From assembly GCF_010548305.1 (NCBI RefSeq), contig NZ_JAAGLV010000019.1:62001-126000 (forward strand): a stretch of DNA of 64,000 nucleotides, read 5' to 3'. Numbering within the stretch: position 1 is the first letter of the stretch; each line of letters begins with the position of its first letter. Below the pieces are notes generated by a model that saw nothing but the letters and a program-made list of their open reading frames with translations, had not been told where the DNA came from and did not search any database. This document shows, one piece after another, positions 1 through 64,000 of this stretch. This DNA comes from Streptomyces sp. SID13031 (GTDB lineage: Bacteria > Actinomycetota > Actinomycetes > Propionibacteriales > Kribbellaceae). The position numbers were made by a program, and so were the translations under genes.

Positions 1-911
1 ACCGGGCGGCGCCCGATCCGGTCACTCAGCCAACCGGCCGGCATGATCGAGACGGCGAACCCCAGGTTGGCCAGCACGGTCGCCACCAGCGCCTGCTGGA
101 AGGTCGCGTGCAACGTCGCCTGCAGATAGGACGGCATCACGACGAGGAAGGTGTACCCGGCCGCGGACCAGCCCATCAGCCGGCCGATGCCGAGCGCGAT
201 CGCCTTGGCCACCTCAACCCTGTCAGCCGCCGGCTGCTCCTCCCGCTGGACCTTGGCGAAACTCGGCGTCTCCTCCAGCCTGAGCCGCAACCACAGCGCG
301 ACCAGGCCGAGCGGGAGCGCAAGCAGGAACGGCACCCGCCAGCCCCAGTCGGTCAGCGCCTCCTTGCTCAGTACGGTCGCCAGGACCGCCGCGAGCCCAG
401 CACCGACGAGCAGCCCGAGCGCGACGGTGAACGACTGCCAGGCGCCGTACAGGCCGCGCTTATTCTTCGGCGCGAACTCGGTCATGATCGACACCGCTCC
501 GCCGAACTCGCCACCGGCCGACAACCCCTGCAGCGCCCGTACCAAGGTCAGCAGCCACGGCGCCGCGGCCCCGACGGTCGCGTACGTCGGCAGCAGGCCG
601 ATCAGCGTGGTTGAAGCCGTCATCAGCAGCAGTACGAGGATCAGCGTCGGACGCCGGCCGATCCGGTCGCCGAGCCGGCCGAAGACCGCGGCGCCGATCG
701 GGCGGAAGAAGAACGCGAGCGCGAACGAGGCGTAGGTCTTGATCAGGCTCTCGGAGTCGCTGGTCGAGGTACTGCTGAAGAAGTTCGCCGCGATCACCGT
801 CGCGAAGAAGCCATAGGCGCCGAACTCGTACCATTCGACGAAGTTGCCGACCGTGCCGGCGACCAGCGACCTGCGGGTCCGCCGGGCGTCAACTGTCGTA
901 GCAGTGCTCAT
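1..911 (-). CDS. MFS transporter, metabolite:H+ symporter (MHS) type, 3' end cut by window
   Basis: The start codon is at 911 and 303 codons are visible; the C-terminus lies beyond position 1. Multiple hydrophobic helices are visible. The segment RPIGAAVFG followed by GRLGDRIGRRPTL is the MFS loop 2-3 signature in the form typical of the MHS subfamily (ProP, KgtP and shikimate transporters). GRLGDRIGRR-like motifs recur, with SDRIGRRP at about residues 295-302. It should be an inner-membrane proton-coupled uptake carrier for an organic acid or osmolyte; substrate unknown. It is divergent from the EndoH-like gene across a 274-bp gap containing shared repeats. Confidence 0.85.
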   Translation of the reverse strand, partial: MSTATTVDARRTRRSLVAGTVGNFVEWYEFGAYGFFATVIAANFFSSTSTSDSESLIKTYASFALAFFFRPIGAAVFGRLGDRIGRRPTLILVLLLMTASTTLIGLLPTYATVGAAAPWLLTLVRALQGLSAGGEFGGAVSIMTEFAPKNKRGLYGAWQSFTVALGLLVGAGLAAVLATVLSKEALTDWGWRVPFLLALPLGLVALWLRLRLEETPSFAKVQREEQPAADRVEVAKAIALGIGRLMGWSAAGYTFLVVMPSYLQATLHATFQQALVATVLANLGFAVSIMPAGWLSDRIGRRP

Positions 912-954
912 CTGCTCCTCTTCTCACCTCGCCCCCGAAACTTTCCTCCCGCCA

Positions 955-969
955 ACCGGTCTATCTTCG
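955..969. promoter_or_regulatory. Direct repeat copy shared with the 1079-1157 palindrome
   Basis: ACCGGTCTATCTTCG at 955-969 matches ACCGGTTTATCTTCG at 1088-1102 in 14 of 15 positions. One copy sits 44 bp upstream of the MFS start and the other inside the palindrome in front of the glycosidase gene. This suggests a common regulator for the divergent pair (inference). Confidence 0.35.
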
Positions 970-1078
970 TCTATGAGTTCCCATTCGCGCGAGTAGCCGC
1001 CTCGCCCCGCTGCGCCGAGCGACCGTCGTCACTGTCAGCTCCGATCCCTTGACACAACGTCCCGACCGGTCGAGGATC

Positions 1079-1157
1079 GATCGCTATACCGGTTTATCTT
1101 CGGCTGTTCCCGCCTGTTCAGTCAGGCGGGAACAGCCGCTTAACCGGTATAGCGATC
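1079..1157. promoter_or_regulatory. 79-bp nested palindrome upstream of EndoH-like gene
   Basis: The outer arms GATCGCTATACCGGTT (1079-1094) and AACCGGTATAGCGATC (1142-1157) are perfect 16-bp complements. The inner arms CGGCTGTTCCCGCCTG (1101-1116) and CAGGCGGGAACAGCCG (1123-1138) are also perfect 16-bp complements. They are separated by an asymmetric 6/3-nt bulge and a 6-nt loop. It ends 28 bp before the glycosidase start and lies between divergent genes with no T-run, so a terminator is unlikely. A double operator or a 5' leader hairpin fits better. Confidence 0.55.
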
Positions 1158-1185
1158 TTCCGCCCTCTTGATCTGGAGTTGGTCG

Positions 1186-2112
1186 ATGAGTCCCGCAAAC
1201 ATCAGCAGAAGAACCCTCTTGTCCGGCCTGGCCGCGACGGGTGCCGTCGCCGCCACCGGCGCGGCACTGCCCGCCGACGCCGTGACGGCGCGTGACTGCC
1301 GCGCGGCAGCCAAGACCGGTCCGGTCACGGTCGCCTACGTCGAAGTGAACGACCACAGCATGCTGAGCGCCGGCAAGTACACGCTGACGAACGGCGGTGC
1401 GCAGGTGATCGACGTCGCGGTGATCTTCGCGGCGAACATCAACTACAACACGACGACCAAGAAGGCCTATCTGTTCTTCAACCCTCAGGTGACGAACGTG
1501 CTGAACAACGTCGCCACCCAGGTCCGCCCGTTGCAGCAGAAAGGCATCAAGGTTCTGCTGTCGATCCTCGGTAACCACCAGGGTGCCGGCTTCGCCAACT
1601 TCCCGACCAAGGCGGCTGCCGAGGCGTTCGCGACCGAGCTGGCCGACGCGGTCAACCGCTACGCCCTGGACGGCATCGACTTCGACGACGAGTACGTCGA
1701 GTACGGCAACAACGGCACCGGCCAGCCGAACGCAGACTCGTTCATCTGGCTGGTCCAGGCACTCCGCGCCAAGCTGCCGAACAAGCTCATCACCTTGTAC
1801 GACATCGGTCCGGCATCCGACCGGCTGGTGAGCGGCAGCCAGAGCATCCGGGAGACCTTCAACTACGCCTGGAACCCGTACTACGGCAGCTGGGGCGTTC
1901 CGAGCGGCCCGAGCTCCAAGTCCAAGCTCTCCCCCGCCGCCATTTCGTACACCGCCACGAGCCAGAGCACCGCGACGAGCCTCGCCCAGCGCACGGTGTC
2001 CGAGGGCTACGGCGTCTTCCTCACCTACAACCTCACCGAGTCCAACACCGCCACCTACCTGTCCGCCATCACCCAGAAGCTCTACGGCAGCAATACCGTC
2101 TACACCCCCTAG
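1186..2112 (+). CDS. Secreted endo-beta-N-acetylglucosaminidase, EndoH-like (GH18)
   Basis: This 308-residue enzyme should cleave the chitobiose core of high-mannose N-glycans outside the cell (EC 3.2.1.96). The N-terminus has a twin-arginine signal (SRRTLLSG, residues 7-14) followed by an Ala-rich h-region. The GH18 motif DGIDFDDEY begins at Asp162, putting the catalytic acid at Glu169. EYGNNGT, YDIGPASDRL, NYAWNPYYGSW and EGYGVFLTYNL closely follow Streptomyces EndoH from memory, and the length is similar. ATG 1186 is preferred over TTG 1168 because GGAG at 1175-1178 is correctly spaced. The 3' end overlaps the convergent phosphatase gene by 4 bp. The palindrome upstream suggests tight regulation. 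Confidence 0.88.
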   Translation: MSPANISRRTLLSGLAATGAVAATGAALPADAVTARDCRAAAKTGPVTVAYVEVNDHSMLSAGKYTLTNGGAQVIDVAVIFAANINYNTTTKKAYLFFNPQVTNVLNNVATQVRPLQQKGIKVLLSILGNHQGAGFANFPTKAAAEAFATELADAVNRYALDGIDFDDEYVEYGNNGTGQPNADSFIWLVQALRAKLPNKLITLYDIGPASDRLVSGSQSIRETFNYAWNPYYGSWGVPSGPSSKSKLSPAAISYTATSQSTATSLAQRTVSEGYGVFLTYNLTESNTATYLSAITQKLYGSNTVYTP

Positions 2113-2630
2113 AGCTCGTACTCCCAGCCTGACTGCCACTCGAAGGGCGCATCTACCAACTCTTCGAGTGGCAGCCCGCTGCCCAGCAGATGGTCCAGAC
2201 ACCACCGATTCGCCGAATGCGCGACGACCAGCACCCGCCGCCCGACGTACCAGCGGCTGACATCGGCGAGGAACGACTCGGTCAGCGCCAGTACATCCGA
2301 ATAGCTCTGCCCACCGGGAAACGGAAGATCGATCCGCGCCCGCCTCGGCCCAAGCTGACCGGCCGACGCCCCGTTGAGCTCGCCGTAGTCGCACTCCCGC
2401 AACCGCCAATCCTGGAGATGCGGCACCGCCGGCCCGGCGAGCTCGACTGTCTGCACAGCCCGCCGCAGATCCGAGCTGAACACCACATCGACGTCCCGGT
2501 GCCGTTCCCCCAGCTCGACCGCCTGCCGGCGCCCTTCAGCTGAAAGTTCGCCAGGCAGCCAGCCGGTCGCGATCCCTTGCTCGTTGTCGAGCGTGGTCGC
2601 GTGCGTCTCGTAGATCAGCTTCACCGTCAC
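2109..2630 (-). CDS. Histidine phosphatase (phosphoglycerate mutase-like) family protein
   Basis: 173 residues. The catalytic segment near the N-terminus reads LIYETHATTLDNE, a variant of the LxRHGET motif in which His is kept but the preceding Arg is replaced by Thr. FSSDLRRAVQTVELA (second conserved Arg) and VLVVAHSANRWCL (second catalytic His) complete the fold signature. This is a divergent branch of the superfamily. The substrate cannot be told from sequence; small phosphomonoesters are usual. It is convergent with the EndoH-like gene and divergent from the acyl-CoA dehydrogenase gene. Confidence 0.8.
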   Translation of the reverse strand: MTVKLIYETHATTLDNEQGIATGWLPGELSAEGRRQAVELGERHRDVDVVFSSDLRRAVQTVELAGPAVPHLQDWRLRECDYGELNGASAGQLGPRRARIDLPFPGGQSYSDVLALTESFLADVSRWYVGRRVLVVAHSANRWCLDHLLGSGLPLEELVDAPFEWQSGWEYEL

Positions 2631-2682
2631 GGCTCACATCCAATCCGCTTTGCGTTCGTTACTGGCGGGTATATACTCAAGT

Positions 2683-2694
2683 TACTCGCGAGTA
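2683..2694. promoter_or_regulatory. 12-bp palindrome upstream of acyl-CoA dehydrogenase
   Basis: TACTCGCGAGTA is a perfect palindrome 31 bp before the GTG start at 2726, and a related TTACTGGCGGGTA lies 20 bp further upstream. Palindromes of this shape are common TetR-type operators in front of actinobacterial fatty-acid genes. The regulator is unknown. Confidence 0.45.
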
Positions 2695-2725
2695 CAGCGA
2701 AGAAGCGAAGAGGTAGGGGAACCCT

Positions 2726-4585
2726 GTGAGCCACTACAAGTCGAATCTGCGGGATATCGAGTTCAACCTGCTCGAGGTGCTCGGCCGCGGCGAGGTGCTG
2801 GGCCAGGGCCCGTACGCCGAGATGGACGTCGACACCGCCCGCGAGGTGCTGTCGGAGATCGACCGGCTGGCGAAGAACGAGATCGCCGAGTCGTTCGAGG
2901 ATGCCGACCGCAACCCGCCGGTCTTCGACCCCGCCACGCACGAGGTGCGGATGCCGGAGTCGTTCAAGAAGAGCTACCACGCCTATATGGACGCCGAGTG
3001 GTTCAAGCTCGAGCTGCCGCCGGAGCTCGGTGGCCAGCCGACGCCGCCCTCGCTGCGCTGGGCCGCCGCCGAGATGGTGCTCGGCGCCAACCCGGCCGTG
3101 CACATCTACGCCGCCGGCCCGAACTTCGCGCACGTGCTCTGGCGCAACGGCACCGACCGCGACAAGCTGATCGCCAAGCACATCATCGACCGCGGCTGGG
3201 GCGCGACCATGGTGCTGACCGAGCCGGACGCCGGCTCCGACGTCGGCGCCGGGCGCACCAAGGCCACCCTGCAGGACGACGGCAGCTGGCACATCGAGGG
3301 CGTCAAGCGCTTCATCACCTCGGGCGAGCACGACATGACCGAGAACATCGTGCACCTGGTGCTGGCCCGCCCGCAGGGCATCGAGGGCGCGGGCGGTCCG
3401 GGCACCAAGGGGCTCAGCCTGTTCATCGTGCCGAAGTACGACTTCGACCTGGAGACCGGCGAGCTGACCGGTGAGCGCAACGGCGCCTTCGTCACGAACG
3501 TCGAGAAGAAGATGGGCATCAAGGTCTCCACCACCTGCGAGCTGACCTTCGGCGAGACCATCCCCGCCAAGGGCTACCTGCTCGGCGAGGTGCACAACGG
3601 CATCGCGCAGATGTTCCAGGTGATCGAGTACGCCCGGATGATGGTCGGCACCAAGGCGATCGCCACCCTCTCGACCGGCTACCTGAACGCCCTCGAGTAC
3701 GCCAAGGCGCGGGTCCAGGGCGCCGACCTGACCAACCCGGCCAAGGACGCCCCGCGCGTCACGATCACCCACCACCCCGACGTACGCCGCTCGCTGCTCA
3801 CCCAGAAGTCGTACTCCGAGGCCCTGCGCGCGCTGGTGCTCTTCACCGCGACGTACCAGGACCGCGCGGAGCAGGCCCGGTACGCCGGTGAGCACGACGC
3901 CGAGGCCGAGGCGGTCAACGACCTGCTGCTGCCGCTGGTGAAGGGCTACGGCTCGGAGAAGTCCTGGACGCTGCTGGGCACCGAGTCGCTGCAGACCTTC
4001 GGTGGTTCGGGCTTCCTGCAGGACTACCCGATCGAGCAGTACGTCCGCGACGCCAAGATCGACACCCTGTACGAGGGCACCACCGCGATCCAGGGCCAGG
4101 ACCTGTTCTTCCGCAAGATCATCAAGGACCAGGGCCAGGCACTCGGCCACCTGTCCGAGCAGATCCAGGCGTTCGTCGCCTCCGAGGCGGGCAACGGCCG
4201 GCTCAAGGAGGAGCGCGGGCTGCTCGCCAAGGGCCTCGAGGACACCCAGAAGATCCTCGGCGTGATGGGTCAGGCGCTGATGGCGAGCAACCCGCAGGCC
4301 GAGAACGGCGACCCGCGCAACATCTACAAGGTCGGCCTGAACTCCTCGCGGCTGCTCTTCGTGCTCGGCGACGTGGTCTGCTCGTGGCTGATGCTGCGGC
4401 AGGCCGAGGTCGCGCTGGAGAAGCTGGGCGGCGAGCTGTCGCCGGCCGACCAGGACTTCTACACCGGCAAGCTGGCCGCCGCGCAGTGGTTCGTCCGCTC
4501 CACGATGCCGACGGTCCGCGCCGAGCGGATCAAGGCCGAGCTGACCGACCTCGACGTGATGGACCTGCCCGAGTCGGCCTTCTGA
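2726..4585 (+). CDS. Long-form acyl-CoA dehydrogenase (FadE5-like)
   Basis: 619 residues, the size of the long actinobacterial FadE5-type dehydrogenases rather than the ~380-residue classic form. It should oxidise acyl-CoA to trans-2-enoyl-CoA with FAD in beta-oxidation. [14 protein letters not shown] is the flavin-contacting middle motif. [23 protein letters not shown] and [12 protein letters not shown] are the C-terminal signatures, the latter carrying the likely catalytic Glu450. The GTG start at 2726 follows GAGGTAGGGGA. It is monocistronic, with a palindromic promoter element upstream, which suggests fatty-acid-responsive repression. Confidence 0.9.
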
Positions 4586-4750
4586 AGCTGCCCCTGACTG
4601 CCCGCCGATCTGCCCTGTTCGGGTGGATTGGTCTACGGAAGAGTTTCGCCCTGTAGTACCGCGACCCTGGCCTGGTCTCCCCTGTCCGAGCCAGGGCCGC
4701 GGCCATTTCCGGGGCTTCTGGAACCAGTTCGGCCACGGTGGCGTCAGTGC

Positions 4751-4764
4751 AGAGGTGGACCTCT
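4751..4764. promoter_or_regulatory. 14-bp palindrome before the three-paralogue operon
   Basis: AGAGGTGGACCTCT is a perfect inverted repeat ending 23 bp upstream of the ATG at 4788. It could be an operator, or it could sequester the ribosome-binding region. No recognisable promoter was assigned. Confidence 0.3.
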
Positions 4765-4787
4765 CAAGGCGTCGTAAGCTGACCGCG

Positions 4788-6062
4788 ATGTCCGCCCGAA
4801 TCCCCCGCCTCGGCGCACTTGTCGCTGTCTTGGCGTTCCTCGCCCCGTCCCCCGCCGCCGCAACGCCTGCACCCCCTGTACTACCCGAGCTGCCGGATCA
4901 GATCGCCGCCGGCTGGAGCACCGATCGCGTCTTCGTGTACGACGCGTTGCGGCCGGGCTTCCCCGCGGCCGAGCTGGCCCGCATCCGCGCCGCCACCCGC
5001 ACCGCCCCTTTCCCTGTGTACATCGCACTGCTGCCGCGTACCCCGTACACGCGGCAGTTGTCGATGGATCTCCCCACCCTGCTGCAGGCCCGCGTCGGCC
5101 AGCCCGGGCTCTACCTGGTGTGGAGCGTGTCGGACGACTACTGGTCCGGCACCCAGACCCTGATCCGGCCCGGCGGGCTGAAGGGCCGCGAACTCGTCGG
5201 GGTGCAGCTCGACGACAAGCAGGACAACAAGATCGTCACCGACCGGCCCGCGCCGCGCATCGTACGGACGATCCAGCAGGCAGCGACGGCGTACGACGGA
5301 CGCGCGCTGCCGGCGGTCCCGGCCGCTGACCTGACCAAGGAGCGCGACCGCGATGGCGACGAGCTGTCGGCGACGGACAAGGGCGATCGGGCGGCGTTCA
5401 TCGGGATGGGCGCCGGCGGCCTGATCGGTTTCTGCCTCGTCATCGTGATCACCCTGCGCCATCGGGGAAAGCGACCGACTCCCCGCAAGCGCGCCCAAAG
5501 TGGCGCCGCGGGCCCGGTCAACGTGTGGTCCGTCCGAGGCAAGGCGGACCGGTGGATCGTCAAGGCGGACAAGAGCCTCAAGCGCCTCGAGGCCAAGATC
5601 AAGACTGCCCGCAGCAACGTCTCCGAACTTCTGGATCAACGCGACGACGCCAGCGCCCGGCTGACGGCCGCCCGCACTCTGCGGGCCGACGACTCCGACG
5701 ACCTCACCGCGCCCGCCGGAGCGTTCGTGCTGGCCCGGCAGGCCAACGAGGCGGCCAGTGGCGCCGCGGTCCAGCCACCGTGTTTCTTCAACCCGCTGCA
5801 CGAGCCGGGAGTCGTCCAGGCCCCGTGGTCCGACGACACCGAAGTACCGGCCTGCAGGAGCTGCGCGAAGGTGCTGGAGCGTGGGGAGACTCCGCGGGGG
5901 TTCCTGGTGTGGAAGAAGTCCGGCCTACTGCGGCTGGACCGCAAGGCCGTGCCCTATTGGACTGTGGACCCGAAGGAGCAGCCGCTGATGGCTACCGGCT
6001 TCGGTGCTCTCGAGGACGACCTGGCCGAGCGAGTTGGCCGGCAACGCGGAGGCGACCAGTGA
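4788..6062 (+). CDS. Secreted-domain/TM/cytoplasmic Cys-rich protein, paralogue 1 of 3
   Basis: 424 residues; not assigned to a named family. There is a signal peptide (about 1-25, ending PAAA), then an exported domain (about 35-150) containing DRVFVYDAL, PFPVYIALLP and GQPGLYLVW. One TM segment follows (about 203-222), then a basic and coiled-coil-like stretch (about 240-310). The C-terminal domain has CFFNPLH and, further on, CRSC, a plausible Cys/His/Cys/Cys zinc site. The exported domain is weakly reminiscent of TPM (DUF477) folds (inference). ATG 4788 is chosen over upstream in-frame codons because the signal peptide starts there. It overlaps the next gene by 4 bp, so the two are translationally coupled. 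Confidence 0.7.
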   Translation: MSARIPRLGALVAVLAFLAPSPAAATPAPPVLPELPDQIAAGWSTDRVFVYDALRPGFPAAELARIRAATRTAPFPVYIALLPRTPYTRQLSMDLPTLLQARVGQPGLYLVWSVSDDYWSGTQTLIRPGGLKGRELVGVQLDDKQDNKIVTDRPAPRIVRTIQQAATAYDGRALPAVPAADLTKERDRDGDELSATDKGDRAAFIGMGAGGLIGFCLVIVITLRHRGKRPTPRKRAQSGAAGPVNVWSVRGKADRWIVKADKSLKRLEAKIKTARSNVSELLDQRDDASARLTAARTLRADDSDDLTAPAGAFVLARQANEAASGAAVQPPCFFNPLHEPGVVQAPWSDDTEVPACRSCAKVLERGETPRGFLVWKKSGLLRLDRKAVPYWTVDPKEQPLMATGFGALEDDLAERVGRQRGGDQ

Positions 6063-6715
6063 GACGCCTCCTACTGCTGGTGCTGGCCGGCCTGTTCCTC
6101 TTCTTCACCAGTGTGGTCCCTGCGTCCGCAGCAGAGGTGCCCACTGATCTACGGGTGACCGCTGCTGTCGCCGCCTGGAAGAGCACGCCTCTGTACGTCG
6201 ATCCGCAGTACGGCTCGATGGACACCAAGGGGGTCGTCGAGCGGCTCGCGTCCGCGGAGGTGCCGGTGTACGTCGCTGTCCTGCCGACGGGAGCCTGGTT
6301 CCAGGAGAAGGGCGACACCGTACGGTTGGCGGGCTGGCTGGCGGTGAGCAACGGGAAGCCGGGCCTCTACCTCGTGGTGGACGACTCCACGGTGATCGGG
6401 GCGACCCATCTGATCGCGGCGAGTTCTCCCGGTACGACGTATGCGGCCAGGGACGAGAGCTTGGCCGGGCAGGTCGGTGACTACCTGGACGCGACCACGG
6501 TCAACGACCGGTACGAGAAGAAGCCGGCCAGGACCGCGGCGCGGCCACCGACATCCGAGCCGAGCTACGAGCGGGACAACCGGTTCACGGCGAAGTCGGC
6601 GATCGGCAACAGTCTGGGCGGTCTGACGCTCGGGCTCCTCGGCGGAGCGATCCTCGCCACGCCAGTACTCGGACTGGCGGCCCTGATCGCCCATCGACGT
6701 GGAGGTCGGCTGTGA
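6059..6715 (+). CDS. Secreted-domain membrane protein, paralogue 2 of 3, short form
   Basis: 218 residues from GTG 6059. The signal peptide is about 1-24 (ending ASA). The exported domain has the same pattern as its neighbours: STPLYVDPQYG, VPVYVAVLP and GKPGLYLVV. A C-terminal TM segment (about 188-210) ends in HRRGGRL, so this paralogue lacks the cytoplasmic Cys-rich domain of the other two. It overlaps both the upstream and downstream genes by 4 bp. Function is unknown; stoichiometric assembly with its neighbours is likely from the coupling. Confidence 0.68.
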   Translation: MRRLLLLVLAGLFLFFTSVVPASAAEVPTDLRVTAAVAAWKSTPLYVDPQYGSMDTKGVVERLASAEVPVYVAVLPTGAWFQEKGDTVRLAGWLAVSNGKPGLYLVVDDSTVIGATHLIAASSPGTTYAARDESLAGQVGDYLDATTVNDRYEKKPARTAARPPTSEPSYERDNRFTAKSAIGNSLGGLTLGLLGGAILATPVLGLAALIAHRRGGRL

Positions 6716-7971
6716 AGTGTCTGTCGGTGGTGAAGCGCCTTGTGATTCTGCTGGCTCTACTACTCGCGGCGGCGCCGTTGCCCGCCACGGCGGCCGGGAG
6801 TCAGACACCGGCCGAGCGGGCCAAGGAGATCGCCACGGCGCTGACCAAGGACCCGCTCTACGTCGACCCGATCTACGCACCTGCGCTGCCGGAGGCCAAG
6901 CGGACCGACCTACGGGCCAACGCGAAGGCTCTCGGCTACCCGGTCTACACAATCGTCCTGCCGCTGACCCCGAGCGACGCCTTCCAGGGCGAGGAGTCGA
7001 ACGTCATCACGCTCGTCTCCGACGCCCTGCGCAAACCGGGCCTGTACGTCGTGGTCGACGGTGGTGGGCGCTTCCCCTGGTACGACGTGAAGGACCTCCC
7101 GCAGCTCGACGAGGACAAACTCATCCCGGCTCGCCAGCGCGCCCTCGACGACACCGGCTACGACGCGGGGCCGACGGAGGTTCTGACCCGGTTCTATGAA
7201 CTACTGGCCGGTCCTGCGCTGCCGCAACGGACGCGCGCGACCGAAGGCAGTGGCGGTCGCAGATCAGCTGGAGATGACGACGAGAGCGGCATGTCCGGCG
7301 GGATGATCGCGCTCGCTATCGTCTTGGCCGTCCTCGCGCTGATGGTCGTCCTCGGCCTCTGGATCGGGCTGCGGCGTCGCACTTCTGCGGACAGTCCTCG
7401 GAAGGAGAAGGCCTTCAGCATTCCGCCCCACGTCGCCGCGACCGTGGCCGCGGAGCGCCGGCGACGGCTGACGAAGGAGACGACGGCGGAGCTCACCCGG
7501 CTCGGATCGGAGCTGGCTGCCTTGCCGACGGTGGCCGGCGAGGGATTGCGGCATCAGCAGACGGCGCTGGACTGCCACGATGCGGCGGGGCGGGTGCTCG
7601 ACGCTTCGCGCGATCTGGTCGACGTGGTCGGCGCGATGGTGCTGCTGGATCGCGGGCGACGCGAGTACGACGTAGCGCAGGCGCTCGCGGCCGGGCGCAA
7701 GCCTGGCGTAGTACCGGCGTTGTGTGCCTTCAATCCCTTGCACGGAAGGGCTTCTGGCCGGCCGACCCAGGTCGAGTCCGATGGCACCACGCTGGCCTTG
7801 CCGTTGTGTGCCGGCTGCCGCCGGGCGTTGAAGGCCGGCCAGGCGCCGGCCTCGTTGCCGGGCGACGACGGGCCCTACTGGCATGGCGATGACCTGTGGG
7901 CGCGGACCTTCTTCGGTGCCCTGAGCGATGACCTGGCGGGTGCCGTCAGCAGGGGTGAGTACCGGTCCTGA
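6712..7971 (+). CDS. Secreted-domain/TM/cytoplasmic Cys-rich protein, paralogue 3 of 3
   Basis: 419 residues from GTG 6712. The signal peptide is about 1-28. The exported domain has KDPLYVDPIY, YPVYTIVLPLTP and KPGLYVVVDGGG. The TM segment is about 203-226 and the cytoplasmic part is Arg/Glu-rich and helical. The C-terminus carries CAFNPLH then CAGC, matching paralogue 1's CFFNPLH/CRSC spacing style and suggesting a metal-binding knuckle. The ending FFGALSDDLAGAV parallels GFGALEDDLAERV in paralogue 1. The three genes look like tandem duplication with domain loss in the middle copy. No function assigned. Confidence 0.68.
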   Translation: MKCLSVVKRLVILLALLLAAAPLPATAAGSQTPAERAKEIATALTKDPLYVDPIYAPALPEAKRTDLRANAKALGYPVYTIVLPLTPSDAFQGEESNVITLVSDALRKPGLYVVVDGGGRFPWYDVKDLPQLDEDKLIPARQRALDDTGYDAGPTEVLTRFYELLAGPALPQRTRATEGSGGRRSAGDDDESGMSGGMIALAIVLAVLALMVVLGLWIGLRRRTSADSPRKEKAFSIPPHVAATVAAERRRRLTKETTAELTRLGSELAALPTVAGEGLRHQQTALDCHDAAGRVLDASRDLVDVVGAMVLLDRGRREYDVAQALAAGRKPGVVPALCAFNPLHGRASGRPTQVESDGTTLALPLCAGCRRALKAGQAPASLPGDDGPYWHGDDLWARTFFGALSDDLAGAVSRGEYRS

Positions 7972-8094
7972 CCGGCCCGTCCCTGAGCCGTGCGTCAGGG
8001 CGTTTCTGGGGGTTCTGCCTGATCCGGCGCCACGCCGTACCGACCTACTGTCGAGCCAGGAATCGGGGCGGGGACTAGGCGAGGCGGGATTGAG

Positions 8095-8865
8095 ATGGCG
8101 ACAACCGGGCAGGTCGGGGCGCTGCTGCTGGTGGCAGGGGCAGGGATGGCGTTCTGGACCTTCGGGGACAAGGACGCGAACGACACCCATGTGGTGAACG
8201 ACAAGATCTCCGTCGTCCGGCTGGACTCGCCGAACGCCGACGTCACCATCAAGGTGGCCGACGTCGACAAGACAACCGTCGAGGAGAAGCGCTCGTACTG
8301 GCTGGTCAAGCACGGTGACGCGTTCGAGGTCGACGGCGAGACGCTGAAACTCGACGGCGACTGCGGCTGGCAGTGCCGGGCCGACTTCGTCGTCACCGTG
8401 CCGCGCGGGACCAAGGTGACCGGCGACAACGGCAGCGGCGACCTGTCCGTGACCGGGGCCGGCGGGGTCGATGTGGGCTCACGGTCGGGGAAGGTCTCAC
8501 TGACCGACGTCTCCGGTGACGTGAAACTCGACCTCACCTCGGGTGACGTCGAGATCGACCGGCTGAGCGGCAAGCTCGAGGTCCAGGCGAACTCGGGCGA
8601 TATCGAGGCCAAGCACCTCAAGGGTGGTCCGGTGAACGTCGAGACCAGCTCGGGTGATCTGGAGCTCGAGCTCGACGAAGCCGTCGACGTCCGGGCCAAG
8701 GGGACGAGCAGCGATGTCGAGGTGACCGCGCCGTCGGGCAGCTACAAGGTGCAGACCAAGACGCACAGCGGTGAGGTCGACAACGGCCTCGGCAACGACC
8801 CGGACGGCGGGCACACCATCGACGCCAGCACCGTCAGCGGAGATGTGACGCTCGCCGCACGCTGA
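8095..8865 (+). CDS. DUF4097-type beta-helix surface protein
   Basis: 256 residues. There is an N-terminal hydrophobic anchor (about 6-22), then a series of short beta repeats with recurrent SGD/SGDV/SGDL steps (for example LTSGDVEIDRLSG, NSGDIEAK, SSGDLELEL, VSGDVTLAAR). This is the hallmark of DUF4097/DUF4098 putative adhesin-like beta-helix proteins. It is likely on the outer face of the membrane; biochemical role unknown. It follows the three-paralogue operon after 123 bp, so co-transcription is possible but not shown. Confidence 0.75.
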   Translation: MATTGQVGALLLVAGAGMAFWTFGDKDANDTHVVNDKISVVRLDSPNADVTIKVADVDKTTVEEKRSYWLVKHGDAFEVDGETLKLDGDCGWQCRADFVVTVPRGTKVTGDNGSGDLSVTGAGGVDVGSRSGKVSLTDVSGDVKLDLTSGDVEIDRLSGKLEVQANSGDIEAKHLKGGPVNVETSSGDLELELDEAVDVRAKGTSSDVEVTAPSGSYKVQTKTHSGEVDNGLGNDPDGGHTIDASTVSGDVTLAAR

Positions 8866-8992
8866 CGTTTATCAACGGGTACTTCGTAGGTGTCCGGCGA
8901 CCCGGGGTCCGATCGACATGCACCGTTGATTGTCCCCCGGCTCGCGCGGGCGTAGCGTCGAAGGTGTCCGTTGAACGCGAGGAGGGCTCGGC

Positions 8993-9241
8993 ATGAGTAT
9001 CGGTGTGGGGATCTTCCTGATGGTGGTGGGCGCGATCCTGTCGTTCGCTGTCCGGGACAGCTGGGCCGCCGTCAACCTGACCGCGGTCGGCTACATCCTG
9101 ATGCTCGCCGGGCTGGCCGGCATCGTGCTCTCCTTCTACATCACGAACCGGCGCCGTCGCGTCCCGAACGACGCCCTCGACCCGGCGATCGAGGAGGAGT
9201 ACCGGGTCGTCGAGGAGCACCACCGCGACATCAAGGAGTAG
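8993..9241 (+). CDS. Small two-TM membrane protein, DUF6458 type
   Basis: 82 residues: two hydrophobic segments (about 4-20 and 30-50) followed by NRRRRVPNDA and an acidic tail. The start MSIGVGIFLMVVGAILSFAV matches the small actinobacterial DUF6458 family. GAGGAG just upstream of ATG 8993 is a good ribosome-binding site. Topology by the positive-inside rule puts the basic tail in the cytoplasm. Function unknown. Confidence 0.8.
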   Translation: MSIGVGIFLMVVGAILSFAVRDSWAAVNLTAVGYILMLAGLAGIVLSFYITNRRRRVPNDALDPAIEEEYRVVEEHHRDIKE

Positions 9242-9244
9242 GGC

Positions 9245-11023
9245 TCAGGGAGCGGTCGCTCCCGACAGCACCAGCTCGAGTCGGTCGGGGCCTCCGGCAA
9301 CGACCTTGACCGGCACGCCCCAGTCCTGCCGATGCATGTGGCAGGCGGGGAACTCGACCGCCGCCGAGTCGTCACAAGAAGCAGCCTGTACTGCGACGTG
9401 CAGCACCCCGTCGCCGACGCGCTCGTCGATGACCAGCCGGCGGGCCAGCTCTGTGGAGTCGCCCGCGCCTTCCTTGAGCAACCCTTCCGGCGTGGATGAG
9501 ACGAGCAGCCGGGTGGACGGACCGTACCGGTTGTCGAGCTTCTGACCGGGCGGCGGCGTGAACACCACGTCCAGGGTCACCTCGCCGCCCGCGATCTCCA
9601 TCGGCGGTCGCTGGGTACGGGTGCTGAACTCGTCCGCCTTCGCCGAAGCGCCCAGCGGGACCCGGGTCAACCGGTGCGCCGCCGACTCGACCACCAGGAG
9701 ATCGTTGCCCGCGACAACGGCTCCGCTGGGCTCGGCGAGACCTGTGGCCATCGTCTCGACCAGGCCGCTGGACGGGTCGTACCGGCGTACGGCGCCGTTG
9801 TAGGTGTCGGAGATCGCGATGGAGCCGTCCGGCAGCACGGTCACGCCGAGCGGGTGCTGCAGCAGTGCCTCCTCGGCCTTGCCGTCGCGCAGACCGAAGT
9901 CGAAGAGCCCGGTCCCGATCGCGGTGTGCACCTCCGTGTCCATCCAGCGCAGCGCGGAGATCTCCGAGTCGGCCAGCCAGAGCCGCTCACCGTCGACCGC
10001 GAGCCCGGACGTCTGCGCGAACCAGGCCTGCTTCGGCTCACCGTCTTTGAGGCCCTCGTTGGTGGTACCCGCGGCAACCTCGGTTGTTTTCGTGAATGGG
10101 TCGTAGGTCCAGAGCTGGTGGACGCCGGCCATCGCGATCCACACCTTGTCCTGCCACCAGGCCACATCCCACGGCGAGCTCAGCACGCCGGTGCCGTCGC
10201 CGTCCATCCACTGCTTACCCGTACCAACCAACGTGCTGACCTCGCCGCTGCCCAGGTTGATGCCGCGCAACGCGTGGTTGACGGTATCGGCCACAACTAC
10301 GTCGTACCCGACCTTCTCGGCGACCTCAGCCGGGAGCACCGTGAGCCCGTTCGGCTCTGAGAAGGAGGCTTCCACCCCATCGCTGAAGCCGCGCTTCCCA
10401 GTGCCGATCCTCCTGACCACGGTGCTCGCGTCAGCCGCCAGCTCGACGATGCTGTGGTTCCCCGCGTCCGCCACCAGAAACCCGTCGCCCAAGGCAACAA
10501 CCTTGGCCGGGAACCGCAGCTCCCCCGCCTCGGCCACCGGCGCGACATACGGCGACTTCCCCCGCGTCAACGTCCCGGCCTTCTCGTGCTCCGCAATCAA
10601 CTCGGCCAACTGAGCATCCAGCGCATGCGCATGCCCTTCCCCCGAGTACTGCGCCACGATGTACCCATTGGGATCCACCAACACCAACGTCGGCCAGGCC
10701 CGAGCCGTGTAGTTCTCCCAAGTCACCAACTCCGGATCATCCAGCACCGGATGCCCCACCTCATACCGCTCAACAGCCGCCTTCACAGCAGCCTCTTCCC
10801 CCTCATGCGCAAACTTCGGCGAATGCACCCCCACAATCACCAACGCATCCCCGTACTTCTCCTCCAGCGGCCGCACCTCATCCAGCACGTGCAGACAGTT
10901 AATGCAGCAAAACGTCCAAAAATCCACCAAAACGAAGCGACCCCGGAGGTCAGAGAGTGTCAACTCCCGCCCCCCAGTGTTCAACCATCCCCGACCCTTG
11001 AGCTCCGGCGCGCGCACATGCAT
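9245..11023 (-). CDS. Thioredoxin-domain/NHL-repeat protein (NHLRC2-like)
   Basis: 592 residues from ATG 11023 (GGGGGT upstream; the in-frame extension to 11086 has no conserved content). The thioredoxin-like domain (1-~150) has FWTFCCINC with redox pair Cys40/Cys43 and an extra Cys39, and a later cis-Pro region AWPTLVLVD. Residues ~170-480 form an NHL-type beta-propeller (FLVADAGNHSIVEL, VVADTVNHALRGI, IAISDTYNGAVRRYD), followed by a C-terminal beta domain. The architecture matches bacterial relatives of human NHLRC2. No signal peptide, so cytoplasmic. A role in redox or protein quality control is only inferred. Confidence 0.85.
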   Translation of the reverse strand: MHVRAPELKGRGWLNTGGRELTLSDLRGRFVLVDFWTFCCINCLHVLDEVRPLEEKYGDALVIVGVHSPKFAHEGEEAAVKAAVERYEVGHPVLDDPELVTWENYTARAWPTLVLVDPNGYIVAQYSGEGHAHALDAQLAELIAEHEKAGTLTRGKSPYVAPVAEAGELRFPAKVVALGDGFLVADAGNHSIVELAADASTVVRRIGTGKRGFSDGVEASFSEPNGLTVLPAEVAEKVGYDVVVADTVNHALRGINLGSGEVSTLVGTGKQWMDGDGTGVLSSPWDVAWWQDKVWIAMAGVHQLWTYDPFTKTTEVAAGTTNEGLKDGEPKQAWFAQTSGLAVDGERLWLADSEISALRWMDTEVHTAIGTGLFDFGLRDGKAEEALLQHPLGVTVLPDGSIAISDTYNGAVRRYDPSSGLVETMATGLAEPSGAVVAGNDLLVVESAAHRLTRVPLGASAKADEFSTRTQRPPMEIAGGEVTLDVVFTPPPGQKLDNRYGPSTRLLVSSTPEGLLKEGAGDSTELARRLVIDERVGDGVLHVAVQAASCDDSAAVEFPACHMHRQDWGVPVKVVAGGPDRLELVLSGATAP

Positions 11024-11113
11024 ACCCCCATTGTCCGCCCCGGCCCAACCACCACTCGACCGAGGACTGCCCCGTGGACGATTCAACTCCGGCGATCACT
11101 CGGGCAGTCGCCG

Positions 11114-11240
11114 GTCAGCGCAGGCCCGGACGGCCAGGCCATCAATAGGGCGACGGAGCGTCGCGGGCGAGCGGGGGCGGACGTGGGCTGACGCCGGGAT
11201 GGGCCCGATTGATGGCCTGGCGGTCCGTGCCTGCGCTGAC
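11114..11240. repeat. 37-bp imperfect inverted repeat in intergenic gap
   Basis: The arm at 11114-11150 (starting GTCAGCGCAGGC) and the arm at 11204-11240 (ending GCCTGCGCTGAC) are complementary at 34 of 37 positions, with a 53-nt centre. It lies between two minus-strand genes, upstream of the NHL gene. The arms are too long for an ordinary operator. It could be a very stable hairpin/terminator for the upstream gene or a MITE-like repeat. Confidence 0.6.
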
Positions 11241-11284
11241 AACAGGAGAGCTAAGCCGACCGCGGACCATCCTTCGGCCGCGAT

Positions 11285-12928
11285 TCAGCGGGGCAGGATC
11301 AGGGTGTCCGTGAGGAGTTTGGCGGTTTTGCGGAGGGTGGGGGCTGAGGAGGAGAGTTCGGCGGCCAGGCTCAAGGGGGTCAGGGGTTCGCCGGGGCCTA
11401 CCAGGCGGTGGCGGTGGGCTTGGAGCCAGACGATGGCTCGGGGCCAGGTGGAGAGGCGAGCCTTGGTGAGGAGGTCGGGGGCGTCTCGGACCAGGCGGTC
11501 GGCGATTTCGAAGGCTTCGGCGGCGTAGCCGGTGCCCAGGGTCTCGCCGGCCAGGAGCCAGGCGTGTGGGGCCAGGACGGAGAGGGTTGCCGCCTGCGAC
11601 TTGTCCAGGCCGCGGAGATCGGGGCGTGGGGGTGAGCCGAGGCCGGCCAAGGTGCGGTAAGCCTCTTCCAGGTCGTCGCTGGTGTCGTCCAGGAAAACTC
11701 GCTCGCCTGATTTCGCGCCGATCGGCTCCGCTAGGGCGGCCGCCTCCAGCGCGGGTTTCCAGACGTCGACGGCGTCGACTGCCTCGTCGATCGCGTCCAG
11801 GTCGAGCGACGTGCGCTCGCCCGCGAAAGCCAGCCAGGCCTTGATCACCAACGGCACCGCGGCGAAGTAGGTGCTGTCGGCAAGCACCTTGCGCGGCAGC
11901 CAGTAGGACAGGAAAAGCTCCACCAGTACTGCGCTCACCCGCAGCGGGCCACCCACCGTCCGGTCGACGGCATGGTCGATCCACAACCGCGCGATGTCGG
12001 CCGCGTCATCCGGCATCCCAACGGCGAAGGACGATTCGAGGAACTCGTCGACCAACTGATCGCGCTGCCGCCCGGACAGCTGCGCCCGCACCGGCGGTCG
12101 CACCGGACGCTCCGGCAACTGGGTCAGCCGATTCACCAGCAACCCCGAGAAGAACTCGAAGTCCTCGGTCACCGGCGGATCGTCGTGGTCGTGCGTCTGG
12201 CCCAGCGCCTGCAGGATGATCCCCGCGGCGGTCGCCGGCCGGACCGTCCGCACGGTCACCCGCCCACCACGCTGGTACGCCTCGACCACCCGGTCCACCG
12301 GTGGCCCGACGAAAACGTCCTTGGCGATCGCGCCCAGGTTGTTGTCCACGAAGACGACCACCGTGTGCGGATGCTGCTCGTCGTCGTAGTCGAGCACCAC
12401 GCTCAGGCCGTCGCCGGTGACGTCCTCCGACACGATCGCGCTGGTCAGCCGGAAGCCCGCGATCCGCGCCACCCAGTCCGGTACGTCGTACTGCCCCCGG
12501 CCGCGCGACAAGTGCGCGCGCTGCAGCGGCAAGCGCCCGGCCGGTCCGACGGTTCGGGCCAGACTCGTCAACAGGACAAAGGAATCCGGGTCGCGCCTCT
12601 CCCCCAGCACCCGAGCCGCGTCGGCCCAGAAGAACCGCTCGACCTCGCCGATCTCGTCGGGCTGCCCGGCCGGCCAGAGCTGGTCGGCGAGCAGCGCGGC
12701 GGACCGCGCGACGGACGCCTCGGCGATGACCGGATGGAGTGCGGGTGGCGCCGCAGCTAGGTCGAGCAGCAACGTCTCCTGCAGGGTGTCCAGCACAGCG
12801 ACGCTCGGCGTGGTGTCGAGGTCTGTCCCCACGACACCCGCCGGCGGCTGCCCTGGGGTCGGGCCCGAACTGGCGCCGACCAGCCGTAAATGGCTGCCGC
12901 GTCCGTCCCGGCCTCGTGACTTGGTCAC
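11285..12928 (-). CDS. Large hypothetical protein, family not recognised
   Basis: 547 residues from GTG 12928 (first residues VTKSRGRDGRG). No signal peptide or clear TM segment. An N-terminal low-complexity region precedes helical and mixed domains. Visible patches include LDYDDEQHPHTVVVFVDNNLGAIAKDVFVG (residues ~200-230, strand-rich and acidic), AQLSGRQRDQLVDEFLES, and SYWLPRKVLADSTYFAAVPLVIKAWLAFAGE. No catalytic motif was recognised. The start is uncertain: an in-frame GTG at 12994 exists but its extension is Arg/Pro-rich and looks non-coding. Probably a soluble cytoplasmic protein; the role cannot be stated. Confidence 0.6.
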   Translation of the reverse strand: MTKSRGRDGRGSHLRLVGASSGPTPGQPPAGVVGTDLDTTPSVAVLDTLQETLLLDLAAAPPALHPVIAEASVARSAALLADQLWPAGQPDEIGEVERFFWADAARVLGERRDPDSFVLLTSLARTVGPAGRLPLQRAHLSRGRGQYDVPDWVARIAGFRLTSAIVSEDVTGDGLSVVLDYDDEQHPHTVVVFVDNNLGAIAKDVFVGPPVDRVVEAYQRGGRVTVRTVRPATAAGIILQALGQTHDHDDPPVTEDFEFFSGLLVNRLTQLPERPVRPPVRAQLSGRQRDQLVDEFLESSFAVGMPDDAADIARLWIDHAVDRTVGGPLRVSAVLVELFLSYWLPRKVLADSTYFAAVPLVIKAWLAFAGERTSLDLDAIDEAVDAVDVWKPALEAAALAEPIGAKSGERVFLDDTSDDLEEAYRTLAGLGSPPRPDLRGLDKSQAATLSVLAPHAWLLAGETLGTGYAAEAFEIADRLVRDAPDLLTKARLSTWPRAIVWLQAHRHRLVGPGEPLTPLSLAAELSSSAPTLRKTAKLLTDTLILPR

Positions 12929-13020
12929 TCTGGCGAGATTACCGCCGACCGGCCATCTGCCGCAGGGCGGTGCGCGCGTCCTGTGGATAGCCACCTCGAC
13001 ACGCCGTCGTCAAACGCCTA

Positions 13021-13061
13021 CGGCCTGTGGTTCCAGTACGAAGTACCGGTGCCACAGGCCG
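13021..13061 (-). terminator. Hairpin downstream of sugar ABC permease
   Basis: CGGCCTGTGG (13021-13030) pairs with CCACAGGCCG (13052-13061) and GTAC/GTAC can pair inside. It lies 18 bp beyond the stop of the permease gene, which fits a terminator of the importer operon. There is no U-run, as is common in actinobacteria. Confidence 0.55.
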
Positions 13062-13078
13062 CAGATGTTGGACAGTGA

Positions 13079-13984
13079 TCAGCCTTTGAGCGCGCCGGCC
13101 ATCAGGCCGCCGATGAACCAGCGGCCGAGCAGGACGTAGACCAGCAGCGTCGGGAACGACGTGATCAGGGCGCCGGCCATGCTGGCCGCGTAGTCGACCT
13201 TCTGGCCACCGGCCAGCGCCGCCAGGCCGAGGGTGACCGGGCCGTTGTTCTGCTGGGTCAGGAACAGCGCGAACAGGAAGTCGTTCCAGACCGAGGTGAA
13301 CTGCCAGATCAGCGTCACGACGAAACCGGAGATCGAGACCGGCAGGATGATCCGGATGTAGGTCTGGATCAGGCCGGCGCCGTCCACCCGGGCCGACTCG
13401 ATGATCTCGGTCGGGATCACCGTGGCGTAGTAGTTGCGGAAGATCAGCGTGCAGATCGGGAGACCGTAGATGACGTGCGTGATCAGCAGCGTCGGGATCC
13501 CGCGGGTGACGTCCAGGTCCTGGTAGGTCTGCCGCAGCGGCAGCATCACGGCCTGGTACGGGATGAACATGCCGAACAGGATGAACGCGAACACCAGGTT
13601 GGCCCCGGGGAAGCGCCAGCGGGCCAGCACGAAGCCGTTCGCCGAGCCGATCAGCGACGCGATGATCGCGGCCGGGATCGCCAGCGAGAGCGAGCGGACC
13701 ATATACGGCTGCAGGACGTCCCAGGCCTTGCGCCAAGGCTCGACGGTCCAGGTCTCCGGCAGCGACCACTGCGCGGCGGCTGTGGTGTCGCTGGAGGTCT
13801 TGAAGCTGGTGATGATCACGACGTACACCGGCGTCAGGACGAACAGCAGGAACAACAGCAGCAGGATGTAGCGAACAGTCCTGCTCTTCCTGGTCGACCC
13901 GTCGGCGATCGTGCTGCGCGGCGGCTTCTTGCTGATCGCCGCGGCCGCCTTGCCGGTGGCGGCGGACGCATCCACGACGGTCAT
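13079..13984 (-). CDS. Carbohydrate ABC transporter permease (MalG-type)
   Basis: 301 residues. A basic N-terminal tail precedes six predicted TM helices. The ABC-permease EAA loop is IESARVDGAGLIQTYIRIILP (residues ~195-215), which docks an ATPase. It is the second permease of the CUT1-type importer with the gene at 13981-14880, which it overlaps by 4 bp. There is no ATPase gene in the operon, so a shared MsiK-like ATPase elsewhere is expected (established for many actinobacterial CUT1 systems; inferred here). Confidence 0.9.
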   Translation of the reverse strand: MTVVDASAATGKAAAAISKKPPRSTIADGSTRKSRTVRYILLLLFLLFVLTPVYVVIITSFKTSSDTTAAAQWSLPETWTVEPWRKAWDVLQPYMVRSLSLAIPAAIIASLIGSANGFVLARWRFPGANLVFAFILFGMFIPYQAVMLPLRQTYQDLDVTRGIPTLLITHVIYGLPICTLIFRNYYATVIPTEIIESARVDGAGLIQTYIRIILPVSISGFVVTLIWQFTSVWNDFLFALFLTQQNNGPVTLGLAALAGGQKVDYAASMAGALITSFPTLLVYVLLGRWFIGGLMAGALKG

Positions 13985-14880
13985 TCTTCGTTCTCCTGCC
14001 GAACGGTGTAGGCGACATACGGGATGACGAGGACAGCGACGACGGCGAGCAGCACGATCGCGATCGCGGCCGCCTTCGCCATGTCACTGCGGAGCAGCGT
14101 GTTCCACATGTAGACCGAGGGCACCTCGGTGCGGAACTGGTTCGGCCCGGTGATCGCGTAGATCAGGTCGAACAGTTTCAGCGACATGTGGCCCAGGATG
14201 ATGAGCGCCGACAGCGCGATCGGCGACAACTGCGGGAACAGCACGTACCGGTAGAGCTTGAACTCACTGGCGCCGTCCACCCGGGCCGCCTCGCGCAGCT
14301 CGCCCGGGATGCCCCGGAAGCCGGCCAGGAACAGCGCCATGATGTAGCCGGACAACTGCCAGACCGCGGGTAACGCGATGGACGCCATCGTCGTCCACCT
14401 GCTGCCCGCGGTCCACCAGGGATTCTCCAGGAAATTCAGGTGCAGGATGTCGAACAGCCGGTTGAGGCCGCGCGCGTCGTCACCCTGCGAGGGGTTCAGC
14501 AACCAGCCCCAGACGACGCCGGAGGCGATCATCGAGATCGCCATCGGGAACAGGAAGATCGACCGGAAGATGCCTTCGCCGGTGACCCCCTTCTCCAGTA
14601 GCAGCGCCCAGAGCAGGCCGAAGATCAGCGTGCCCACGATGAAGGCCACCGTGAGCACGCCGAGGTTCTTCAGCGAGTTGAGGAACCGGTCCTCACCGAA
14701 CAGGTTGGCGTAGTTCTCGAAACCGACGTGTTTCGTCGGCACCGGGCGGGCGTTGTGCTTGTCCGTCAACGACGTGTTGAACGTCCAGGCGATCAGCCCG
14801 TAGACGAAGTACCCGAGCAACAGCACCGTGGGCAGCAGCACCAGCGCCCCTGGCCCCCAGGTGCGGATTCTTCCGTGCAT
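13981..14880 (-). CDS. Carbohydrate ABC transporter permease (MalF-type)
   Basis: 299 residues, six TM helices. The EAA loop REAARVDGASEFKLYRYVLFP is near residues 200-220. GPGALVLLPTVLLLGYFVYGL is the first helix (about 9-29), and the MalF-family segment NPSQGDDARGLNRL lies mid-protein. It forms the heterodimeric channel with the adjacent permease, to which it is coupled by a 4-bp overlap. The substrate is unknown; the solute-binding gene is 55 bp upstream. Confidence 0.9.
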   Translation of the reverse strand: MHGRIRTWGPGALVLLPTVLLLGYFVYGLIAWTFNTSLTDKHNARPVPTKHVGFENYANLFGEDRFLNSLKNLGVLTVAFIVGTLIFGLLWALLLEKGVTGEGIFRSIFLFPMAISMIASGVVWGWLLNPSQGDDARGLNRLFDILHLNFLENPWWTAGSRWTTMASIALPAVWQLSGYIMALFLAGFRGIPGELREAARVDGASEFKLYRYVLFPQLSPIALSALIILGHMSLKLFDLIYAITGPNQFRTEVPSVYMWNTLLRSDMAKAAAIAIVLLAVVAVLVIPYVAYTVRQENEE

Positions 14881-14935
14881 GACTCAGGACTCCCGGTCGA
14901 GATCAGTCAGGTTCGGTTCGGACAGCACCGCTCGG

Positions 14936-16216
14936 TCAGCTCGGCTTCGCCGCGGTGACGAGTGACTTCTGCAGCGTTCCGACATCCAGACCACTGCTGA
15001 ACTGACCCATCGCCGACAGGATGCTGTCGTTCTGGCCCAGCGTGCAGGCTGCACCGTGCGCGCAGGACGGCACGATGGTCTTGGACTTCCAGTCGGCCAT
15101 CGCGGACTGCTGGTACTTCGGGTAGTCGGTCGCGACCGCGTCCGAACGGGCCGGGATCGAGCCCTTCTTGGTGTTGAAGGCCTTCTGGCCCTCGGAGCTA
15201 CCGACCGTCTTCAGCCAGCACTTCGCACCCTCGGGGTCCTGACCACCGGTCGGCAGCGTGAAGGAGTCCGCGAGGAACTGGAAAGTGCCCTCGGTTCCCG
15301 GCGACGGCCAGTAGGTGTAGGCCGTGTCCGGCACCTTGTCGGACAGCTGCTGCGCGGCGACCCAGTCACCCATCAGCGTGTAGGCCGACTGGCCCTTGTT
15401 CACGTACTGCAGCGCGTCCGGCCAGTCGATGGCCTCGCGGTCGGCGTTGCTGTACGTCAGCACCTTCTTGAACTTCTCCAGCGCGGCGGTGACGTCGGCG
15501 CCGGCCATGTCGGTCTTGCCGTTCCACAGCCCGGTGAACTTCTCCGGACCGAGCTCGGCCAGCAGTACGGCCTCCATCACCATCTCTTCGGCGAAGCCCT
15601 TGGAGGTGGCCAGCGGAGCCTTGACTCCGGCCTGCTTCAGCTTCTCCATGTCGGCGATCCAGGCGTCGACCGAGGCCGGAGCCTTGGTGGCGTCGATGTT
15701 CGCCTTCTTCAGTACCGCCGGGCTGGCCCAGACGACGTTGGCGCGGTGCACGTTGGCCGGCACCGAGTAGATCTTGCCGTCGACGGTCAGGTTGTCCAGC
15801 AGGCTCTGCGGGAACGCCTTGTCGAGGCCGAACTCCTTGTAGAGGTCGCTGACGTCGTCGACCTGGGCGTTCTTGATGTAGTCGCCCAGCTCGGCGCCGG
15901 CGTGCGCCTGGAAGGTCGACGGCGGCTTCTTGGCCTGCAGGTCGTTCGCCAGCACCTGCTTGGCGTTCGAGCCCGCGCCACCGGCGACGGCGGAGTTGAC
16001 GAACTTGTAGTCCTTGCACTCGGTCGCGAAGACCGAGACCAGGCCGTCAAGCCCGGCCTTCTCGCCACCGTCTGCCCACCAGGTGAAGACGGTCACGTCC
16101 TTGTTGGCCGCCGCGTCCCCACCACTGCCCGAGTCGTCGCTGTTCCCGCAGGCACTGACCGCGAGAAGACCCACGGCACCCACCACCGCGAGGGTCTTGC
16201 TCCAACCACCACGCAT
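14936..16216 (-). CDS. Sugar ABC transporter solute-binding lipoprotein
   Basis: 426 residues. The lipobox LAVSAC gives acylation at Cys23, so it is anchored on the outer face of the membrane. The mature part begins with an Asp/Ser/Gly-rich linker and then DVTVFTWWADGGEKAGLDGL, typical of family 1 extracellular sugar-binding proteins. SAYTLMGDWVAAQ and a Cys pair (CWLK, CAHGAACTLG) near the C-terminus fit fungal/plant oligosaccharide binders. It is first in an operon with two permeases. A LacI-like inverted repeat lies about 145 bp upstream. Confidence 0.9.
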   Translation of the reverse strand: MRGGWSKTLAVVGAVGLLAVSACGNSDDSGSGGDAAANKDVTVFTWWADGGEKAGLDGLVSVFATECKDYKFVNSAVAGGAGSNAKQVLANDLQAKKPPSTFQAHAGAELGDYIKNAQVDDVSDLYKEFGLDKAFPQSLLDNLTVDGKIYSVPANVHRANVVWASPAVLKKANIDATKAPASVDAWIADMEKLKQAGVKAPLATSKGFAEEMVMEAVLLAELGPEKFTGLWNGKTDMAGADVTAALEKFKKVLTYSNADREAIDWPDALQYVNKGQSAYTLMGDWVAAQQLSDKVPDTAYTYWPSPGTEGTFQFLADSFTLPTGGQDPEGAKCWLKTVGSSEGQKAFNTKKGSIPARSDAVATDYPKYQQSAMADWKSKTIVPSCAHGAACTLGQNDSILSAMGQFSSGLDVGTLQKSLVTAAKPS

Positions 16217-16359
16217 CTTTTCACTCTCCGATCAGCTCAGGGAGCTGTCTGACAACGAATGCCCCCTCGACGGCCCAACTCTGGGCCGGGGCCGGTCGGG
16301 TGTCAACGCTCCGCGCAAGCGCGTTGCGCAGACGTGATCCCTCGTGCACACCTGGTGTG

Positions 16360-16380
16360 AGAGCGCGTACAAAGCGCTCT
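16360..16380. promoter_or_regulatory. Putative LacI-type operator for sugar importer
   Basis: AGAGCGC, a 7-nt spacer GTACAAA, and GCGCTCT form an inverted repeat in the region between the alcohol dehydrogenase stop (16413) and the solute-binding gene start (16216). A further inverted repeat CAACGC...GCGTTG lies at about 16303-16325. GAGCGC half-sites resemble LacI-family (CebR-like) operators. No LacI gene is adjacent. Confidence 0.4.
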
Positions 16381-16412
16381 TGTAAGGCCAGTACCTGTAG
16401 TGGTACTGCGCG

Positions 16413-17444
16413 TTACGGCCTGAGCAACACCTTGATCGCGCGTCGCTCATGCATCAGCTTGTAGCCCTCGGCCACATCCTCCAGCGGCAACTCCAGATCG
16501 AAGACCAGCCCCGGATTGATCGCTCCCGACAGTACGTCCGCCATCAGTTCGGGCAGGTACTGACGCGCCGGAGCCATCCCGCCGGACAGCCCCACGTTGC
16601 TCCGGAACATCGTCCGGACCGGTACCTCGACTCCGTGCGGTACGCCGACGAACCCGACCGTCGCGCCGGGCCTGGCGATGTCGAAGGCGGTCTGGAACGA
16701 CTGGTCGGTACCGACACATTCGAGCACCGCGTCCGCCCCTACGCCTGTGGTCAACTCCAGGACGGCGGCCTTCGCCTCGTCGCCGCGCTCCGGGATGATG
16801 TGCGTCGCGCCGAACTGCCGGGCGATCTCCTGCCGCGATTCGTGCCGGGAAAGCGCAATCACCCGCTCAGCGCCCATCCGGGCAGCGGCCAGTACGCCGC
16901 AGAGCCCGACCGCCCCGTCGCCGACCACCACGACGGTGTCGCCGGCCTTCACCCGGGCGCACCGAGCCGCGTGCCAGCCGGTCCCCATCACGTCCGACAA
17001 CGTAAGCAACGATGGGACCAGTGCGTCATCTGGTACGCCGGGAGTCGCCACCAGCGTGCCATCCGCCCAAGGCACCTTCGCGAACTCGCCCTGACCGCCG
17101 TCGGCCTTGTCACTACCGATGCCGACGAGGTTCTGGCAGGCCGTCTGGTACCCGGCCAGACAGTTCGGGCAGGTGCCGTCGCTGGCCACGAACGGGGTGA
17201 CAACGAAGTCACCCGGCTTCACCGTACGGACCTCCGCGCCGACCTCCTGGACGATGCCGACGTACTCGTGGCCGATCCGGCTGCCCGGGGTGATCTTGTT
17301 CTCGCCGCGGTACGGCCACAGGTCGGACCCGCAGATACAGCCCGCGACGATCTTGACGACGGCATCCGTCGGCTTCTCGATCACCGGATCCGGCACCTCA
17401 CTCAGCCGGACGTCGAAAGGCGCGTGGATCGTGGTCGCTCGCAT
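16413..17444 (-). CDS. Zinc-dependent alcohol dehydrogenase (MDR family)
   Basis: 343 residues. Catalytic zinc ligands are seen in CICGSD (Cys38) and GHE (His59-Glu60). The structural-zinc lobe reads CPNCLAGYQTAC, with three of the usual four cysteines (third replaced by Gly). The nucleotide-binding motif is VVVVGDGAVGLCGV. It catalyses NAD(P)-linked alcohol/aldehyde interconversion; the substrate is not determinable. It is the last gene of a tight minus-strand series beginning with paaN (22-bp gap to the flavin reductase gene), so aldehyde or alcohol intermediates of aromatic catabolism are plausible substrates. Confidence 0.85.
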   Translation of the reverse strand: MRATTIHAPFDVRLSEVPDPVIEKPTDAVVKIVAGCICGSDLWPYRGENKITPGSRIGHEYVGIVQEVGAEVRTVKPGDFVVTPFVASDGTCPNCLAGYQTACQNLVGIGSDKADGGQGEFAKVPWADGTLVATPGVPDDALVPSLLTLSDVMGTGWHAARCARVKAGDTVVVVGDGAVGLCGVLAAARMGAERVIALSRHESRQEIARQFGATHIIPERGDEAKAAVLELTTGVGADAVLECVGTDQSFQTAFDIARPGATVGFVGVPHGVEVPVRTMFRSNVGLSGGMAPARQYLPELMADVLSGAINPGLVFDLELPLEDVAEGYKLMHERRAIKVLLRP

Positions 17445-17466
17445 GTCCTCACTTTAAGCACGGACT

Positions 17467-17985
17467 TCAGACAACGAGGTATCGGCCTCGGCGGTGCACG
17501 ATGGCTGGGATCTCGTCTGCCGCCAGCTCGACGTGGGCGATCTCCAGCTGGACCTGTAGCGCCCAGCCGACCTCGGGCGGATCCGGCGTGACGAGGCGGC
17601 AGCCGGCCCAGGTGGTGACCCCGACGGGCGCCGGCCCCCACTCCGTCTCGGTCCAGTCCATCATCCGGAACGGCCCGCCCGGTGCCGGTGCGACGTACCC
17701 GAAGGCGTCGGCGAGCTGCTGGTGCGGGCTGCCGAGCAGGCTCACCACGGCGGTCCTTGCCTTGCACAACGTCTCCCAGAGGTCCGAGTCCGGGTCGATC
17801 AGCCCGATCACGAACCCGGGTTCGCCGTCCGCGACGAGCATCGACGAGACGGTCAACCCGGCCCGCTTCCCCTCGTACTGCGTCGTCCACAACCCGACGG
17901 GTGACGGCAACCGGCCGCGCAACCGTCGTACCGGGCTCCGCTCCGACTCCGGTGGCAGGAACGGATGATCCCCGTGAATGGTCAT
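17467..17985 (-). CDS. Flavin reductase-like FMN-binding split-barrel protein
   Basis: 172 residues. RLPSPVGLWTTQYEGKRAGLTVSS is the N-terminal signature of flavin-reductase-like (PF01613) split barrels, and GFVIGLIDPDSDLWETL follows. Such proteins reduce FMN/FAD with NAD(P)H and supply two-component monooxygenases. The start overlaps the serine hydrolase stop by 4 bp (GTGA-type coupling). No partner monooxygenase is adjacent, so either the partner is elsewhere or the protein acts alone. Confidence 0.78.
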   Translation of the reverse strand: MTIHGDHPFLPPESERSPVRRLRGRLPSPVGLWTTQYEGKRAGLTVSSMLVADGEPGFVIGLIDPDSDLWETLCKARTAVVSLLGSPHQQLADAFGYVAPAPGGPFRMMDWTETEWGPAPVGVTTWAGCRLVTPDPPEVGWALQVQLEIAHVELAADEIPAIVHRRGRYLVV

Positions 17986-19373
17986 GCCTGAACGCTACTC
18001 ACCCGCACTCGGTCGGGCAGCGTGAAGCCGTCGATCGGATGGGACAGGCCGCTGGAACCGCGCACCGACTCCACCTCGCCGGCCGGGCCGAAGGTGAAGC
18101 GGTAGGTCTCACCGAAGGCCCCGTAGCCGGTACCACCGGTGATCCGCAGAGCGTCGCCGTCGGGCTCGAGGATCGTCGGGTCCGCAGCCGGATCGGGCGT
18201 ACTCGGGTCGATCGCGTAGAGCCGCCCGCCGAGCAGCACGATGTCCATCACGCCCCACAGGTTCGCGTAGCGACCGGTGAAGCGGTCCAGGCCTTGCGCG
18301 TCTCCGCGGGGCTTGGCGGAGGCCAGCTCGATCAGCTTGAACGCAGTCTCGGTCAGCTGCCGCGCCGCGCCGTCGATCGCGTTCGTCAGCACCGCCACCG
18401 CGATCCGGCGCTCGGCGTCGACCAGCGACAAGGTGATGTGCCCCGGATAGCCGCCGCTGTGCCCGAACAGCTCCCGCTCGCCCACCTTCGACACCATCAG
18501 GCCGAGCCCGTACTTCGGCCAGTCGCCCTCGGCCGTCTTCCACAGCGGGTGCTGCATCTGCCGCTTGGACGCGTCGGTCAGCAACCGGTCGTCGCCGGGC
18601 AGATGCGCCGACCAGTAGCTCACCACGTCGCTGGCGGTCCCGAAGAAGCCCGTCGCCGACGAGAGCGCACCGGTGTCGATGTGGTCGATCGGCACCCGCT
18701 GGTCGGCGTACGCGAGGGAGCTGTAGCCGACCGCGTACTCGCCGGCGCGGTTCGGGTCGAGCTCCGGGCCGAGCCCGGTTAGCCCGAGCTTGTCGACGAT
18801 CGCGGTCTGCACGAACGCGTTGTACGACGTACCGGCGACTGCCTCGATCACCAGTCCGAGCAGGCCGAAGCCGATGTTGGAGTACTTGAAGCGGTCGTTG
18901 TCCGGCAACACCGCCGAGCCCGGCTCCTTGACCACCCGGAGCAGCTGCTCGCGATCCGGGAAGGCCGTCTCGAGCTGCCAGAAATCGGCCTCTTCGCTGT
19001 CCCGGATGACGCCGCCCGCGTGGCTGAGCAGATCCCGGATCGTCCGCTCGCCCAGCGGCGTACCGACGATCTCGGTGACGTGCATCGAGACCTTGTCGTC
19101 CAGCCGCAGCTTGCCCTGCTCGGCCAGCTGGAGCAGCGCGGTCGAGGTGAACGTCTTGGAGTGCGACGCGATCCGGAACAGGTGCTGCTGGGTCAGCGCG
19201 ACCCCCTGCTCGAGGTCGGCCTGCCCGTACGCCGCGGAGAACGCGATCGCGTCCTCCGCGAAAACGGCAACCTGAACGCCAGGTATCCGCTGATAGCGCT
19301 GGTTGAACGCCAGCCAGCGGTCGTAGTACGCGAGTACTTCCTTCAGACTCTCGGCATCCGGGGCATCAGGCAT
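17982..19373 (-). CDS. Serine hydrolase, class C beta-lactamase family
   Basis: 463 residues from ATG 19373. It contains the Ser-x-x-Lys motif (SHSK, Ser70-Lys73), the YSN motif (KYSNIGFG) and HSGG (LFGHSGGYPGH) in the expected order. A C-terminal beta domain follows (residues ~340-460). No signal peptide, so probably an intracellular esterase/peptidase rather than a secreted lactamase. It overlaps paaN by 8 bp and the flavin reductase gene by 4 bp, placing it inside a paa-linked operon. The start at 19373 is preferred over 19409 for alignment to the family N-terminus. Confidence 0.85.
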   Translation of the reverse strand: MPDAPDAESLKEVLAYYDRWLAFNQRYQRIPGVQVAVFAEDAIAFSAAYGQADLEQGVALTQQHLFRIASHSKTFTSTALLQLAEQGKLRLDDKVSMHVTEIVGTPLGERTIRDLLSHAGGVIRDSEEADFWQLETAFPDREQLLRVVKEPGSAVLPDNDRFKYSNIGFGLLGLVIEAVAGTSYNAFVQTAIVDKLGLTGLGPELDPNRAGEYAVGYSSLAYADQRVPIDHIDTGALSSATGFFGTASDVVSYWSAHLPGDDRLLTDASKRQMQHPLWKTAEGDWPKYGLGLMVSKVGERELFGHSGGYPGHITLSLVDAERRIAVAVLTNAIDGAARQLTETAFKLIELASAKPRGDAQGLDRFTGRYANLWGVMDIVLLGGRLYAIDPSTPDPAADPTILEPDGDALRITGGTGYGAFGETYRFTFGPAGEVESVRGSSGLSHPIDGFTLPDRVRVSSVQA

Positions 19374-21036
19374 GACGCCTAGACTGAATGACGCGGAAGC
19401 GACTCGCAACGTAGGCGCCGTCCGTGTACGTGGCGTTAGCGGCCGGGTTCGCTCCGGTGCCGTGGAAGTCGCTGAAAGCAGCCGATTGATTGACGAAGAC
19501 CTGACCGGTCAGGTTTTCCGACAAGGCCACCCCGACGTCGAGCGCCGCGTCCCGGACCTCTTCCAGCACGGCCGCGTCGGTCGAGTACACCCCGGCCGTC
19601 ATCGCGCCGCCCTCCTCGACCGTCCTCCGGAACAGCTCGATCGACTCCGCGGTCCCACTCGTCCGGACCAGGAAGGACACCGGCCCGAAGCACTCCTTCC
19701 CGTAGACGTCTTCGCTCTTCGCGTCGATCGCGACCAGCAGCGGGGTGCGGACGACCGCGTTCTCGTAGGCCGGGTGCGTGATCGCCCGCGACTCCAGTAC
19801 GACGTCGCCGTACTCCGGGGCGAGGTCGAGCCGGTTGACGACGGCCCGGTTCACGATGCCGCCGAGCAGCTCGACCGCGCGCGCGTCGTCGCCGAGCAGC
19901 TTGCTGATCGAGTTCGCGAGGCCGGCGCCGACCTCGTCGAAGGACTTGTGCCCCTCGTCGGTCTCGATGCCGTCGGCCGGGACGAACAGGTTCTGGGTGG
20001 TGGTGCACATCTGGCCGGAGTACAGCGAGAGGGTGAAGGCGAGGTTGTTGCAGAGCGCCTTGAACGAGTCGGTCGAGTCGATGATGACCGCGTTCACGCC
20101 GGCCTTCTCGGTGAAGACCTCGGCCTGGGTCGCGTTCTGCTCCAGCCAGTCACCGAACTCGGTGCCGCCGGTGAAGTCGATGACCTTGACCTCGGGGCGC
20201 AGCGCGAGCGGCTTGGCCAGGCCGTCACCGGGGTGCTCGGCGGCCAGGGTGACCAGGTTCGGGTCGTAACCGGCCTCGGCGAGCACCTCGCGGGCCACCT
20301 CGACGGTGATCGCGAGCGGCAGCACGGCCAGCGGGTGCGGTTTGACGACGACCGCGTTGCCGGTGACGAGCGAGGCGAACAGGCCGGGCCAGGAGTTCCA
20401 GGTCGGGAACGTGTTGCAGCCGATCACCAGCGCGACGCCGCGGCCGGTGACGGTGAAGTTCTTCTCCAGCCGGATCGGGTCGCCCTTGGCCGGCTTCTCC
20501 CAGATCGCGGTCGCCGGGTAGCGGCTCATCTCCTCGTAGGAGTACGCGATCGCCTCCAGCGCCCGGTCCAGCGCGTGCGCGCCACCGGCCTGGAACGCCA
20601 TCACGAACGCCTGGCCACTGGTGTGCTGGACCGCGTTGGCCAGCTCGAAGACGCGCTTGTGCAGCCGGTCGAGGATCTCCAGCGTGACGCCGGTGCGGGC
20701 GTCGATCCCGCCCTTTCGCCAGTCGGTCAGACCCTTTCGGGCAGCCTCCATCAGCTCGTCCAGGCCGCTCTCGGTGGCTCGCGGGTACTGGACGTCCAGC
20801 GGGACGCCGTACGGCGACTCCTCGGAGCTGACCGTGCCGGTGGCCCCTGGCGTCTCGAGCGCGTACGTCGTACCGCGGTGCGCCTCGAACGCGGCCTTGC
20901 CGTCCTCGGCCGCCGTCTCGCCGTAGACCCGTGGGCTGGGCGACTCCGGGAAGGCAGAGTAGTAGCCACGGCTGCGGATCGCACCAAGAGCGCCGTCGAG
21001 CCGTTCGCGGTGGGCTGCCAGCCAGTCAGTAGTCAT
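19366..21036 (-). CDS. paaN: Phenylacetic acid degradation protein PaaN (aldehyde dehydrogenase family)
   Basis: 556 residues. The ALDH core is visible: VIGCNTFPTWNSWPGLFASLVTGN, the substrate/NAD segment VIDFTGGTEFGDW, the nucleophile region SGQMCTTTQN and the C-terminal KECFGPVSF. The long N-terminal helical region and the absence of the hydratase domain seen in PaaZ match the actinobacterial PaaN-2 group. It acts in the phenylacetyl-CoA pathway on the ring-opened semialdehyde (family knowledge). It heads a four-gene minus-strand operon and is divergent from paaI. The paaABCDE epoxidase genes are not in the window. Confidence 0.9.
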   Translation of the reverse strand: MTTDWLAAHRERLDGALGAIRSRGYYSAFPESPSPRVYGETAAEDGKAAFEAHRGTTYALETPGATGTVSSEESPYGVPLDVQYPRATESGLDELMEAARKGLTDWRKGGIDARTGVTLEILDRLHKRVFELANAVQHTSGQAFVMAFQAGGAHALDRALEAIAYSYEEMSRYPATAIWEKPAKGDPIRLEKNFTVTGRGVALVIGCNTFPTWNSWPGLFASLVTGNAVVVKPHPLAVLPLAITVEVAREVLAEAGYDPNLVTLAAEHPGDGLAKPLALRPEVKVIDFTGGTEFGDWLEQNATQAEVFTEKAGVNAVIIDSTDSFKALCNNLAFTLSLYSGQMCTTTQNLFVPADGIETDEGHKSFDEVGAGLANSISKLLGDDARAVELLGGIVNRAVVNRLDLAPEYGDVVLESRAITHPAYENAVVRTPLLVAIDAKSEDVYGKECFGPVSFLVRTSGTAESIELFRRTVEEGGAMTAGVYSTDAAVLEEVRDAALDVGVALSENLTGQVFVNQSAAFSDFHGTGANPAANATYTDGAYVASRFRVIQSRRHA

Positions 21037-21109
21037 GTCTGAGATGTTACAGTCCCTGACCAGATCGGGGCTAGAGTGTCACAACCACTCCCTACTTCCG
21101 GGTGACCGA

Positions 21110-21534
21110 ATGGGCAACGACGAACTGGCGACCAAGGTCGCAGCAGCGATGTGGGCCGACGATGCGGCCGTTGTGGGCCTCGGGATGCGGCTCGCCTCGG
21201 TGTCCGACGGCATCGCTGTGTTCGAGATGAAGGTTCGCGACGACATGGTGAACAGTCATGGCATCGCGCACGGCGGCTTCCTCTTCGCGCTGGCCGACTC
21301 CGCTTTCGCCTACGCCTGCAACTCGGGCAACCAGGTCACCGTCGCCCAGGCGGCCGACATCGTCTTCATCGCTCCCGCCCAGCGCGGTGACCTGCTGACC
21401 GCCGAGGCGCGGCAGCGGACGCAGTACGGGAAGAACGGGATCTACGACGTGACGGTCCGGCGCGGCGACGACGTGATCGCCGAGTTCCGCGGCCGGAGCC
21501 GTCAGCTGTCCGGCACCATCGTCAAGGAGGATTC

Positions 21535-21538
<4 letters not shown>
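21110..21538 (+). CDS. paaI: Hydroxyphenylacetyl-CoA thioesterase PaaI
   Basis: 142 residues from ATG 21110 (MGNDELATKV); the frame extends to 21035 but conservation starts here. The hot-dog fold signature NSHGIAHGGFLFALADSAFAYACNS carries the catalytic region of PaaI thioesterases. It should hydrolyse dead-end ring-hydroxylated phenylacetyl-CoA thioesters and recycle CoA. It overlaps paaJ by 4 bp (ATGA). The 73-bp divergent gap to paaN must hold both promoters; no clear operator was picked out. Confidence 0.88.
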
Positions 21539-22740
<1,202 letters not shown>

Positions 22741-22777
22741 CCACCCCTTCTTTTCTTTGGTTTTGGAAGGTCCTGTG

Positions 22778-24097
22778 ATGACCGAAAGATTTCTCGGTGA
22801 GGCCTGCCCGGCCGACCTGCTCGACGACGGCGAGAAGCTGGGCGTCGACGAACTGCGGGCGCGGCAGCTGACCGGCCTGCAGACGACCGTGCGCGCGGCG
22901 TACGAGAACGTCCCGCACTACCGCGCGGCGCTGGACGGCGTGGGCTTCAAACCCGGCGACCTGCAGGACTTCTCCGACCTCAGCCGGCTGCCCTTCACCG
23001 GTAAGCAGGACCTGCGGGAGAACTACCCGTTCGGGATGTTCGCGGTACCCCGCAAGGAGGTCGTGCGCGTGCACGCCTCCTCCGGTACGACAGGCCGCCC
23101 GACCGTCGTCGGCTACACCCGCGACGACCTCGACAACTGGGCGAACCTGGTCGCCCGCTCGATCCGCGCGGCCGGCGGGCGGGCCGGTGACGTCTGCCAT
23201 GTCGCCTATGGCTACGGCCTCTTCACCGGGGGTCTCGGCGCGCACTACGGTGCCGAGCGGCTCGGCTGCACCGTCGTACCGATCTCCGGCGGGATGACCG
23301 AGCGGCAGGTCGACCTGATCCGCGACTTCGGCGCCGAGATCATCATGGTCACACCCTCGTACTTCCTCTCGATCATCGACGAGATGGTTGCCCGCGGCAT
23401 CGATCCGCACGAAACCACGCTGCGGGTCGGCATCTTCGGCGCGGAGCCGTGGACCGAGCAGATGCGCACCGAGGTGGAGAACAAGACGGGGATGCACGCC
23501 GTCGACATCTACGGTCTGTCGGAGGTGATGGGGCCGGGCGTCGCGCAGGAGTGCGTGGAGACGAAGGACGGCCTGCACATCTGGGAGGACCACTTCTACC
23601 CCGAGATCATCGACCCGGTCACCGGCGAGGTGCTGCCCGACGGCGAGGTCGGCGAGCTCGTCTTCACCACCTTGACCAAACAGGCCTTCCCGGTACTTCG
23701 GTATCGCACCCGCGACCTGACCCGGCTGCTCCCCGGCACTGCGCGGCCCGGGATGCGCCGGATGGAGAAGATCACCGGCCGCACCGACGACATGATGATC
23801 GTCCGCGGCGTGAACGTCTTCCCGACCCAGGTCGAGGAACAGCTCCTGCTGGTCGACGGCCTCACCCCGCACTACCTGTGCATCCTCACCCGCCCCAACC
23901 GCCTCGACGAACTGACCGTCCAGGTCGAGGCGGCCACCGATCTCCCCGTCTCGTCCTACGCGTCCGCCGCTTTGGCCCTGTCCCGCCGCATCAAAGACCG
24001 AGTAGGCGTCACCGCGGCCGTGGAGGTCCTCCCACCGCACGCCTTGGAACGCTCCCTGGGCAAGGCCAAACGAATCCGCGACGACCGCCCCCACTAA
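22778..24097 (+). CDS. paaK: Phenylacetate-CoA ligase PaaK
   Basis: 439 residues. The adenylate-forming P-loop is SSGTTGRPTVVGYT. Further signatures are AYGYGLFTGGLGAHYG, YGLSEVMGPGVAQEC, GELVFTTLTKQAFPVLRYRTRDLT and GRTDDMMIVRGVNVFPTQVEE, all characteristic of PaaK. It activates phenylacetate to phenylacetyl-CoA, the first step of the pathway. ATG 22778 has GGAAGG 7 nt upstream, so it is preferred over the in-frame TTG at 22757. It follows paaJ after 37 bp and ends at a very long hairpin. Confidence 0.92.
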   Translation: MTERFLGEACPADLLDDGEKLGVDELRARQLTGLQTTVRAAYENVPHYRAALDGVGFKPGDLQDFSDLSRLPFTGKQDLRENYPFGMFAVPRKEVVRVHASSGTTGRPTVVGYTRDDLDNWANLVARSIRAAGGRAGDVCHVAYGYGLFTGGLGAHYGAERLGCTVVPISGGMTERQVDLIRDFGAEIIMVTPSYFLSIIDEMVARGIDPHETTLRVGIFGAEPWTEQMRTEVENKTGMHAVDIYGLSEVMGPGVAQECVETKDGLHIWEDHFYPEIIDPVTGEVLPDGEVGELVFTTLTKQAFPVLRYRTRDLTRLLPGTARPGMRRMEKITGRTDDMMIVRGVNVFPTQVEEQLLLVDGLTPHYLCILTRPNRLDELTVQVEAATDLPVSSYASAALALSRRIKDRVGVTAAVEVLPPHALERSLGKAKRIRDDRPH

Positions 24098-24164
24098 CCC
24101 ATCCCCATCCACCCATCCCCCCCTCGCCCCAAAACCCCCGCATCCCCGCTCACCCTCACCCCAG

Positions 24165-24260
24165 CCGACTCATCATCGGTCCCTTGTGTCCCTCCTCTCG
24201 CGCAATGCTCAAGCTGGACGCAAAACGGTGGAGGGACACAAGGGACCGATGATGAGTCGG
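24165..24260. terminator. 31-bp perfect inverted repeat between convergent genes
   Basis: The arm at 24165-24195 (starting CCGACTCATCATCGG) and the arm at 24230-24260 (ending CCGATGATGAGTCGG) are perfect complements over 31 bp, around a 34-nt loop. Partial pairing continues outside. The site lies between paaK (+) and the TetR gene (-), consistent with a bidirectional terminator. The perfection and length also fit a genomic repeat. Confidence 0.65.
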
Positions 24261-24295
24261 TTAGGGGTAGAGGTGACTACACGCTTGGGGGAGGG

Positions 24296-24916
24296 CTAGG
24301 CGATCAGCAGTTTGGGGAGGGTCAGCTCGACGCCCTGGCGGAGGTCCTCGAGGGCGCCGGGCTCGCCCGACAGGTTCCTGAGCAGCGCCTGCTGGAAGAG
24401 GCCGTCGAACAGGGCATAGGCGTTCGACGGGGAGACGGTGATCGGCCGACCGCTCAGCTCGCCGTACGTCGACACGATCCGCCAGATCATCAGCTCGAGG
24501 GTCTTGTCGATCTCCAGGACGTCCGCGCGGAAGTTCTCCTCGAAGAGCGCCTGGTTGCGCAGGTCGTACCAGAGGCGGTGCATCGAGCCGTCCTCGTCAC
24601 AAGTGGTGGCCAGCGCCTGCGCGAAGTCGGTGCGCAACTGGTCGGCCTCGCGGGCCGTCGCGACGATCTGGTCGTACCGGGTGACGCACTCGGCCTTGTA
24701 GAGCTTCACGCAGTACGTGATCAGCTCGACCTTGTCGCGGAAGTAGTAGTGCAGGACGCCGTGCGAGAAGTCGGAGTTCTGGGCGATCTCGCGCAGGCTC
24801 GTCCGGGCATAGCCGAGCTCGGACAGGGTGCGCAGCGCGGAGCTCGCCAGCTGGGCGCGACGCTCAGCGAACTTGTCCACCTGGCGGCGCGAGATCCGGT
24901 CCGTCACCTCGGTCAC
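24296..24916 (-). CDS. TetR-family transcriptional regulator
   Basis: 206 residues from GTG 24916, which has AGGAGG about 8 nt upstream; the frame extends to 24985. The N-terminal helix-turn-helix covers about residues 15-60 (TLSELGYARTSLREIAQNSDFSHGVLHYYFRDKVELI). The C-terminal ligand domain is helical. Its position next to paaK suggests a PaaR-like role, but the near-identical motifs in its own divergent promoter point to control of the SDR operon at 25099. Both targets are possible. Confidence 0.85.
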   Translation of the reverse strand: MTEVTDRISRRQVDKFAERRAQLASSALRTLSELGYARTSLREIAQNSDFSHGVLHYYFRDKVELITYCVKLYKAECVTRYDQIVATAREADQLRTDFAQALATTCDEDGSMHRLWYDLRNQALFEENFRADVLEIDKTLELMIWRIVSTYGELSGRPITVSPSNAYALFDGLFQQALLRNLSGEPGALEDLRQGVELTLPKLLIA

Positions 24917-24969
24917 GGTCTGCCTCCTGGGGGGTATCTCCTGAAAGTTTAACCTGCATCGGAGATTTT

Positions 24970-25008
24970 CTTGACAGGTGTCCAAGAAAGTCTTGACGAG
25001 TGTCCAGA
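24970..25008. promoter_or_regulatory. Tandem operator-like repeats in TetR/SDR divergent promoter
   Basis: CTTGACAGGTGTCCAAG (24970-24986) and CTTGACGAGTGTCCAGA (24992-25008) are direct repeats with a 22-bp period, two helical turns. The first contains GACAGGTGTC, a 10-bp palindrome, and TTGACA could be a -35. This fits cooperative TetR dimer binding that controls both the regulator and the SDR operon. Confidence 0.5.
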
Positions 25009-25030
25009 ATTTGGTAACGCTGTGCTCATC

Positions 25031-25062
25031 GCCCGGTCACCGCACCTCACCGGTGATCGGGC
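25031..25062 (+). promoter_or_regulatory. 12-bp hairpin in SDR operon leader
   Basis: GCCCGGTCACCG (25031-25042) pairs with CGGTGATCGGGC (25051-25062) with a single G-T wobble and an 8-nt loop. It lies 36 bp before the ATG at 25099, likely inside the 5' untranslated region. It could be a stabilising stem or attenuator. Confidence 0.3.
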
Positions 25063-25098
25063 CCTTCCGCAGCAGGCAGCCGAGCGATGGGAGACCTC

Positions 25099-25902
25099 AT
25101 GAGCGTGTACGACCTGACCGGACGTAAAGCCCTGGTGACCGGGGGCGCGCAGGGCCTCGGCGCCGGGATGGCCGAAGCCCTGGCCAGAGCCGGGGCGTCG
25201 GTCGTGATCGCCGATATCGCGGAGGATCTCGGCAAGGCGACCGCCGACTCCCTGAAGGACGGCGGCGCGACCGCGGCCTTCGTGCCCCTCGACGTGACCG
25301 ACGACGCGAACTGGGAAGCGGCGATCAGCGCCACGATCACCGAGCTCGGCGGCCTCGACATCCTGGTCAACAACGCCGGCGTCGAGCTGTCCGGTCTGGT
25401 CGTCGACCTCGATCCGGCCGATCTCCGCAAGATGCTCGAGATCAACGTCCTCGGCACCGCGCTGGGGGTGAAACACGCGTTCCGGGCGATGCGGCCGGAG
25501 GGACCCGCCGGGACTGGTGGCTCGGTGGTCAACATCTCCAGCGTCGCGGCGACGATCCCGTTCCCCGGTATCGCCGGGTACTCTGCGACGAAGTCCGCGG
25601 TCGACCGGCTGACCCGGGTGGCCGCGATGGAGGCCGGCAAGCTCGGGTACGGCGTACGGGTGAACTGCGTGTATCCCGGGCTGGTGCCGACCGCAATGGG
25701 TATGAAGCTCGCGGCCGACATGGTCACGCTCGGCCTCTGGCCGTCCGCGGAGGCGGCTGTCGGGGATGTCATCGGGCTGACCCCGCTGGGCCGGCTCGGC
25801 GAGGTGGCCGACATGGCCGACGCGGTCGTCTTCCTGGCCTCGGACGCGGCCCGGTTCATCACCGGCGCGGGCCTGCCGGTCGACGGCGGAATGGGGATGT
25901 GA
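25099..25902 (+). CDS. Short-chain dehydrogenase/reductase
   Basis: 267 residues. The Rossmann motif is TGGAQGLGAGMAEA (TGxxxGxG), with LVNNAGVELS for fold stability. Catalytic Ser is in VNISSVAAT and YxxxK is in YSATKSAVDRL. The C-terminal GAGLPVDGGMGM is typical of classical SDRs. ATG 25099 is favoured over 25087 because GGGA is correctly spaced. It is first in an operon with a saccharopine-dehydrogenase-like reductase (4-bp overlap) and an acyl-CoA ligase. The substrate is probably a hydroxyacyl, sterol-like or terpenoid alcohol (inference). Confidence 0.88.
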   Translation: MSVYDLTGRKALVTGGAQGLGAGMAEALARAGASVVIADIAEDLGKATADSLKDGGATAAFVPLDVTDDANWEAAISATITELGGLDILVNNAGVELSGLVVDLDPADLRKMLEINVLGTALGVKHAFRAMRPEGPAGTGGSVVNISSVAATIPFPGIAGYSATKSAVDRLTRVAAMEAGKLGYGVRVNCVYPGLVPTAMGMKLAADMVTLGLWPSAEAAVGDVIGLTPLGRLGEVADMADAVVFLASDAARFITGAGLPVDGGMGM

Positions 25903-27020
25903 CGATGAGCAAACCAGTCGTCGTGTACGGCGCCTCGGGTTACACCGGGCGACTCGTCTGCGAGTACCTGCGCGAGTTCAACGTCCCGTTCATCGCGGCC
26001 GGCCGGGACAAGAAGCGCGTCCAGGAAGTACTCGACAAGGTCCCGGGCATCGACACCGTCGACCACGAGGTCGTCGAGGTGGAGCACGAGGTGAGCGCAC
26101 TGACGGATCTCTTCCGGGGCGCGAAGGTGGTCAGCAACATGGTCGGCCCGTTCGTCAAGTACGGGCCGGAGGTCGTCGAGGCGAGCCTGGCGGCCGGCTG
26201 CCACTACCTGGACACCACTGGTGAACAGGACTGGCTGCTGGACGCGCAGAACGGGTGGGGTGACAAGTTCAACGCCGAGGGACTGCTGCTCGCCCCGGGT
26301 GTCGCCCAGATGTACACGACCGGTGAGATCGCCGCGAACATCTGTCTGGAGACCCCAGGCCTCGACACCCTCGACATCCTGGTGCTGTGGAAGGGATTCC
26401 CGACCTACGCATCGACCCAGACCATCTTCACCATCCTCAAGGCTGACTGGCACTACCTGGAGCAGAACGAGCTGGTGAAGTGGGACCCGCTCACCACCTT
26501 CGAGGTGAACGTCCCTGGCCAGCACGCTTCGGCACTGGCGCTGCCCTGGGGTGGTACGAGCCATCCGGTCTGGTTCAAGAGCGATCCGCGGGTGGCCAAC
26601 GTGAAGGTCGCGGGCGGCGTCTTCGACCGGGCCGTCATGCAGGGTGTGGTCGAGGCCGTGAAGATGGTCGAGTCGCAGATCAAGACGCTCCCGGTCGAGC
26701 AGCAGGACGCTGCCCTGGCCGAGGTCGCCGCGTCGGTCCAGGCGAGCATGCCGCCGCGCGAGAACCCGCGGATCAACACGTCCCTCGACTCGGTCCACGC
26801 CTCCGGGCCGCTCGGACGCGCGCACTGCGTCATCCACGGCAACAGCAACTACAAGCAGACCGGCGCACTGCAGGCGTACGCCGCCTACTCGCTGCTGCAG
26901 CAACCGCCGCGTCGGGCCGGACTGGCTTCGGCCTGCCAGGCCTTCGGGCACCGCGAGCTGCTCGGCGTACTGCGGAGCTTCGGGCTGGTCCTCGAGCCCG
27001 TCGTCACCATCCATCACTGA
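25899..27020 (+). CDS. Saccharopine dehydrogenase-like / trans-acting enoyl reductase-type protein
   Basis: 373 residues. VVVYGASGYTGRLVCEYL is the GxxGxxG dinucleotide-binding site at the N-terminus; MVGPFVKYGPEVVEASLAAGCHYLDTTGEQ is characteristic of the saccharopine dehydrogenase/trans-acting enoyl reductase superfamily. GTG 25899 overlaps the SDR stop by 4 bp; ATG 25905 is an alternative start. In actinobacteria, relatives reduce lipid or polyketide double bonds. With an SDR and an acyl-CoA ligase as operon partners, a role in a specialised acyl-CoA pathway is inferred. Confidence 0.75.
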   Translation: MTMSKPVVVYGASGYTGRLVCEYLREFNVPFIAAGRDKKRVQEVLDKVPGIDTVDHEVVEVEHEVSALTDLFRGAKVVSNMVGPFVKYGPEVVEASLAAGCHYLDTTGEQDWLLDAQNGWGDKFNAEGLLLAPGVAQMYTTGEIAANICLETPGLDTLDILVLWKGFPTYASTQTIFTILKADWHYLEQNELVKWDPLTTFEVNVPGQHASALALPWGGTSHPVWFKSDPRVANVKVAGGVFDRAVMQGVVEAVKMVESQIKTLPVEQQDAALAEVAASVQASMPPRENPRINTSLDSVHASGPLGRAHCVIHGNSNYKQTGALQAYAAYSLLQQPPRRAGLASACQAFGHRELLGVLRSFGLVLEPVVTIHH

Positions 27021-27023
27021 CCG

Positions 27024-27070
27024 GGTGCGGGGGAGGCCCCACTCTCACCCCCCAAGGGTCCCCCCGCACC
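27024..27070 (+). terminator. Intergenic hairpin before acyl-CoA ligase
   Basis: GGTGCGGGGG (27024-27033) pairs with CCCCCGCACC (27061-27070) around a 27-nt loop, starting 3 bp after the reductase stop. No T-tract follows. It may be a partial terminator that lowers expression of the ligase gene at 27090. Confidence 0.4.
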
Positions 27071-27089
27071 TGTACCACCTGGAGTTCGC

Positions 27090-28634
27090 GTGAGGCTGTA
27101 CGACTATCTCGACAAGGGCGCATCGCTCGGCGCCGACGCACCCTGCCTGACGATGGACGGTACTTCGCTCAGCTACGGCGAGGTGCAGCAACTGTCGTGG
27201 CAGGTCGGCCGTGCCCTGCACCGGTCGGCCGTGCTGCCGGGCGACAAGGTGGCGATCCTGTCGGCGAACAACCCGATCTCGTTCGCCTGCGTCTTCGGGA
27301 TCGCCCGGGCCGGCGCGATCTGGTGCCCGGTGAATCCGCGCAACGAGGCCGCCGAGAATCGCGACCTGCTCGACGCCTTCGACTGCTCGGCACTGATCTT
27401 CCAGCGCGCGTTTCTCCCGCTGGTACAGAAGATTCTCCCCGAGCTGCCCAAGCTGACCACGGTCATCTGTCTGGAGGAGTCGCTCGAGGGTTCATTGCCT
27501 GAGGCAATCAGTCTGGCGGAGTGGCTGACCGGCGTACCGGCCGAGCCGTGGTCCTTGGAGCCGCTGGACGACCTCGCCCTGCTGGTCGGCACCGGTGGTA
27601 CGACCGGGCGGCCGAAGGGGGTGATGCTGACCGAGCGCAACCTGGAGACGATGTCGGCGATCACCTTGATGAGCTACCCGTTCTCCTCGCGTCCTGTCTA
27701 CCTGGCGCTGGCGCCGCTCACCCACGCGGCAGGCGTACTGTGCTTCCCAGTACTGACGCTCGGCGGCGAGATCGTGATCATGCCGGCGCCCGACCTGGAC
27801 GAGTTCCTGCGGCTGGTCGAGCGGCATCGGGTCACGCACACGTTCCTGCCGCCGACACTGATCTACATGATGCTGGGGCATCCTTCGCTGTCCACCACGG
27901 ATCTCGGCTCACTGCAGTGCTTCTGGTACGGCGCGGCGCCCATGTCGGCGGCCCGGCTGGAGGAGGCGCTGACGCGGATCGGGCCGGTGATGGCGCAACT
28001 CTTCGGGCAGAGCGAGGCACCGATGATGATCTCCACGATGGCGCCGGCCGACCACTTCCACGCTGACGGGTCGATGGCGGTCGAGCGATTCGCGTCGGCC
28101 GGGCGGCCGTCGCCGTTGACGCAGGTGGCGATCATGGCCGACGACGGGCGGCTGCTGGGGACCGGGGAACGCGGCGAGATCGTCGTCCGGGGGTCGCTCG
28201 TGATGGCCGGCTACTACCGCAACGCCGAGGCGACGGCCGCAGCTTCGCAGTACGGATGGCACCACACCGGTGACATCGGGTTCCTCGACGACGACAACTA
28301 CCTCTACATAGTGGATCGGGCGAAAGACATGATCATCACGGGCGGATTCAACGTGTACTCGGCAGAGGTCGAGCAGGCGCTGATGACGTACCCGGCGATC
28401 CGCGACTGCGCGGTCGTCGGTCTCCCCGACGAGAAGTGGGGCGAGCGGGTGACCGCCGTACTGCAGCTCCATCCCGGGCTCACGGTGACCGAGTCGGAGG
28501 TCCGCAACTACGTGAAGAGCAAGCTCGGCAGCGTCAAGGCGCCGAAGCAGGTGGAGGTCTGGCGCGACCTGCCGCGCTCGAAGGTCGGCAAGGTGCTGAA
28601 GAACGAGGTCAAGGCCCGCCTGTTAAATGAGTAG
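27090..28634 (+). CDS. Acyl-CoA synthetase (class I adenylate-forming, FadD-like)
   Basis: 514 residues from GTG 27090, with CTGGAG upstream. ANL superfamily motifs: LVGTGGTTGRPKGVMLT (P-loop), FGQSEAPMMIS, YHHTGDIG-type WHHTGDIGFLDDDNYLYIVDRAKDMIITGGFNVYSAEVE, and the C-terminal catalytic Lys in PRSKVGKVLKNEV. It activates a carboxylic acid to acyl-AMP and then acyl-CoA. It is the third gene of the SDR-reductase series after a 69-bp hairpin-containing gap. The chain type is not predictable; medium or aromatic acids are equally possible. Confidence 0.88.
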   Translation: MRLYDYLDKGASLGADAPCLTMDGTSLSYGEVQQLSWQVGRALHRSAVLPGDKVAILSANNPISFACVFGIARAGAIWCPVNPRNEAAENRDLLDAFDCSALIFQRAFLPLVQKILPELPKLTTVICLEESLEGSLPEAISLAEWLTGVPAEPWSLEPLDDLALLVGTGGTTGRPKGVMLTERNLETMSAITLMSYPFSSRPVYLALAPLTHAAGVLCFPVLTLGGEIVIMPAPDLDEFLRLVERHRVTHTFLPPTLIYMMLGHPSLSTTDLGSLQCFWYGAAPMSAARLEEALTRIGPVMAQLFGQSEAPMMISTMAPADHFHADGSMAVERFASAGRPSPLTQVAIMADDGRLLGTGERGEIVVRGSLVMAGYYRNAEATAAASQYGWHHTGDIGFLDDDNYLYIVDRAKDMIITGGFNVYSAEVEQALMTYPAIRDCAVVGLPDEKWGERVTAVLQLHPGLTVTESEVRNYVKSKLGSVKAPKQVEVWRDLPRSKVGKVLKNEVKARLLNE

Positions 28635-28689
28635 TGCTCTCACGGCGTCGGCGCTAGGGTCTGGGCTGACGCGAGAGGAGGTGAGTGCG

Positions 28690-28737
28690 ATGTCTGGTAC
28701 GCCCATCGTGCTGCCTTCTCGACGCACCCGCGGCTGA
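28690..28737 (+). CDS. Possible 15-residue small ORF before DinB gene
   Basis: ATG 28690 is preceded by GAGGAGG (28675-28681) at ideal spacing and opens MSGTPIVLPSRRTRG before a TGA. It ends 34 bp before the DinB start and is in a different frame. It might be a leader peptide or a chance ORF; no attenuator was identified downstream. Confidence 0.3.
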   Translation: MSGTPIVLPSRRTRG

Positions 28738-28771
28738 GACAGGTAGCTCCGTTTCACCCTCTGGAGCTGCA

Positions 28772-29291
28772 ATGACCGTGGTATCCCGTCCGCCGCTGAC
28801 CTCTGACGAGCGGACCCAACTGACCGGCTGGCTGGACCTGCAGAGGTCCTTCGTCCGGATGAAATGCGAAGGCCTGACCGAGGCCGACGCGCATCGCGTG
28901 ATGCTACCCACCTCGCCCTTGATGACGATGGCGGGATTGGTGGCCCACCTGCGCTGGAACGAGTACTCCTGGTTCCACCTCAACCTGGCCGGCGTCCCCG
29001 ACACCGGGCAGACACCGTGGACCGAGGACGGTCACGTCGACGCCGAGATGTTCGTCGACGACGTGCCGCTGACCCAACTCCTCGACGAGTACGACGCCGA
29101 GTGCGCCCGCTCGAACGAGATTGTCGCCGGCGTCTCCCTGGACGACGTCGAAAAAGCCGTCTTCCGCGACACCGGAGCCGCCTCCACCCGCTACATCCTC
29201 TGCCACATGATCGAAGAAACCGCCCGCCACGTCGGCCACCTCGACATCATCCGAGAAATTGATAGACGGAACCACCAGCTACGACAAGTAG
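28772..29291 (+). pseudogene. DinB/DUF664 family protein, frameshifted near its 3' end
   Basis: ATG 28772 has GGAGCTGCA upstream. Residues 1-161 read as an intact DUF664 DinB four-helix protein with metal-ligand-type His in MAGLVAHLRWNEYSW and HMIEETARHVGHLD. After CGA GAA (29252-29257) the open frame derails into basic sequence and runs to 29746, antisense to the NYN gene. Skipping one A (29258) restores LIDGTTSYDK and a TAG at 29289-29291, the usual family ending, 4 nt before a strong hairpin. So there is a 1-nt insertion, real or a sequencing error. DinB proteins bind metals or mycothiol-type thiols; the exact role is unknown. Confidence 0.75.
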
Positions 29292-29294
29292 CCC

Positions 29295-29329
29295 GTTGGC
29301 CCGGGCAACCTCAGGTTGCCCGGACCAAC
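29295..29329. terminator. Bidirectional terminator hairpin, DinB/NYN junction
   Basis: CCGGGCAACC (29301-29310) and GGTTGCCCGG (29314-29323) pair around a TCA loop, extended by GTTGG/CCAAC after one mismatch. It sits between the corrected DinB stop (29291) and the NYN stop (29341). Its position supports 29291 as the ancestral DinB end. Confidence 0.65.
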
Positions 29330-29340
29330 CCCGATCAGGC

Positions 29341-29985
29341 TCAGATCCACTTCTCCGGACGGCGCCAACTTGTCTTCCTGAGCGGGTCAAAAACCTCCTC
29401 CGGCAACTGCGAATGCCGCAGGTGCGTCTCGTTGATGTTGAAGTGTCCGACGTCAACGAAGCGCTTGTGTGGCTGCATGTTGCCTGCGGGCATTCCGAGG
29501 ATGACCGGCTGCCCGGGGCGCATCCGCTTGATCGCTGCCACCGCGGGCGCGAAGTCGGAATCCGCGCTGATGAGCAGTGTCCGGTCCGCCAGGCGAGCGG
29601 CGGTGTCCTCGACCATCGACACAGCCAGCGCTACATCGGTCTCCTTCTCTTCGAAGGTCCGTGGCCTCCGCGGGCACTCGCACTGCCAGTGCTCACCGCA
29701 GATCCTGCACGGCGACAGGCTCCCTCGCTTGAACCAGCCGATGTGAGTGTCGAGGAGGTCTCCCGAGTGCGCCTGCAGCGCGTCCAGGTAGTGAACCTGG
29801 TTCGCAGCGGCCGTCGGCTCGCCGCGGACGATGGTGGTGAAGTAGCGAACCAGAACCAGTTCGTCCTCGGGACGGAGCTGGCGTACCAGCTTCACCAGGT
29901 CGAGCCACAGGTACTTCCGGCCATACTTGCTCTTCATGCCGTAATACAGGTTGAAACCATCTATGTAAGCGGCGACGGTGCCCAC
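29341..29985 (-). CDS. NYN-domain (PIN-like) putative ribonuclease
   Basis: 214 residues from GTG 29985, with AGGAG 9 nt upstream; the longer frame to 30213 is spurious. AAYIDGFNLYYG gives the first acidic residue (Asp9), EEKETDVALAVSM gives Asp117, and LLISADSDFAPAV gives Asp142/Asp144. These are the PIN-like acidic triad of the LabA/DUF88 NYN family. An inserted knuckle CRICGEHWQCEC (Cys93, 96, 102, 104) could bind zinc. NYN proteins are generally metal-dependent RNases. The next DNA upstream is highly structured and AT-richer than average, which suggests co-inheritance. Confidence 0.82.
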   Translation of the reverse strand: MGTVAAYIDGFNLYYGMKSKYGRKYLWLDLVKLVRQLRPEDELVLVRYFTTIVRGEPTAAANQVHYLDALQAHSGDLLDTHIGWFKRGSLSPCRICGEHWQCECPRRPRTFEEKETDVALAVSMVEDTAARLADRTLLISADSDFAPAVAAIKRMRPGQPVILGMPAGNMQPHKRFVDVGHFNINETHLRHSQLPEEVFDPLRKTSWRRPEKWI

Positions 29986-30026
29986 GCCTTGGATCTCCTG
30001 TTCGGGACATGGCGTACGCGGCGTGG

Positions 30027-30091
30027 TATGGTGAAAACCGAATGCCGGTACGCCCGGCTGCAACGGTCCCCTCTGGGGGCCGTTCTTTTTT
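30027..30091 (+). ncRNA. Candidate small RNA ending at intrinsic terminator
   Basis: No plus-strand gene ends here, yet a textbook terminator lies at 30062-30091. TATGGT at 30027-30032 may be a -10 element. The putative RNA would be divergent from the NYN gene and about 50 nt long. Boundaries and even existence are inferred. Confidence 0.3.
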
Positions 30092-30100
30092 GCGTACCGG
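30045..30100 (+). terminator. Nested hairpins with intrinsic terminator
   Basis: AACGGTCCCC (30062-30071) pairs with GGGGGCCGTT (30075-30084) around TCT, then CTTTTTT follows: a strong rho-independent terminator on the plus strand, unusual for this GC-rich DNA. An outer pair CCGGTACGC (30045-30053)/GCGTACCGG (30092-30100) encloses it and could compete with release. Confidence 0.7.
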
Positions 30101-30146
30101 TTTGGGCGGCTTTGCCGCCTCATCTCCCGACAGCTCGACAAAGGGA

Positions 30147-30170
30147 GAAGCCCCACCGAAGTGGGGCCTC
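30147..30170 (-). terminator. UUCG-tetraloop hairpin after serine hydrolase gene
   Basis: On the minus strand, GAGGCCCCAC and GTGGGGCTTC form a 10-bp stem (one G-U) with a TTCG loop, followed by TCCCTTT. It lies 77 bp past the stop of the serine hydrolase gene. A further GGCGGC/GCCGCC stem is at 30105-30119. Confidence 0.55.
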
Positions 30171-30246
30171 GCGCCTGATCGCTGAGAAGCTCGCGACCGA
30201 CGATCGCTGCCAACCGTGGTCAGTTGGCTACCGCTGGGTTCAAAAG

Positions 30247-31608
30247 TCAGAGCCACTCGCCGAAGGCGAGGGGGGCTCGGGTGCAGAGGTAGGTGGACCA
30301 GTGGAGGGTGGTGGGGGTGCCGTCGGAGGCTCGGGTGATGCGGAGGAGTTCGCCTGCTTCGCGGCCTGAGGTGGTGCGGTAGAGGTCGGTGGAGATTTTT
30401 TCGAAGATGGCTGGGGGTTTCCAGTCGGGGGCGCCTTGGGCTACGGCTTGCAGGGTGCCTTCGCGGACTGAGAAGACGAAGGGGCTGCCCTCGGAGAACC
30501 AGGTGCCGAGGACGCCGGTGAGGTCGTCGGGGACGGTGGTGCCGGGGATCCAGACCGACGCCTTCGCCGGCTCGTCGGTGAGGACCTTGAGCAACAGGTC
30601 GGTGGCGAAGCCGGCCGGGTCGGGGGCCGAGGTGGCGTTCATCAGCGCGATGCCGGCCGTGCCCGACGGGCGGTGCACGAAGGTTCCGGTGATGTGGCCG
30701 GGCATGCCACCCGTGTGGCCGACCGTGACGCGATCACCGAGCCGCAGCAGCATGAAGCCGAGACCGAAACCGAGCACCCAGCGCTCGTCCGCCATCACCT
30801 GCGGCTGGCACATCTCCTCGATGGTGTCCGCGGCGAGCACCTCGTCCACCGGGTTCGCGATGAACATCGCCCACTTGGCCAGGTCCCCCGCAGTACTGGC
30901 GAGCCCACCGCACGCGTTCATCGCGCCGATGTCGAGCACCGGCTCCTTCACCGGCACATCCGTGTACGGCGGTACGTAGTACCCCTGAGCCGCCGGCCCG
31001 CCGTCGAAACCGACCGTCGTCCGGCCCATCTCCAGCGGTCGCAGGATGCGCGCCTGGATCGACTCGTACCAACTGCGCCCGTCAAGACGCTCGATGACCT
31101 CGCCGAGCAGCGAGTAGACCAGGTTCGAGTAGTGGAACCGGTGATGCGGTTTGCCGATCCGCTCGGCGTCGTTCCAGCCCGAGAGCAGCTCTTCGCGGTT
31201 CGGGAACGCCATCGTGTCCCAGACGTCGCCGACCGGCTCGCGCTGCATACCGCTGACGTGGCTGAGCATCTGCCGCACGGTGACGCCACCGTGCTTGGTC
31301 TCGGGCAGCAGAGTGTCGAGCTGGTCGTCGAGGCTGAGCTTGCCCTCGTCGCGCAGCGCCAGGATCGCCACCGCGGTGAACGTCTTGCTGTGCGAGGCGA
31401 TCAGGTACTGGGTATCGGCGGTCGGCACGCTGCCTGGCTGATCCAGGTCGGTCGTGCCGGCCCCTTCGGACCAGGCCAGCGCACCGTCGCGGGCGACTGC
31501 CCCCACGAGTCCGGGGACGCGCCCCTTGGCCTGGCGTTCGGCGACGATCCGGCTGAGCGCGGACTGGGTCTGAGCGGAGATCTCGGTCACCGATCGACAG
31601 TAAGGCAT
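30247..31608 (-). CDS. Serine hydrolase, class C beta-lactamase family
   Basis: 453 residues if started at ATG 31608. It carries SHSK (Ser72-Lys75), YSN (FHYSNLVYS) and HTGG (VTVGHTGGMPGH), the three class C/penicillin-binding-like motifs. No signal peptide is visible. Neither start has a clear ribosome-binding site; GTG 31590 preceded by TACTGT could be a leaderless start. It resembles the serine hydrolase at 17982-19373 but is not operon-linked. It is divergent from the large BTAD regulator, whose regulation it may share. Substrate unknown (esterase, amidase or D-peptidase). Confidence 0.85.
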   Translation of the reverse strand: MPYCRSVTEISAQTQSALSRIVAERQAKGRVPGLVGAVARDGALAWSEGAGTTDLDQPGSVPTADTQYLIASHSKTFTAVAILALRDEGKLSLDDQLDTLLPETKHGGVTVRQMLSHVSGMQREPVGDVWDTMAFPNREELLSGWNDAERIGKPHHRFHYSNLVYSLLGEVIERLDGRSWYESIQARILRPLEMGRTTVGFDGGPAAQGYYVPPYTDVPVKEPVLDIGAMNACGGLASTAGDLAKWAMFIANPVDEVLAADTIEEMCQPQVMADERWVLGFGLGFMLLRLGDRVTVGHTGGMPGHITGTFVHRPSGTAGIALMNATSAPDPAGFATDLLLKVLTDEPAKASVWIPGTTVPDDLTGVLGTWFSEGSPFVFSVREGTLQAVAQGAPDWKPPAIFEKISTDLYRTTSGREAGELLRITRASDGTPTTLHWSTYLCTRAPLAFGEWL

Positions 31609-31674
31609 GTCGAGGTCTGAGCGGATGTGACAAACGACAGGGGTGTGGACGGGCACTTATGGGAAGGTGGGAAC

Positions 31675-34600
31675 GTGCGCATAGCGGTGCTCGGACCTCT
31701 CGCGATGTGGGCGGCCGACGGATCTCCGCTGGACGTCCGCGGAGTCCGCCTGCGCGGACTGCTCGCCAGGCTCGCGCTTAGCGCAGGCCGCCCGGTCGGC
31801 ATCGATACCTTGGTCGACGGTCTGTGGGGCACCGAGGCACCCAGCGCGAACGCTCTGCAGTCCCTCGTCTCGCGGCTGCGCGCCGGCCTGCCCGCGACCG
31901 AGTCGAGCATCTCGGTCCAGTCCGGCCCGGCCGGCTACACGCTGACGATCTCGCCGGAGTCCGTCGACGCGCTCCAGTTCGAGGAGCTGGTACGCCGGGG
32001 CCGCGACCTGCTCACGACCGATCCGGCCCAGGCCAAAGCGCTCCTCACGCAGGCCGAGCGGCTCTGGCGCGGTGACGCGCTGGCCGATCTGCGCGACCTC
32101 CCGTTCGCCGCGATCGAGGCCGACCGTCTCGAGGAGCTGAAGCTGGGCGCCTCGGAGGATCTCGCCGAGGCCGCGGTGGCCAGCGGCAACGCCCGCGAGG
32201 TGACCCCCGAGCTCGAACGCCTCAGCGCCACCCACCCACTGCGCGAACGCGTCCACGAACTCCTGATCAGAGCCCTGTACGCCGACGGCCGCCAAGCCGA
32301 GGCATTGGCGGCGTACGAGCGGGTCCGCACCACCCTTGCCGAAGAGCTCGGCGCGGACCCCGGCGCCCGGCTCCGCGAGCTCCATGTGTCCGTACTACGC
32401 GGCGACGCGATCGACCCCGTCGCCACAGCCGCCGTAGTACCGGCTGCCCGCGAGCCGGCGCCGCGGAACAACCTGCGAGCCCCGATGACCAGCTTCGTCG
32501 GCCGGGCGGACGACGTGGCGGAGCTGGCCCGCCTGCTCAGCAACGGCACGCGACTCGTCACCATGGTCGGCCCGGGTGGCGCCGGCAAGACCCGGCTGGC
32601 CACCGAGACCGGCCGGTCGCTGGTCGAGCAGACCGGCGACGGCATCTGGTTCGTCGAGCTGGCCCCGCTCGCCGATGCGGCCGACGTGGCACCCGCGATC
32701 CTCGGCGCGCTCGGCGCCAGCGAGTACGTCGACAATCTGCCGCTCGGTCTCGCGCCGAAGCACTTCCCGAGCAGTCGCGCTGCCACCCAGCGACTCGTCG
32801 AGGTGGTCGCGGGTCGTCGCGTGCTGCTCGTGCTGGACAACTGTGAGCATCTCGTCCAGGAGGTCGCCGACCTGGTCGACTCCCTGCTTGCCGCCTGCCC
32901 CCGGCTGCGCGTGCTGACCACCAGCCGCGAGCCGCTGAGCATCCCCGGCGAGCACCTGCATCCGGTGGGCCCGCTGGGGTTGCCGCCGATCGACAGCGTC
33001 GACGACGCGTACCCGTCGGTCCAGCTGTTCGTGGACCGGGCCCGCGCGGTCCGTCCCGACTTCGCCGTCACCGCCACGAACAGGCAGGCGATCGCGGAGA
33101 TCTGCCGCCGGCTCGACGGGATGCCTCTCGCGATCGAGCTGGCCGCCGCCCGCCTGAGGGCGTTGACCCCGCCGCAGATCGTCGAGAGACTCGCCGACCG
33201 GTTCCGCTTGCTGACCAGCGGATCCAGGACCGCGCTCCCCCGGCACCAGACGCTGCGCGCGGTCGTCGAGTGGAGCTGGGACCTGCTCGACGCGGACGAG
33301 CAGGCAGTCGCCCGGCGGGTGTCGCTCTTCTCCGGCGGCGCGACCCTCGAAGCTGCCGAGCACGTCTGCAGCGGACCAGACCTGCCACCGGAGGCGGTCC
33401 TCGGAGTATTGGCTTCCCTGGTCGACAAATCGCTCGTCGACGCCGCTGCCGACGACCGGTCCGTCCGCTACCGGATGCTGGAGACAGTCAAGGCGTACGG
33501 CGCCGAGCAGCTCACGGCATCCGGCGAATTCGGCCAGGTGCGCGAGGCCCACACGGCCTACTTCAGCGAACTGCTGCGCCAGGCCCAGCCCAAACTGCAC
33601 ACCGGCGAGCAACTGCAGTGGATCGCCCGCTTCGACGCGGACAACGAGAACCTGCTCGACGCACTCCGTACCGCGGTCGATGCGGGCGACGCCCAGACAG
33701 CGCTCGAGCTCGTCTCGGTACTCGGCGAGTACTGGAACATGCGCGGCCGCCCGGCCGAGGCGGTCACCTGGTTCGAGGCGGCACTCGCCGTACCGGGGCC
33801 GACGGATCCGTTGGTGCGGGCAGGCACGCTGATGATGTACTCGCTCGGCACCTTGTCGAACGGTGAGGATCCGTCCGCGTCGTACGGTGGCGCGATCCGT
33901 GGTCTGGCCGAGGTGCGGTTGCTGAGCCGCCGGAACGCCGTCGTCGCGGAGTCGGGGGTCGGCCGGTTCACGAACGCCGTCTGGGCGATGGTCCGCCGGG
34001 ACAAGGCGACCTGCTTCCGCGAGCTCGAGGCGGCCAGCCACCACGAGGACCCGTGGACCCGGAACATGGCCGTGATGATGACCGCGATGTTCCGCGAGAA
34101 CGAGGGCCAGGTCGACGAAATGGCCGTCGACCTCGCGGCCGCGCTCGACGGTTTCCGTTCCCTCGGCGACCGGTGGGGGACCTCGCTCGCACTGCGCGGG
34201 CTGGCCAGCTACCAGAGCGGTCAGGGCGACCATGCCGGCGCGCTCACCTCGATCACCGAGGCACTGGGCCTGATCGAGCAACTCGGCACCTCCGAAGGGG
34301 TCTCGCAACTGCTGGCCCAGAGTGCCCTCAGCCGCGCCGAACTCGGTGACCACGACGGCGCCCGTACCGATCTGCATCAGGCGCTACACCTCGCTGAGGA
34401 GCAAGGAAGCCGTGGCGGGCAAGGGATGGCGCTGATCGGGCTCGCCCTGCTCGCCCGCCGCGAGGATCGGCTGGACGAGGCCAAGGAGCTGGCCGACCGG
34501 GCGTACGCGATGCTCGATCTGATGGCCGAGCGGATCGCGCCGCACGGGCAGGCGGTGGTGCTCAGCCACCTCGGCCGGGTGGCTGTCGCGCGGGGCGAGC

Positions 34601-35049
34601 TGGCCGAGGCCCGCGACTACAGCAAGCACGCGGTGGACCTCGCGCTCAACACCGACGACATGCCGGTGGCTTCTGGCGTCGTGGAGGCTGCCGCCGAGGT
34701 GGAGTTGCTGGCCGGCGACCTCGAGCTCGCCGCCCGCACCCTGGGCATCGCCGCCGCGATGCGCGGGATGCGGACCGTCCCGGATTCCGACGTACGCCGT
34801 ACCGTCGACCGGCTGCGCACCGAACTCGGCGACGCGCGCTACGCCACCGCGTACGAGGCGGGCGCCGCGCTGGGCCGCGAGGACGCGACGGCGGAACTCC
34901 GCAAACGATTCGGCCTGGCCGATCCGCAGGGTCTGGCCGGCCTCCTGATCCAGGGCCGTGACGGCTCGAGCCGGCCGACGGGCTCGATCCGCATCGGAGC
35001 CGGCCCGACGGGATCTTTGCGGACGCCGGGCTCAGCTGAGCATGAGTGA
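31675..35049 (+). CDS. AfsR/SARP-like regulator: BTAD, NTPase and TPR domains
   Basis: 1124 residues from GTG 31675, with GGGAAGG upstream. Order: OmpR-type winged helix (about 1-85, RLRGLLARLALSAGRPVGIDTLVDGLWG), BTAD (about 90-235), NB-ARC-like ATPase with Walker A GPGGAGKTR (about 298-306) and LLVLDNCEHLVQEV (Walker B), then a winged-helix and TPR-rich sensor half (about 650-1060). Such proteins activate secondary-metabolite or adaptive operons in response to an unknown ligand through nucleotide-controlled oligomerisation. The 3' end overlaps the convergent TetR gene by 18 bp. The target is unknown; the divergent serine hydrolase is the nearest candidate. Confidence 0.9.
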   Translation: MRIAVLGPLAMWAADGSPLDVRGVRLRGLLARLALSAGRPVGIDTLVDGLWGTEAPSANALQSLVSRLRAGLPATESSISVQSGPAGYTLTISPESVDALQFEELVRRGRDLLTTDPAQAKALLTQAERLWRGDALADLRDLPFAAIEADRLEELKLGASEDLAEAAVASGNAREVTPELERLSATHPLRERVHELLIRALYADGRQAEALAAYERVRTTLAEELGADPGARLRELHVSVLRGDAIDPVATAAVVPAAREPAPRNNLRAPMTSFVGRADDVAELARLLSNGTRLVTMVGPGGAGKTRLATETGRSLVEQTGDGIWFVELAPLADAADVAPAILGALGASEYVDNLPLGLAPKHFPSSRAATQRLVEVVAGRRVLLVLDNCEHLVQEVADLVDSLLAACPRLRVLTTSREPLSIPGEHLHPVGPLGLPPIDSVDDAYPSVQLFVDRARAVRPDFAVTATNRQAIAEICRRLDGMPLAIELAAARLRALTPPQIVERLADRFRLLTSGSRTALPRHQTLRAVVEWSWDLLDADEQAVARRVSLFSGGATLEAAEHVCSGPDLPPEAVLGVLASLVDKSLVDAAADDRSVRYRMLETVKAYGAEQLTASGEFGQVREAHTAYFSELLRQAQPKLHTGEQLQWIARFDADNENLLDALRTAVDAGDAQTALELVSVLGEYWNMRGRPAEAVTWFEAALAVPGPTDPLVRAGTLMMYSLGTLSNGEDPSASYGGAIRGLAEVRLLSRRNAVVAESGVGRFTNAVWAMVRRDKATCFRELEAASHHEDPWTRNMAVMMTAMFRENEGQVDEMAVDLAAALDGFRSLGDRWGTSLALRGLASYQSGQGDHAGALTSITEALGLIEQLGTSEGVSQLLAQSALSRAELGDHDGARTDLHQALHLAEEQGSRGGQGMALIGLALLARREDRLDEAKELADRAYAMLDLMAERIAPHGQAVVLSHLGRVAVARGELAEARDYSKHAVDLALNTDDMPVASGVVEAAAEVELLAGDLELAARTLGIAAAMRGMRTVPDSDVRRTVDRLRTELGDARYATAYEAGAALGREDATAELRKRFGLADPQGLAGLLIQGRDGSSRPTGSIRIGAGPTGSLRTPGSAEHE

Positions 35050-35658
35050 GACGGCCAGGTCGCGGAGCGCGGTCTGGACCTGCTGCTCCGGCGGCCTGGG
35101 GTCGGTCAGCATCCAGTCGTAGACGACCGTGTTGACCGCGCCGATGAAACACAGGCCGAGGAACCGGAAGTCCTTGCGGGTCAGCTCGTTGCGGGTGATC
35201 GCGACCTCGCCGACGCCGACGACGCTCGAGATCAGCAACTCGCGGAAGGCGATCCGCTGCTCCTCCACCGCGGGGCTGGCGCCGACCACCTCGACGAACG
35301 AGATCCGGGCCCGCCGCAGGTCGGCCATGATGGTGCGCAGATAGCCGTCGACGGCCGCCACGATCCGCTCCCGGACGGGCGAGTCGGCGGTCGCCGCGAG
35401 CGCCTCACCGGTACTCCGGACAGCCAACTCGATCACCTGGGCGTGCACGGCCAGCAGCACGGCTTCCTTGTTCTGGAACTCGTGGTAGAAGTGCCGGGTC
35501 GACACTTTCGCCTGTGCACACAGCCGTTCCACCGAGGTCGCGGGGTAGCCGTCGGTCCCGAACAGCTCCAGCGCGGCGTCCAGCAGACGGTCCCGGCGCG
35601 CCGCCTTCCACTCCTCGACGGAGCGGCCGGAGTAACGGCGTGCGGAGGGTTCGCTCAT
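35032..35658 (-). CDS. TetR-family regulator
   Basis: 208 residues. The HTH spans about 25-65 (DAALELFGTDGYPATSVERLCAQAKVSTRHFYHEFQNKEAV) and the C-terminal half is a helical ligand domain. It diverges from the acyl-CoA ligase-lipase operon with an 11-bp-arm palindrome between (35735-35760). That is the classic arrangement for a local acyl-CoA- or lipid-responsive repressor (inference). The 3' end overlaps the regulator gene at 31675 by 18 bp in convergent orientation. Confidence 0.88.
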   Translation of the reverse strand: MSEPSARRYSGRSVEEWKAARRDRLLDAALELFGTDGYPATSVERLCAQAKVSTRHFYHEFQNKEAVLLAVHAQVIELAVRSTGEALAATADSPVRERIVAAVDGYLRTIMADLRRARISFVEVVGASPAVEEQRIAFRELLISSVVGVGEVAITRNELTRKDFRFLGLCFIGAVNTVVYDWMLTDPRPPEQQVQTALRDLAVSLMLS

Positions 35659-35734
35659 TGCACCTCTTGTCGATACCCCGTGCGTGAACTCTTGCCATCT
35701 TAGCCAGATCGGTCCTACATTACTGACCAGTTCC

Positions 35735-35760
35735 TAAGTGAAAAGACTGCTTTTCACTTA
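35735..35760. promoter_or_regulatory. 26-bp palindromic operator, TetR/ligase divergent promoter
   Basis: TAAGTGAAAAG (35735-35745) and CTTTTCACTTA (35750-35760) are perfect 11-bp complements separated by ACTG. A second small palindrome, ACTGACCAGT, is at 35722-35731. The palindrome ends 16 bp before the ligase start, so binding would block transcription or initiation there. Confidence 0.65.
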
Positions 35761-35776
35761 CTTCCTGGAGGCGCCG

Positions 35777-37357
35777 ATGAGGCCGGCCGACAAACTGCGT
35801 GCTGTCCAGGTCCTGCGCGGTGCGGGGCTGCTCGATCTGAGCCATCCGGTTCTCACCGCGACCAGTTCGCTGGCGATGCGGCGGCTCGGGCCGATCGCCG
35901 GCGCCGCCCACATCGCCGCCCGGCGCGATCCCACAGATCTCGCCCTGATCGACGAACTGGGCGAGCTCACGTACGGCGAGCTGGACCAGCGCGCCAACGC
36001 CCTGGCCCGCGGCTGGGCAGCGGCGGGAGTCGAGCCGGGCCAGGTGATCGGTGTGCTCTGCCGCGACCACCGCGGCTTCGTCGACTCGATGATTGCCTGC
36101 GGCAAGCTCGGGGTCCGGCTCGTCTTGCTGAACACGGGATTCAGCCGAGTCCAGCTGGCCGATGTCGCCCACCGGGAAGGGGTTTCGGCCCTCGTCCACG
36201 ACGAGGAGTTCGACGACCTCTTGTCCGCAGTACCGGCGGCTGTCCGGCGGTTTGTTGCCTGGGGTACCTCAAGCGACCTCGAAGCGATGATCGCCGCGAA
36301 CGACGGCGGACCACTGAAGTTGCCCAAGCAGCAGGCCGGCATGGTGTTGCTGACCGGCGGCACGACCGGTACGCCGAAAGGCGCGCCCCGGCAGGTGCGA
36401 TCGCCGTTGATGGCGGCGCAGTTCCTCGACCGGGTGCCGTTGCGTCGTGGCGACACCGTCTTCATCGCGGCCCCGACGTTCCACGGCACCGGGCTCACCC
36501 AGTTCATCATGACGCTCGCGCTCGGCTCGACGATCGTGGTCCGCCGCCGCTTCGACGCGCGAGCCACGCTCGAAGGAGTCCAGAAACATCGGGCCACCGC
36601 GCTGATCGTCGTACCGACCATGCTGCAACGGATCCTGGCCGCCGAGCCGGAGCGCTACGACACCAGTTCCCTGCGGGTGATCATGAGCGCAGGCGCCTTG
36701 CTGCCAATGGATCTGGGCAACCGCACGATGGCCACCTTCGGCCCGGTACTGCACAATCTCTACGGCTCGACCGAGTGCGCCGTCGCCACCGTCGCGATGC
36801 CCGACGACTGGCTGGCAGCACCCGGCACCGCGGGCCGCACCCCGGTCGGCTGCCAGGTCCGCCTGTACGACGACGCCGACCAACTCGTCGAGCAGCCCGG
36901 CACCACTGGGCGCATCTTCGTCGGCAACGGACTCAGCTTCGCCGGCTACTCCGGCGGCGGCCAAAAGGACACGATCGACGGCCTGCTGAGCACCGGCGAC
37001 CTCGGGCATCTCGACGCCGGCGGCCGGTTGTTCGTGGACGGCCGCGACGACGACATGATCGTGTCCGGTGGCGAGAACGTCTTCCCGATCGAGGTCGAGA
37101 ACCTGGTCGAGGCGATGCCCGGTGTCGCGGAGGTCGCGTCGCTCGGTGTCCCCGACGAGGAGTTCGGCCAGCGCCTGCGCCTGTACGTCGTACTGGCCGA
37201 CGGCGCGACCCTCGACAGCGACACGATCCGCAATCACGTCCGGGAGAACCTGGCGCGTTACAAAGTCCCCCGCGACGTCGTTTTCCTCGATGAGCTCCCC
37301 CGCACTGCCACCGGCAAGGTCTACCGCCCCCACCTCGAAGGTAAGGACACCGCATGA
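35777..37357 (+). CDS. Acyl-CoA synthetase (FadD-like adenylate-forming enzyme)
   Basis: 526 residues from ATG 35777 (GGAGG 9 nt upstream; the frame opens at 35738). ANL motifs: VLLTGGTTGTPKGAPRQ (P-loop), NLYGSTECAVATVAMP, GLLSTGDLGHLDAGGRLFVDGRDDDMIVSGGENVFPIEVE, and a C-terminal PRTATGKVYRPHL with the catalytic Lys. It activates fatty or other carboxylic acids to CoA thioesters. It overlaps the secreted lipase gene by 4 bp, so free fatty acids released outside may be activated by the product of the same operon. Repression by the divergent TetR is likely. Confidence 0.88.
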   Translation: MRPADKLRAVQVLRGAGLLDLSHPVLTATSSLAMRRLGPIAGAAHIAARRDPTDLALIDELGELTYGELDQRANALARGWAAAGVEPGQVIGVLCRDHRGFVDSMIACGKLGVRLVLLNTGFSRVQLADVAHREGVSALVHDEEFDDLLSAVPAAVRRFVAWGTSSDLEAMIAANDGGPLKLPKQQAGMVLLTGGTTGTPKGAPRQVRSPLMAAQFLDRVPLRRGDTVFIAAPTFHGTGLTQFIMTLALGSTIVVRRRFDARATLEGVQKHRATALIVVPTMLQRILAAEPERYDTSSLRVIMSAGALLPMDLGNRTMATFGPVLHNLYGSTECAVATVAMPDDWLAAPGTAGRTPVGCQVRLYDDADQLVEQPGTTGRIFVGNGLSFAGYSGGGQKDTIDGLLSTGDLGHLDAGGRLFVDGRDDDMIVSGGENVFPIEVENLVEAMPGVAEVASLGVPDEEFGQRLRLYVVLADGATLDSDTIRNHVRENLARYKVPRDVVFLDELPRTATGKVYRPHLEGKDTA

Positions 37358-38538
37358 AACGCAAGAGGAAAGTACTCGTCGCCCTCGCGGTCTCACTGGG
37401 TCTGCTCGCGACCATGTCACCACCGGCGTCAGCTGTCGCGACCGCTATCACCGAGCCCGACCAGGACGCGTTCTACCAAGCCGCCCCTGGGTACGAGTCC
37501 AAGCCGCCCGGCACGGTGCTGAAGAAGCGGCCGGTCACCGTCACCGGGCTCGGAATTCCCTTGCCAGTCAAGGCTTTCCAGCTGCAGTCACGAAGTGCGG
37601 ACTCGAAGAACCGGCCGGTGACGGTCATCTCCACAGTGATCGTGCCACTCACCCCGTACCTGGGCCAGCGGCCGTTGTTGTCGTACCAGCCGGCCACCGA
37701 CTCGCTCGGCGACCAGTGCAACCCGTCGTACACGTTGCGGACCGGGCTGGAGAAGGAGCTGCCGCTGCTGGCCCTCGGGGTCGCCAAGGGTTGGGCCGTC
37801 GTGGTGACGGACTACCAGGGTCCCCGGGATGCCTATGGCGCCGGGCGGATGGAGGGGCACGCAGTACTGGACGGCATCCGGGCGACGCTGGCTTCACCCG
37901 AGGCCGGGTTGACCCCGACGACGAAGGTTGGCATCTGGGGCTACTCTGGCGGCGCCCTGGCGACCGGCTGGGCGGCGGAGCTGCAACCGACGTACGCGCC
38001 TGAGCTGAACCTGGTGGGCGTCGCCTCCGGTGGTACTCCGGCCGACCTGGCGGCGGCCGGACGCCAGATGGACGGCGGCCCGTTCGCCGGGCTGTTCCTC
38101 GCGGCGGCGAACGGCGTGAGCCGGGAGTACCCCGAACTGCTGAGCATCTTCAATGCCAAGGGCCAGCAGTTGATCGCGGCGATGGACGATCTGTGCGTCG
38201 TCGAGGAGGCGCTGTACGCGTTCCACAGCGTCAAGCAGTACAGCGATTCCACTGATCCCTTGGCCGAGCCGATCGCGCAGCAGGTGCTGACGACCAACAA
38301 GATGGGCGCCAACGCACCCAAGGCTCCGGTCTACCTGTACCACTCGAAGTTCGACGAGCTCATCCCCTGGGCCGTCGGCAAGAGCCTCAACGACGCCTGG
38401 TGCGCCAAGGGCACGAAGGTCGCGATGTACACCGACCACGCCAGCGAGCACAACGTCCTGGCGGTCACCGGAGCTCCGGCAGCGGTTGCCTACCTGAGTG
38501 CACGATTCTTCGGCCTCAAGGCTCCGAGCACCTGCTGA
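37354..38538 (+). CDS. Secretory lipase (LIP family, alpha/beta hydrolase)
   Basis: 394 residues with a Sec signal peptide (about 1-27, basic KRKRK then hydrophobic, ending ASA). The nucleophile elbow is GYSGG (in VGIWGYSGGALATGWAAEL). The catalytic Asp is in YHSKFDELIPW and His in ASEHNVLAV, as in fungal and actinobacterial LIP-family secretory lipases. It hydrolyses acylglycerols or related esters outside the cell. Cys residues (QCNPS, DLC, AWC, STC) suggest disulfides. The start overlaps the ligase stop by 4 bp; a 12-bp hairpin follows the stop. Confidence 0.85.
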   Translation: MKRKRKVLVALAVSLGLLATMSPPASAVATAITEPDQDAFYQAAPGYESKPPGTVLKKRPVTVTGLGIPLPVKAFQLQSRSADSKNRPVTVISTVIVPLTPYLGQRPLLSYQPATDSLGDQCNPSYTLRTGLEKELPLLALGVAKGWAVVVTDYQGPRDAYGAGRMEGHAVLDGIRATLASPEAGLTPTTKVGIWGYSGGALATGWAAELQPTYAPELNLVGVASGGTPADLAAAGRQMDGGPFAGLFLAAANGVSREYPELLSIFNAKGQQLIAAMDDLCVVEEALYAFHSVKQYSDSTDPLAEPIAQQVLTTNKMGANAPKAPVYLYHSKFDELIPWAVGKSLNDAWCAKGTKVAMYTDHASEHNVLAVTGAPAAVAYLSARFFGLKAPSTC

Positions 38539-38544
38539 ACGATG

Positions 38545-38578
38545 CAGCCGGTGGAGGCCCTGGGGGCTCCACCGGCTG
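38545..38578. terminator. Bidirectional terminator hairpin
   Basis: CAGCCGGTGGAG (38545-38556) pairs perfectly with CTCCACCGGCTG (38567-38578) around a 10-nt loop, between the convergent lipase and ABC permease genes. Confidence 0.7.
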
Positions 38579-38604
38579 TCCGTTGTCTACTCAGCGTTGT
38601 TTGC

Positions 38605-39423
38605 TCAGGTGCGCTGGCGGTAGGCGCGGATGGCCATCGGTGCGAAGACCGCGACCAGGCCGACCATCCAGGCCAGCGTGATCAGCAGCGGCTTCTGGAC
38701 CTCGCCGCCGAGCATCAGGCCGCGCATCGTGTCGACCAGGTAGGTCAACGGGTTCACCTTCGTCCAGGCCTGCAGGAAACCGGGCAGGGTGTCCGCCTTG
38801 ACGAAGATGTTGCTGCCGAAGGTCAGCGGGAACATCACCAGGAAGGCGATCCCCTGGACACCTTGCGCGGTCTTCAGCTTCAGTCCGAGCCAGACCCAGA
38901 CCCAGCACAGGGAGAGCGCGAAGAGCAGCACCACCAGGCAGGCGAGCAGCCCGTTGCCGACGCCGTTCTCGAACCGGAAGCCGAGGATGAACCCGGCCGT
39001 CATCAAGATCACGATCGAGGTCAGATAGCGCACCGCATCACCGAGCACCGCCCCGATCAGCGGCGCCACCCGGGCGATCGGCAGGCTGCGGAACCGGTCG
39101 AAGACGCCCTTGGCGAAGTCTTCGTTCAGGCTGACGCCGGTCCCCAGCGTCGAGAACACCACCGACTGCACGAGCACGCCCGGCAGCAGGTAGGGCAGAT
39201 AGTCGTGCCAGGTGCCACCCCCCGCGATCGCGCCGCCGAAGACGAACAGGAACAGCAGCAGGAAGATGATCGGCTGGATCGTCACGTCCGCCAGCGCTTC
39301 GGGGTTCTGCCGGATCCGGACGATGTTGCGCCAGGCGAGCGTCAGGCTCTGCTCCGCCCAGGCGAACGGACGGTTGCGGCGGGCCGCGTGGGCCGCCGCC
39401 GGTTCGAGTGTGGCGGTGCTCAT
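38605..39423 (-). CDS. ABC-2 type exporter permease (DrrB-like)
   Basis: 272 residues with six predicted TM helices. The ABC-2 signature is QGIAFLVMFPLTFGSNIFVKADTLPG, followed by VNPLTYLVDTMRGLMLG, both typical of DrrB daunorubicin-resistance permeases. It forms an exporter with the overlapping ATPase gene (4 bp). The substrate is probably a drug, lipid or other hydrophobic compound. Expression follows the ATPase in one minus-strand unit. Confidence 0.88.
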   Translation of the reverse strand: MSTATLEPAAAHAARRNRPFAWAEQSLTLAWRNIVRIRQNPEALADVTIQPIIFLLLFLFVFGGAIAGGGTWHDYLPYLLPGVLVQSVVFSTLGTGVSLNEDFAKGVFDRFRSLPIARVAPLIGAVLGDAVRYLTSIVILMTAGFILGFRFENGVGNGLLACLVVLLFALSLCWVWVWLGLKLKTAQGVQGIAFLVMFPLTFGSNIFVKADTLPGFLQAWTKVNPLTYLVDTMRGLMLGGEVQKPLLITLAWMVGLVAVFAPMAIRAYRQRT

Positions 39424-40421
39424 CGGCCCGCTCCTTCCAGTACGACGGAGTCCTGTCCGGCGGTGTCCTGTACAGCGGCTGTGTGGCCGGTCAGCGCGAG
39501 GAAGACCTCGTCCAGACTCGGCAGCCGCAGAGCCAGTTCGGTGACCGCGATCCCGGCCTCGTCGAGGCGACGGACCACCACGGGCATCGACGAACCGTCC
39601 GTGACCGGCACGCTCACGAGTGCGTTGACCACGTCGACCGTCGGCCGGGTGCCGACCGCTTCGGAGACGATTGCGGCGACGCGCTCGAGGTGCCCCGGCT
39701 CGGCGGGCCGGACGTCGAGCGACTGCTTGCCCGCCTGCGCCTTGAGCTCGGCCGGCCGGCCTTCGGCCACGACCTTGCCCTTGTCGAAGACCAGCAGCGA
39801 GTCGGCCAGCGCATCGGCCTCTTCGAGGTACTGCGTGGTCAGCAGCACCGTCGTCCCGTCGAGCACCAGGTTGCGGATGGTGTCCCACACCCCGTTGCGG
39901 GCGTGCGGGTCGAGGCCGGTGGTCGGCTCGTCCAGGTAGAGGATGCTCGGATTGCCGACCAGGCTCGAGGCCAGGTCGAGCCGCCGGCGCATACCGCCGG
40001 AGTACGTCTTGGCGATCCGATCCCCCGCGTCGGACAGCTCGAAGCGCTCCAGCAGTTCGACGGCCCGCGCCTTGGCCTGGGCCCCCGGCATCCCCAGCAG
40101 CCGGCCGATCATGACCAGGTTGCGGCGGCCGGACATGTCCTCGTCGACCGAGGCGTACTGTCCGGTCAGCCCGATGATCTCGCGGACTCGCGGCGCCTCC
40201 TTGACGACGTCGAAGCCGCCGACGGTGGCATGCCCGGCGTCCGGGCGCAGCAGCGTGCCGAGGATCCGGACCGCGGTGGTCTTGCCGGCGCCGTTCGGCC
40301 CGAGGACCCCGAGCACGGTGCCGGTCGGCACGCTCAGGTCCACGCCGTCCAGCGCGATGGTGCTGCCGTATTTCTTGACCAGACCCTCGGCCGAGATGGC
40401 GACGTGGTTCGTGGTGGACAT
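39420..40421 (-). CDS. ABC exporter ATP-binding protein (DrrA-like)
   Basis: 333 residues from ATG 40421, with GGGAGG upstream; the frame extends to 40502. Walker A GPNGAGKTT (about residue 40), signature YSGGMRRRLDLA, Walker B ILYLDEPTTGLDP and the H-loop LLTTQY are all present. The extra C-terminal domain of about 100 residues is standard for DrrA. It energises the adjacent permease. The upstream GTTACTGGGATAAC could be an operator. Confidence 0.9.
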   Translation of the reverse strand: MSTTNHVAISAEGLVKKYGSTIALDGVDLSVPTGTVLGVLGPNGAGKTTAVRILGTLLRPDAGHATVGGFDVVKEAPRVREIIGLTGQYASVDEDMSGRRNLVMIGRLLGMPGAQAKARAVELLERFELSDAGDRIAKTYSGGMRRRLDLASSLVGNPSILYLDEPTTGLDPHARNGVWDTIRNLVLDGTTVLLTTQYLEEADALADSLLVFDKGKVVAEGRPAELKAQAGKQSLDVRPAEPGHLERVAAIVSEAVGTRPTVDVVNALVSVPVTDGSSMPVVVRRLDEAGIAVTELALRLPSLDEVFLALTGHTAAVQDTAGQDSVVLEGAGR

Positions 40422-40475
40422 TGGTTCCTCCCAGATGACTGTTACTGGGATAACCGTGCCCCCGAGCGCTGACAC

Positions 40476-40521
40476 CAGCCTGGCACTGGACTGGTAGCCC
40501 ATGCCAGGCCGTGCCAGGCTG
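40476..40521 (-). terminator. Hairpin downstream of MFS gene
   Basis: CAGCCTGGCAC (40476-40486) and GTGCCAGGCTG (40511-40521) are perfect 11-bp complements, beginning 3 bp beyond the MFS stop at 40524. It separates the GntR-MFS operon from the DrrA promoter. Confidence 0.6.
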
Positions 40522-40523
40522 TC

Positions 40524-41867
40524 TCAGCTGACCTTCGCGAACTCCGCGGTGTCGGCCTTGAGCGGGACGATCTGGTTCGCCCGGAGCGCCTCGTAGATCT
40601 CGGGGTTGTACCGGGCCAGCGTCGCCCGGGCACGGCGGCGGTAGCGCAGGATCTGGATCGTTCCGATCGTCCACAGCACGTACTGGAAGGCCAGCGCGAG
40701 CTTGAAGTCACCGAGCGTCTGCGGGGCGCCACCGGACGAGGCGTCCAGCAGGATCCCGACCATCCCGATACAGATCAGCATCGCGATGAAGCCACCGGTG
40801 TTGACCATCCCGTTCGCCGCCCCGAAGCGGGTCGTCGGGTTGAAGGTCCGCGCGTAGTCCAGGCCCAGCATCGACCCAGGACCGCCGGCGGCCTGGACGA
40901 CGATCAGCAGGAGCAGCACCGGCATCGGAGCCCGGCCCGGCCACGCCAGTACGATGGTCCACATCAGCACCGACCCGGCGATCACGGCCAGCACGATCCA
41001 GGACCGGTAGTACGGGAACTTCGCGGCGTACCGGCCGACCAGAGGGCCATAACAGAAGCCCGCCAGCACCGGCAGGATGAGCATCGCCGCGGCTGTGGTC
41101 GGCGCGACGCCCTGCCCTTGGACCAGGAACGGGTACCCCCAGAGCAGACCGAACGTGCCACCCGAGAAGCTGGTGGTGAAGTGCGTCCAGAGCCCGAGGC
41201 GCGTGCCTGGCTCCTTCCAGGCCCGCCGCAGATTCCGGCGGACCAAGGCGATCGGCTGCTTCGCGCGATGCGGCGACACGTCGTACGGGCTGTCCTTCAG
41301 CAGGAAGAGGACGGCCAGGCCGGCCACCAGACTGAGCAAGCTCGCGGTGGCGAAAGTGGGGGTCCAGCCGAACGCGTGGAACGCGGCCGCCATCGGCACC
41401 GTCGACACGATCGCGCCGAGCCCGCCCAGCATGCCGGTCACCTGTGACATCACAGGCTGCCGGAGCGCGGGGAACCAGGCCATCACCACCCGCAGCACAC
41501 TGATGAAGACGAGCGCGTCGCCGACGCCGAGCACCGCCCGGGCGGCCAGCGCCGCCGGGTAGGAGTCGACCAGGCTGAATGCCGCCTGCGCTGCGAACAA
41601 CAGCCCCGAGGAGGCGATCAGCAGCCGCTTCGAGCCATACCGGTCCAGCAGAATGCCGACCGGCACCTGCATCGCGGCGTACACGGTCAGCTGGACGACG
41701 GTGAAGCTGGCGAGCGCGGACGCGGAGATGTCGAACCGCTCGGCCGCTTGCAGACCGGCGACGCTCATCGAGCCGCGGTGCAGCACGGTGACCAGGTAGG
41801 TAAGGACAGCAGTAGCCCAGACCGCCCAGGCACGCCGACCGCCCAGGGGGAAGACGAGTTCGGTCAC
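40524..41867 (-). CDS. MFS transporter
   Basis: 447 residues with 12 predicted TM helices. The loop 2-3 motif is GILLDRYGSKRLLI, and ARAVLGVGDALVFISVLR (motif C-like) is in helix 5. The overall pattern resembles sugar-acid/phthalate-type or nitrate-type porters of the MFS; substrate unknown. It overlaps the GntR gene by 4 bp, so it is likely controlled by it and responsive to the same ligand. Confidence 0.85.
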   Translation of the reverse strand: MTELVFPLGGRRAWAVWATAVLTYLVTVLHRGSMSVAGLQAAERFDISASALASFTVVQLTVYAAMQVPVGILLDRYGSKRLLIASSGLLFAAQAAFSLVDSYPAALAARAVLGVGDALVFISVLRVVMAWFPALRQPVMSQVTGMLGGLGAIVSTVPMAAAFHAFGWTPTFATASLLSLVAGLAVLFLLKDSPYDVSPHRAKQPIALVRRNLRRAWKEPGTRLGLWTHFTTSFSGGTFGLLWGYPFLVQGQGVAPTTAAAMLILPVLAGFCYGPLVGRYAAKFPYYRSWIVLAVIAGSVLMWTIVLAWPGRAPMPVLLLLIVVQAAGGPGSMLGLDYARTFNPTTRFGAANGMVNTGGFIAMLICIGMVGILLDASSGGAPQTLGDFKLALAFQYVLWTIGTIQILRYRRRARATLARYNPEIYEALRANQIVPLKADTAEFAKVS

Positions 41868-42598
41868 TGCCAGCCCCGCAGATCCGTCGCGGCGACGTGG
41901 ATGTGGTCGATCACAAGCTCGCGGAAGCGCTTGGCGCTGGTACCACCGAGGGCGTCGATCATCTCCTGGTGGGCGGCGATGGACTTGTCCATCCGGGCCG
42001 GCTGCATCTCGATCCCGGGCACGCCCATCCGGACCTGCCGGTCGCGCAGGCTGTTGTAGAGCTTAGCGAGGATCTGGTTGCCCGCGGCACCGACGATCGC
42101 CTCGTGGAAGACCCGGTCGGCGACCAGGAAGCTCTTCGCGTCCCCGGCCTTGCGGTGCGCGCGCATCTCCTGGACCAGCGGGACGAGCTTCTCGGCCAGC
42201 TGTTTGCGGCGCGGCCAGACCTTCGCCGCGGCGTGCGTCTCGATCAGCTCGCGCGCCTCCAGGACGTCGTTGACCTCCTGCGCCAGCACCGGCAGGACGA
42301 GCGCGCCCTTCTTCGGGTAGAGCTTGACCAGGCCGGACTCCTCCAGCCGCAGCAGCGCCTCCCGGACCGGAGTACGGGAGACTCCGACCGCGGTCGCCAA
42401 CTCACCCTCGGTCAGCAACTCGTTACCGGGATAGACCCGGTCGAGGATCGCCGCTTTCACATACGCGTAGACGCGTTCCGCCGCGGGGATCTTCTCCACC
42501 CCGGGCGCTGCGTCCGCCACTATCCGTGCAATTTCCGTTGTCTCGTCACCCAGTACCAACCCACTCGCCGGACCTTCGCCGGCCACCCCGCTACCCAC
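41864..42598 (-). CDS. GntR-family regulator (FadR/FCD subgroup)
   Basis: 244 residues from GTG 42598 (AAGGGG upstream). The winged HTH covers about 40-105 (TEGELATAVGVSRTPVREALLRLEESGLVKLYPKKGALV). The FCD effector domain has the metal-ligand-type His in FHEAIVGAAGN and AAHQEMIDAL. It is cotranscribed with the MFS gene. The upstream stretch GTTGTATCTATCTTACACGCAAC (42623-42645) has GTTG/CAAC ends and may be its operator. The ligand is probably an organic acid (family knowledge). Confidence 0.87.
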   Translation of the reverse strand: MGSGVAGEGPASGLVLGDETTEIARIVADAAPGVEKIPAAERVYAYVKAAILDRVYPGNELLTEGELATAVGVSRTPVREALLRLEESGLVKLYPKKGALVLPVLAQEVNDVLEARELIETHAAAKVWPRRKQLAEKLVPLVQEMRAHRKAGDAKSFLVADRVFHEAIVGAAGNQILAKLYNSLRDRQVRMGVPGIEMQPARMDKSIAAHQEMIDALGGTSAKRFRELVIDHIHVAATDLRGWQ

Positions 42599-42681
42599 AA
42601 CACCCCTTACGTCACGTATCTCTGTTGTATCTATCTTACACGCAACACAATCCAGCGCTCGATTGATTCCCTCCCACCGAG

Positions 42682-42722
42682 TTATCCACAGGTTGGTCCA
42701 CAGATGTGGGCCGTTGTGGATG
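42682..42722. promoter_or_regulatory. Cluster of DnaA-box-like 9-mers
   Basis: TTATCCACA (42682-42690) equals the consensus DnaA box. TGGTCCACA (42694-42702) and TTGTGGATG (42714-42722, reverse) are near matches. They lie in the gap between the GntR and subtilase genes, not at an origin gene cluster. Confidence 0.3.
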
Positions 42723-42871
42723 GAGATCTACACAGAGTGAGCACAGGGACACTGGGTAATGACCAGCGCAGGGTTTCCCGTGCTTTCCGAGTCGATCGGC
42801 CCGTGGCGCCACGATGCGTTCTAGAGTTCGGCCAGCGTTCCCGTCTGATCGCCCCTGATGAGGAGATTGTC

Positions 42872-44326
42872 TTGACCCCACGCTCGCGTACCCGTCGGTT
42901 GAGCGCCGGCCTGGCTGTCGTTGCACTGGCGTTCGCCGGCGCCGGCACCGCCGCTGCTCACGCAACACCTGTCTCTCCGTCCGCCTCGGGCGCCGTCGCG
43001 GCCGCGCCGGGGATCCTGATGAACTACGTAGTCAACACCAAGCCGGTGTCGATCCACGTCGACCGGGCCGAGCAGGCGATCGAAGCGGCCGGCGGCACCG
43101 TCGTCCAGTCGTACGAAGACCTCGGCGTGATCATCGCCCAGTCGACCAGCACCACCTTCCGTACCGACGTGAAGCTCGGCAAGAACGGCAAGAGCGTCCA
43201 GTCGGTCGGCGCCACCCGGACCGCGGCCGTCTCCGAGGGCCCGGTCGGCGCCGCGAAGCCCGCGGACGCCGCTCCCAAGGGTCTGCAGGCCGGCGAGGCC
43301 ACCCCGGTGCTCGACCCGCGTGAGGGCGAGCAGTGGGACATGGCCCAGATCAAGGCGGACCAAGCCCACAAGGTCACCGACGGCACCCACCGCGTTCTGG
43401 TCGGCATCAACGACTCCGGCGTCGACGACACGCACCCGGACCTGGCGCCGAACTTCGACGCCGCCAACTCGGTCAACTGCATCAACAACGGCGTACCGGA
43501 CACCACGCCCGGCGCGTGGCGGCCGACCACCAGCACGCACGGCACGCACGTGGCCGGTACCGTCGCCGCCGCCCGCAACGGCGTCGGCATCGTCGGTGTC
43601 GCCCCGGGCGTCCGGATCGCGTCGGTGAAGGTCGTGAACGACGACGGCTACATCTACCCGGAGTACTCGATCTGTGGGTTCGTCTGGGCCGCCGAGCACA
43701 AGATGGACGTCACCAACCACAGCTACTTCATCGACCCGTACACCTTCTGGTGCAAGAACGACCCGGACCAGGGCGCGGTACTGGAAGCAGTCCGCCGGGC
43801 TGTCGCGTTCGCGACCAGCAAGGGCGTGCTCTCGGTCGCGGCTGCCGGCAACTCGAACTACGACCTGGCGAACAAGACCACCGACAACACCAGCCCGAAC
43901 GACACCACCCCGGTCGCCCGGACCATCAACAACGACTGCCTGGACATCCCGACCGAACTGCCGGGCGTGATCACGGTCGCCAGCACCACCAACACCAAGG
44001 CTCGCAGTGGCTTCTCCAACTTCGGCCTGAACAAGATCGACGTGGCCGCGCCGGGCAGCAGCATCCTGTCCACGCTGCCGGGGAACAGGTACGGCATCGC
44101 GAGCGGTACGTCGATGGCGTCGCCGCACGTCGCCGGTGTGGCCGCGCTGATCAAGTCGTCCCGCCCGTGGCTGAAGCCGGCCGAGATCGAGAAGGCCCTG
44201 CGCGTCGAAGCCGACGACCAGGCCTGCCCGGCCGTCGTCGACGCCCGCTGCACCGGCACCACCGCGAACAACGCGTTCTTCGGTGAGGGTCTCGTCGACG
44301 CGCTGGACGGCGTCAAGAAGTACTGA
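42872..44326 (+). CDS. Secreted subtilisin-like serine protease (S8)
   Basis: 484 residues from TTG 42872, chosen because AGGAG (42861-42865) is correctly placed; the open frame upstream is not protein-like. A signal peptide (about 1-30) is followed by a propeptide-like region (about 30-155). The catalytic triad is Asp in GINDSGVDDTHPDL, His in STHGTHVAGT and Ser in SGTSMASPHVAG. Several Cys suggest disulfides. It degrades extracellular protein. A strong T-tailed hairpin lies just downstream. Confidence 0.9.
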   Translation: MTPRSRTRRLSAGLAVVALAFAGAGTAAAHATPVSPSASGAVAAAPGILMNYVVNTKPVSIHVDRAEQAIEAAGGTVVQSYEDLGVIIAQSTSTTFRTDVKLGKNGKSVQSVGATRTAAVSEGPVGAAKPADAAPKGLQAGEATPVLDPREGEQWDMAQIKADQAHKVTDGTHRVLVGINDSGVDDTHPDLAPNFDAANSVNCINNGVPDTTPGAWRPTTSTHGTHVAGTVAAARNGVGIVGVAPGVRIASVKVVNDDGYIYPEYSICGFVWAAEHKMDVTNHSYFIDPYTFWCKNDPDQGAVLEAVRRAVAFATSKGVLSVAAAGNSNYDLANKTTDNTSPNDTTPVARTINNDCLDIPTELPGVITVASTTNTKARSGFSNFGLNKIDVAAPGSSILSTLPGNRYGIASGTSMASPHVAGVAALIKSSRPWLKPAEIEKALRVEADDQACPAVVDARCTGTTANNAFFGEGLVDALDGVKKY

Positions 44327-44361
44327 TCCCACCGGTCCCCCACTGAGGACCGCAAAGACAG

Positions 44362-44402
44362 AGAGAGGGGATCCCCCGCCCGGGACCCCCTCTCTCCTTT
44401 TT
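44362..44402 (+). terminator. Intrinsic terminator after subtilase gene
   Basis: AGAGAGGGGATCCC (44362-44375) and GGGACCCCCTCTCT (44382-44395) form a 14-bp stem with one mismatch, followed by CCTTTTT. It could also stop the convergent lipoprotein gene. Confidence 0.75.
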
Positions 44403-44408
44403 GTTGCC

Positions 44409-45062
44409 TCAGGCCCCGGTCTTCTCCAGGATCGCGGTGGCGATGGTCTTCTGCACCGGGATCAGGGTCAGGTCGCCGGACGGGCTGGAATCCTTGGTGA
44501 AGTTCACGACGATCTCAAGCTCGCCCTTCCGGACGTGCAACTCGTTGTTGGACTTGATGAAGAAGGCCTGGTCGCCGATCCCGTCGACCAGCTCGCCGTC
44601 GTCGCCGGGCGGGGAGAACTCGTCGGCACTGGTGTGCTGAGCGCCCACCAGGAAGTGCCCGCCCTTGAGCCCGTAGACGCACTCGCGCTGGGTGTCACCG
44701 GGTTCGTACGGATCGGGTCCGCCCCGGAAGCCGTCCTCGTCCGGCGCGATCGGCAGGCCGGTCCAGGTGGTGATGCCCGCCTCAGTGAACCCCTCACACG
44801 GGTTCGGCAGGTCACCCGCCTCGCCGGCCGCCTCGCCGGTCGGGGTCGGGGTGGTCGGGTCGCCCGAGGACTGCTCGGTCGGCTGCGCAGTCGGCGTACC
44901 GGGGTCGTCCGACGGCTGGCTGGTCGGGGTGGTGGGCGGCGGTGCGGCGGCCTTGTCGGCATCGGCCGGGCCGCACCCGGCGACGGTCAGCGCGAACGCA
45001 CCGGCCAGCAGCACGCTCGCGCCGACGGTGACGAGTCGCCCGCGGTGAACAGTCAGCATCAC
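44409..45062 (-). CDS. Secreted lipoprotein, DUF3558-like
   Basis: 217 residues. The lipobox LTVAGC acylates about Cys30. A Thr/Pro/Ser-rich linker (about 38-80) is followed by a folded domain with Cys pair NPCEGF and RECVYG and the ending LIPVQKTIATAIL. This resembles DUF3558-type actinobacterial lipoproteins in layout (weak call). GTG 45062 or ATG 45059 may be the start, both behind GAGGGAGATC. Function unknown; it is at the outer membrane face. A 9-bp-arm palindrome lies 60 bp upstream. Confidence 0.75.
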   Translation of the reverse strand: MMLTVHRGRLVTVGASVLLAGAFALTVAGCGPADADKAAAPPPTTPTSQPSDDPGTPTAQPTEQSSGDPTTPTPTGEAAGEAGDLPNPCEGFTEAGITTWTGLPIAPDEDGFRGGPDPYEPGDTQRECVYGLKGGHFLVGAQHTSADEFSPPGDDGELVDGIGDQAFFIKSNNELHVRKGELEIVVNFTKDSSPSGDLTLIPVQKTIATAILEKTGA

Positions 45063-45121
45063 GATCTCCCTCGAGAAGCACTGCCCCGGAACGGACAGTC
45101 GAGAGCGAAGCTAGCCGCCCG

Positions 45122-45142
45122 GAACGCCGTCGAACGGCGTTC
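45122..45142. promoter_or_regulatory. 21-bp palindrome upstream of lipoprotein gene
   Basis: GAACGCCGT (45122-45130), CGA, ACGGCGTTC (45134-45142) form a perfect inverted repeat 60 bp upstream of the lipoprotein start. It could be an operator or short hairpin. Confidence 0.4.
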
Positions 45143-45277
45143 TCGCGCCAGCTGACCCGATGGGGCAGCAAGATCCTCCCGGACGGCATCGACCCCCGTG
45201 CAGAACGGGCCATCGGCAACGACTGCTCAGGTACAGGTCACCTCGGGCGTGGCGACGACAACCAGCTGTCCGAAAGC

Positions 45278-45310
45278 GGACGACCCAGGAAAGGCGCTCC
45301 TGGGTCGTCC
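45278..45310 (-). terminator. Terminator of 2-oxoacid dehydrogenase operon
   Basis: GGACGACCCAGGA (45278-45290) and TCCTGGGTCGTCC (45298-45310) are perfect 13-bp complements, 11 bp beyond the E2 stop. On the minus strand GCTTTCGG follows. Confidence 0.7.
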
Positions 45311-45321
45311 GGTCGTCCGGC

Positions 45322-46704
45322 TCAGAACATCAGCGCGCGGGCCGGATCCTCGAGGATGGCGGCGACGTCGGCGAGGAAGGTGGAGCCCTTCTCGCCGTCG
45401 ATCAGCCGGTGGTCGAAGGACAGCGCGAGCGTGGTGATCCAGCGCGGCACGATCTCGTCGTCCACCACCCACGGCTGCTTGCGGACCGCACCGAAGGCGA
45501 GGATCGCGGATTCGCCGGGATTGATGATCGGCGTACCGGCGTCGATACCGAAGACGCCGACGTTGGTGATCGTGAACGAGCCGCCGGCCTGGTCGGCCGG
45601 TTGGGTCTTGCCCTCGCGAGCCACCGCGACCAGGTTGTTCAGCGCCGCGCACAGATCGGTCAGCGGAAGCGCGCCGGCGTTCTTGATGTTCGGCACGATC
45701 AGCCCGCGCGGGGTGGCCGCGGCGATCCCGAGGTTGACCGAGCCCTTGATCACGATCTCCTGGTTGGCCTCGTCCCAGGTCGCGTTGATGATCGGCGTCC
45801 GCCGGGCGGCCAGGGTGACCGCCTTGGCGACGATCAGCAACGGCGAGACCCGTAGCTCCCGGAACGCCTTGTCCTTCTTCAGCCGCTCGACCAGCTCCAT
45901 CGTGGCGCTGACATCGACGGTGATCCACTCGGTCACATGCGGTGCGGTGAACGCACTACTCACCATCGCCTGAGCCATCACCTTCACCACACCCTTGACC
46001 GGAATCCGGGTGTCCCCCTGCACACTCACCACAGGAGCAGCAACAGCCGCTGCCGGAGCTGACGTGTGGCTCTCCACATCGCCACGAGTGATGACTCCAC
46101 CCGGCCCGGTCGCCGTCACAACAGCCAGATCAATCCCAAGATCCTTAGCCAACTTCCGCACCGGCGGCTTAGCCAGCACATGCACACTCACCCCGTTGCC
46201 TCCGGCAACCTCGGCCGGAACAGAAGGCGCAGCCGGAGCACTGACCGCAGGGATAGCCTGGGCGGCTGGTGCGGGGCTCGCCACGACAGCTGCGGCCGGG
46301 GCGCCGCCCTTGCGGGGGCGGCGTTTGGCTTCCGTTGTCTTCGGGCCGTAGCCGACCAGAACGGCGGTGCGGCCGCCGGGGGCTGCGCCGCCGATCTTGC
46401 CTGGCTCGATGGCTTCTTCGTCGGGGATCGACGGGACCAGGTCTTCCGCGCCGGTGCCCTCGTCTGCCGTCTGGACGGAGATGATCGGGGTGCCGACGTC
46501 GACCGTCTCGCCCTCGGGGACGAGGAGTTCGGTGACGACGCCCGCGAACGGAACAGGCAGCTCGACCAGCGACTTCGCGGTCTCGATCTCGACGACGGTG
46601 TCGTTCAGCTTGACCGTGTCGCCGACCTTGACCTTCCAGCTGACGATCTCGGCCTCGACCAGGCCTTCGCCCACATCAGGGAGGCGGAACTGCTGGATCC
46701 CCAT
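45322..46704 (-). CDS. bkdC: 2-oxoacid dehydrogenase E2 (dihydrolipoamide acyltransferase)
   Basis: 460 residues from ATG 46704. It has one lipoyl domain (about 1-78; ETAKS carries the lipoylated Lys), a Pro/Ala linker, a peripheral subunit-binding domain (about 165-205, LAKDLGIDLAVVTATGPGGVITRGDV) and a catalytic domain with HRLIDG near the C-terminus. It transfers acyl groups to CoA in the branched-chain or pyruvate complex. A single-lipoyl E2 next to E1alpha/E1beta genes fits the mycobacterial BkdABC arrangement. It overlaps E1beta by 1 nt (TGATG). The E3 gene is absent from the window. Confidence 0.88.
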   Translation of the reverse strand: MGIQQFRLPDVGEGLVEAEIVSWKVKVGDTVKLNDTVVEIETAKSLVELPVPFAGVVTELLVPEGETVDVGTPIISVQTADEGTGAEDLVPSIPDEEAIEPGKIGGAAPGGRTAVLVGYGPKTTEAKRRPRKGGAPAAAVVASPAPAAQAIPAVSAPAAPSVPAEVAGGNGVSVHVLAKPPVRKLAKDLGIDLAVVTATGPGGVITRGDVESHTSAPAAAVAAPVVSVQGDTRIPVKGVVKVMAQAMVSSAFTAPHVTEWITVDVSATMELVERLKKDKAFRELRVSPLLIVAKAVTLAARRTPIINATWDEANQEIVIKGSVNLGIAAATPRGLIVPNIKNAGALPLTDLCAALNNLVAVAREGKTQPADQAGGSFTITNVGVFGIDAGTPIINPGESAILAFGAVRKQPWVVDDEIVPRWITTLALSFDHRLIDGEKGSTFLADVAAILEDPARALMF

Positions 46705-47681
46705 CAGTACCCCATCACCCGGTCGACACCCTCGAGCACCCGGTCCAGGTCGGGCAGGTACTCCTCCTCCATCCGCGACGGCGGGTAGGGGGTGTCGTAT
46801 CCGGCGACGCGCAGTACGGGCGCCTCCAGGTGGTAGAAGCACTCCTCGCTCACCCGGGCCGCCAGCTCAGAACCGGTACCGAGCGACAGCGGAGCTTCAT
46901 GCACGACGACCGCGCGCCGGGTCTTCTTGACCGAGGCGAAGATCGTCGCCAGGTCCAGCGGCGCGATCGAGCGCAGGTCGACGACCTCCAGGTTGCGGCC
47001 GTCCTCGACCGCGGCCTCGGCCGCCTGCAGGCAGGTCTTCACCATCGGGCCGTAACAGAACAGCGTTGCGTCGGTGCCCTCACGGACCACCTTCGCCTTG
47101 TACAGCGGGTGCTGCGGGCCGGTGCTCTCGTCGAGCTCGGCCTTCTCGTGGTACCGCCGCTTCGGCTCGAAGAAGACGATCGGATCGTCCGACTTGATCG
47201 CCTGCTGGATCATCCAGTACGCGTCGACCGGATCGCCGCAGGAGATCACCTTGAGCCCGGCGACGTGCGCGAACAGCGTCTCCGGCGACTCCGAGTGGTG
47301 CTCGACCGCGCCGATGCCGCCGCCGAACGGGATCCGGATCACGATCGGCATCTTCAGCTTGCCCATCGACCGGTAGTGCATCTTGGCGACCTGGTTGATG
47401 ATCTGGTCGTACGCCGGGAAGACGAACCCGTCGAACTGGATCTCGCAGACCGGCCGGTAGCCGCGCAGCGCCAGGCCGACCGCGGTCCCGATGATGCCGG
47501 ACTCGGCCAGCGGGGTGTCGATCACCCGGTCCTCGCCGAAGTCCTTCTGCAGACCTTCGGTGACCCGGAAAACCCCGCCGAGCTTACCGATGTCCTCGCC
47601 CATGATGATGACCTTGGGGTCGTCCTCCATGGCCGCCCGCAGGCCCATGTTGATGCCCTTGCCGAGGCTGATCTTCGTCAT
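46704..47681 (-). CDS. bkdB: 2-oxoacid dehydrogenase E1 beta subunit
   Basis: 325 residues. KISLGKGINMGLRAAMEDDPKVIIMGEDIG is the N-terminal transketolase-like signature, and FVFPAYDQIINQVAKMHYRS plus GGGIGAVEHHSESPET are E1beta hallmarks. It pairs with E1alpha to decarboxylate branched-chain 2-oxoacids via thiamine diphosphate. It is coupled by 1-nt overlaps to both E1alpha and E2. Whether the substrate is branched-chain oxoacids or pyruvate is not decided by sequence alone. Confidence 0.88.
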   Translation of the reverse strand: MTKISLGKGINMGLRAAMEDDPKVIIMGEDIGKLGGVFRVTEGLQKDFGEDRVIDTPLAESGIIGTAVGLALRGYRPVCEIQFDGFVFPAYDQIINQVAKMHYRSMGKLKMPIVIRIPFGGGIGAVEHHSESPETLFAHVAGLKVISCGDPVDAYWMIQQAIKSDDPIVFFEPKRRYHEKAELDESTGPQHPLYKAKVVREGTDATLFCYGPMVKTCLQAAEAAVEDGRNLEVVDLRSIAPLDLATIFASVKKTRRAVVVHEAPLSLGTGSELAARVSEECFYHLEAPVLRVAGYDTPYPPSRMEEEYLPDLDRVLEGVDRVMGY

Positions 47682-48841
47682 CACTGCTCCCCTTCGAAAG
47701 AGGCGGCATAGGCCGAGTACTGCGCCTGCTGCTCGACCAGCTGCGGCGTCTGCTCGACGTACGCGTGCTGGAAGAAGTCCGTCATCTTCGGGTCGGGCAT
47801 CGCCAGGCAGCCCGCGCGCAGGGTGGCGGCGACCTGGTCGGCCTCGGCCTCGATCTCGTCGAAGAACTCGTGCTCGACGCCGATAGAGCGAGCCAGGTAG
47901 GCCTTCACGCGCTCGATCGGGTCCTTGAGCTTCCAGTACTCCAGGTCCTCGGACAGCCGGTACTTCGTCGGGTCGTCCGACGTCGTGTGGGCGCCCATCC
48001 GGTAGGTGTAGGCCTCGACGAAGGTCGGGCCGCTGCCCTCGCGAGCGCGCTTCAGCGCCTGCTGGGTGACGGCGTACGTCGCCAGTACGTCGTTGCCGTC
48101 GACGCGGACGCCGGGGAAACCGAAGCCGGCCGCGCGCTGGTACAGCGGGATCCGGGTCTGCCGGTCGATCGGCTCCGAGATGGCCCACTGGTTGTTCTGG
48201 CAGAAGAAGACGACCGGCGCGTTGAAGACCGACGCGTAGATGAAGGCCTCGTTGACGTCGCCCTGGCTGCTGGCGCCGTCGCCGAAGTACGCGATCGTCG
48301 CCTCGCCGTTCTCGTCACCGACTGCGTGGTCGCGCTGCTGACCCATCGCATACCCGGTCGCGTGCAGCGTCTGGGCGCCGATCACGATCGTGTAGAGGTG
48401 GAAGTTGTTGTCGCGCGGGTCCCAGGCGCCCTGGTCGACGCCGCGGAACAGGCCGAGCAGGTTCAGCGGGTTGACGCCCTTGCACCAGGCCACGCCGTGC
48501 TCGCGGTAGGTCGGGAAGACCATGTCATTGGTGTTCAGCGCGCGGCCGGAGCCGATCTGGGCGGCTTCCTGGCCGAGCAGCGAGGCCCACAGGCCCAGCT
48601 CGCCCTGACGTTGTAGCGCGGTCGCCTCGGTATCGATCCGGCGGACCATGACCATGTCCCGGTAGAAGCCCTTGATCGCCTCGTAGTCGAGGTCGAACGA
48701 GTAGTCCGGGTGCTCGACGCGCTCACCTTCAGGCGTCAGCAACTGGACGAACTCGACCTCCTCGGAGGCCTGGGAGGGACTGACCGGCGCCTCGACGGGC
48801 GCGAACACTTCCGGGGCAAGGCCCGGCACCGACTCACTCAC
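47681..48841 (-). CDS. bkdA: 2-oxoacid dehydrogenase E1 alpha subunit
   Basis: 386 residues from GTG 48841 (GAGGAG upstream). TPP-binding motif GDGASSQGDVNEAFIYASVFNAPVVFFCQNNQWAIS (GDG...NN) is at about 200-235. RIPLYQRAAGFGFPGVRVDGNDV and TYRMGAHTTSDDPTKYR are typical of branched-chain E1alpha. It is first in a three-gene operon with 1-nt overlaps and a 366-bp upstream gap. This pathway supplies branched-chain acyl-CoA primers for fatty acids in actinobacteria (family knowledge). Confidence 0.9.
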   Translation of the reverse strand: MSESVPGLAPEVFAPVEAPVSPSQASEEVEFVQLLTPEGERVEHPDYSFDLDYEAIKGFYRDMVMVRRIDTEATALQRQGELGLWASLLGQEAAQIGSGRALNTNDMVFPTYREHGVAWCKGVNPLNLLGLFRGVDQGAWDPRDNNFHLYTIVIGAQTLHATGYAMGQQRDHAVGDENGEATIAYFGDGASSQGDVNEAFIYASVFNAPVVFFCQNNQWAISEPIDRQTRIPLYQRAAGFGFPGVRVDGNDVLATYAVTQQALKRAREGSGPTFVEAYTYRMGAHTTSDDPTKYRLSEDLEYWKLKDPIERVKAYLARSIGVEHEFFDEIEAEADQVAATLRAGCLAMPDPKMTDFFQHAYVEQTPQLVEQQAQYSAYAASFEGEQ

Positions 48842-49207
48842 ATGCACTCCTCGGGTTCGAGCGCGGGATCGCCGCGACCGCAACGTTGCACGGGCCCCGG
48901 CCCAGCCAGCCGGGTGAGGCTTCGCAGGCGGGACCGCGTGGATCCAGGTTGATGCAGGGTGGTACTCACCGCTCGGCAGTGAACCTCCTCACTGGTATCA
49001 CTGCCCATCTTGCCGGACACCGTACCCAGCAGGTTGCTGTTGCGCTAACTGTCTGGACGCCGACTTGTACGGCGGTACCGAAAGGCGTCTCGCGCTGAGA
49101 CACCAGTCCAGCCACTGGTCATATCTCTGACCGTTGTCAGGCTTAAATCCCGCCACTGTCACCGTACCGAGAGGTTTCGTGCGATCTACGTCACAAAGCG
49201 ACGTCGA
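48842..49207. other. Non-coding gap, likely E1alpha promoter region
   Basis: No convincing gene. It should hold the promoter of the E1alpha operon and the end of the phytase-like gene. GGTCATATCTCTGACC at 49117-49132 is an inverted repeat (5-bp arms, 6-nt spacer) with TGACA-like elements on the minus strand. No RNA gene or mobile element seen. Confidence 0.4.
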
Positions 49208-50512
49208 TCAGGGCAACTGCTCCAGGCGTACCAGTTTGAAGTTGGTCCCCTCGCGGTCGCCGTCACCGGGGGTGTTCTCGCCGTCATGGACAGCGAGCAG
49301 GCCGTGCGGGAAGAGCGGCCCGAGCGGCTTGGTCGTGACCGCGGCGCCGTCACTGTGCTGTACGCCGTCCGCCGCGCGACCGTCGACGATCTTGAACCCA
49401 TTGCGGTAGTCGAGGCCCTTCGCGGTGATCCGGTAGCCGGCGAAGGTGGAGTCGCCCTGGCTCGACGCGTAGAGGGTCTTGGCGGTACCGCGGTAGGCGA
49501 TCGTCAGGCCCTCGGCGTCGGCGCTGAGGTGCTTGCCGCCATCCGGTGAGACGGGGCCGGTCGGCGCGCACTCCTCGGTCTCTTCGTCGTACGCCCCGGG
49601 CTGGCCGAATTCGCGCGTCTTCTCCAGCAGCGCCGGCTTGCCGACCAGCGGACTGCGGCCATTTAGCGGGATGGTCCAAACGCCGATGTCCTCCTGCGCG
49701 GCGTACAGGGTGCCCGTCGTCTGGTCGAAGACCATGCCCTCGACCTGCGGGCGGTCGCCCGGGTCCTCACAGGGTGACCAGGTCGATCCGTTCGACAACC
49801 GGAAGGTTGAGGGCAGGTCGAGCTGCTTCACAGCCTGGTAGCCGATCTTGCCCGCGCGGTCGGCGACCAGGCGGAACAGCCCGATCCGGGTCTCGCTGCG
49901 ACGACTGACGGCGACGAACGCCTGACCGCCGAGGTTGAGCGCGGCGACGCCGTACGCCGTGCGCTGCTCCTGGACCTCCGTGGAGTTCTTGCTGAAGACG
50001 AGAGGAGCGGTGGGGCTGGTGACGTCGGTGAGCACCTTGTTCTTGGCGTCGGCGCCACGCTGGTCGACGGAGTACACCCGGAGCTTGTCCAGCCCACGGT
50101 CGGTGACGACGGCCAGATCCTGCCGCTTTCCACCGACCAGGACACCAGTAACAAGGTCAACGTTGTTGAACCGGCCGGCCTCGTCCCCCGGAGCCGGCGC
50201 CGGCGGAGTCGCGATCCGCTGCAGCTCCCGACCGGTCAGGTCGAAAACAGTCAGCCCGCCGTTTTTCAGCGTCCCAAGCACAACGCTCTTCCCCGGTCGC
50301 GCCGAGTTGACCCAGATCGCCGGGTCGTCGGCGTTCGCGTCCCCACCGGCCTCGTCATCCCAGTTGGCCGCCGTCTCGGCCACCGCCCGCACCCCCACTA
50401 CCTCTTCTTTCGCCTGCACCCCCACTAACTCTTCTTTCAGTGCCGATGCCGGAGGCGAGGCGAGGGCTGTTACTGCTGTGGCCGCCAGAAGAACGGCGAG
50501 TGGGATGCGCAT
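49208..50512 (-). CDS. Secreted phytase-like beta-propeller protein
   Basis: 434 residues from ATG 50512; the frame extends upstream to 50629 without signal features. A signal peptide (about 1-24) precedes a propeller fold. ETAANWDDEAGGDANADDPAIWVNSARPGKSVVLGTLKNGGLTVFDLTG matches the N-terminal blade of Ca-dependent 3-phytases (beta-propeller phytases), and CAPTG...HLSADAEGLTIAYRG and HSDGAAV resemble later blades. It would release phosphate from phytate outside the cell. Specific Ca and substrate residues were not verified. No Pho-box-like element was recognised. Confidence 0.78.
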   Translation of the reverse strand: MRIPLAVLLAATAVTALASPPASALKEELVGVQAKEEVVGVRAVAETAANWDDEAGGDANADDPAIWVNSARPGKSVVLGTLKNGGLTVFDLTGRELQRIATPPAPAPGDEAGRFNNVDLVTGVLVGGKRQDLAVVTDRGLDKLRVYSVDQRGADAKNKVLTDVTSPTAPLVFSKNSTEVQEQRTAYGVAALNLGGQAFVAVSRRSETRIGLFRLVADRAGKIGYQAVKQLDLPSTFRLSNGSTWSPCEDPGDRPQVEGMVFDQTTGTLYAAQEDIGVWTIPLNGRSPLVGKPALLEKTREFGQPGAYDEETEECAPTGPVSPDGGKHLSADAEGLTIAYRGTAKTLYASSQGDSTFAGYRITAKGLDYRNGFKIVDGRAADGVQHSDGAAVTTKPLGPLFPHGLLAVHDGENTPGDGDREGTNFKLVRLEQLP

Positions 50513-50644
50513 GCGGTCAGGCTCACCGGCCCGGGTGTCCAGTGGCCGACCACCAGGTGAAGAGTCTCTTGTGGCCCGCACCCGGGCGCGACTAGTGTCA
50601 GGATCGTTCTTGCATTTGACCCATGACATCGGAGGAAAATCGCG

Positions 50645-51589
50645 ATGACCATCGCACCGGCGCCCGCAGTACCGCCTGAGGCCACCCTCAAGCCGGCGTC
50701 CGGGGCGATGATCTGGTCGGCCCTCGCGGTGGTCTACGTCGTCTGGGGCTCGACCTACCTCGCCATCCGGATCGTCGTCGACGCCGACATCCCGCCGATG
50801 CTCGGGATGGCCTCCCGCTTCCTGGTCGCGGCCGTCCTGCTGGCCGCGTTCCTCGCGCTCAAGTCGGGCACCGGCCGCCTCCGGGTCACCGGCCGCGAAC
50901 TGCTCGGCGCCGGCGTCGTCGGGCTACTACTGCTTGCCTTGGGCAATGGTGCTGTCGCGGTCGCGGAGAAGACAGTGCCGTCCGGGCTGAGCTCACTCCT
51001 GGTCGCCGCAGTACCGCTGTGGCTGATGCTGCTCCGCGTCGGCAGCGGCGAGCGGCCGCGCCCGCTGACCTGGCTCGGCGTCCTGATCGGCTTCACCGGC
51101 GCGGCCCTGCTCGCACTATCCGGCGGCGACACGAGCGCGAAACCGATCTCGGTCGCGATCCTCGTCGGCGGCACGATCTGCTGGGCGATCGGCTCCCGCT
51201 TCTCGCCACGACTCGGGCTGCCCAAGGACCCACTGGTGGCGACTCTGTACGAGATGCTGGTCGGTGGTAGCGCGATGGTGCTGATCGGCGTACTGAGCGG
51301 TGAGCCCGGCCGTCTGCACCTCGGCGCGATCGAGCCGAAGGGCTGGATCGCCCTCGCCTACCTCGTCGTCTTCGGCTCGCTGCTCGCGTACACGGCCTAC
51401 TCCTACTTACTGGCGAACGCACCGATCTCGCTGATCGGCACCTATGCCTACGTGAACCCGGTGGTCGCGGTCCTGCTCGGCTGGCTGGTCCTGAGCGAGC
51501 GCATCACCGCCAAGATCCTGATCGGCGGCGCGGTCGTCGTCGTGGGCGTCGCCCTGGTCGTCAGCGCCGAGCGCCGCCGGACCGTCTAG
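50645..51589 (+). CDS. EamA-family (DMT) transporter
   Basis: 314 residues with ten predicted TM helices in two EamA repeats (VVYVVWGSTYLAIRI at the start of repeat 1; GSLLAYTAYSYLLANAPISLIGTYAYVNPVVAVLLGW in repeat 2). Such proteins export amino acids, amines or other metabolites. ATG 50645 has GGAGG upstream. It is monocistronic and divergent from the phytase-like gene by 132 bp. A 10-bp hairpin follows its stop. Substrate unknown. Confidence 0.85.
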   Translation: MTIAPAPAVPPEATLKPASGAMIWSALAVVYVVWGSTYLAIRIVVDADIPPMLGMASRFLVAAVLLAAFLALKSGTGRLRVTGRELLGAGVVGLLLLALGNGAVAVAEKTVPSGLSSLLVAAVPLWLMLLRVGSGERPRPLTWLGVLIGFTGAALLALSGGDTSAKPISVAILVGGTICWAIGSRFSPRLGLPKDPLVATLYEMLVGGSAMVLIGVLSGEPGRLHLGAIEPKGWIALAYLVVFGSLLAYTAYSYLLANAPISLIGTYAYVNPVVAVLLGWLVLSERITAKILIGGAVVVVGVALVVSAERRRTV

Positions 51590-51621
51590 CCCGCCAGAAC
51601 GCCGGGCCCCTGGAAAGGGAA

Positions 51622-51652
51622 AGACCCGGGCTCCCATGGGGTGCCCGGGTCT
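51622..51652 (+). terminator. Terminator after EamA gene
   Basis: AGACCCGGGC (51622-51631) and GCCCGGGTCT (51643-51652) are perfect 10-bp complements with an 11-nt loop, 32 bp past the stop. Confidence 0.65.
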
Positions 51653-52111
51653 CCCACCGCTGCCGATGCGCGCGGCAGCGGGTCCGTGTTGCCAGGCCGG
51701 CGCCATGCCCCGAAAAAACACGGCGCGAAACTCCGGCAATGGTGCGTGACAATCCGTCGTGTCATGGTAATGCCATTTCGCCGGCCACCGAGCCCGCCGA
51801 AAATACCCCATGAAACGCGAGCAATCGTTCGCCCGCGATCAGACAACGACGAAACCGCCGATCGGTTACGGCACTGGCCGAAACGAATTGTTCTCACCTC
51901 CGGCTCCCCTGAGCGCGAGCCGCCTGGGTGACAAGTTGCCTGGTCAGAGACAGATTCCTGCTGCGGCAACCAACCCATCATTCGCCTGGTATGGGTTACC
52001 CACGGATTCCCGCCTGAACCAAAAAACCGCCGACGAATTCTGTAACCCACCCCATCACTCGTCGTTACCCACTAAGACGAATCCGTCATACCCGAAAGGA
52101 AACCTCGCATA
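51653..52111. other. Long leader region, lower GC, upstream of two-module secreted protein
   Basis: About 460 bp without a convincing gene and visibly richer in A/T than the flanks (for example AAAAAACCGCCGACGAATTC). It should carry the promoter and leader of the gene at 52112, with AAAGGA before its ATG. GTTACCCAC-type repeats lie within it. Confidence 0.45.
51995..52072 (+). promoter_or_regulatory. Three GTTACCCAC-type repeats
   Basis: GTTACCCAC (51995-52003), GTAACCCAC (52042-52050) and GTTACCCAC (52064-52072); the last two are 22 bp apart (two helical turns). GTTAC direct repeats are reminiscent of MtrA response-regulator sites reported upstream of Streptomyces surface-protein genes. The link is inference. 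Confidence 0.4.
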
Positions 52112-52702
52112 ATGCAGGTAACACGCAAGATCGCCGCTGCAGCGGCAGTGGCGACCGTTGCCACGCTGGGCCTGGCCACCGTCGTCAGCGCGAACATGAT
52201 CGACGACAACACCAAGGCCACCGGCGGTGTCACCGACGCCTCGGCGCTCAAGGGCTACTCCAAGGGCGGCAAGGTCTGGTACTTCGTCCGCGACAACGGC
52301 AGCCTGGTGAACGTCGACGACAACAACGTCGGCCCGTTCCAGGCCTGCCACAACGTCGCCGCGGTCAACGGCATCGGCGGCGCCGTGCCGGTCAGTGACG
52401 TCGTCGCCATCGTTGGTCTGTTCAACGACGGCAACCAGGCCACTGTCGTCAAGACCTGCGAGCAGGGCTCGAAGCAGAACAACCACGGTGGCAAGTGGTA
52501 CCGCGTGGGCGACGACGGCCTCGTGTCGGTCTCCCGCAACAACGTCGGCCCGTTCCAGGCCTGCCACAACGACGTTGCTGCCAACGTCATCGGCGGCGCC
52601 GTGCCGGTCAACTCGATCGCCGGTGTCCTGGGCCTGGACAACGACGACAACACCACGGACATCCTGAAGACCTGCGAGCAGGACTCCGAGCAGGACAACT
52701 GA
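52112..52702 (+). CDS. Small secreted protein with two tandem Cys-Cys modules
   Basis: 196 residues; not assigned to a named family. The signal peptide is about 1-27 (ending VSA). Two modules (about 69-118 and 141-190) share NNVGPFQACHN, then GGAVPV, a hydrophobic IxGVLGL-type stretch and KTCEQ. The two Cys in each module are 37 residues apart. The disulfide-bounded hydrophobic modules recall chaplin/rodlin surface proteins of Streptomyces in general style but not in exact motif. A role as a surface amyloid or envelope protein is only inferred. It is followed by a 16-bp perfect terminator hairpin. Confidence 0.7.
   Translation: MQVTRKIAAAAAVATVATLGLATVVSANMIDDNTKATGGVTDASALKGYSKGGKVWYFVRDNGSLVNVDDNNVGPFQACHNVAAVNGIGGAVPVSDVVAIVGLFNDGNQATVVKTCEQGSKQNNHGGKWYRVGDDGLVSVSRNNVGPFQACHNDVAANVIGGAVPVNSIAGVLGLDNDDNTTDILKTCEQDSEQDN
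52322..52570 (+). repeat. Internal 33-bp direct repeat in two-module gene
   Basis: Bases 52322-52354 and 52538-52570 are identical (starting AACAACGTCGGCC, ending GCCTGCCACAAC), 216 bp (72 codons) apart. They encode the conserved NNVGPFQACHN of each module and indicate recent duplication or strong constraint. Confidence 0.75.
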
Positions 52703-52775
52703 CCTCTCCCTGGTCAGCGATGATGGACACCGGACCGGTCGCCTCGGTGGGGTGATCACCCGGTAGTAACACCTC

Positions 52776-52821
52776 GAAGCGGCATCGGGAACTAAGCCTC
52801 ACTACTTCCCGATGCCGCTTC
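52776..52821 (+). terminator. Terminator after two-module secreted protein gene
   Basis: GAAGCGGCATCGGGAA (52776-52791) and TTCCCGATGCCGCTTC (52806-52821) are perfect 16-bp complements with a 14-nt loop, 74 bp past the stop. Downstream, TTCGTGAGT appears twice (about 52822 and 52844). Confidence 0.7.
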
Positions 52822-52935
52822 TTCGTGAGTGAGCACAAATGTTCGTGAGTAACACCGTCTCGAGAGCCACCGGCTCCCGGGGGCTGCGGATGGCTCCAGC
52901 GGCCCGCGGCGCCAGGTCTTTCGTACGACGCCGGT

Positions 52936-52967
52936 CGCCCGGCCCCCGTCCCAGCGGGGGCCGGGCG
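52936..52967 (-). terminator. Terminator after minus-strand SDR gene
   Basis: CGCCCGGCCCCCG (52936-52948) and CGGGGGCCGGGCG (52955-52967) are perfect 13-bp complements with a 6-nt loop, 7 bp beyond the SDR stop at 52974. Confidence 0.65.
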
Positions 52968-52973
52968 ATTGTG

Positions 52974-53753
52974 TCAGCTGGGGAGATCGCGCAGGTCGAG
53001 GATGCTGCCGGTCGGGTACTTCGCCTCGATGACGGCCCACAAACCGGCCGCTGCCTGCTCCGGTGTGATCAGTCCGCCGGAGCGCTTGAGCTCCCGGAAC
53101 CTCTCGACCGCGGGAAAGTCCTGCTCGTCCACCGCCCGGATCTCCGCCTGCATCGCCGTGTCCACCACCCCCGGCGCCACCGCGATCACCCGGCAGCCCC
53201 GCACGCCACCGGCCGCCACACCCGGCGCCGCACCGGTCACCGCGTCGGCGCTCTCCTGGTCCAGCGCGGCTTCCTCGAGCCCGACCGACCGCACCCAGTG
53301 CTCGACAGCCGCCTTGCCCGCGTTGTACGCCGACCAGCCCGGATAGGCCTTGGTCGCGGCACCCGACGACAGCAGCACCAACTGCCGCTCACACTCGAGC
53401 CCGGCAGTCGCCCGCAGGAACGCACGGCCAAGCACCTGCGGCGCCGCCGAGTTCAGCAGCACCGCCTTCGCATAAGCCTCGGCATCAACCTTCGCGGCCG
53501 GCCCGATCGGTACGACCGTGCCGGCGTTGTGCACGAAGATCACCCGCTCACCGTCGAACCCGGCCAGCTCCGCGGCGAAATGCTCCTCGACCCGCACCCA
53601 GTCCGCCGGGTCGGCGAGATCGGCCGCGAAGTGCTCGACCACTCCACCCCTCCGGGACAGGTCGATCACCCGCGCATCCGCGTACGGCGTACTGACTGCC
53701 AGCGCAGCCCCGATCCCGGAAGATGCGCCTGAGATCCAGATCAGGTTCCTCAC
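52974..53753 (-). CDS. Short-chain dehydrogenase/reductase
   Basis: 259 residues from GTG 53753, coupled to hisC by a 4-bp overlap (the frame extends to 53768). [14 protein letters not shown] is the cofactor motif, [12 protein letters not shown] the NAG motif, and [27 protein letters not shown] gives catalytic Ser and YxxxK. The nucleotide-binding start is shorter than in classical SDRs. The substrate is unknown; pairing with an aminotransferase suggests an amino-acid-derived compound. Confidence 0.85.
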
Positions 53754-54829
53754 TGGCGCCAGGCGCACGCGATCGTGAGGAAGAGGTCGTTCGCTTCACG
53801 CTCGCCGATCGTCACCCGGGCACCCTCGCCCGGGAACGGCCGGACCGAGACACCCTCGGCCTGGACGGCTTCGGCGAAGGCCAGCGTCTCCTCGCCGAGC
53901 GGCATCCAGACGAAGTTCGCGTGCGTCTCGGGGACGTCCCACCCGGCCGCGCGAAGCTCGCCGACTACCCGGGTCCGCTCGACCACGAGGGCTTCGACGC
54001 GGTCCAGCAGCTCCTTCTCCGCGCGCAATGACGCGACCGCGGCCGCCTGGGCGACCTCGCTGACCCCGAACGGCAGCGCGCACTTACGGATCGCGGCGAT
54101 CACCGGCTCGTGGCCGATCGCGTAGCCGATCCGGAAACCGGCCAGCCCGTAGGCCTTGGAGAAGGTCCGCAGGACGACGACGTTGCGCCGCTCGCGGTAC
54201 ATCTCGGTGCAGTCCGGCGCCTCCGGCTCGCGGACGAACTCGCGGTACGCCTCGTCGAGTACGACGAGAACGTTGCCCGGTACGGCGTCGAGGAACGCGA
54301 TCAGCTCGTCGCGCCGGACGACCGGCCCGGTCGGGTTGTTCGGCGTACAGACCACGACGACGCGGGTGCGGTCGGTCAGGGCGGCTTCCATCGCCTTGAA
54401 GTCGTGCCGGGCGTCCTCGGTCAGCGGGACCTGGACGGAGGTCGCGCCGGTCAACTGCACCGCGATCGGGTAGGCCTCGAAGGACCGCCACGCGTAGACG
54501 ACCTCGTCGCCTTCGCTGCAGGCGGCCTGCAGCAGGTGGTAGAGCACGGCGACCGAGCCCGTCCCGATGGCCAGATCGGTGACCGGTACGTCGAACCGCT
54601 CCGACAGCGCCTCGAGCAACGGCAGCGCGCCCATGTCGGGGTACCGGTTCATGTTCCCGGCAGCCTCGGTGGCGGCGGCAAGCACGCCCGGCAGCGGCGG
54701 ATACGGGTTCTCGTTGCTGGACAGCTTGAACGTCGGGCGGCCGTCGGCGCGCTCCGGTGGCCTGCCCGGCTTGTAGGCCGCGACGTCGTCCAGGACGGAA
54801 CGGAAGCGGACCTCATCGTCTGCGGTCAT
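53750..54829 (-). CDS. hisC: Histidinol-phosphate/aromatic aminotransferase (HisC-like)
   Basis: 359 residues. [16 protein letters not shown] (N-terminal), [23 protein letters not shown], the PLP-binding Lys in [19 protein letters not shown], and ANFVWMPLG near the C-terminus are class-II PLP aminotransferase features specific to the HisC/Pat group. It may act on histidinol phosphate or as a phenylalanine/tyrosine transaminase; a single isolated copy away from a his operon favours the latter. The GTGA overlap with the SDR gene implies co-translation. Confidence 0.85.
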
Positions 54830-55444
54830 GGCGGCAGGCTAGCCCCAACCTCGCCGGCTTAGAACCCCACAGAACCGCACTGGACAAATTGCTCAACGAG
54901 CCCCGAATCGGTTCGCCGCGCAGACGGCAAAATGGCCGAAGACCAACCCATTCGTCTACCAAACAACCCGAACCCTGAGCAGGACCATCCCCCACCCGTA
55001 CTCGCTCGTCGGGCTGACGCATCGACCCCACCCAAACCACAAACAACGCGGCATCCGACCCGCATCGCATCCCGCTGCTGAGTGACGTCCAGTCGAGTGG
55101 TGCACGAGCAGCGCAGCGAGCTGCCCGGCCCGCCTCCGGGCCGTCTCAGGGGTTGTCCCCTCAGACGGTGGGTTGCCCGTCCAGAATCCGACCAGGCAAC
55201 CCACCGACTGCGGGGTTAACCCCTCAGATGCGCGGTCCGGCCCCTGGCGTGGCGGCGGGCGAACCCCGCCAAGAGGAGCTCTGGGGCCACGGTTCGGTGG
55301 CGTTCAGGGTGGCGGCGACGGGCCACCCTGTCTTGCCGGACCCGCCACCCCAGCGCCTCACCAAACCCAATGCGCCCGCTCGCCCAGAGGTTCGGGTGGG
55401 CGCCACGCTCCAGCTCGCAAGACGAGCACGGGTGGGGCCAAAAC
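54830..55444. other. 615-bp intergenic gap with four hairpins
   Basis: No convincing gene. The first ~270 bp is C/A-rich on the plus strand with no recognisable motif. The rest holds stems 55141-55168 (CCGTCTCAGGGG/CCCCTCAGACGG, one mismatch), 55166-55206 (CGGTGGGTTGCC/GGCAACCCACCG), the palindrome GGGGTTAACCCC at 55212-55223 and 55305-55330 (CAGGGTGG/CCACCCTG). Probably terminators of the DDAH-like gene plus the hisC promoter; a REP-like repeat cluster is also possible. Confidence 0.5.
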
Positions 55445-56317
55445 CTAGCCGGGCAGGATGACCTCGCCGCCGGCGACGGTGATGGCGGTGAGGTCGAAGT
55501 CGAGTGGGTTGGTCATACAGCGTCCCGAGCCGCCGCCCTTGTGGAACTCGGACAGGTCGAGGACGACGATCTTCAGGCCCAGGCCGGTCAGGATCTCGCG
55601 TAGCCGCGGTGAGCAGGCCGGCATGATGATCGTCTCGTTCACCACGATCGAGTTGCCGCTGAACGCGAACGCCTCCTCGTCGGTGAGCACGATCGGGTCC
55701 GGCACGATGCCGAACAGCTCGGCCTGGCCGGCGGCGTCGAGGGCCGGCGGGTAGACCATCGCGTGGGTGCTGTCGACCGGGCAGAACGGCAGGTCGAGGT
55801 GGTACATGCCCTCGTGCTGGATGCGCAGGCCGCGGACCCGGATGTTCCACTCGGTCGCCAGGTGTTCGAGCGCGCCGGCCTCGGTCCGCGGGCCGTAGCC
55901 GACCACCAGGCTGTCGCCGAAGACGAAGGCGTCGCCGGACTCGAAGTGCGGGCCGACGCCGTCACCGCCGGTCCGCTTCAGCTCGTAGTCGTGGCCCATG
56001 AACCACTCGGCCGCGGTCAGCGACTCCTTGCGGCGCGGCTCGAACCGCATGTGCGACAGCATCGCCTTGCCCTGCGCGGTGGCGAAGCCCAGGTTCATCG
56101 CGTAGACCATGTCCGGCGAGTCCTCGCGCTGGGCCAGCACCTCGACCTCACCACCGGCGTCGACGATCGCCTGCCGGAGCGAGTCCCACTGCTTGAGCGC
56201 CAGCTCGGGGTCGGGCTGGTCCTGGGTCGACATGTACGGATTGATCACGTAGTCGATCCGGAAATGGTCCGGCCGGACCATCAGATAGCGGCGACCCCAC
56301 CCCAGCGGCTGACCCAT
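55445..56317 (-). CDS. Dimethylargininase-like amidinohydrolase (DDAH/arginine deiminase superfamily)
   Basis: 290 residues. NPYMSTQDQPDPELALKQWDSLRQAI, FESGDAFVFGDSLVVGYGPRT, MYHLDLPFCPVD (catalytic His) and GGSGRCMTNPLD (catalytic Cys near residue 270) match the guanidine-modifying fold of DDAH. It hydrolyses methylated arginines to citrulline (EC 3.5.3.18) or related guanidino compounds. The start has a conserved GWGRRYLMVRPDHFRIDYVINPYM opening. It is monocistronic and minus-strand; the biological reason for such an enzyme in a bacterium is not settled. Confidence 0.85.
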   Translation of the reverse strand: MGQPLGWGRRYLMVRPDHFRIDYVINPYMSTQDQPDPELALKQWDSLRQAIVDAGGEVEVLAQREDSPDMVYAMNLGFATAQGKAMLSHMRFEPRRKESLTAAEWFMGHDYELKRTGGDGVGPHFESGDAFVFGDSLVVGYGPRTEAGALEHLATEWNIRVRGLRIQHEGMYHLDLPFCPVDSTHAMVYPPALDAAGQAELFGIVPDPIVLTDEEAFAFSGNSIVVNETIIMPACSPRLREILTGLGLKIVVLDLSEFHKGGGSGRCMTNPLDFDLTAITVAGGEVILPG

Positions 56318-56428
56318 GTGTACACCTCGATGCGCTCACGACCGGCGACATTGCCCGATCCCCGGATTGTCCGACAATCAGTCAGTGTGCAGGGCCGCGA
56401 GGATCGCGTCAACCTGAGTTTCGCTACC

Positions 56429-57043
56429 TCAGCTGGTGGCGTAGATGAGGTCCAGCGAGGCGGGATCCCAGCGGTTGCCGGCGATCCACTGGAGAGCCTT
56501 TTCCTTGCCGTCCGGGAGGTAGCTGTAGATCCGGACCGAGATCGCCTCGGGGTTCCTCGGGTCCGACTTCGACTTCTCGTAGGTCGCCTTGAAGCCGATC
56601 CCGATATAGGGCAACTGGGCGAGAATCGGGTACTTCGCCGCCAGCCGGTCCTGGATCTCGTCGTACCGGCGGCCGGCCTCGGCCTCGGCCTCGAGCTCCT
56701 GCTCCGGGTTGTTCTTGCCCCAGGCAACGCCGACCGGCCCGTTGGCGTAGAGATACATCTTCACGTCGACGGGATCCTTGCCCCGCACCACGAGCGGCTG
56801 CGAGTAGCTCTGGAAGCCGTTCCGCTTGGCCTCCAGCGTGTACGACCCGGGCCGCACCTCGGTGGTGCCGTTGGCGGCGATCGGCTGCCCGTCCAGCGTC
56901 AGGGTCAGGTCGTTCGGGATCGACTTCACCGTCAGCTCCGCCTTGGGATCGTGCCGCCAGATCAGGAACCCGCCGATCAGCACGACGATCACCAGCAGGG
57001 CGACAGCGCCGATCACCAGCGTTCGCCGGCCGTCCTCCTCCAT
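56429..57043 (-). CDS. Membrane-anchored PEGA-like domain protein
   Basis: 204 residues. There is an N-terminal TM (about 8-28) after MEEDGRR, then a PEGA-like beta domain (about 34-95: LTLTLDGQPIAANGTTEVRPGSYTLEAKRNGFQSY, VDVKMYLY). The C-terminal half is helix/strand-mixed with Gln/Glu-rich and ISVRIYSYLPDGKEKALQW segments. The bulk faces outside. It sits 28 bp downstream of the murein hydrolase gene, so a role in wall binding or partner presentation is inferred. Confidence 0.72.
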   Translation of the reverse strand: MEEDGRRTLVIGAVALLVIVVLIGGFLIWRHDPKAELTVKSIPNDLTLTLDGQPIAANGTTEVRPGSYTLEAKRNGFQSYSQPLVVRGKDPVDVKMYLYANGPVGVAWGKNNPEQELEAEAEAGRRYDEIQDRLAAKYPILAQLPYIGIGFKATYEKSKSDPRNPEAISVRIYSYLPDGKEKALQWIAGNRWDPASLDLIYATS

Positions 57044-57071
57044 CAGCTGCTCCTACTTCCTGGGCGGGACA

Positions 57072-58670
57072 TCAGGGCGTCTTCTCGGGCGCCGGCGCCT
57101 GGTTCTTCAGCCGGGCGACGGCGAACTGGTACTTCTTGCCCACGTTGTACGCGTACCCGGCCTCGGGGACATGGCCGCCGAGCGATGCGGCCACCGAGTT
57201 GTACTTGCCGTACTTGCCGACGAACAGGTACGTGTGCCCCTCCCCGATGAAGATGTCCCCCGGCTGCAGCTGGCTCTCCGTGATGTCGTCGATCACGTCG
57301 TACTTCGGAGAGGACCGCAGATAATCGTCCTGAACGCCGGTGGACACCATCGGATAGTCCGGATCGGCACCGCTCATCCGCATGACGGTGGCCACGAACC
57401 GCCCGCAGTCGCTCCACACCCGGTCGCCATTACTGCTGTTGTACTTCGGCAGTGCGGCCTGGTACGCCGGAGTCGCATCACCCTGCTGGCTGCCGTGCCC
57501 GCCTTCGGGCCAGGCGAGCGAGATCGCGACCGCGACGATGTTGCCGCTACCGGCCCCGCACGCCGTCGACGGCCCCGTCCCGGGCTTGCCGGGCTCGGTG
57601 CCGTTACCGAAGGTCTTGAGCACCTCGCGGGCGGTGGCCTGCCGCCGGCCGTACTCGGGGTCGTTCGGATTGGTCGTGAAGATCTCGAACTTCTCGGCGA
57701 ACAGGTACGCCGCCTCGTCGACCGTCTTCGTCGCCTTCAGCGCGGTACCGACGGTCGGCAGCGGCACCTTGCCACTGCCGTCCAGTTGGTGGATGAGGAA
57801 GTTGAGCTGGAACTCCAGCGTCTCGATCTGGCTGTCGGGGGCGTTCATCTGGCGGCCCGCCTCGATGACCTTGCCGGCCGGATACCACTGGACGATGCCC
57901 CAGGCCTTGTCCAGCCCGACGGCCGACGCGGCCGGCGTTTTCGTGCCCCCGGCGGTGCCGTTGAGTCGTTGGGGCTCGACGCTCGACTCGTGGATCATGT
58001 TGCCGACGACACCGGCCGCCTGCTCCTGGGTGTAGCCGTTCGAGACCAGGAAGTTGAACGCTTTCTCCTGGTTGTTGCCACCGACCAGCGGTCCGCCGCT
58101 GCCACCGCAGGCACAGCCGCCGCCACCCGATGAGGCGGCGCTCGAGAAGAGCTGGGCCGGGTCGGTCTGCTCGAGCGAGCCGCCGTCTTCGCCCGCCTGC
58201 GCCCAGACCTCGAAGTGCAGGTGGGCGCCGCTCTTGCCGGGGGCGGCTTCGTTGCCCTCGCCCGACGTGCCGATCTGCTGGCCGCGGGTGACCTTGTCGC
58301 CCTTCTTGACCTTCTGGCTGTCGAAGAACCGGTACCAGGTCTCCAGGCCTTCGCCGTGGCTGATCTTGATCCACTCTTCGTCGACCGACTTCACCTCGCC
58401 GGCCTCGACCGCGTACACCGGGCTGCCCAAGGCGACGACGAAGTCGAGGCCTTTGTGGGTCTCCTCGCCCTCGTCGTCCCAGCCCTGGTCGGCCTGGTGC
58501 TTGTCGGTCGGCCAGGCCATCGAGGTCTCGGTCCCCGTACTCGGGGTGCAGGCCGCGGCGGTGTCCATGCTGCTCAGGACGCCGACGATCATCGCGATGA
58601 TGATGATCAGTGGCAGGACGAGCACGAGCATGACGCCACCGATGATCGGCAGAGCCTTGCTGTCACCCAC
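57072..58670 (-). CDS. Three-domain murein hydrolase: M23 peptidase, phage-type lysozyme, NlpC/CHAP-like
   Basis: 532 residues. A TM/signal anchor (about 9-33) precedes an M23 LytM domain with zinc ligands His72/Asp76 (HKGLD) and HLH (His150, His152). A phage tail lysozyme-like domain follows (about 200-350; FNFLVSNGYTQEQAAGVVGNMIHESS, likely catalytic Glu228). The C-terminal amidase/peptidase-like domain (about 375-520) has DCGRF (Cys422) and GEGHTYLFVG (His479). Together it could cut both glycan and peptide bonds. This set resembles wall hydrolases of conjugative elements, but no conjugation genes are near. It is operonic with the PEGA-like protein. Confidence 0.85.
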   Translation of the reverse strand: MGDSKALPIIGGVMLVLVLPLIIIIAMIVGVLSSMDTAAACTPSTGTETSMAWPTDKHQADQGWDDEGEETHKGLDFVVALGSPVYAVEAGEVKSVDEEWIKISHGEGLETWYRFFDSQKVKKGDKVTRGQQIGTSGEGNEAAPGKSGAHLHFEVWAQAGEDGGSLEQTDPAQLFSSAASSGGGGCACGGSGGPLVGGNNQEKAFNFLVSNGYTQEQAAGVVGNMIHESSVEPQRLNGTAGGTKTPAASAVGLDKAWGIVQWYPAGKVIEAGRQMNAPDSQIETLEFQLNFLIHQLDGSGKVPLPTVGTALKATKTVDEAAYLFAEKFEIFTTNPNDPEYGRRQATAREVLKTFGNGTEPGKPGTGPSTACGAGSGNIVAVAISLAWPEGGHGSQQGDATPAYQAALPKYNSSNGDRVWSDCGRFVATVMRMSGADPDYPMVSTGVQDDYLRSSPKYDVIDDITESQLQPGDIFIGEGHTYLFVGKYGKYNSVAASLGGHVPEAGYAYNVGKKYQFAVARLKNQAPAPEKTP

Positions 58671-58843
58671 GGTGCTCTCCTTGCTGTGACCATCGGCGGA
58701 CCGGGCGGACGGGTGGCCACTGCGTCAAAGACTGCCCGAAAACGAGGTCATTATGTCGAGAGTTATCCACAGGTTGACCGCCGACCGGCCCCGACGCGGG
58801 TGCCGCGCGCGACAACGGCGGCTGACTGGACGACAATCGCTGC

Positions 58844-59512
58844 ATGTACGAACGGCTGCGGGTAGACCGATCGACCACGGTGGACCGAGTGGTCGACGCG
58901 CTCCGCGCTGCCCTCTTCGCGGGCGACCTCGAGCCCGGTACGCCGTTGCGCGAGCAACCACTCGCCGAGGCGCTCGGCGTCGCTCGCAGTACGGTCCGCG
59001 AAGCGATGACGATGCTGGTCACCGAGGGACTGGCGGTCCGGGAGCCGAACAAGGGCGTCAGCGTCGCGATCCTGCACCCGGCCGCGGTAGCCGACATCTG
59101 CCGGGCCCGGTTCGTGCTCGAGTCGGCCGGGGTCAGGGCCTGGTTCGACGCCGACGAGGTGGCCCGCGAACGCGTCCGCACTGCGATGCGCACCTTCGCC
59201 GCCACCGCCAAGGAAGGTGCCGACCCCGAAGCGATGACCGAGACCCACCTGGCCATCCACCGCAGTCTGGTCGCCCTGACCGGCAGCGAACGACTGACCG
59301 CGACCGCCGACTCGATCACCGGCGAGGCCAGGCTCGCCCTCGCCCGCGTCGACGCACTCCGCCAGGACGCCAAACAACAGGTCGCTTCGCACCGCAAACT
59401 CGTCCGCCTGCTGGAGAAGGGCGACCTGGACGAATGCGTGGAAGAACTCCGCCGCCACCTGGCCGGCGCCGAGGAATCTCTCCTCGAGGCCATCGCCACC
59501 CCACCCTCCTGA
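58844..59512 (+). CDS. GntR-family regulator (FCD subgroup)
   Basis: 222 residues. The winged HTH is about 12-75 (REQPLAEALGVARSTVREAMTMLVTEGLAVREPNKGVSV). The FCD effector domain has the ligand-type His in TETHLAIHRSL and ASHRKLVRLLEKG. No obvious ribosome-binding site precedes ATG 58844, so it may be leaderless. No adjacent operon partner on this strand. The target is unknown. A consensus TTATCCACA lies 72 bp upstream (58763-58771). Confidence 0.87.
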   Translation: MYERLRVDRSTTVDRVVDALRAALFAGDLEPGTPLREQPLAEALGVARSTVREAMTMLVTEGLAVREPNKGVSVAILHPAAVADICRARFVLESAGVRAWFDADEVARERVRTAMRTFAATAKEGADPEAMTETHLAIHRSLVALTGSERLTATADSITGEARLALARVDALRQDAKQQVASHRKLVRLLEKGDLDECVEELRRHLAGAEESLLEAIATPPS

Positions 59513-59604
59513 AGGCATCTCCCGTCGGACGCGGTGATGATCCTGCTGGATCCGTCTGCGGCGTGGGAAGGGTGTGATGAACCCCGGGGTGGCAGGATCG
59601 GTGT

Positions 59605-59991
59605 ATGAAGAACTTGATCATCAAGTTGCTCGCCAACGCGGTGGCGCTGGCGGTTGCGAGCTGGGTCGTCAGCGGCATCACGCTGCAGGGTGCGACCACC
59701 GGACGCCGGGTGCTGACGCTGCTGATCGTGGCCGCCATCTTCGGCATCGTGAACGCGGTGGTGAAGCCGATCGCGAAGCTGATCTCACTGCCGTTCATCA
59801 TCCTGACCCTGGGCCTGCTGATCTTCGTGATCAACGCGCTGATGCTGCTGCTCACCTCGTGGATCACCGACAAGCTCGACGTCCAGTTCCACGTCGGCGG
59901 GTTCGGCGCCGCGCTGCTGGGCTCCCTCGTCATCACCCTGGTCGGCATGCTGCTGAACGCCGTACTGCCGGACCAGGCCGAGATCCGGTGA
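59605..59991 (+). CDS. Four-TM holin-like membrane protein (phage holin superfamily IV, PF04020-type)
   Basis: 128 residues with four predicted TM helices (about 5-22, 35-60, 63-90, 100-122). AIFGIVNAVVKPIAKLISLPFIILTLGLLIFVINALML is the signature of the chromosomal mycobacterial 4TM family. Despite the name it is not evidence of a prophage. It lies upstream of the tyrosine phosphatase gene (37-bp gap), so an operon is possible. Function unknown. Confidence 0.85.
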   Translation: MKNLIIKLLANAVALAVASWVVSGITLQGATTGRRVLTLLIVAAIFGIVNAVVKPIAKLISLPFIILTLGLLIFVINALMLLLTSWITDKLDVQFHVGGFGAALLGSLVITLVGMLLNAVLPDQAEIR

Positions 59992-60028
59992 GCCGGCTGG
60001 TGGGCCGGTCCGAGCCGCCGCACCCTCG

Positions 60029-60481
60029 GTGAGTTCCGCAGTGAGGCACATCGAGGTCGTCTGCACGGGCAACATCTGCCGCTCCCCCATCGGCGAGGTA
60101 GTGCTGCGCGCGAAGCTCGCCGACGCGCGGGTCGACGACGTCGTGGTGACGAGCTCCGGTACCAGCGGCTGGCACATCGGTGACCCGATGGACTCCCGCG
60201 CGGCCGCCGCACTCGCCCGACGCGGGTACGACGGGAGCGCGCACCGGGCGCAGGAGTTCCGCAGCAACTGGTTCCCCGAGCGCGACCTGGTGCTCGCGAT
60301 GGACACCGGCCACCTGACCGCGCTGCTCCGACGCGGCGGCGACGACCTCGCAGTACCGGTCGAGCTGTTCGCCGACGAGGACGTACCGGACCCGTACTAC
60401 GGCGACGACGCCGGTTTCGACGACGTCCTCGATCAGATCGAGAAGGCGGCCGACCGCTGGGTCGACCGCCTGACAACCTAA
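60029..60481 (+). CDS. Low-molecular-weight protein-tyrosine phosphatase
   Basis: 150 residues from GTG 60029 (GTG 60041 is an alternative start). The P-loop CTGNICRS gives Cys12 and Arg18 (C-x5-R-S), and VPDPYYG near residue 120 has the general-acid Asp. It dephosphorylates Tyr-phosphorylated proteins, in actinobacteria often linked to cell envelope or polysaccharide control (family knowledge). It is convergent with the PFK gene; a strong hairpin lies between them. Confidence 0.9.
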   Translation: MSSAVRHIEVVCTGNICRSPIGEVVLRAKLADARVDDVVVTSSGTSGWHIGDPMDSRAAAALARRGYDGSAHRAQEFRSNWFPERDLVLAMDTGHLTALLRRGGDDLAVPVELFADEDVPDPYYGDDAGFDDVLDQIEKAADRWVDRLTT

Positions 60482-60529
60482 CCACCGCTGGTTGTGCGAG
60501 CCCACCAGTGGTGGGCTCGCACCCGGTGG
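60482..60529. terminator. Bidirectional terminator hairpin
   Basis: GTGCGAGCCCAC (60494-60505) and GTGGGCTCGCAC (60511-60522) are perfect 12-bp complements with a 5-nt loop. An outer CCACCG/CGGTGG pair (60482-60487/60524-60529) adds to it. It sits between the convergent phosphatase and PFK genes. Confidence 0.7.
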
Positions 60530-60534
60530 CTGGG

Positions 60535-61749
60535 TCAGCTGGTCTGGCCGATAGCGGATAGGAGGGTGGCGAACCATTCCACGCTCGGGTCGAATTCCTT
60601 GCCGCCGGCGATGCGCGGGAACTCGATCGCGCGCAGTTCGTCGCCGCGCTCCTCGTCGTGGCCGACGACGCCGCTCTCACCGCGCAGCGCCGCATCGACC
60701 GCGTAGTCGGTGCACTGCTTGATCAGCTCGAGGTCGGCTTCATTGGCAGCGGCCGAACGGCTGAAGTAGCCGCTCTTCTGCACCATCGTCTTCTCCGCGC
60801 CGATCCGCTCGGCGAACTGCTTGGCGAACCACGCGCCCGGGTTGACCGCGTCGAGCTTCACGTGCCCGAACGGGTCGCGCGGCACGTCCTCGCCGCGCGC
60901 CTCCAGCTCGGCCACGATCGACGGTACGCCGGCGCCCTCGGACAGGAAGATCGTCACGCAGTCGTTCTCGTCCATCACCGCCTTCAGCCGCTCCGCCTCG
61001 GCGTCCAGGTCGATCGTTGCCTCAGGCACATAAACCGCGTGCACATCCCAGCCGCCCTGCTCCAGACCGATGCCCGGGTTCCACTCCTGTGCCGTGAGCC
61101 ACTTGCGGTACTCCGCCGCGGTGGCCGCGGTCAACCAGCCGCAGTTACGCCCCATCACCTCGTGGACGACGAGCATCCGTGGGTTCGAACTGTGCTCGGC
61201 GATCACGTTGCGGGCGAAGATCGCACCCTGCTCGGCCGCGGTCCAGGCACCCAGGCTCTGCTTGACCGGGATCACGTCGTTGTCGATCGTCTTCGGCAGG
61301 CCGACCACGGTCAGGTCGTAGTCGTGCTCCTGCAGGTACGCCGCCAGGTCGGCCGCGGTCGTGTTGGTGTCGTCGCCGCCGATCGTGTGCAGGACGTCGA
61401 CGCCATCGGCGACCAGCCGCTCGGCCGCGACCTGGAGCGCGTTCTGGCCGTCGGCGATCAGGCCGCGCTTGACCAGGTCGGCGGTATTGGTCAGCTTCAC
61501 CCGGCTGTTGCCGATCGGGCTGCCGCCGAACTTGTGCAGCAGACCCGCCTTGGCCCGGACCTCGGGGGTGACGTCGAGGTGCCGGCCGCTGAGCAGACCG
61601 TGGTACCCGTTCAGGTAGGCGATGATCTCCACGTCGGGCGCTACCTCGGTGTAACGCTCGATCAGCCCGCCGACGGCGGACGACAGGCAGGGGGCGAGCC
61701 CGCCCGCGGTGAGAAGGGCAACTCTGCGGACAGACTTGTCGGCAGCCAT
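60535..61749 (-). CDS. pfp: 6-phosphofructokinase, diphosphate-dependent type
   Basis: 404 residues from ATG 61749 (GGAAGG upstream). LTAGGLAPCLSSAVGGLIERY is the N-terminal PFK-A motif. HTIGGDDTNTTAADL has GGDDT, the form associated with PPi rather than ATP (GGDGS) as donor. VGLPKTIDNDVIP and VHEVMGRNCGWLTA follow. It phosphorylates fructose 6-phosphate reversibly using PPi. PPi-PFK is usual in actinomycetes. The upstream in-frame extension to 61806 lacks a ribosome-binding site. Confidence 0.9.
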   Translation of the reverse strand: MAADKSVRRVALLTAGGLAPCLSSAVGGLIERYTEVAPDVEIIAYLNGYHGLLSGRHLDVTPEVRAKAGLLHKFGGSPIGNSRVKLTNTADLVKRGLIADGQNALQVAAERLVADGVDVLHTIGGDDTNTTAADLAAYLQEHDYDLTVVGLPKTIDNDVIPVKQSLGAWTAAEQGAIFARNVIAEHSSNPRMLVVHEVMGRNCGWLTAATAAEYRKWLTAQEWNPGIGLEQGGWDVHAVYVPEATIDLDAEAERLKAVMDENDCVTIFLSEGAGVPSIVAELEARGEDVPRDPFGHVKLDAVNPGAWFAKQFAERIGAEKTMVQKSGYFSRSAAANEADLELIKQCTDYAVDAALRGESGVVGHDEERGDELRAIEFPRIAGGKEFDPSVEWFATLLSAIGQTS

Positions 61750-61848
61750 GGTCAGGGTCCTTCCGGAGGTCACTGAAGTCGCTCTCAGCGTAGTGATGCA
61801 GACCACTCCGAGCGCTGGTTGGGGTTCAGCTTTCGGACAGTGGGACCG

Positions 61849-62349
61849 CTAGGGACGGCTGGGCAGCGGGACCGGGCGGGGTTCGATGGGGGTGGAGACG
61901 ATGAAGGAGCTGGTGGTCTGGCCGTGCAGGAGGAACTTGTCGAGGACGTCTTCGAGGCCGGCGATGGCGGCTACCTGGACGCGCATCAGGAAGCAGTCCT
62001 CACCGGAGATGCGGTGGCACTCGACGACCTCGGGGGTTCGTTCGGCGAGCTCGATGATGCCCGGGATCTGACCTGGACCGGGCCGGAGGCGGACCCAGGC
62101 GGCAACCGGCAGGCCCAGCGCGGCCGGGTCGATCTCGAGCCGGTAGCCGCGGATCACGCCCGACTCCTCCAGCCGGGCGACCCGCTCGCGGACCGTCGGC
62201 GCCGACACCCCGAGGCGGCGCGCCAGCTCGGTCGTCCGCAGCCGCGGGTCGGCCGACAACTCGGTCAGCAGCCGGATATTCAGCTCATCCAGGGCCGGTT
62301 TCTCGGTCTGAAGGCTCAAGGCCGCAATCGCATTCGCTTCGGAAACCAT
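61849..62349 (-). CDS. Lrp/AsnC-family transcriptional regulator
   Basis: 166 residues. The N-terminal HTH (about 20-70: DELNIRLLTELSADPRLRTTELARRLGVSAPTVRERVARLEESGVIRGYRLEID) is followed by the RAM effector domain (VVECHRISGEDCFLMRVQVA). It diverges from an EamA transporter gene across 63 bp, the usual arrangement for amino-acid-responsive control of an exporter. It probably binds amino acids as octamers (family knowledge); the ligand is unknown. Confidence 0.9.
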   Translation of the reverse strand: MVSEANAIAALSLQTEKPALDELNIRLLTELSADPRLRTTELARRLGVSAPTVRERVARLEESGVIRGYRLEIDPAALGLPVAAWVRLRPGPGQIPGIIELAERTPEVVECHRISGEDCFLMRVQVAAIAGLEDVLDKFLLHGQTTSSFIVSTPIEPRPVPLPSRP

Positions 62350-62412
62350 CTCTCGCCTTTCTGACTCATTTCGCCATGTCGCGGCGACAATCTGCTTCCT
62401 AGGCTAATCAGC

Positions 62413-63330
62413 GTGACAACCGTTGTGGAAGCTTCCCCCAAAACCCTCCTGGTGACCGGCGCCGCCGCGGTGTCCGTGCTGCTGTGGGGCTCATCCTTCG
62501 TGGCCATCCGGCACGCCGGCACCGAGTTCTCCGCCGGCTCGATGTCGCTCGCCCGACTCCTGGTCGGCAGCGTGCTCCTCGGCACCTACTTGTACTTCCG
62601 TGAGCGCCCCACCAGAGCCAGCTGGCCGGCCAGGCGCGACTGGCCGCCACTACTCGCCTGCGGCCTGCTCTGGTTCGGCGTCTACAACGTCGCCCTCAAC
62701 GCAGCCGAGCGCCGCCTGGACGCCGGTACTGCGGCCATGCTCGTCCACATCGCTCCGCTACTGATCGCCCTGCTCGCCGGCCTGACGCTGGGCGAGGGCT
62801 TCCCGCGGCAACTCGTCATCGGCAGCCTGGTCGCGTTCGGCGGCGTAGTGCTGATCGGTACGGCGACCTCCACCGGCCGCGCCGAGACCTGGGGCGTCAT
62901 CCTCTGCTTCGTCGCCGCCATCTCGTACGCCGTCGGTGTGGTCGCCCAGAAGCCGCTACTGACCCGCCTCCCCGCTGCACAGGTCACCTGGCTCGCCTGC
63001 ATGATCGGCACCGTCGCCTGCCTCCCGTACGCGCCCACCCTGACCACTGAGCTCCGTACCGCGAGCGCAGGCACCATCTGGTGGGTCATCTACCTAGGCG
63101 CCTTCCCCACCGCTCTCGGCTTCACTACCTGGGCCTACGCGCTGCGCCGCTCCACAGCCGGCCGCATGGGCGTCACGGTCTACGCCGTCCCAGTAGTGGC
63201 CATCGCACTCGCCTGGCTCCTCCTGGACGAAACACCCGCCCGGCTCGCTCTCGTCGGAGGCGCACTCTGCCTGGCCGGGGTCGCGATCTCCCGGCGTACC
63301 GGACGCTCTACTGCGAGAAGGGAAGCCTGA
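62413..63330 (+). CDS. EamA-family (DMT) transporter
   Basis: 305 residues, ten predicted TM helices in two EamA repeats (VLLWGSSFVAIRHAGTEFSAGSMSLARLLVGSVLLGTYL early; TIWWVIYLGAFPTALGFTTWAYALRRSTAGRMGV late). GTG 62413 has no strong ribosome-binding site and may be leaderless. Likely an amino-acid or metabolite exporter under the divergent Lrp regulator. It is coupled to the next gene by a 1-nt overlap (TGATG). Confidence 0.87.
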   Translation: MTTVVEASPKTLLVTGAAAVSVLLWGSSFVAIRHAGTEFSAGSMSLARLLVGSVLLGTYLYFRERPTRASWPARRDWPPLLACGLLWFGVYNVALNAAERRLDAGTAAMLVHIAPLLIALLAGLTLGEGFPRQLVIGSLVAFGGVVLIGTATSTGRAETWGVILCFVAAISYAVGVVAQKPLLTRLPAAQVTWLACMIGTVACLPYAPTLTTELRTASAGTIWWVIYLGAFPTALGFTTWAYALRRSTAGRMGVTVYAVPVVAIALAWLLLDETPARLALVGGALCLAGVAISRRTGRSTARREA

Positions 63331-64000
63331 TGAAGTTCGGGGTCTTCGTGCCGCAGGGCTGGCGGATGGATCTGGTCGAGTTGGCTGACCCGGTCGAGCA
63401 GTGGGAGGCGATGACGGCTGTCGCGCGGGCCGCCGATGCCGGGCCGTGGGACTCGATCTGGCTGTTCGACCACTTCCACACCGTGCCCGAGCCGGTGCGC
63501 GAGACGGTCTTCGAGGCGTGGACGGCGACCGCCGCGCTCTCCCGCGACACGAAGCGGGTCAAGATCGGCCAACTGGTCGGCTGCAACGGCTACCGCAACC
63601 CCGCTCTCTACGCGAAGATCGCCGCCACCGTCGACGTCGCGAGCAACGGCCGCCTGTACGCCGGGCTGGGCGCGGGCTGGTCCGAGGAGGAGTGGACGGC
63701 CTATGGCTATCCGTGGACCAGCCTGAAGGACCGGATGGGCTCGTTCCGTGAGTCGGTCGAGCTGATCCACCGGCTGTGGACCGAGGAGGACGTGGTTTTC
63801 CACGGGAAGTACCACTCGGTGGACAAGCCGTATGTCGAGCCGCGCCGCAAACCGCCGCTGTGGATCGGCGGTGGCGGCGAACAGGTGACGCTCAAGCTCG
63901 TCGCGCAGCACGGCGACGCCTGCAACTTCGGCACCGGCCAGGTCGACGTCATCGAGCACAAGCTGTCAGTACTACGTAAGCACTGCGACGCAGTCGGCCG
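63330..64000 (+). CDS. LLM-class (F420-dependent-type) oxidoreductase, 3' end cut by window
   Basis: 223 codons visible from ATG 63330; the frame is open at 64000. The TIM-barrel N-terminus MKFGVFVPQGWRMDL, with WDSIWLFDHF, GQLVGCNGYRNPALYAKIAATVDVASNGRLYAGLGAGWSEEEW and PPLWIGGGGEQVT, is typical of bacterial-luciferase-like F420-dependent oxidoreductases. The substrate cannot be told. The 1-nt overlap with the EamA gene suggests a shared transcript. Confidence 0.87.
   Translation, partial: MKFGVFVPQGWRMDLVELADPVEQWEAMTAVARAADAGPWDSIWLFDHFHTVPEPVRETVFEAWTATAALSRDTKRVKIGQLVGCNGYRNPALYAKIAATVDVASNGRLYAGLGAGWSEEEWTAYGYPWTSLKDRMGSFRESVELIHRLWTEEDVVFHGKYHSVDKPYVEPRRKPPLWIGGGGEQVTLKLVAQHGDACNFGTGQVDVIEHKLSVLRKHCDAVG

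Follow-up and report, generated by a model that had tools for sequence, protein, structure and literature searches.

The window, the 64,000-nucleotide stretch of DNA from Streptomyces sp. SID13031 analysed here, encodes a NYN-domain nuclease whose gene stands back to back with a small structured RNA. It is probable, judging from comparison of related sequences, that this locus is a ribonuclease restrained by its own RNA, namely a NYN endoribonuclease and a cognate RNA of ~55 nt. A preliminary description of the window had suggested that the RNase could have an RNA partner of its own, and the proposal finds support in the presence of the RNA beside the nuclease genes of the window's clade, in Micromonosporaceae and at most of the high-scoring loci of other groups. 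The features of the locus are the following:

29341..29985, minus strand: NYN-domain (PIN-like) nuclease gene of HEC-09 type, assigned by its open reading frame, Pfam NYN, PADLOC HEC-09, invariant acidic residues and NYN fold
30024..30032, plus strand: putative extended -10 element TGG-TATGGT of the small RNA (-10 at 30027-30032), with a conserved TANNNT
30036..30091, plus strand: small RNA, matching covariance model R1 with 58.7 bits and E 1.3e-19, a score that is not independent, the window being one of the 14 rows used to build R1
30044..30058, plus strand: hairpin 1, GCCGG-TACGC-CCGGC, a helix that compensatory changes maintain in the relatives
30062..30091, plus strand: hairpin 2 (30062-30084) and U-tract, the intrinsic terminator ending the RNA, from the terminator scan and the alignment
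29293..30245, no strand assigned: inserted segment with NYN gene and RNA between MST/DinB-like and beta-lactamase-like genes, delimited by empty sites, the neighbours being named by Pfam

The nuclease and its neighbouring RNA

The NYN reading frame is complete on the minus strand. It extends from a GTG start codon (29983-29985), with an AGGAG ribosome site read from the sequence at 29995-29999, to a stop codon at 29341-29343. Its product scores 39.1 bits against Pfam NYN (PF01936), whose cut-off is 24.2 bits, in agreement with the PIN-like NYN RNase gene reported earlier, and ToxN-type families were absent from the same Pfam scan up to E 1. The protein matches the PADLOC HEC-09 model PDLC04163 with E 3.1e-49 over positions 3-213, a model matched by all 28 members of protein alignment A3, window included. 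Thirteen positions are invariant in these 28 sequences, including D9, E113, D117, D142 and D144; the PIN-like acidic site is composed of D9, D117, D142 and D144 (28/28).

The cysteine knuckle described previously as a CxxC...CxC insertion has the form C-x2-C-x5-C-x-C in the window. This full form occurs in 11 of the 28 A3 rows (window and L022-L031), and the remaining rows have CxxC, CxxxC or no cysteine motif. The predicted structure of the protein has a mean pLDDT of 89.2, the cysteine insertion being its least certain part (block pLDDT 55-74). Among the matches listed in the fold search, the best are NYN proteins: VPA0982 (2qip; Z 16.6 over 155 residues, 17% identity) and the MARF1 NYN domain (Z 15.1 over 145 residues, 14% identity, and also 14.6). 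They are followed by 5'-nucleases at Z 8.1-8.6, rows with Z below 8 being treated as background. The window protein is alike in fold to MARF1 and VPA0982 and differs from them by its extra cysteine insertion. Its NYN fold and invariant acidic residues predict that it is an endoribonuclease.

The small RNA is ~55 nt long, begins ~50 nt from the NYN start codon and runs divergently from the gene through two hairpins to its terminator. A T-tailed intrinsic terminator in this orientation had been recognised before, and it corresponds to the plus-strand hairpin at 30062-30091; no gene is visible ahead of it on the plus strand, as had also been stated. Hairpin 1 and the -10 element, which went unmentioned then, are conserved parts of the unit. 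Transcription would start near 30038-30041, and hairpin 1 is likely the element recognised by the protein. The U-G pair 30067/30079 needs the plus strand as RNA, since the minus-strand match to R1 has a mismatch there. For the 65-nt segment 30036-30100 the folding energy is -34.5 kcal/mol (z = -4.65; 0/200 shuffles as good), a value that takes in the outer stem considered below; the RNA without this stem folds at -29.2 kcal/mol, a figure calculated without shuffles. Comparison of Rfam 15 with the window gave 0 matches.

Two details of the preliminary description need correction. An outer CCGGTACGC/GCGTACCGG stem was thought to wrap the terminator. The 3' arm (30092-30100) of this stem comes after the U-tract, and its 5' arm overlaps hairpin 1. 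The stem was rejected as a part of the element, the exact 9-nt arm being found in only 2 of 14 relatives (window and L022) and the others having 4-7 nt. The 9-nt arm is absent from both RNA relics of genome G007, and the core of the stem, CGTACCGG, is found at 2805 places in this genome, counting both strands. The second detail is a less GC-rich local composition: the dip exists but is mild, with G+C values of 0.62-0.65 in 28250-30250, compared with 0.64-0.70 on its left and 0.67-0.74 on its right.

A peptide coded in the RNA was considered and rejected, the reading frames of the window RNA running through the terminator. No ATG or GTG is found ahead of the terminator loop in nine Micromonosporaceae RNAs; an ATG is present in all five Kribbella RNAs.

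Conservation, acquisition and loss of the pair

Relatives of the NYN protein were located by protein alone and their upstream DNA was read afterwards. The order -10 element, hairpin and terminator, directed away from the NYN gene, is found in Kribbella, Micromonospora, Dactylosporangium, Hamadaea and Actinoplanes, the last of which we take to be a member of the Micromonosporaceae. RNA alignment A2 has 14 rows (5 Kribbella, 9 Micromonosporaceae), picked for a divergent RNA already seen. Its hairpin 1 appears as GCCG/CGGC, GGCG/CGCC or GCGG/CCGC. The loop reads AGAGATA in 9/9 Micromonosporaceae rows, the five Kribbella rows being different. Across the 13 distinct rows 98.3% of cells are paired. 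Four pairs are changed on both sides, which was equalled in 5/500 shuffles, and the covariation score was equalled in 0/500; further pair types are a weak measure, equalled by chance in 35/500 shuffles. Eleven cells are G-U or U-G pairs, possible only with this strand as RNA. The motif TANNNT, picked after viewing the sequences, stands 6-22 nt ahead of hairpin 1 in 14/14 relatives (10.9% in mononucleotide shuffles).

The protein tree places the divergent-RNA rows (Kribbella, Micromonosporaceae and two actinobacterial plasmids) in a clade of 16 (94/57), 15 of which group at 99/91, with two further divergent-RNA cases, L086 and L056, outside. RNA labels on the tree were given by eye, contrary to the script, for L014, L045, L093, L040, L046, L047 and L048, and near-duplicates of the same gene represent G008, G014 and G015.

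A covariance search with R1 in 38 genomes of the window's genus, taken to be Kribbella, gave eight matches at E below 1e-6: five from the training set, one by the second NYN gene of G014 (L021) and two in G007. The same genomes have 13 NYN matches, of which 7 belong to the window's tree clade. All 7 genes have the RNA, that of G024 being counted on a weak R1 match (E 0.0023) and by eye. The occurrence of the structure beside NYN orthologues had been set beforehand as a test of the pair, and the RNA is carried by these seven genes and by the Micromonosporaceae relatives. The other six NYN genes of the genus (L015-L020, in six genomes) form a separate subfamily without such an RNA, so that a NYN nuclease can persist without it; this subfamily is perhaps domesticated or has another partner. 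Distant NYN subfamilies also often have no adjacent RNA.

The R1 search was extended, with stricter filters, to 394 genomes of the class. Two matches reached 1e-6: that of the window itself and another in G460, where the RNA runs divergently from an NYN gene with a profile score of 214. Weaker matches in the genus (E above 1e-6) were rejected as true RNAs and taken as chance; near the three that were fetched out of many (L109-L111), no NYN was found at profile E up to 10. Applied to 33 loci with other NYN genes, R1 gave E below 0.01 in L021, L053, L014 and L039 and little else, which indicates that RNAs from distant clades share an architecture but no sequence similarity.

The gene order in the genus is AMP-binding, MST/DinB-like and beta-lactamase-like (Pfam names). 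The MST/DinB-like gene is present in 38/38 genomes and its locus was obtained for 30, with a beta-lactamase match within about 1.5 kb in 11 of them. Among these 11 loci, NYN gene and RNA lie between both genes in the window and in G015, while G007 has the RNA only. The site is empty in G028, where the stop codons of the two flanking genes touch, and in G025, G010, G008 and G031, where 49-192 nt separate the ends of the flanking matches and no NYN was matched. No R1 match is listed at these five sites; G008 and G031 bear the NYN-RNA unit elsewhere in the genome. G009, G003 and G036 are also without NYN and differ in spacing (about 1.1-1.2 kb) or order. The five empty sites speak for the acquisition of RNase and RNA as a unit, as initially suggested. 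The MST/DinB-like gene of the window (28772-29291) differs from its relatives in length near the 3' end (L108), its frame thus continuing past the usual stop.

Genome G007 has no NYN match at E 0.001, yet it has two RNAs, both at sites that hold an NYN gene in relatives. Relative to the window, 29293-29977 (the NYN body) is swapped for 68 nt and 29978-30089 (putative promoter and RNA) aligns; beyond the far side of this RNA copy lies 0.4 kb of unrelated sequence. Relative to L024, 2941-3657 is swapped for 195 nt and the RNA aligns. Judged from these alignments, G007 has lost the nuclease twice and kept the RNA. In the Actinoplanes loci L032 and L033 (3001-3647) the NYN frame is split (in L032 by the ORF list) beside an intact RNA, a case either of a nuclease decaying first or of sequencing error.

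Persistence of the RNA without NYN in G007 would also fit a processing nuclease that matures a small RNA acting elsewhere, for example on mRNAs. The available portion of PMC11346440 describes a precedent, the CRISPR-associated NYN of Bacteroides fragilis, a Mn-dependent single-strand RNase with a proposed role in crRNA trimming. Such a role is quite unlikely here, for the window RNA, at only ~55 nt and with a terminator of its own at the end, offers little that could be processed. The RNA arrays of some relatives could need processing, as in ToxI (described in the part of PMC5086642 available), and there processing is compatible with restraint of the nuclease by its RNA.

Nucleases of other phyla, plasmids and phages

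HEC-09 was detected in 24/396 genomes drawn from the phylum (E 1e-15), and NYN relatives are found in viral contigs and on 340 plasmid records, 209 of them from Klebsiella and 45 from Escherichia. In Bacteroidota, Ignavibacteriota, relatives of Desulfovibrio, Bdellovibrionota and others, an equivalent RNA unit lies on the NYN strand just ahead of the start, often with the order CCCC, hairpin and terminator. The orientation of the RNA varies by clade and its linkage to NYN stays.

A strong terminator is located no more than 250 nt upstream of 40 of the 44 NYN genes with a profile score of at least 140 (21 on the same strand and 19 divergent, as classified by script), for a background of 0.068 per 250 nt; same-strand terminators may belong partly to preceding genes, and some of the counted loci had also served to build the NYN profile. 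Below a score of 140 the figure is 15/41. The count skipped 12 duplicate loci (L010, L011, L013, L057, L096-L101, L122, L125) and set aside 8 partial genes, and the near-identical plasmid rows L082/L083/L116 and L088/L114/L115 stayed in. Of 80 viral loci, 56 remained after filtering for complete genes, length of the upstream region and similarity of the upstream regions. A strong terminator lies no more than 250 nt away, on one strand or the other, in 39/45 of these at scores of at least 140 (background 0.104), in 4/8 at scores of 100-140 and in 2/3 below 100, with the strongest on the divergent strand in 4. At the script threshold no terminator was found in 4/44 and, for the viral set, 6/45 high-scoring loci.

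Alignment A4 comprises ten rows (8 distinct) from Bacteroidota, Ignavibacteriota and phages, selected for TGAGAAA, the loop being therefore constant by selection; L037, with a variant loop, was excluded by this choice, and L048 and L212 were omitted because they were dissimilar. In A4, 96.4% of cells are paired. All seven pairs of hairpin 1 are changed on both sides (equalled in 1/500 shuffles) and the covariation score was equalled in 0/500; further pair types are again a weak measure, chance equalling them in 245/500. In 53 same-strand loci, a promoter-like site with at least 9/12 matches precedes the terminator in 24 (15.5% in shuffles) and one with at least 10/12 matches in 14 (2.8%). The -10 ends 30-43 nt ahead of the stem in 17 of the 24.

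The linkage of RNA and terminator to NYN genes is beyond chance. Cargo genes are often flanked by terminators, and an initial scan of 4 kb gave 2 terminator-like sites for 1.4 expected, as if these were the ordinary terminators of neighbouring or inserted cargo genes. Such a coincidence is extremely improbable given a terminator frequency near NYN far over background, the covariation in A2 and A4 and the mostly set distance of the promoter-like sites. The position of the RNA outside the window's clade, mostly on the NYN strand just ahead of the gene, would be that of a cis-acting leader or attenuator of NYN expression. This role is very unlikely: the RNA of the window and its clade points away from the gene and has a likely -10 element to itself, placing it outside the NYN message, and two copies survive without NYN in G007.

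Some relatives have the RNA in several copies. Small E. coli/Klebsiella plasmids carry a tandem array of ~33-nt units, four in L088 and L114 and five in L115. The NYN type with this array is found in 10/5426 E. coli genomes, always on plasmids, two of the matches being 33 nt (one unit) shorter than the query. Two RNA copies lie 53-54 nt apart in L095 and L112, and likewise, by eye, in L113; L190 also has two, and three copies spaced by 50-52 nt are present in phage locus L199, where two hairpins can be made out by eye in each. Tandem Repeats Finder reported no array in L199, though its units are visible by eye, and the repeat search found none in L193, where units are visible by eye as well, or in L186. 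The window RNA is a single unit. RNAs of a gammaproteobacterial plasmid subfamily (L085, L087, L094, L095, L112, L117) share a ATTAAGTT motif, repeated in L095 and L112.

Rfam searches of 19 plasmid and viral loci returned RNAI and tRNA only. In ten loci searched up to E 1, the only match at the RNA site was a sub-threshold one to anti-hemB in L036 (1152-1258), just ahead of NYN, with 25.9 bits, below the curated 49.5. The anti-hemB RNA (Rfam RF02837, Burkholderia) has a similar order CCCC-hairpin-hairpin-terminator and might be an NYN partner.

Annotations of several relatives deserve mention. The NYN gene of Mycobacterium abscessus prophage L092 (1986-2606) lies between integrase and immunity repressor, and the script found no terminator there. 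Plasmid NYN proteins H48, H65, H71 and H90 carry the annotation 6-hydroxy-3-succinoylpyridine monooxygenase/hydroxylase (as HspA in three of them), which seems to be a misleading name passed on by annotation transfer. NYN-like matches H88 and H89 coincide with features labelled Xre/MbcA/ParS antitoxin, a hint that some NYN toxins may have protein partners.

Relation to known systems and proposed mode of action

Type III toxin-antitoxin systems have a single promoter followed by tandem RNA repeats, a terminator and a toxin on one strand, the RNA neutralising the toxin by binding it directly, according to the available part of PMC5086642. The window locus shares with ToxIN, CptIN and TenpIN a small structured RNA, an intrinsic terminator and a nuclease gene, and the E. 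coli/Klebsiella plasmid relatives also have repeats, terminator and nuclease in order on one strand. It differs in that its nuclease is NYN by sequence and not of the ToxN family, in that its RNA is one unit, tandem repeats being found in L088, L114, L115, L095, L112, L190 and L199, and in that its RNA is divergent, whereas many relatives have the same-strand order. By membership the locus is thus not ToxIN, CptIN or TenpIN, and it may work like one of them.

The window protein matches PADLOC HEC-09 (Hma-embedded candidate 9), a protein profile without an RNA part. Several Hma-embedded candidates are antiviral in assays, as stated in the portions available of PMC10855318 and PMC12988326. In the literature searched, HEC-09 is named in a single paper: it was correlated with phage susceptibility in Pseudomonas in the text available of PMC12447246, which counts against a defence system based on restraint of the nuclease. 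The B. fragilis CRISPR NYN is likewise an RNase of the NYN type that is linked with small RNAs in defence (PMC11346440, same portion); the window differs by its dedicated two-hairpin RNA beside the gene. Search listings of the published literature, preprints being outside the search and novelty limited accordingly, showed no NYN-RNA toxin-antitoxin pair, no paper joining NYN with type III terms and none combining NYN, noncoding RNA and phage defense; eight papers mention NYN, small RNA and toxin-antitoxin together.

Kept linkage with varying orientation, a likely own promoter, tandem repeats and the survival of the RNA in G007 make a trans-acting restraining partner more likely than a leader, a substrate for processing or a coincidence. 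The NYN (PIN-like) endoribonuclease would be metal-dependent, and the small RNA, transcribed from its own promoter, would bind it via hairpin 1 and hold it inactive. When the RNA supply stops or the RNA is lost, as in phage takeover of transcription or loss of the element, the nuclease would be freed and might cut cellular RNA, leading to growth arrest, abortive infection or addiction.

The RNA might instead be a cofactor or sensor, with which the NYN protein would assemble into an active ribonucleoprotein that uses the RNA to recognise phage or other RNA. Any dedicated RNA partner would account for the conserved linkage and for loops conserved within single lineages, and PADLOC lists the protein as a defence candidate. 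We regard this role as unlikely, since neither A2 nor A4 has a variable guide-like stretch, and an RNA surviving loss of the nuclease suits an antitoxin better.

A restrained nuclease may be the rule in the family. On balance, HEC-09 type NYN proteins across Actinomycetota, Bacteroidota, Thermodesulfobacteriota, Pseudomonadota plasmids and phages would be half of an RNA-protein system, in which every clade would possess a two-hairpin RNA antitoxin of its own, as one copy or in tandem. This would be type III-like control on a second, unrelated nuclease fold, and a defence candidate of wide distribution would have been catalogued without its essential RNA. If so, a common uncharacterised nuclease family is controlled by unannotated RNAs, and a laboratory assaying the protein without the RNA could misread it. 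Control of the protein-RNA toxin-antitoxin kind would then have evolved on more than one nuclease fold, and the NYN-RNA unit would offer a compact, directly testable module.
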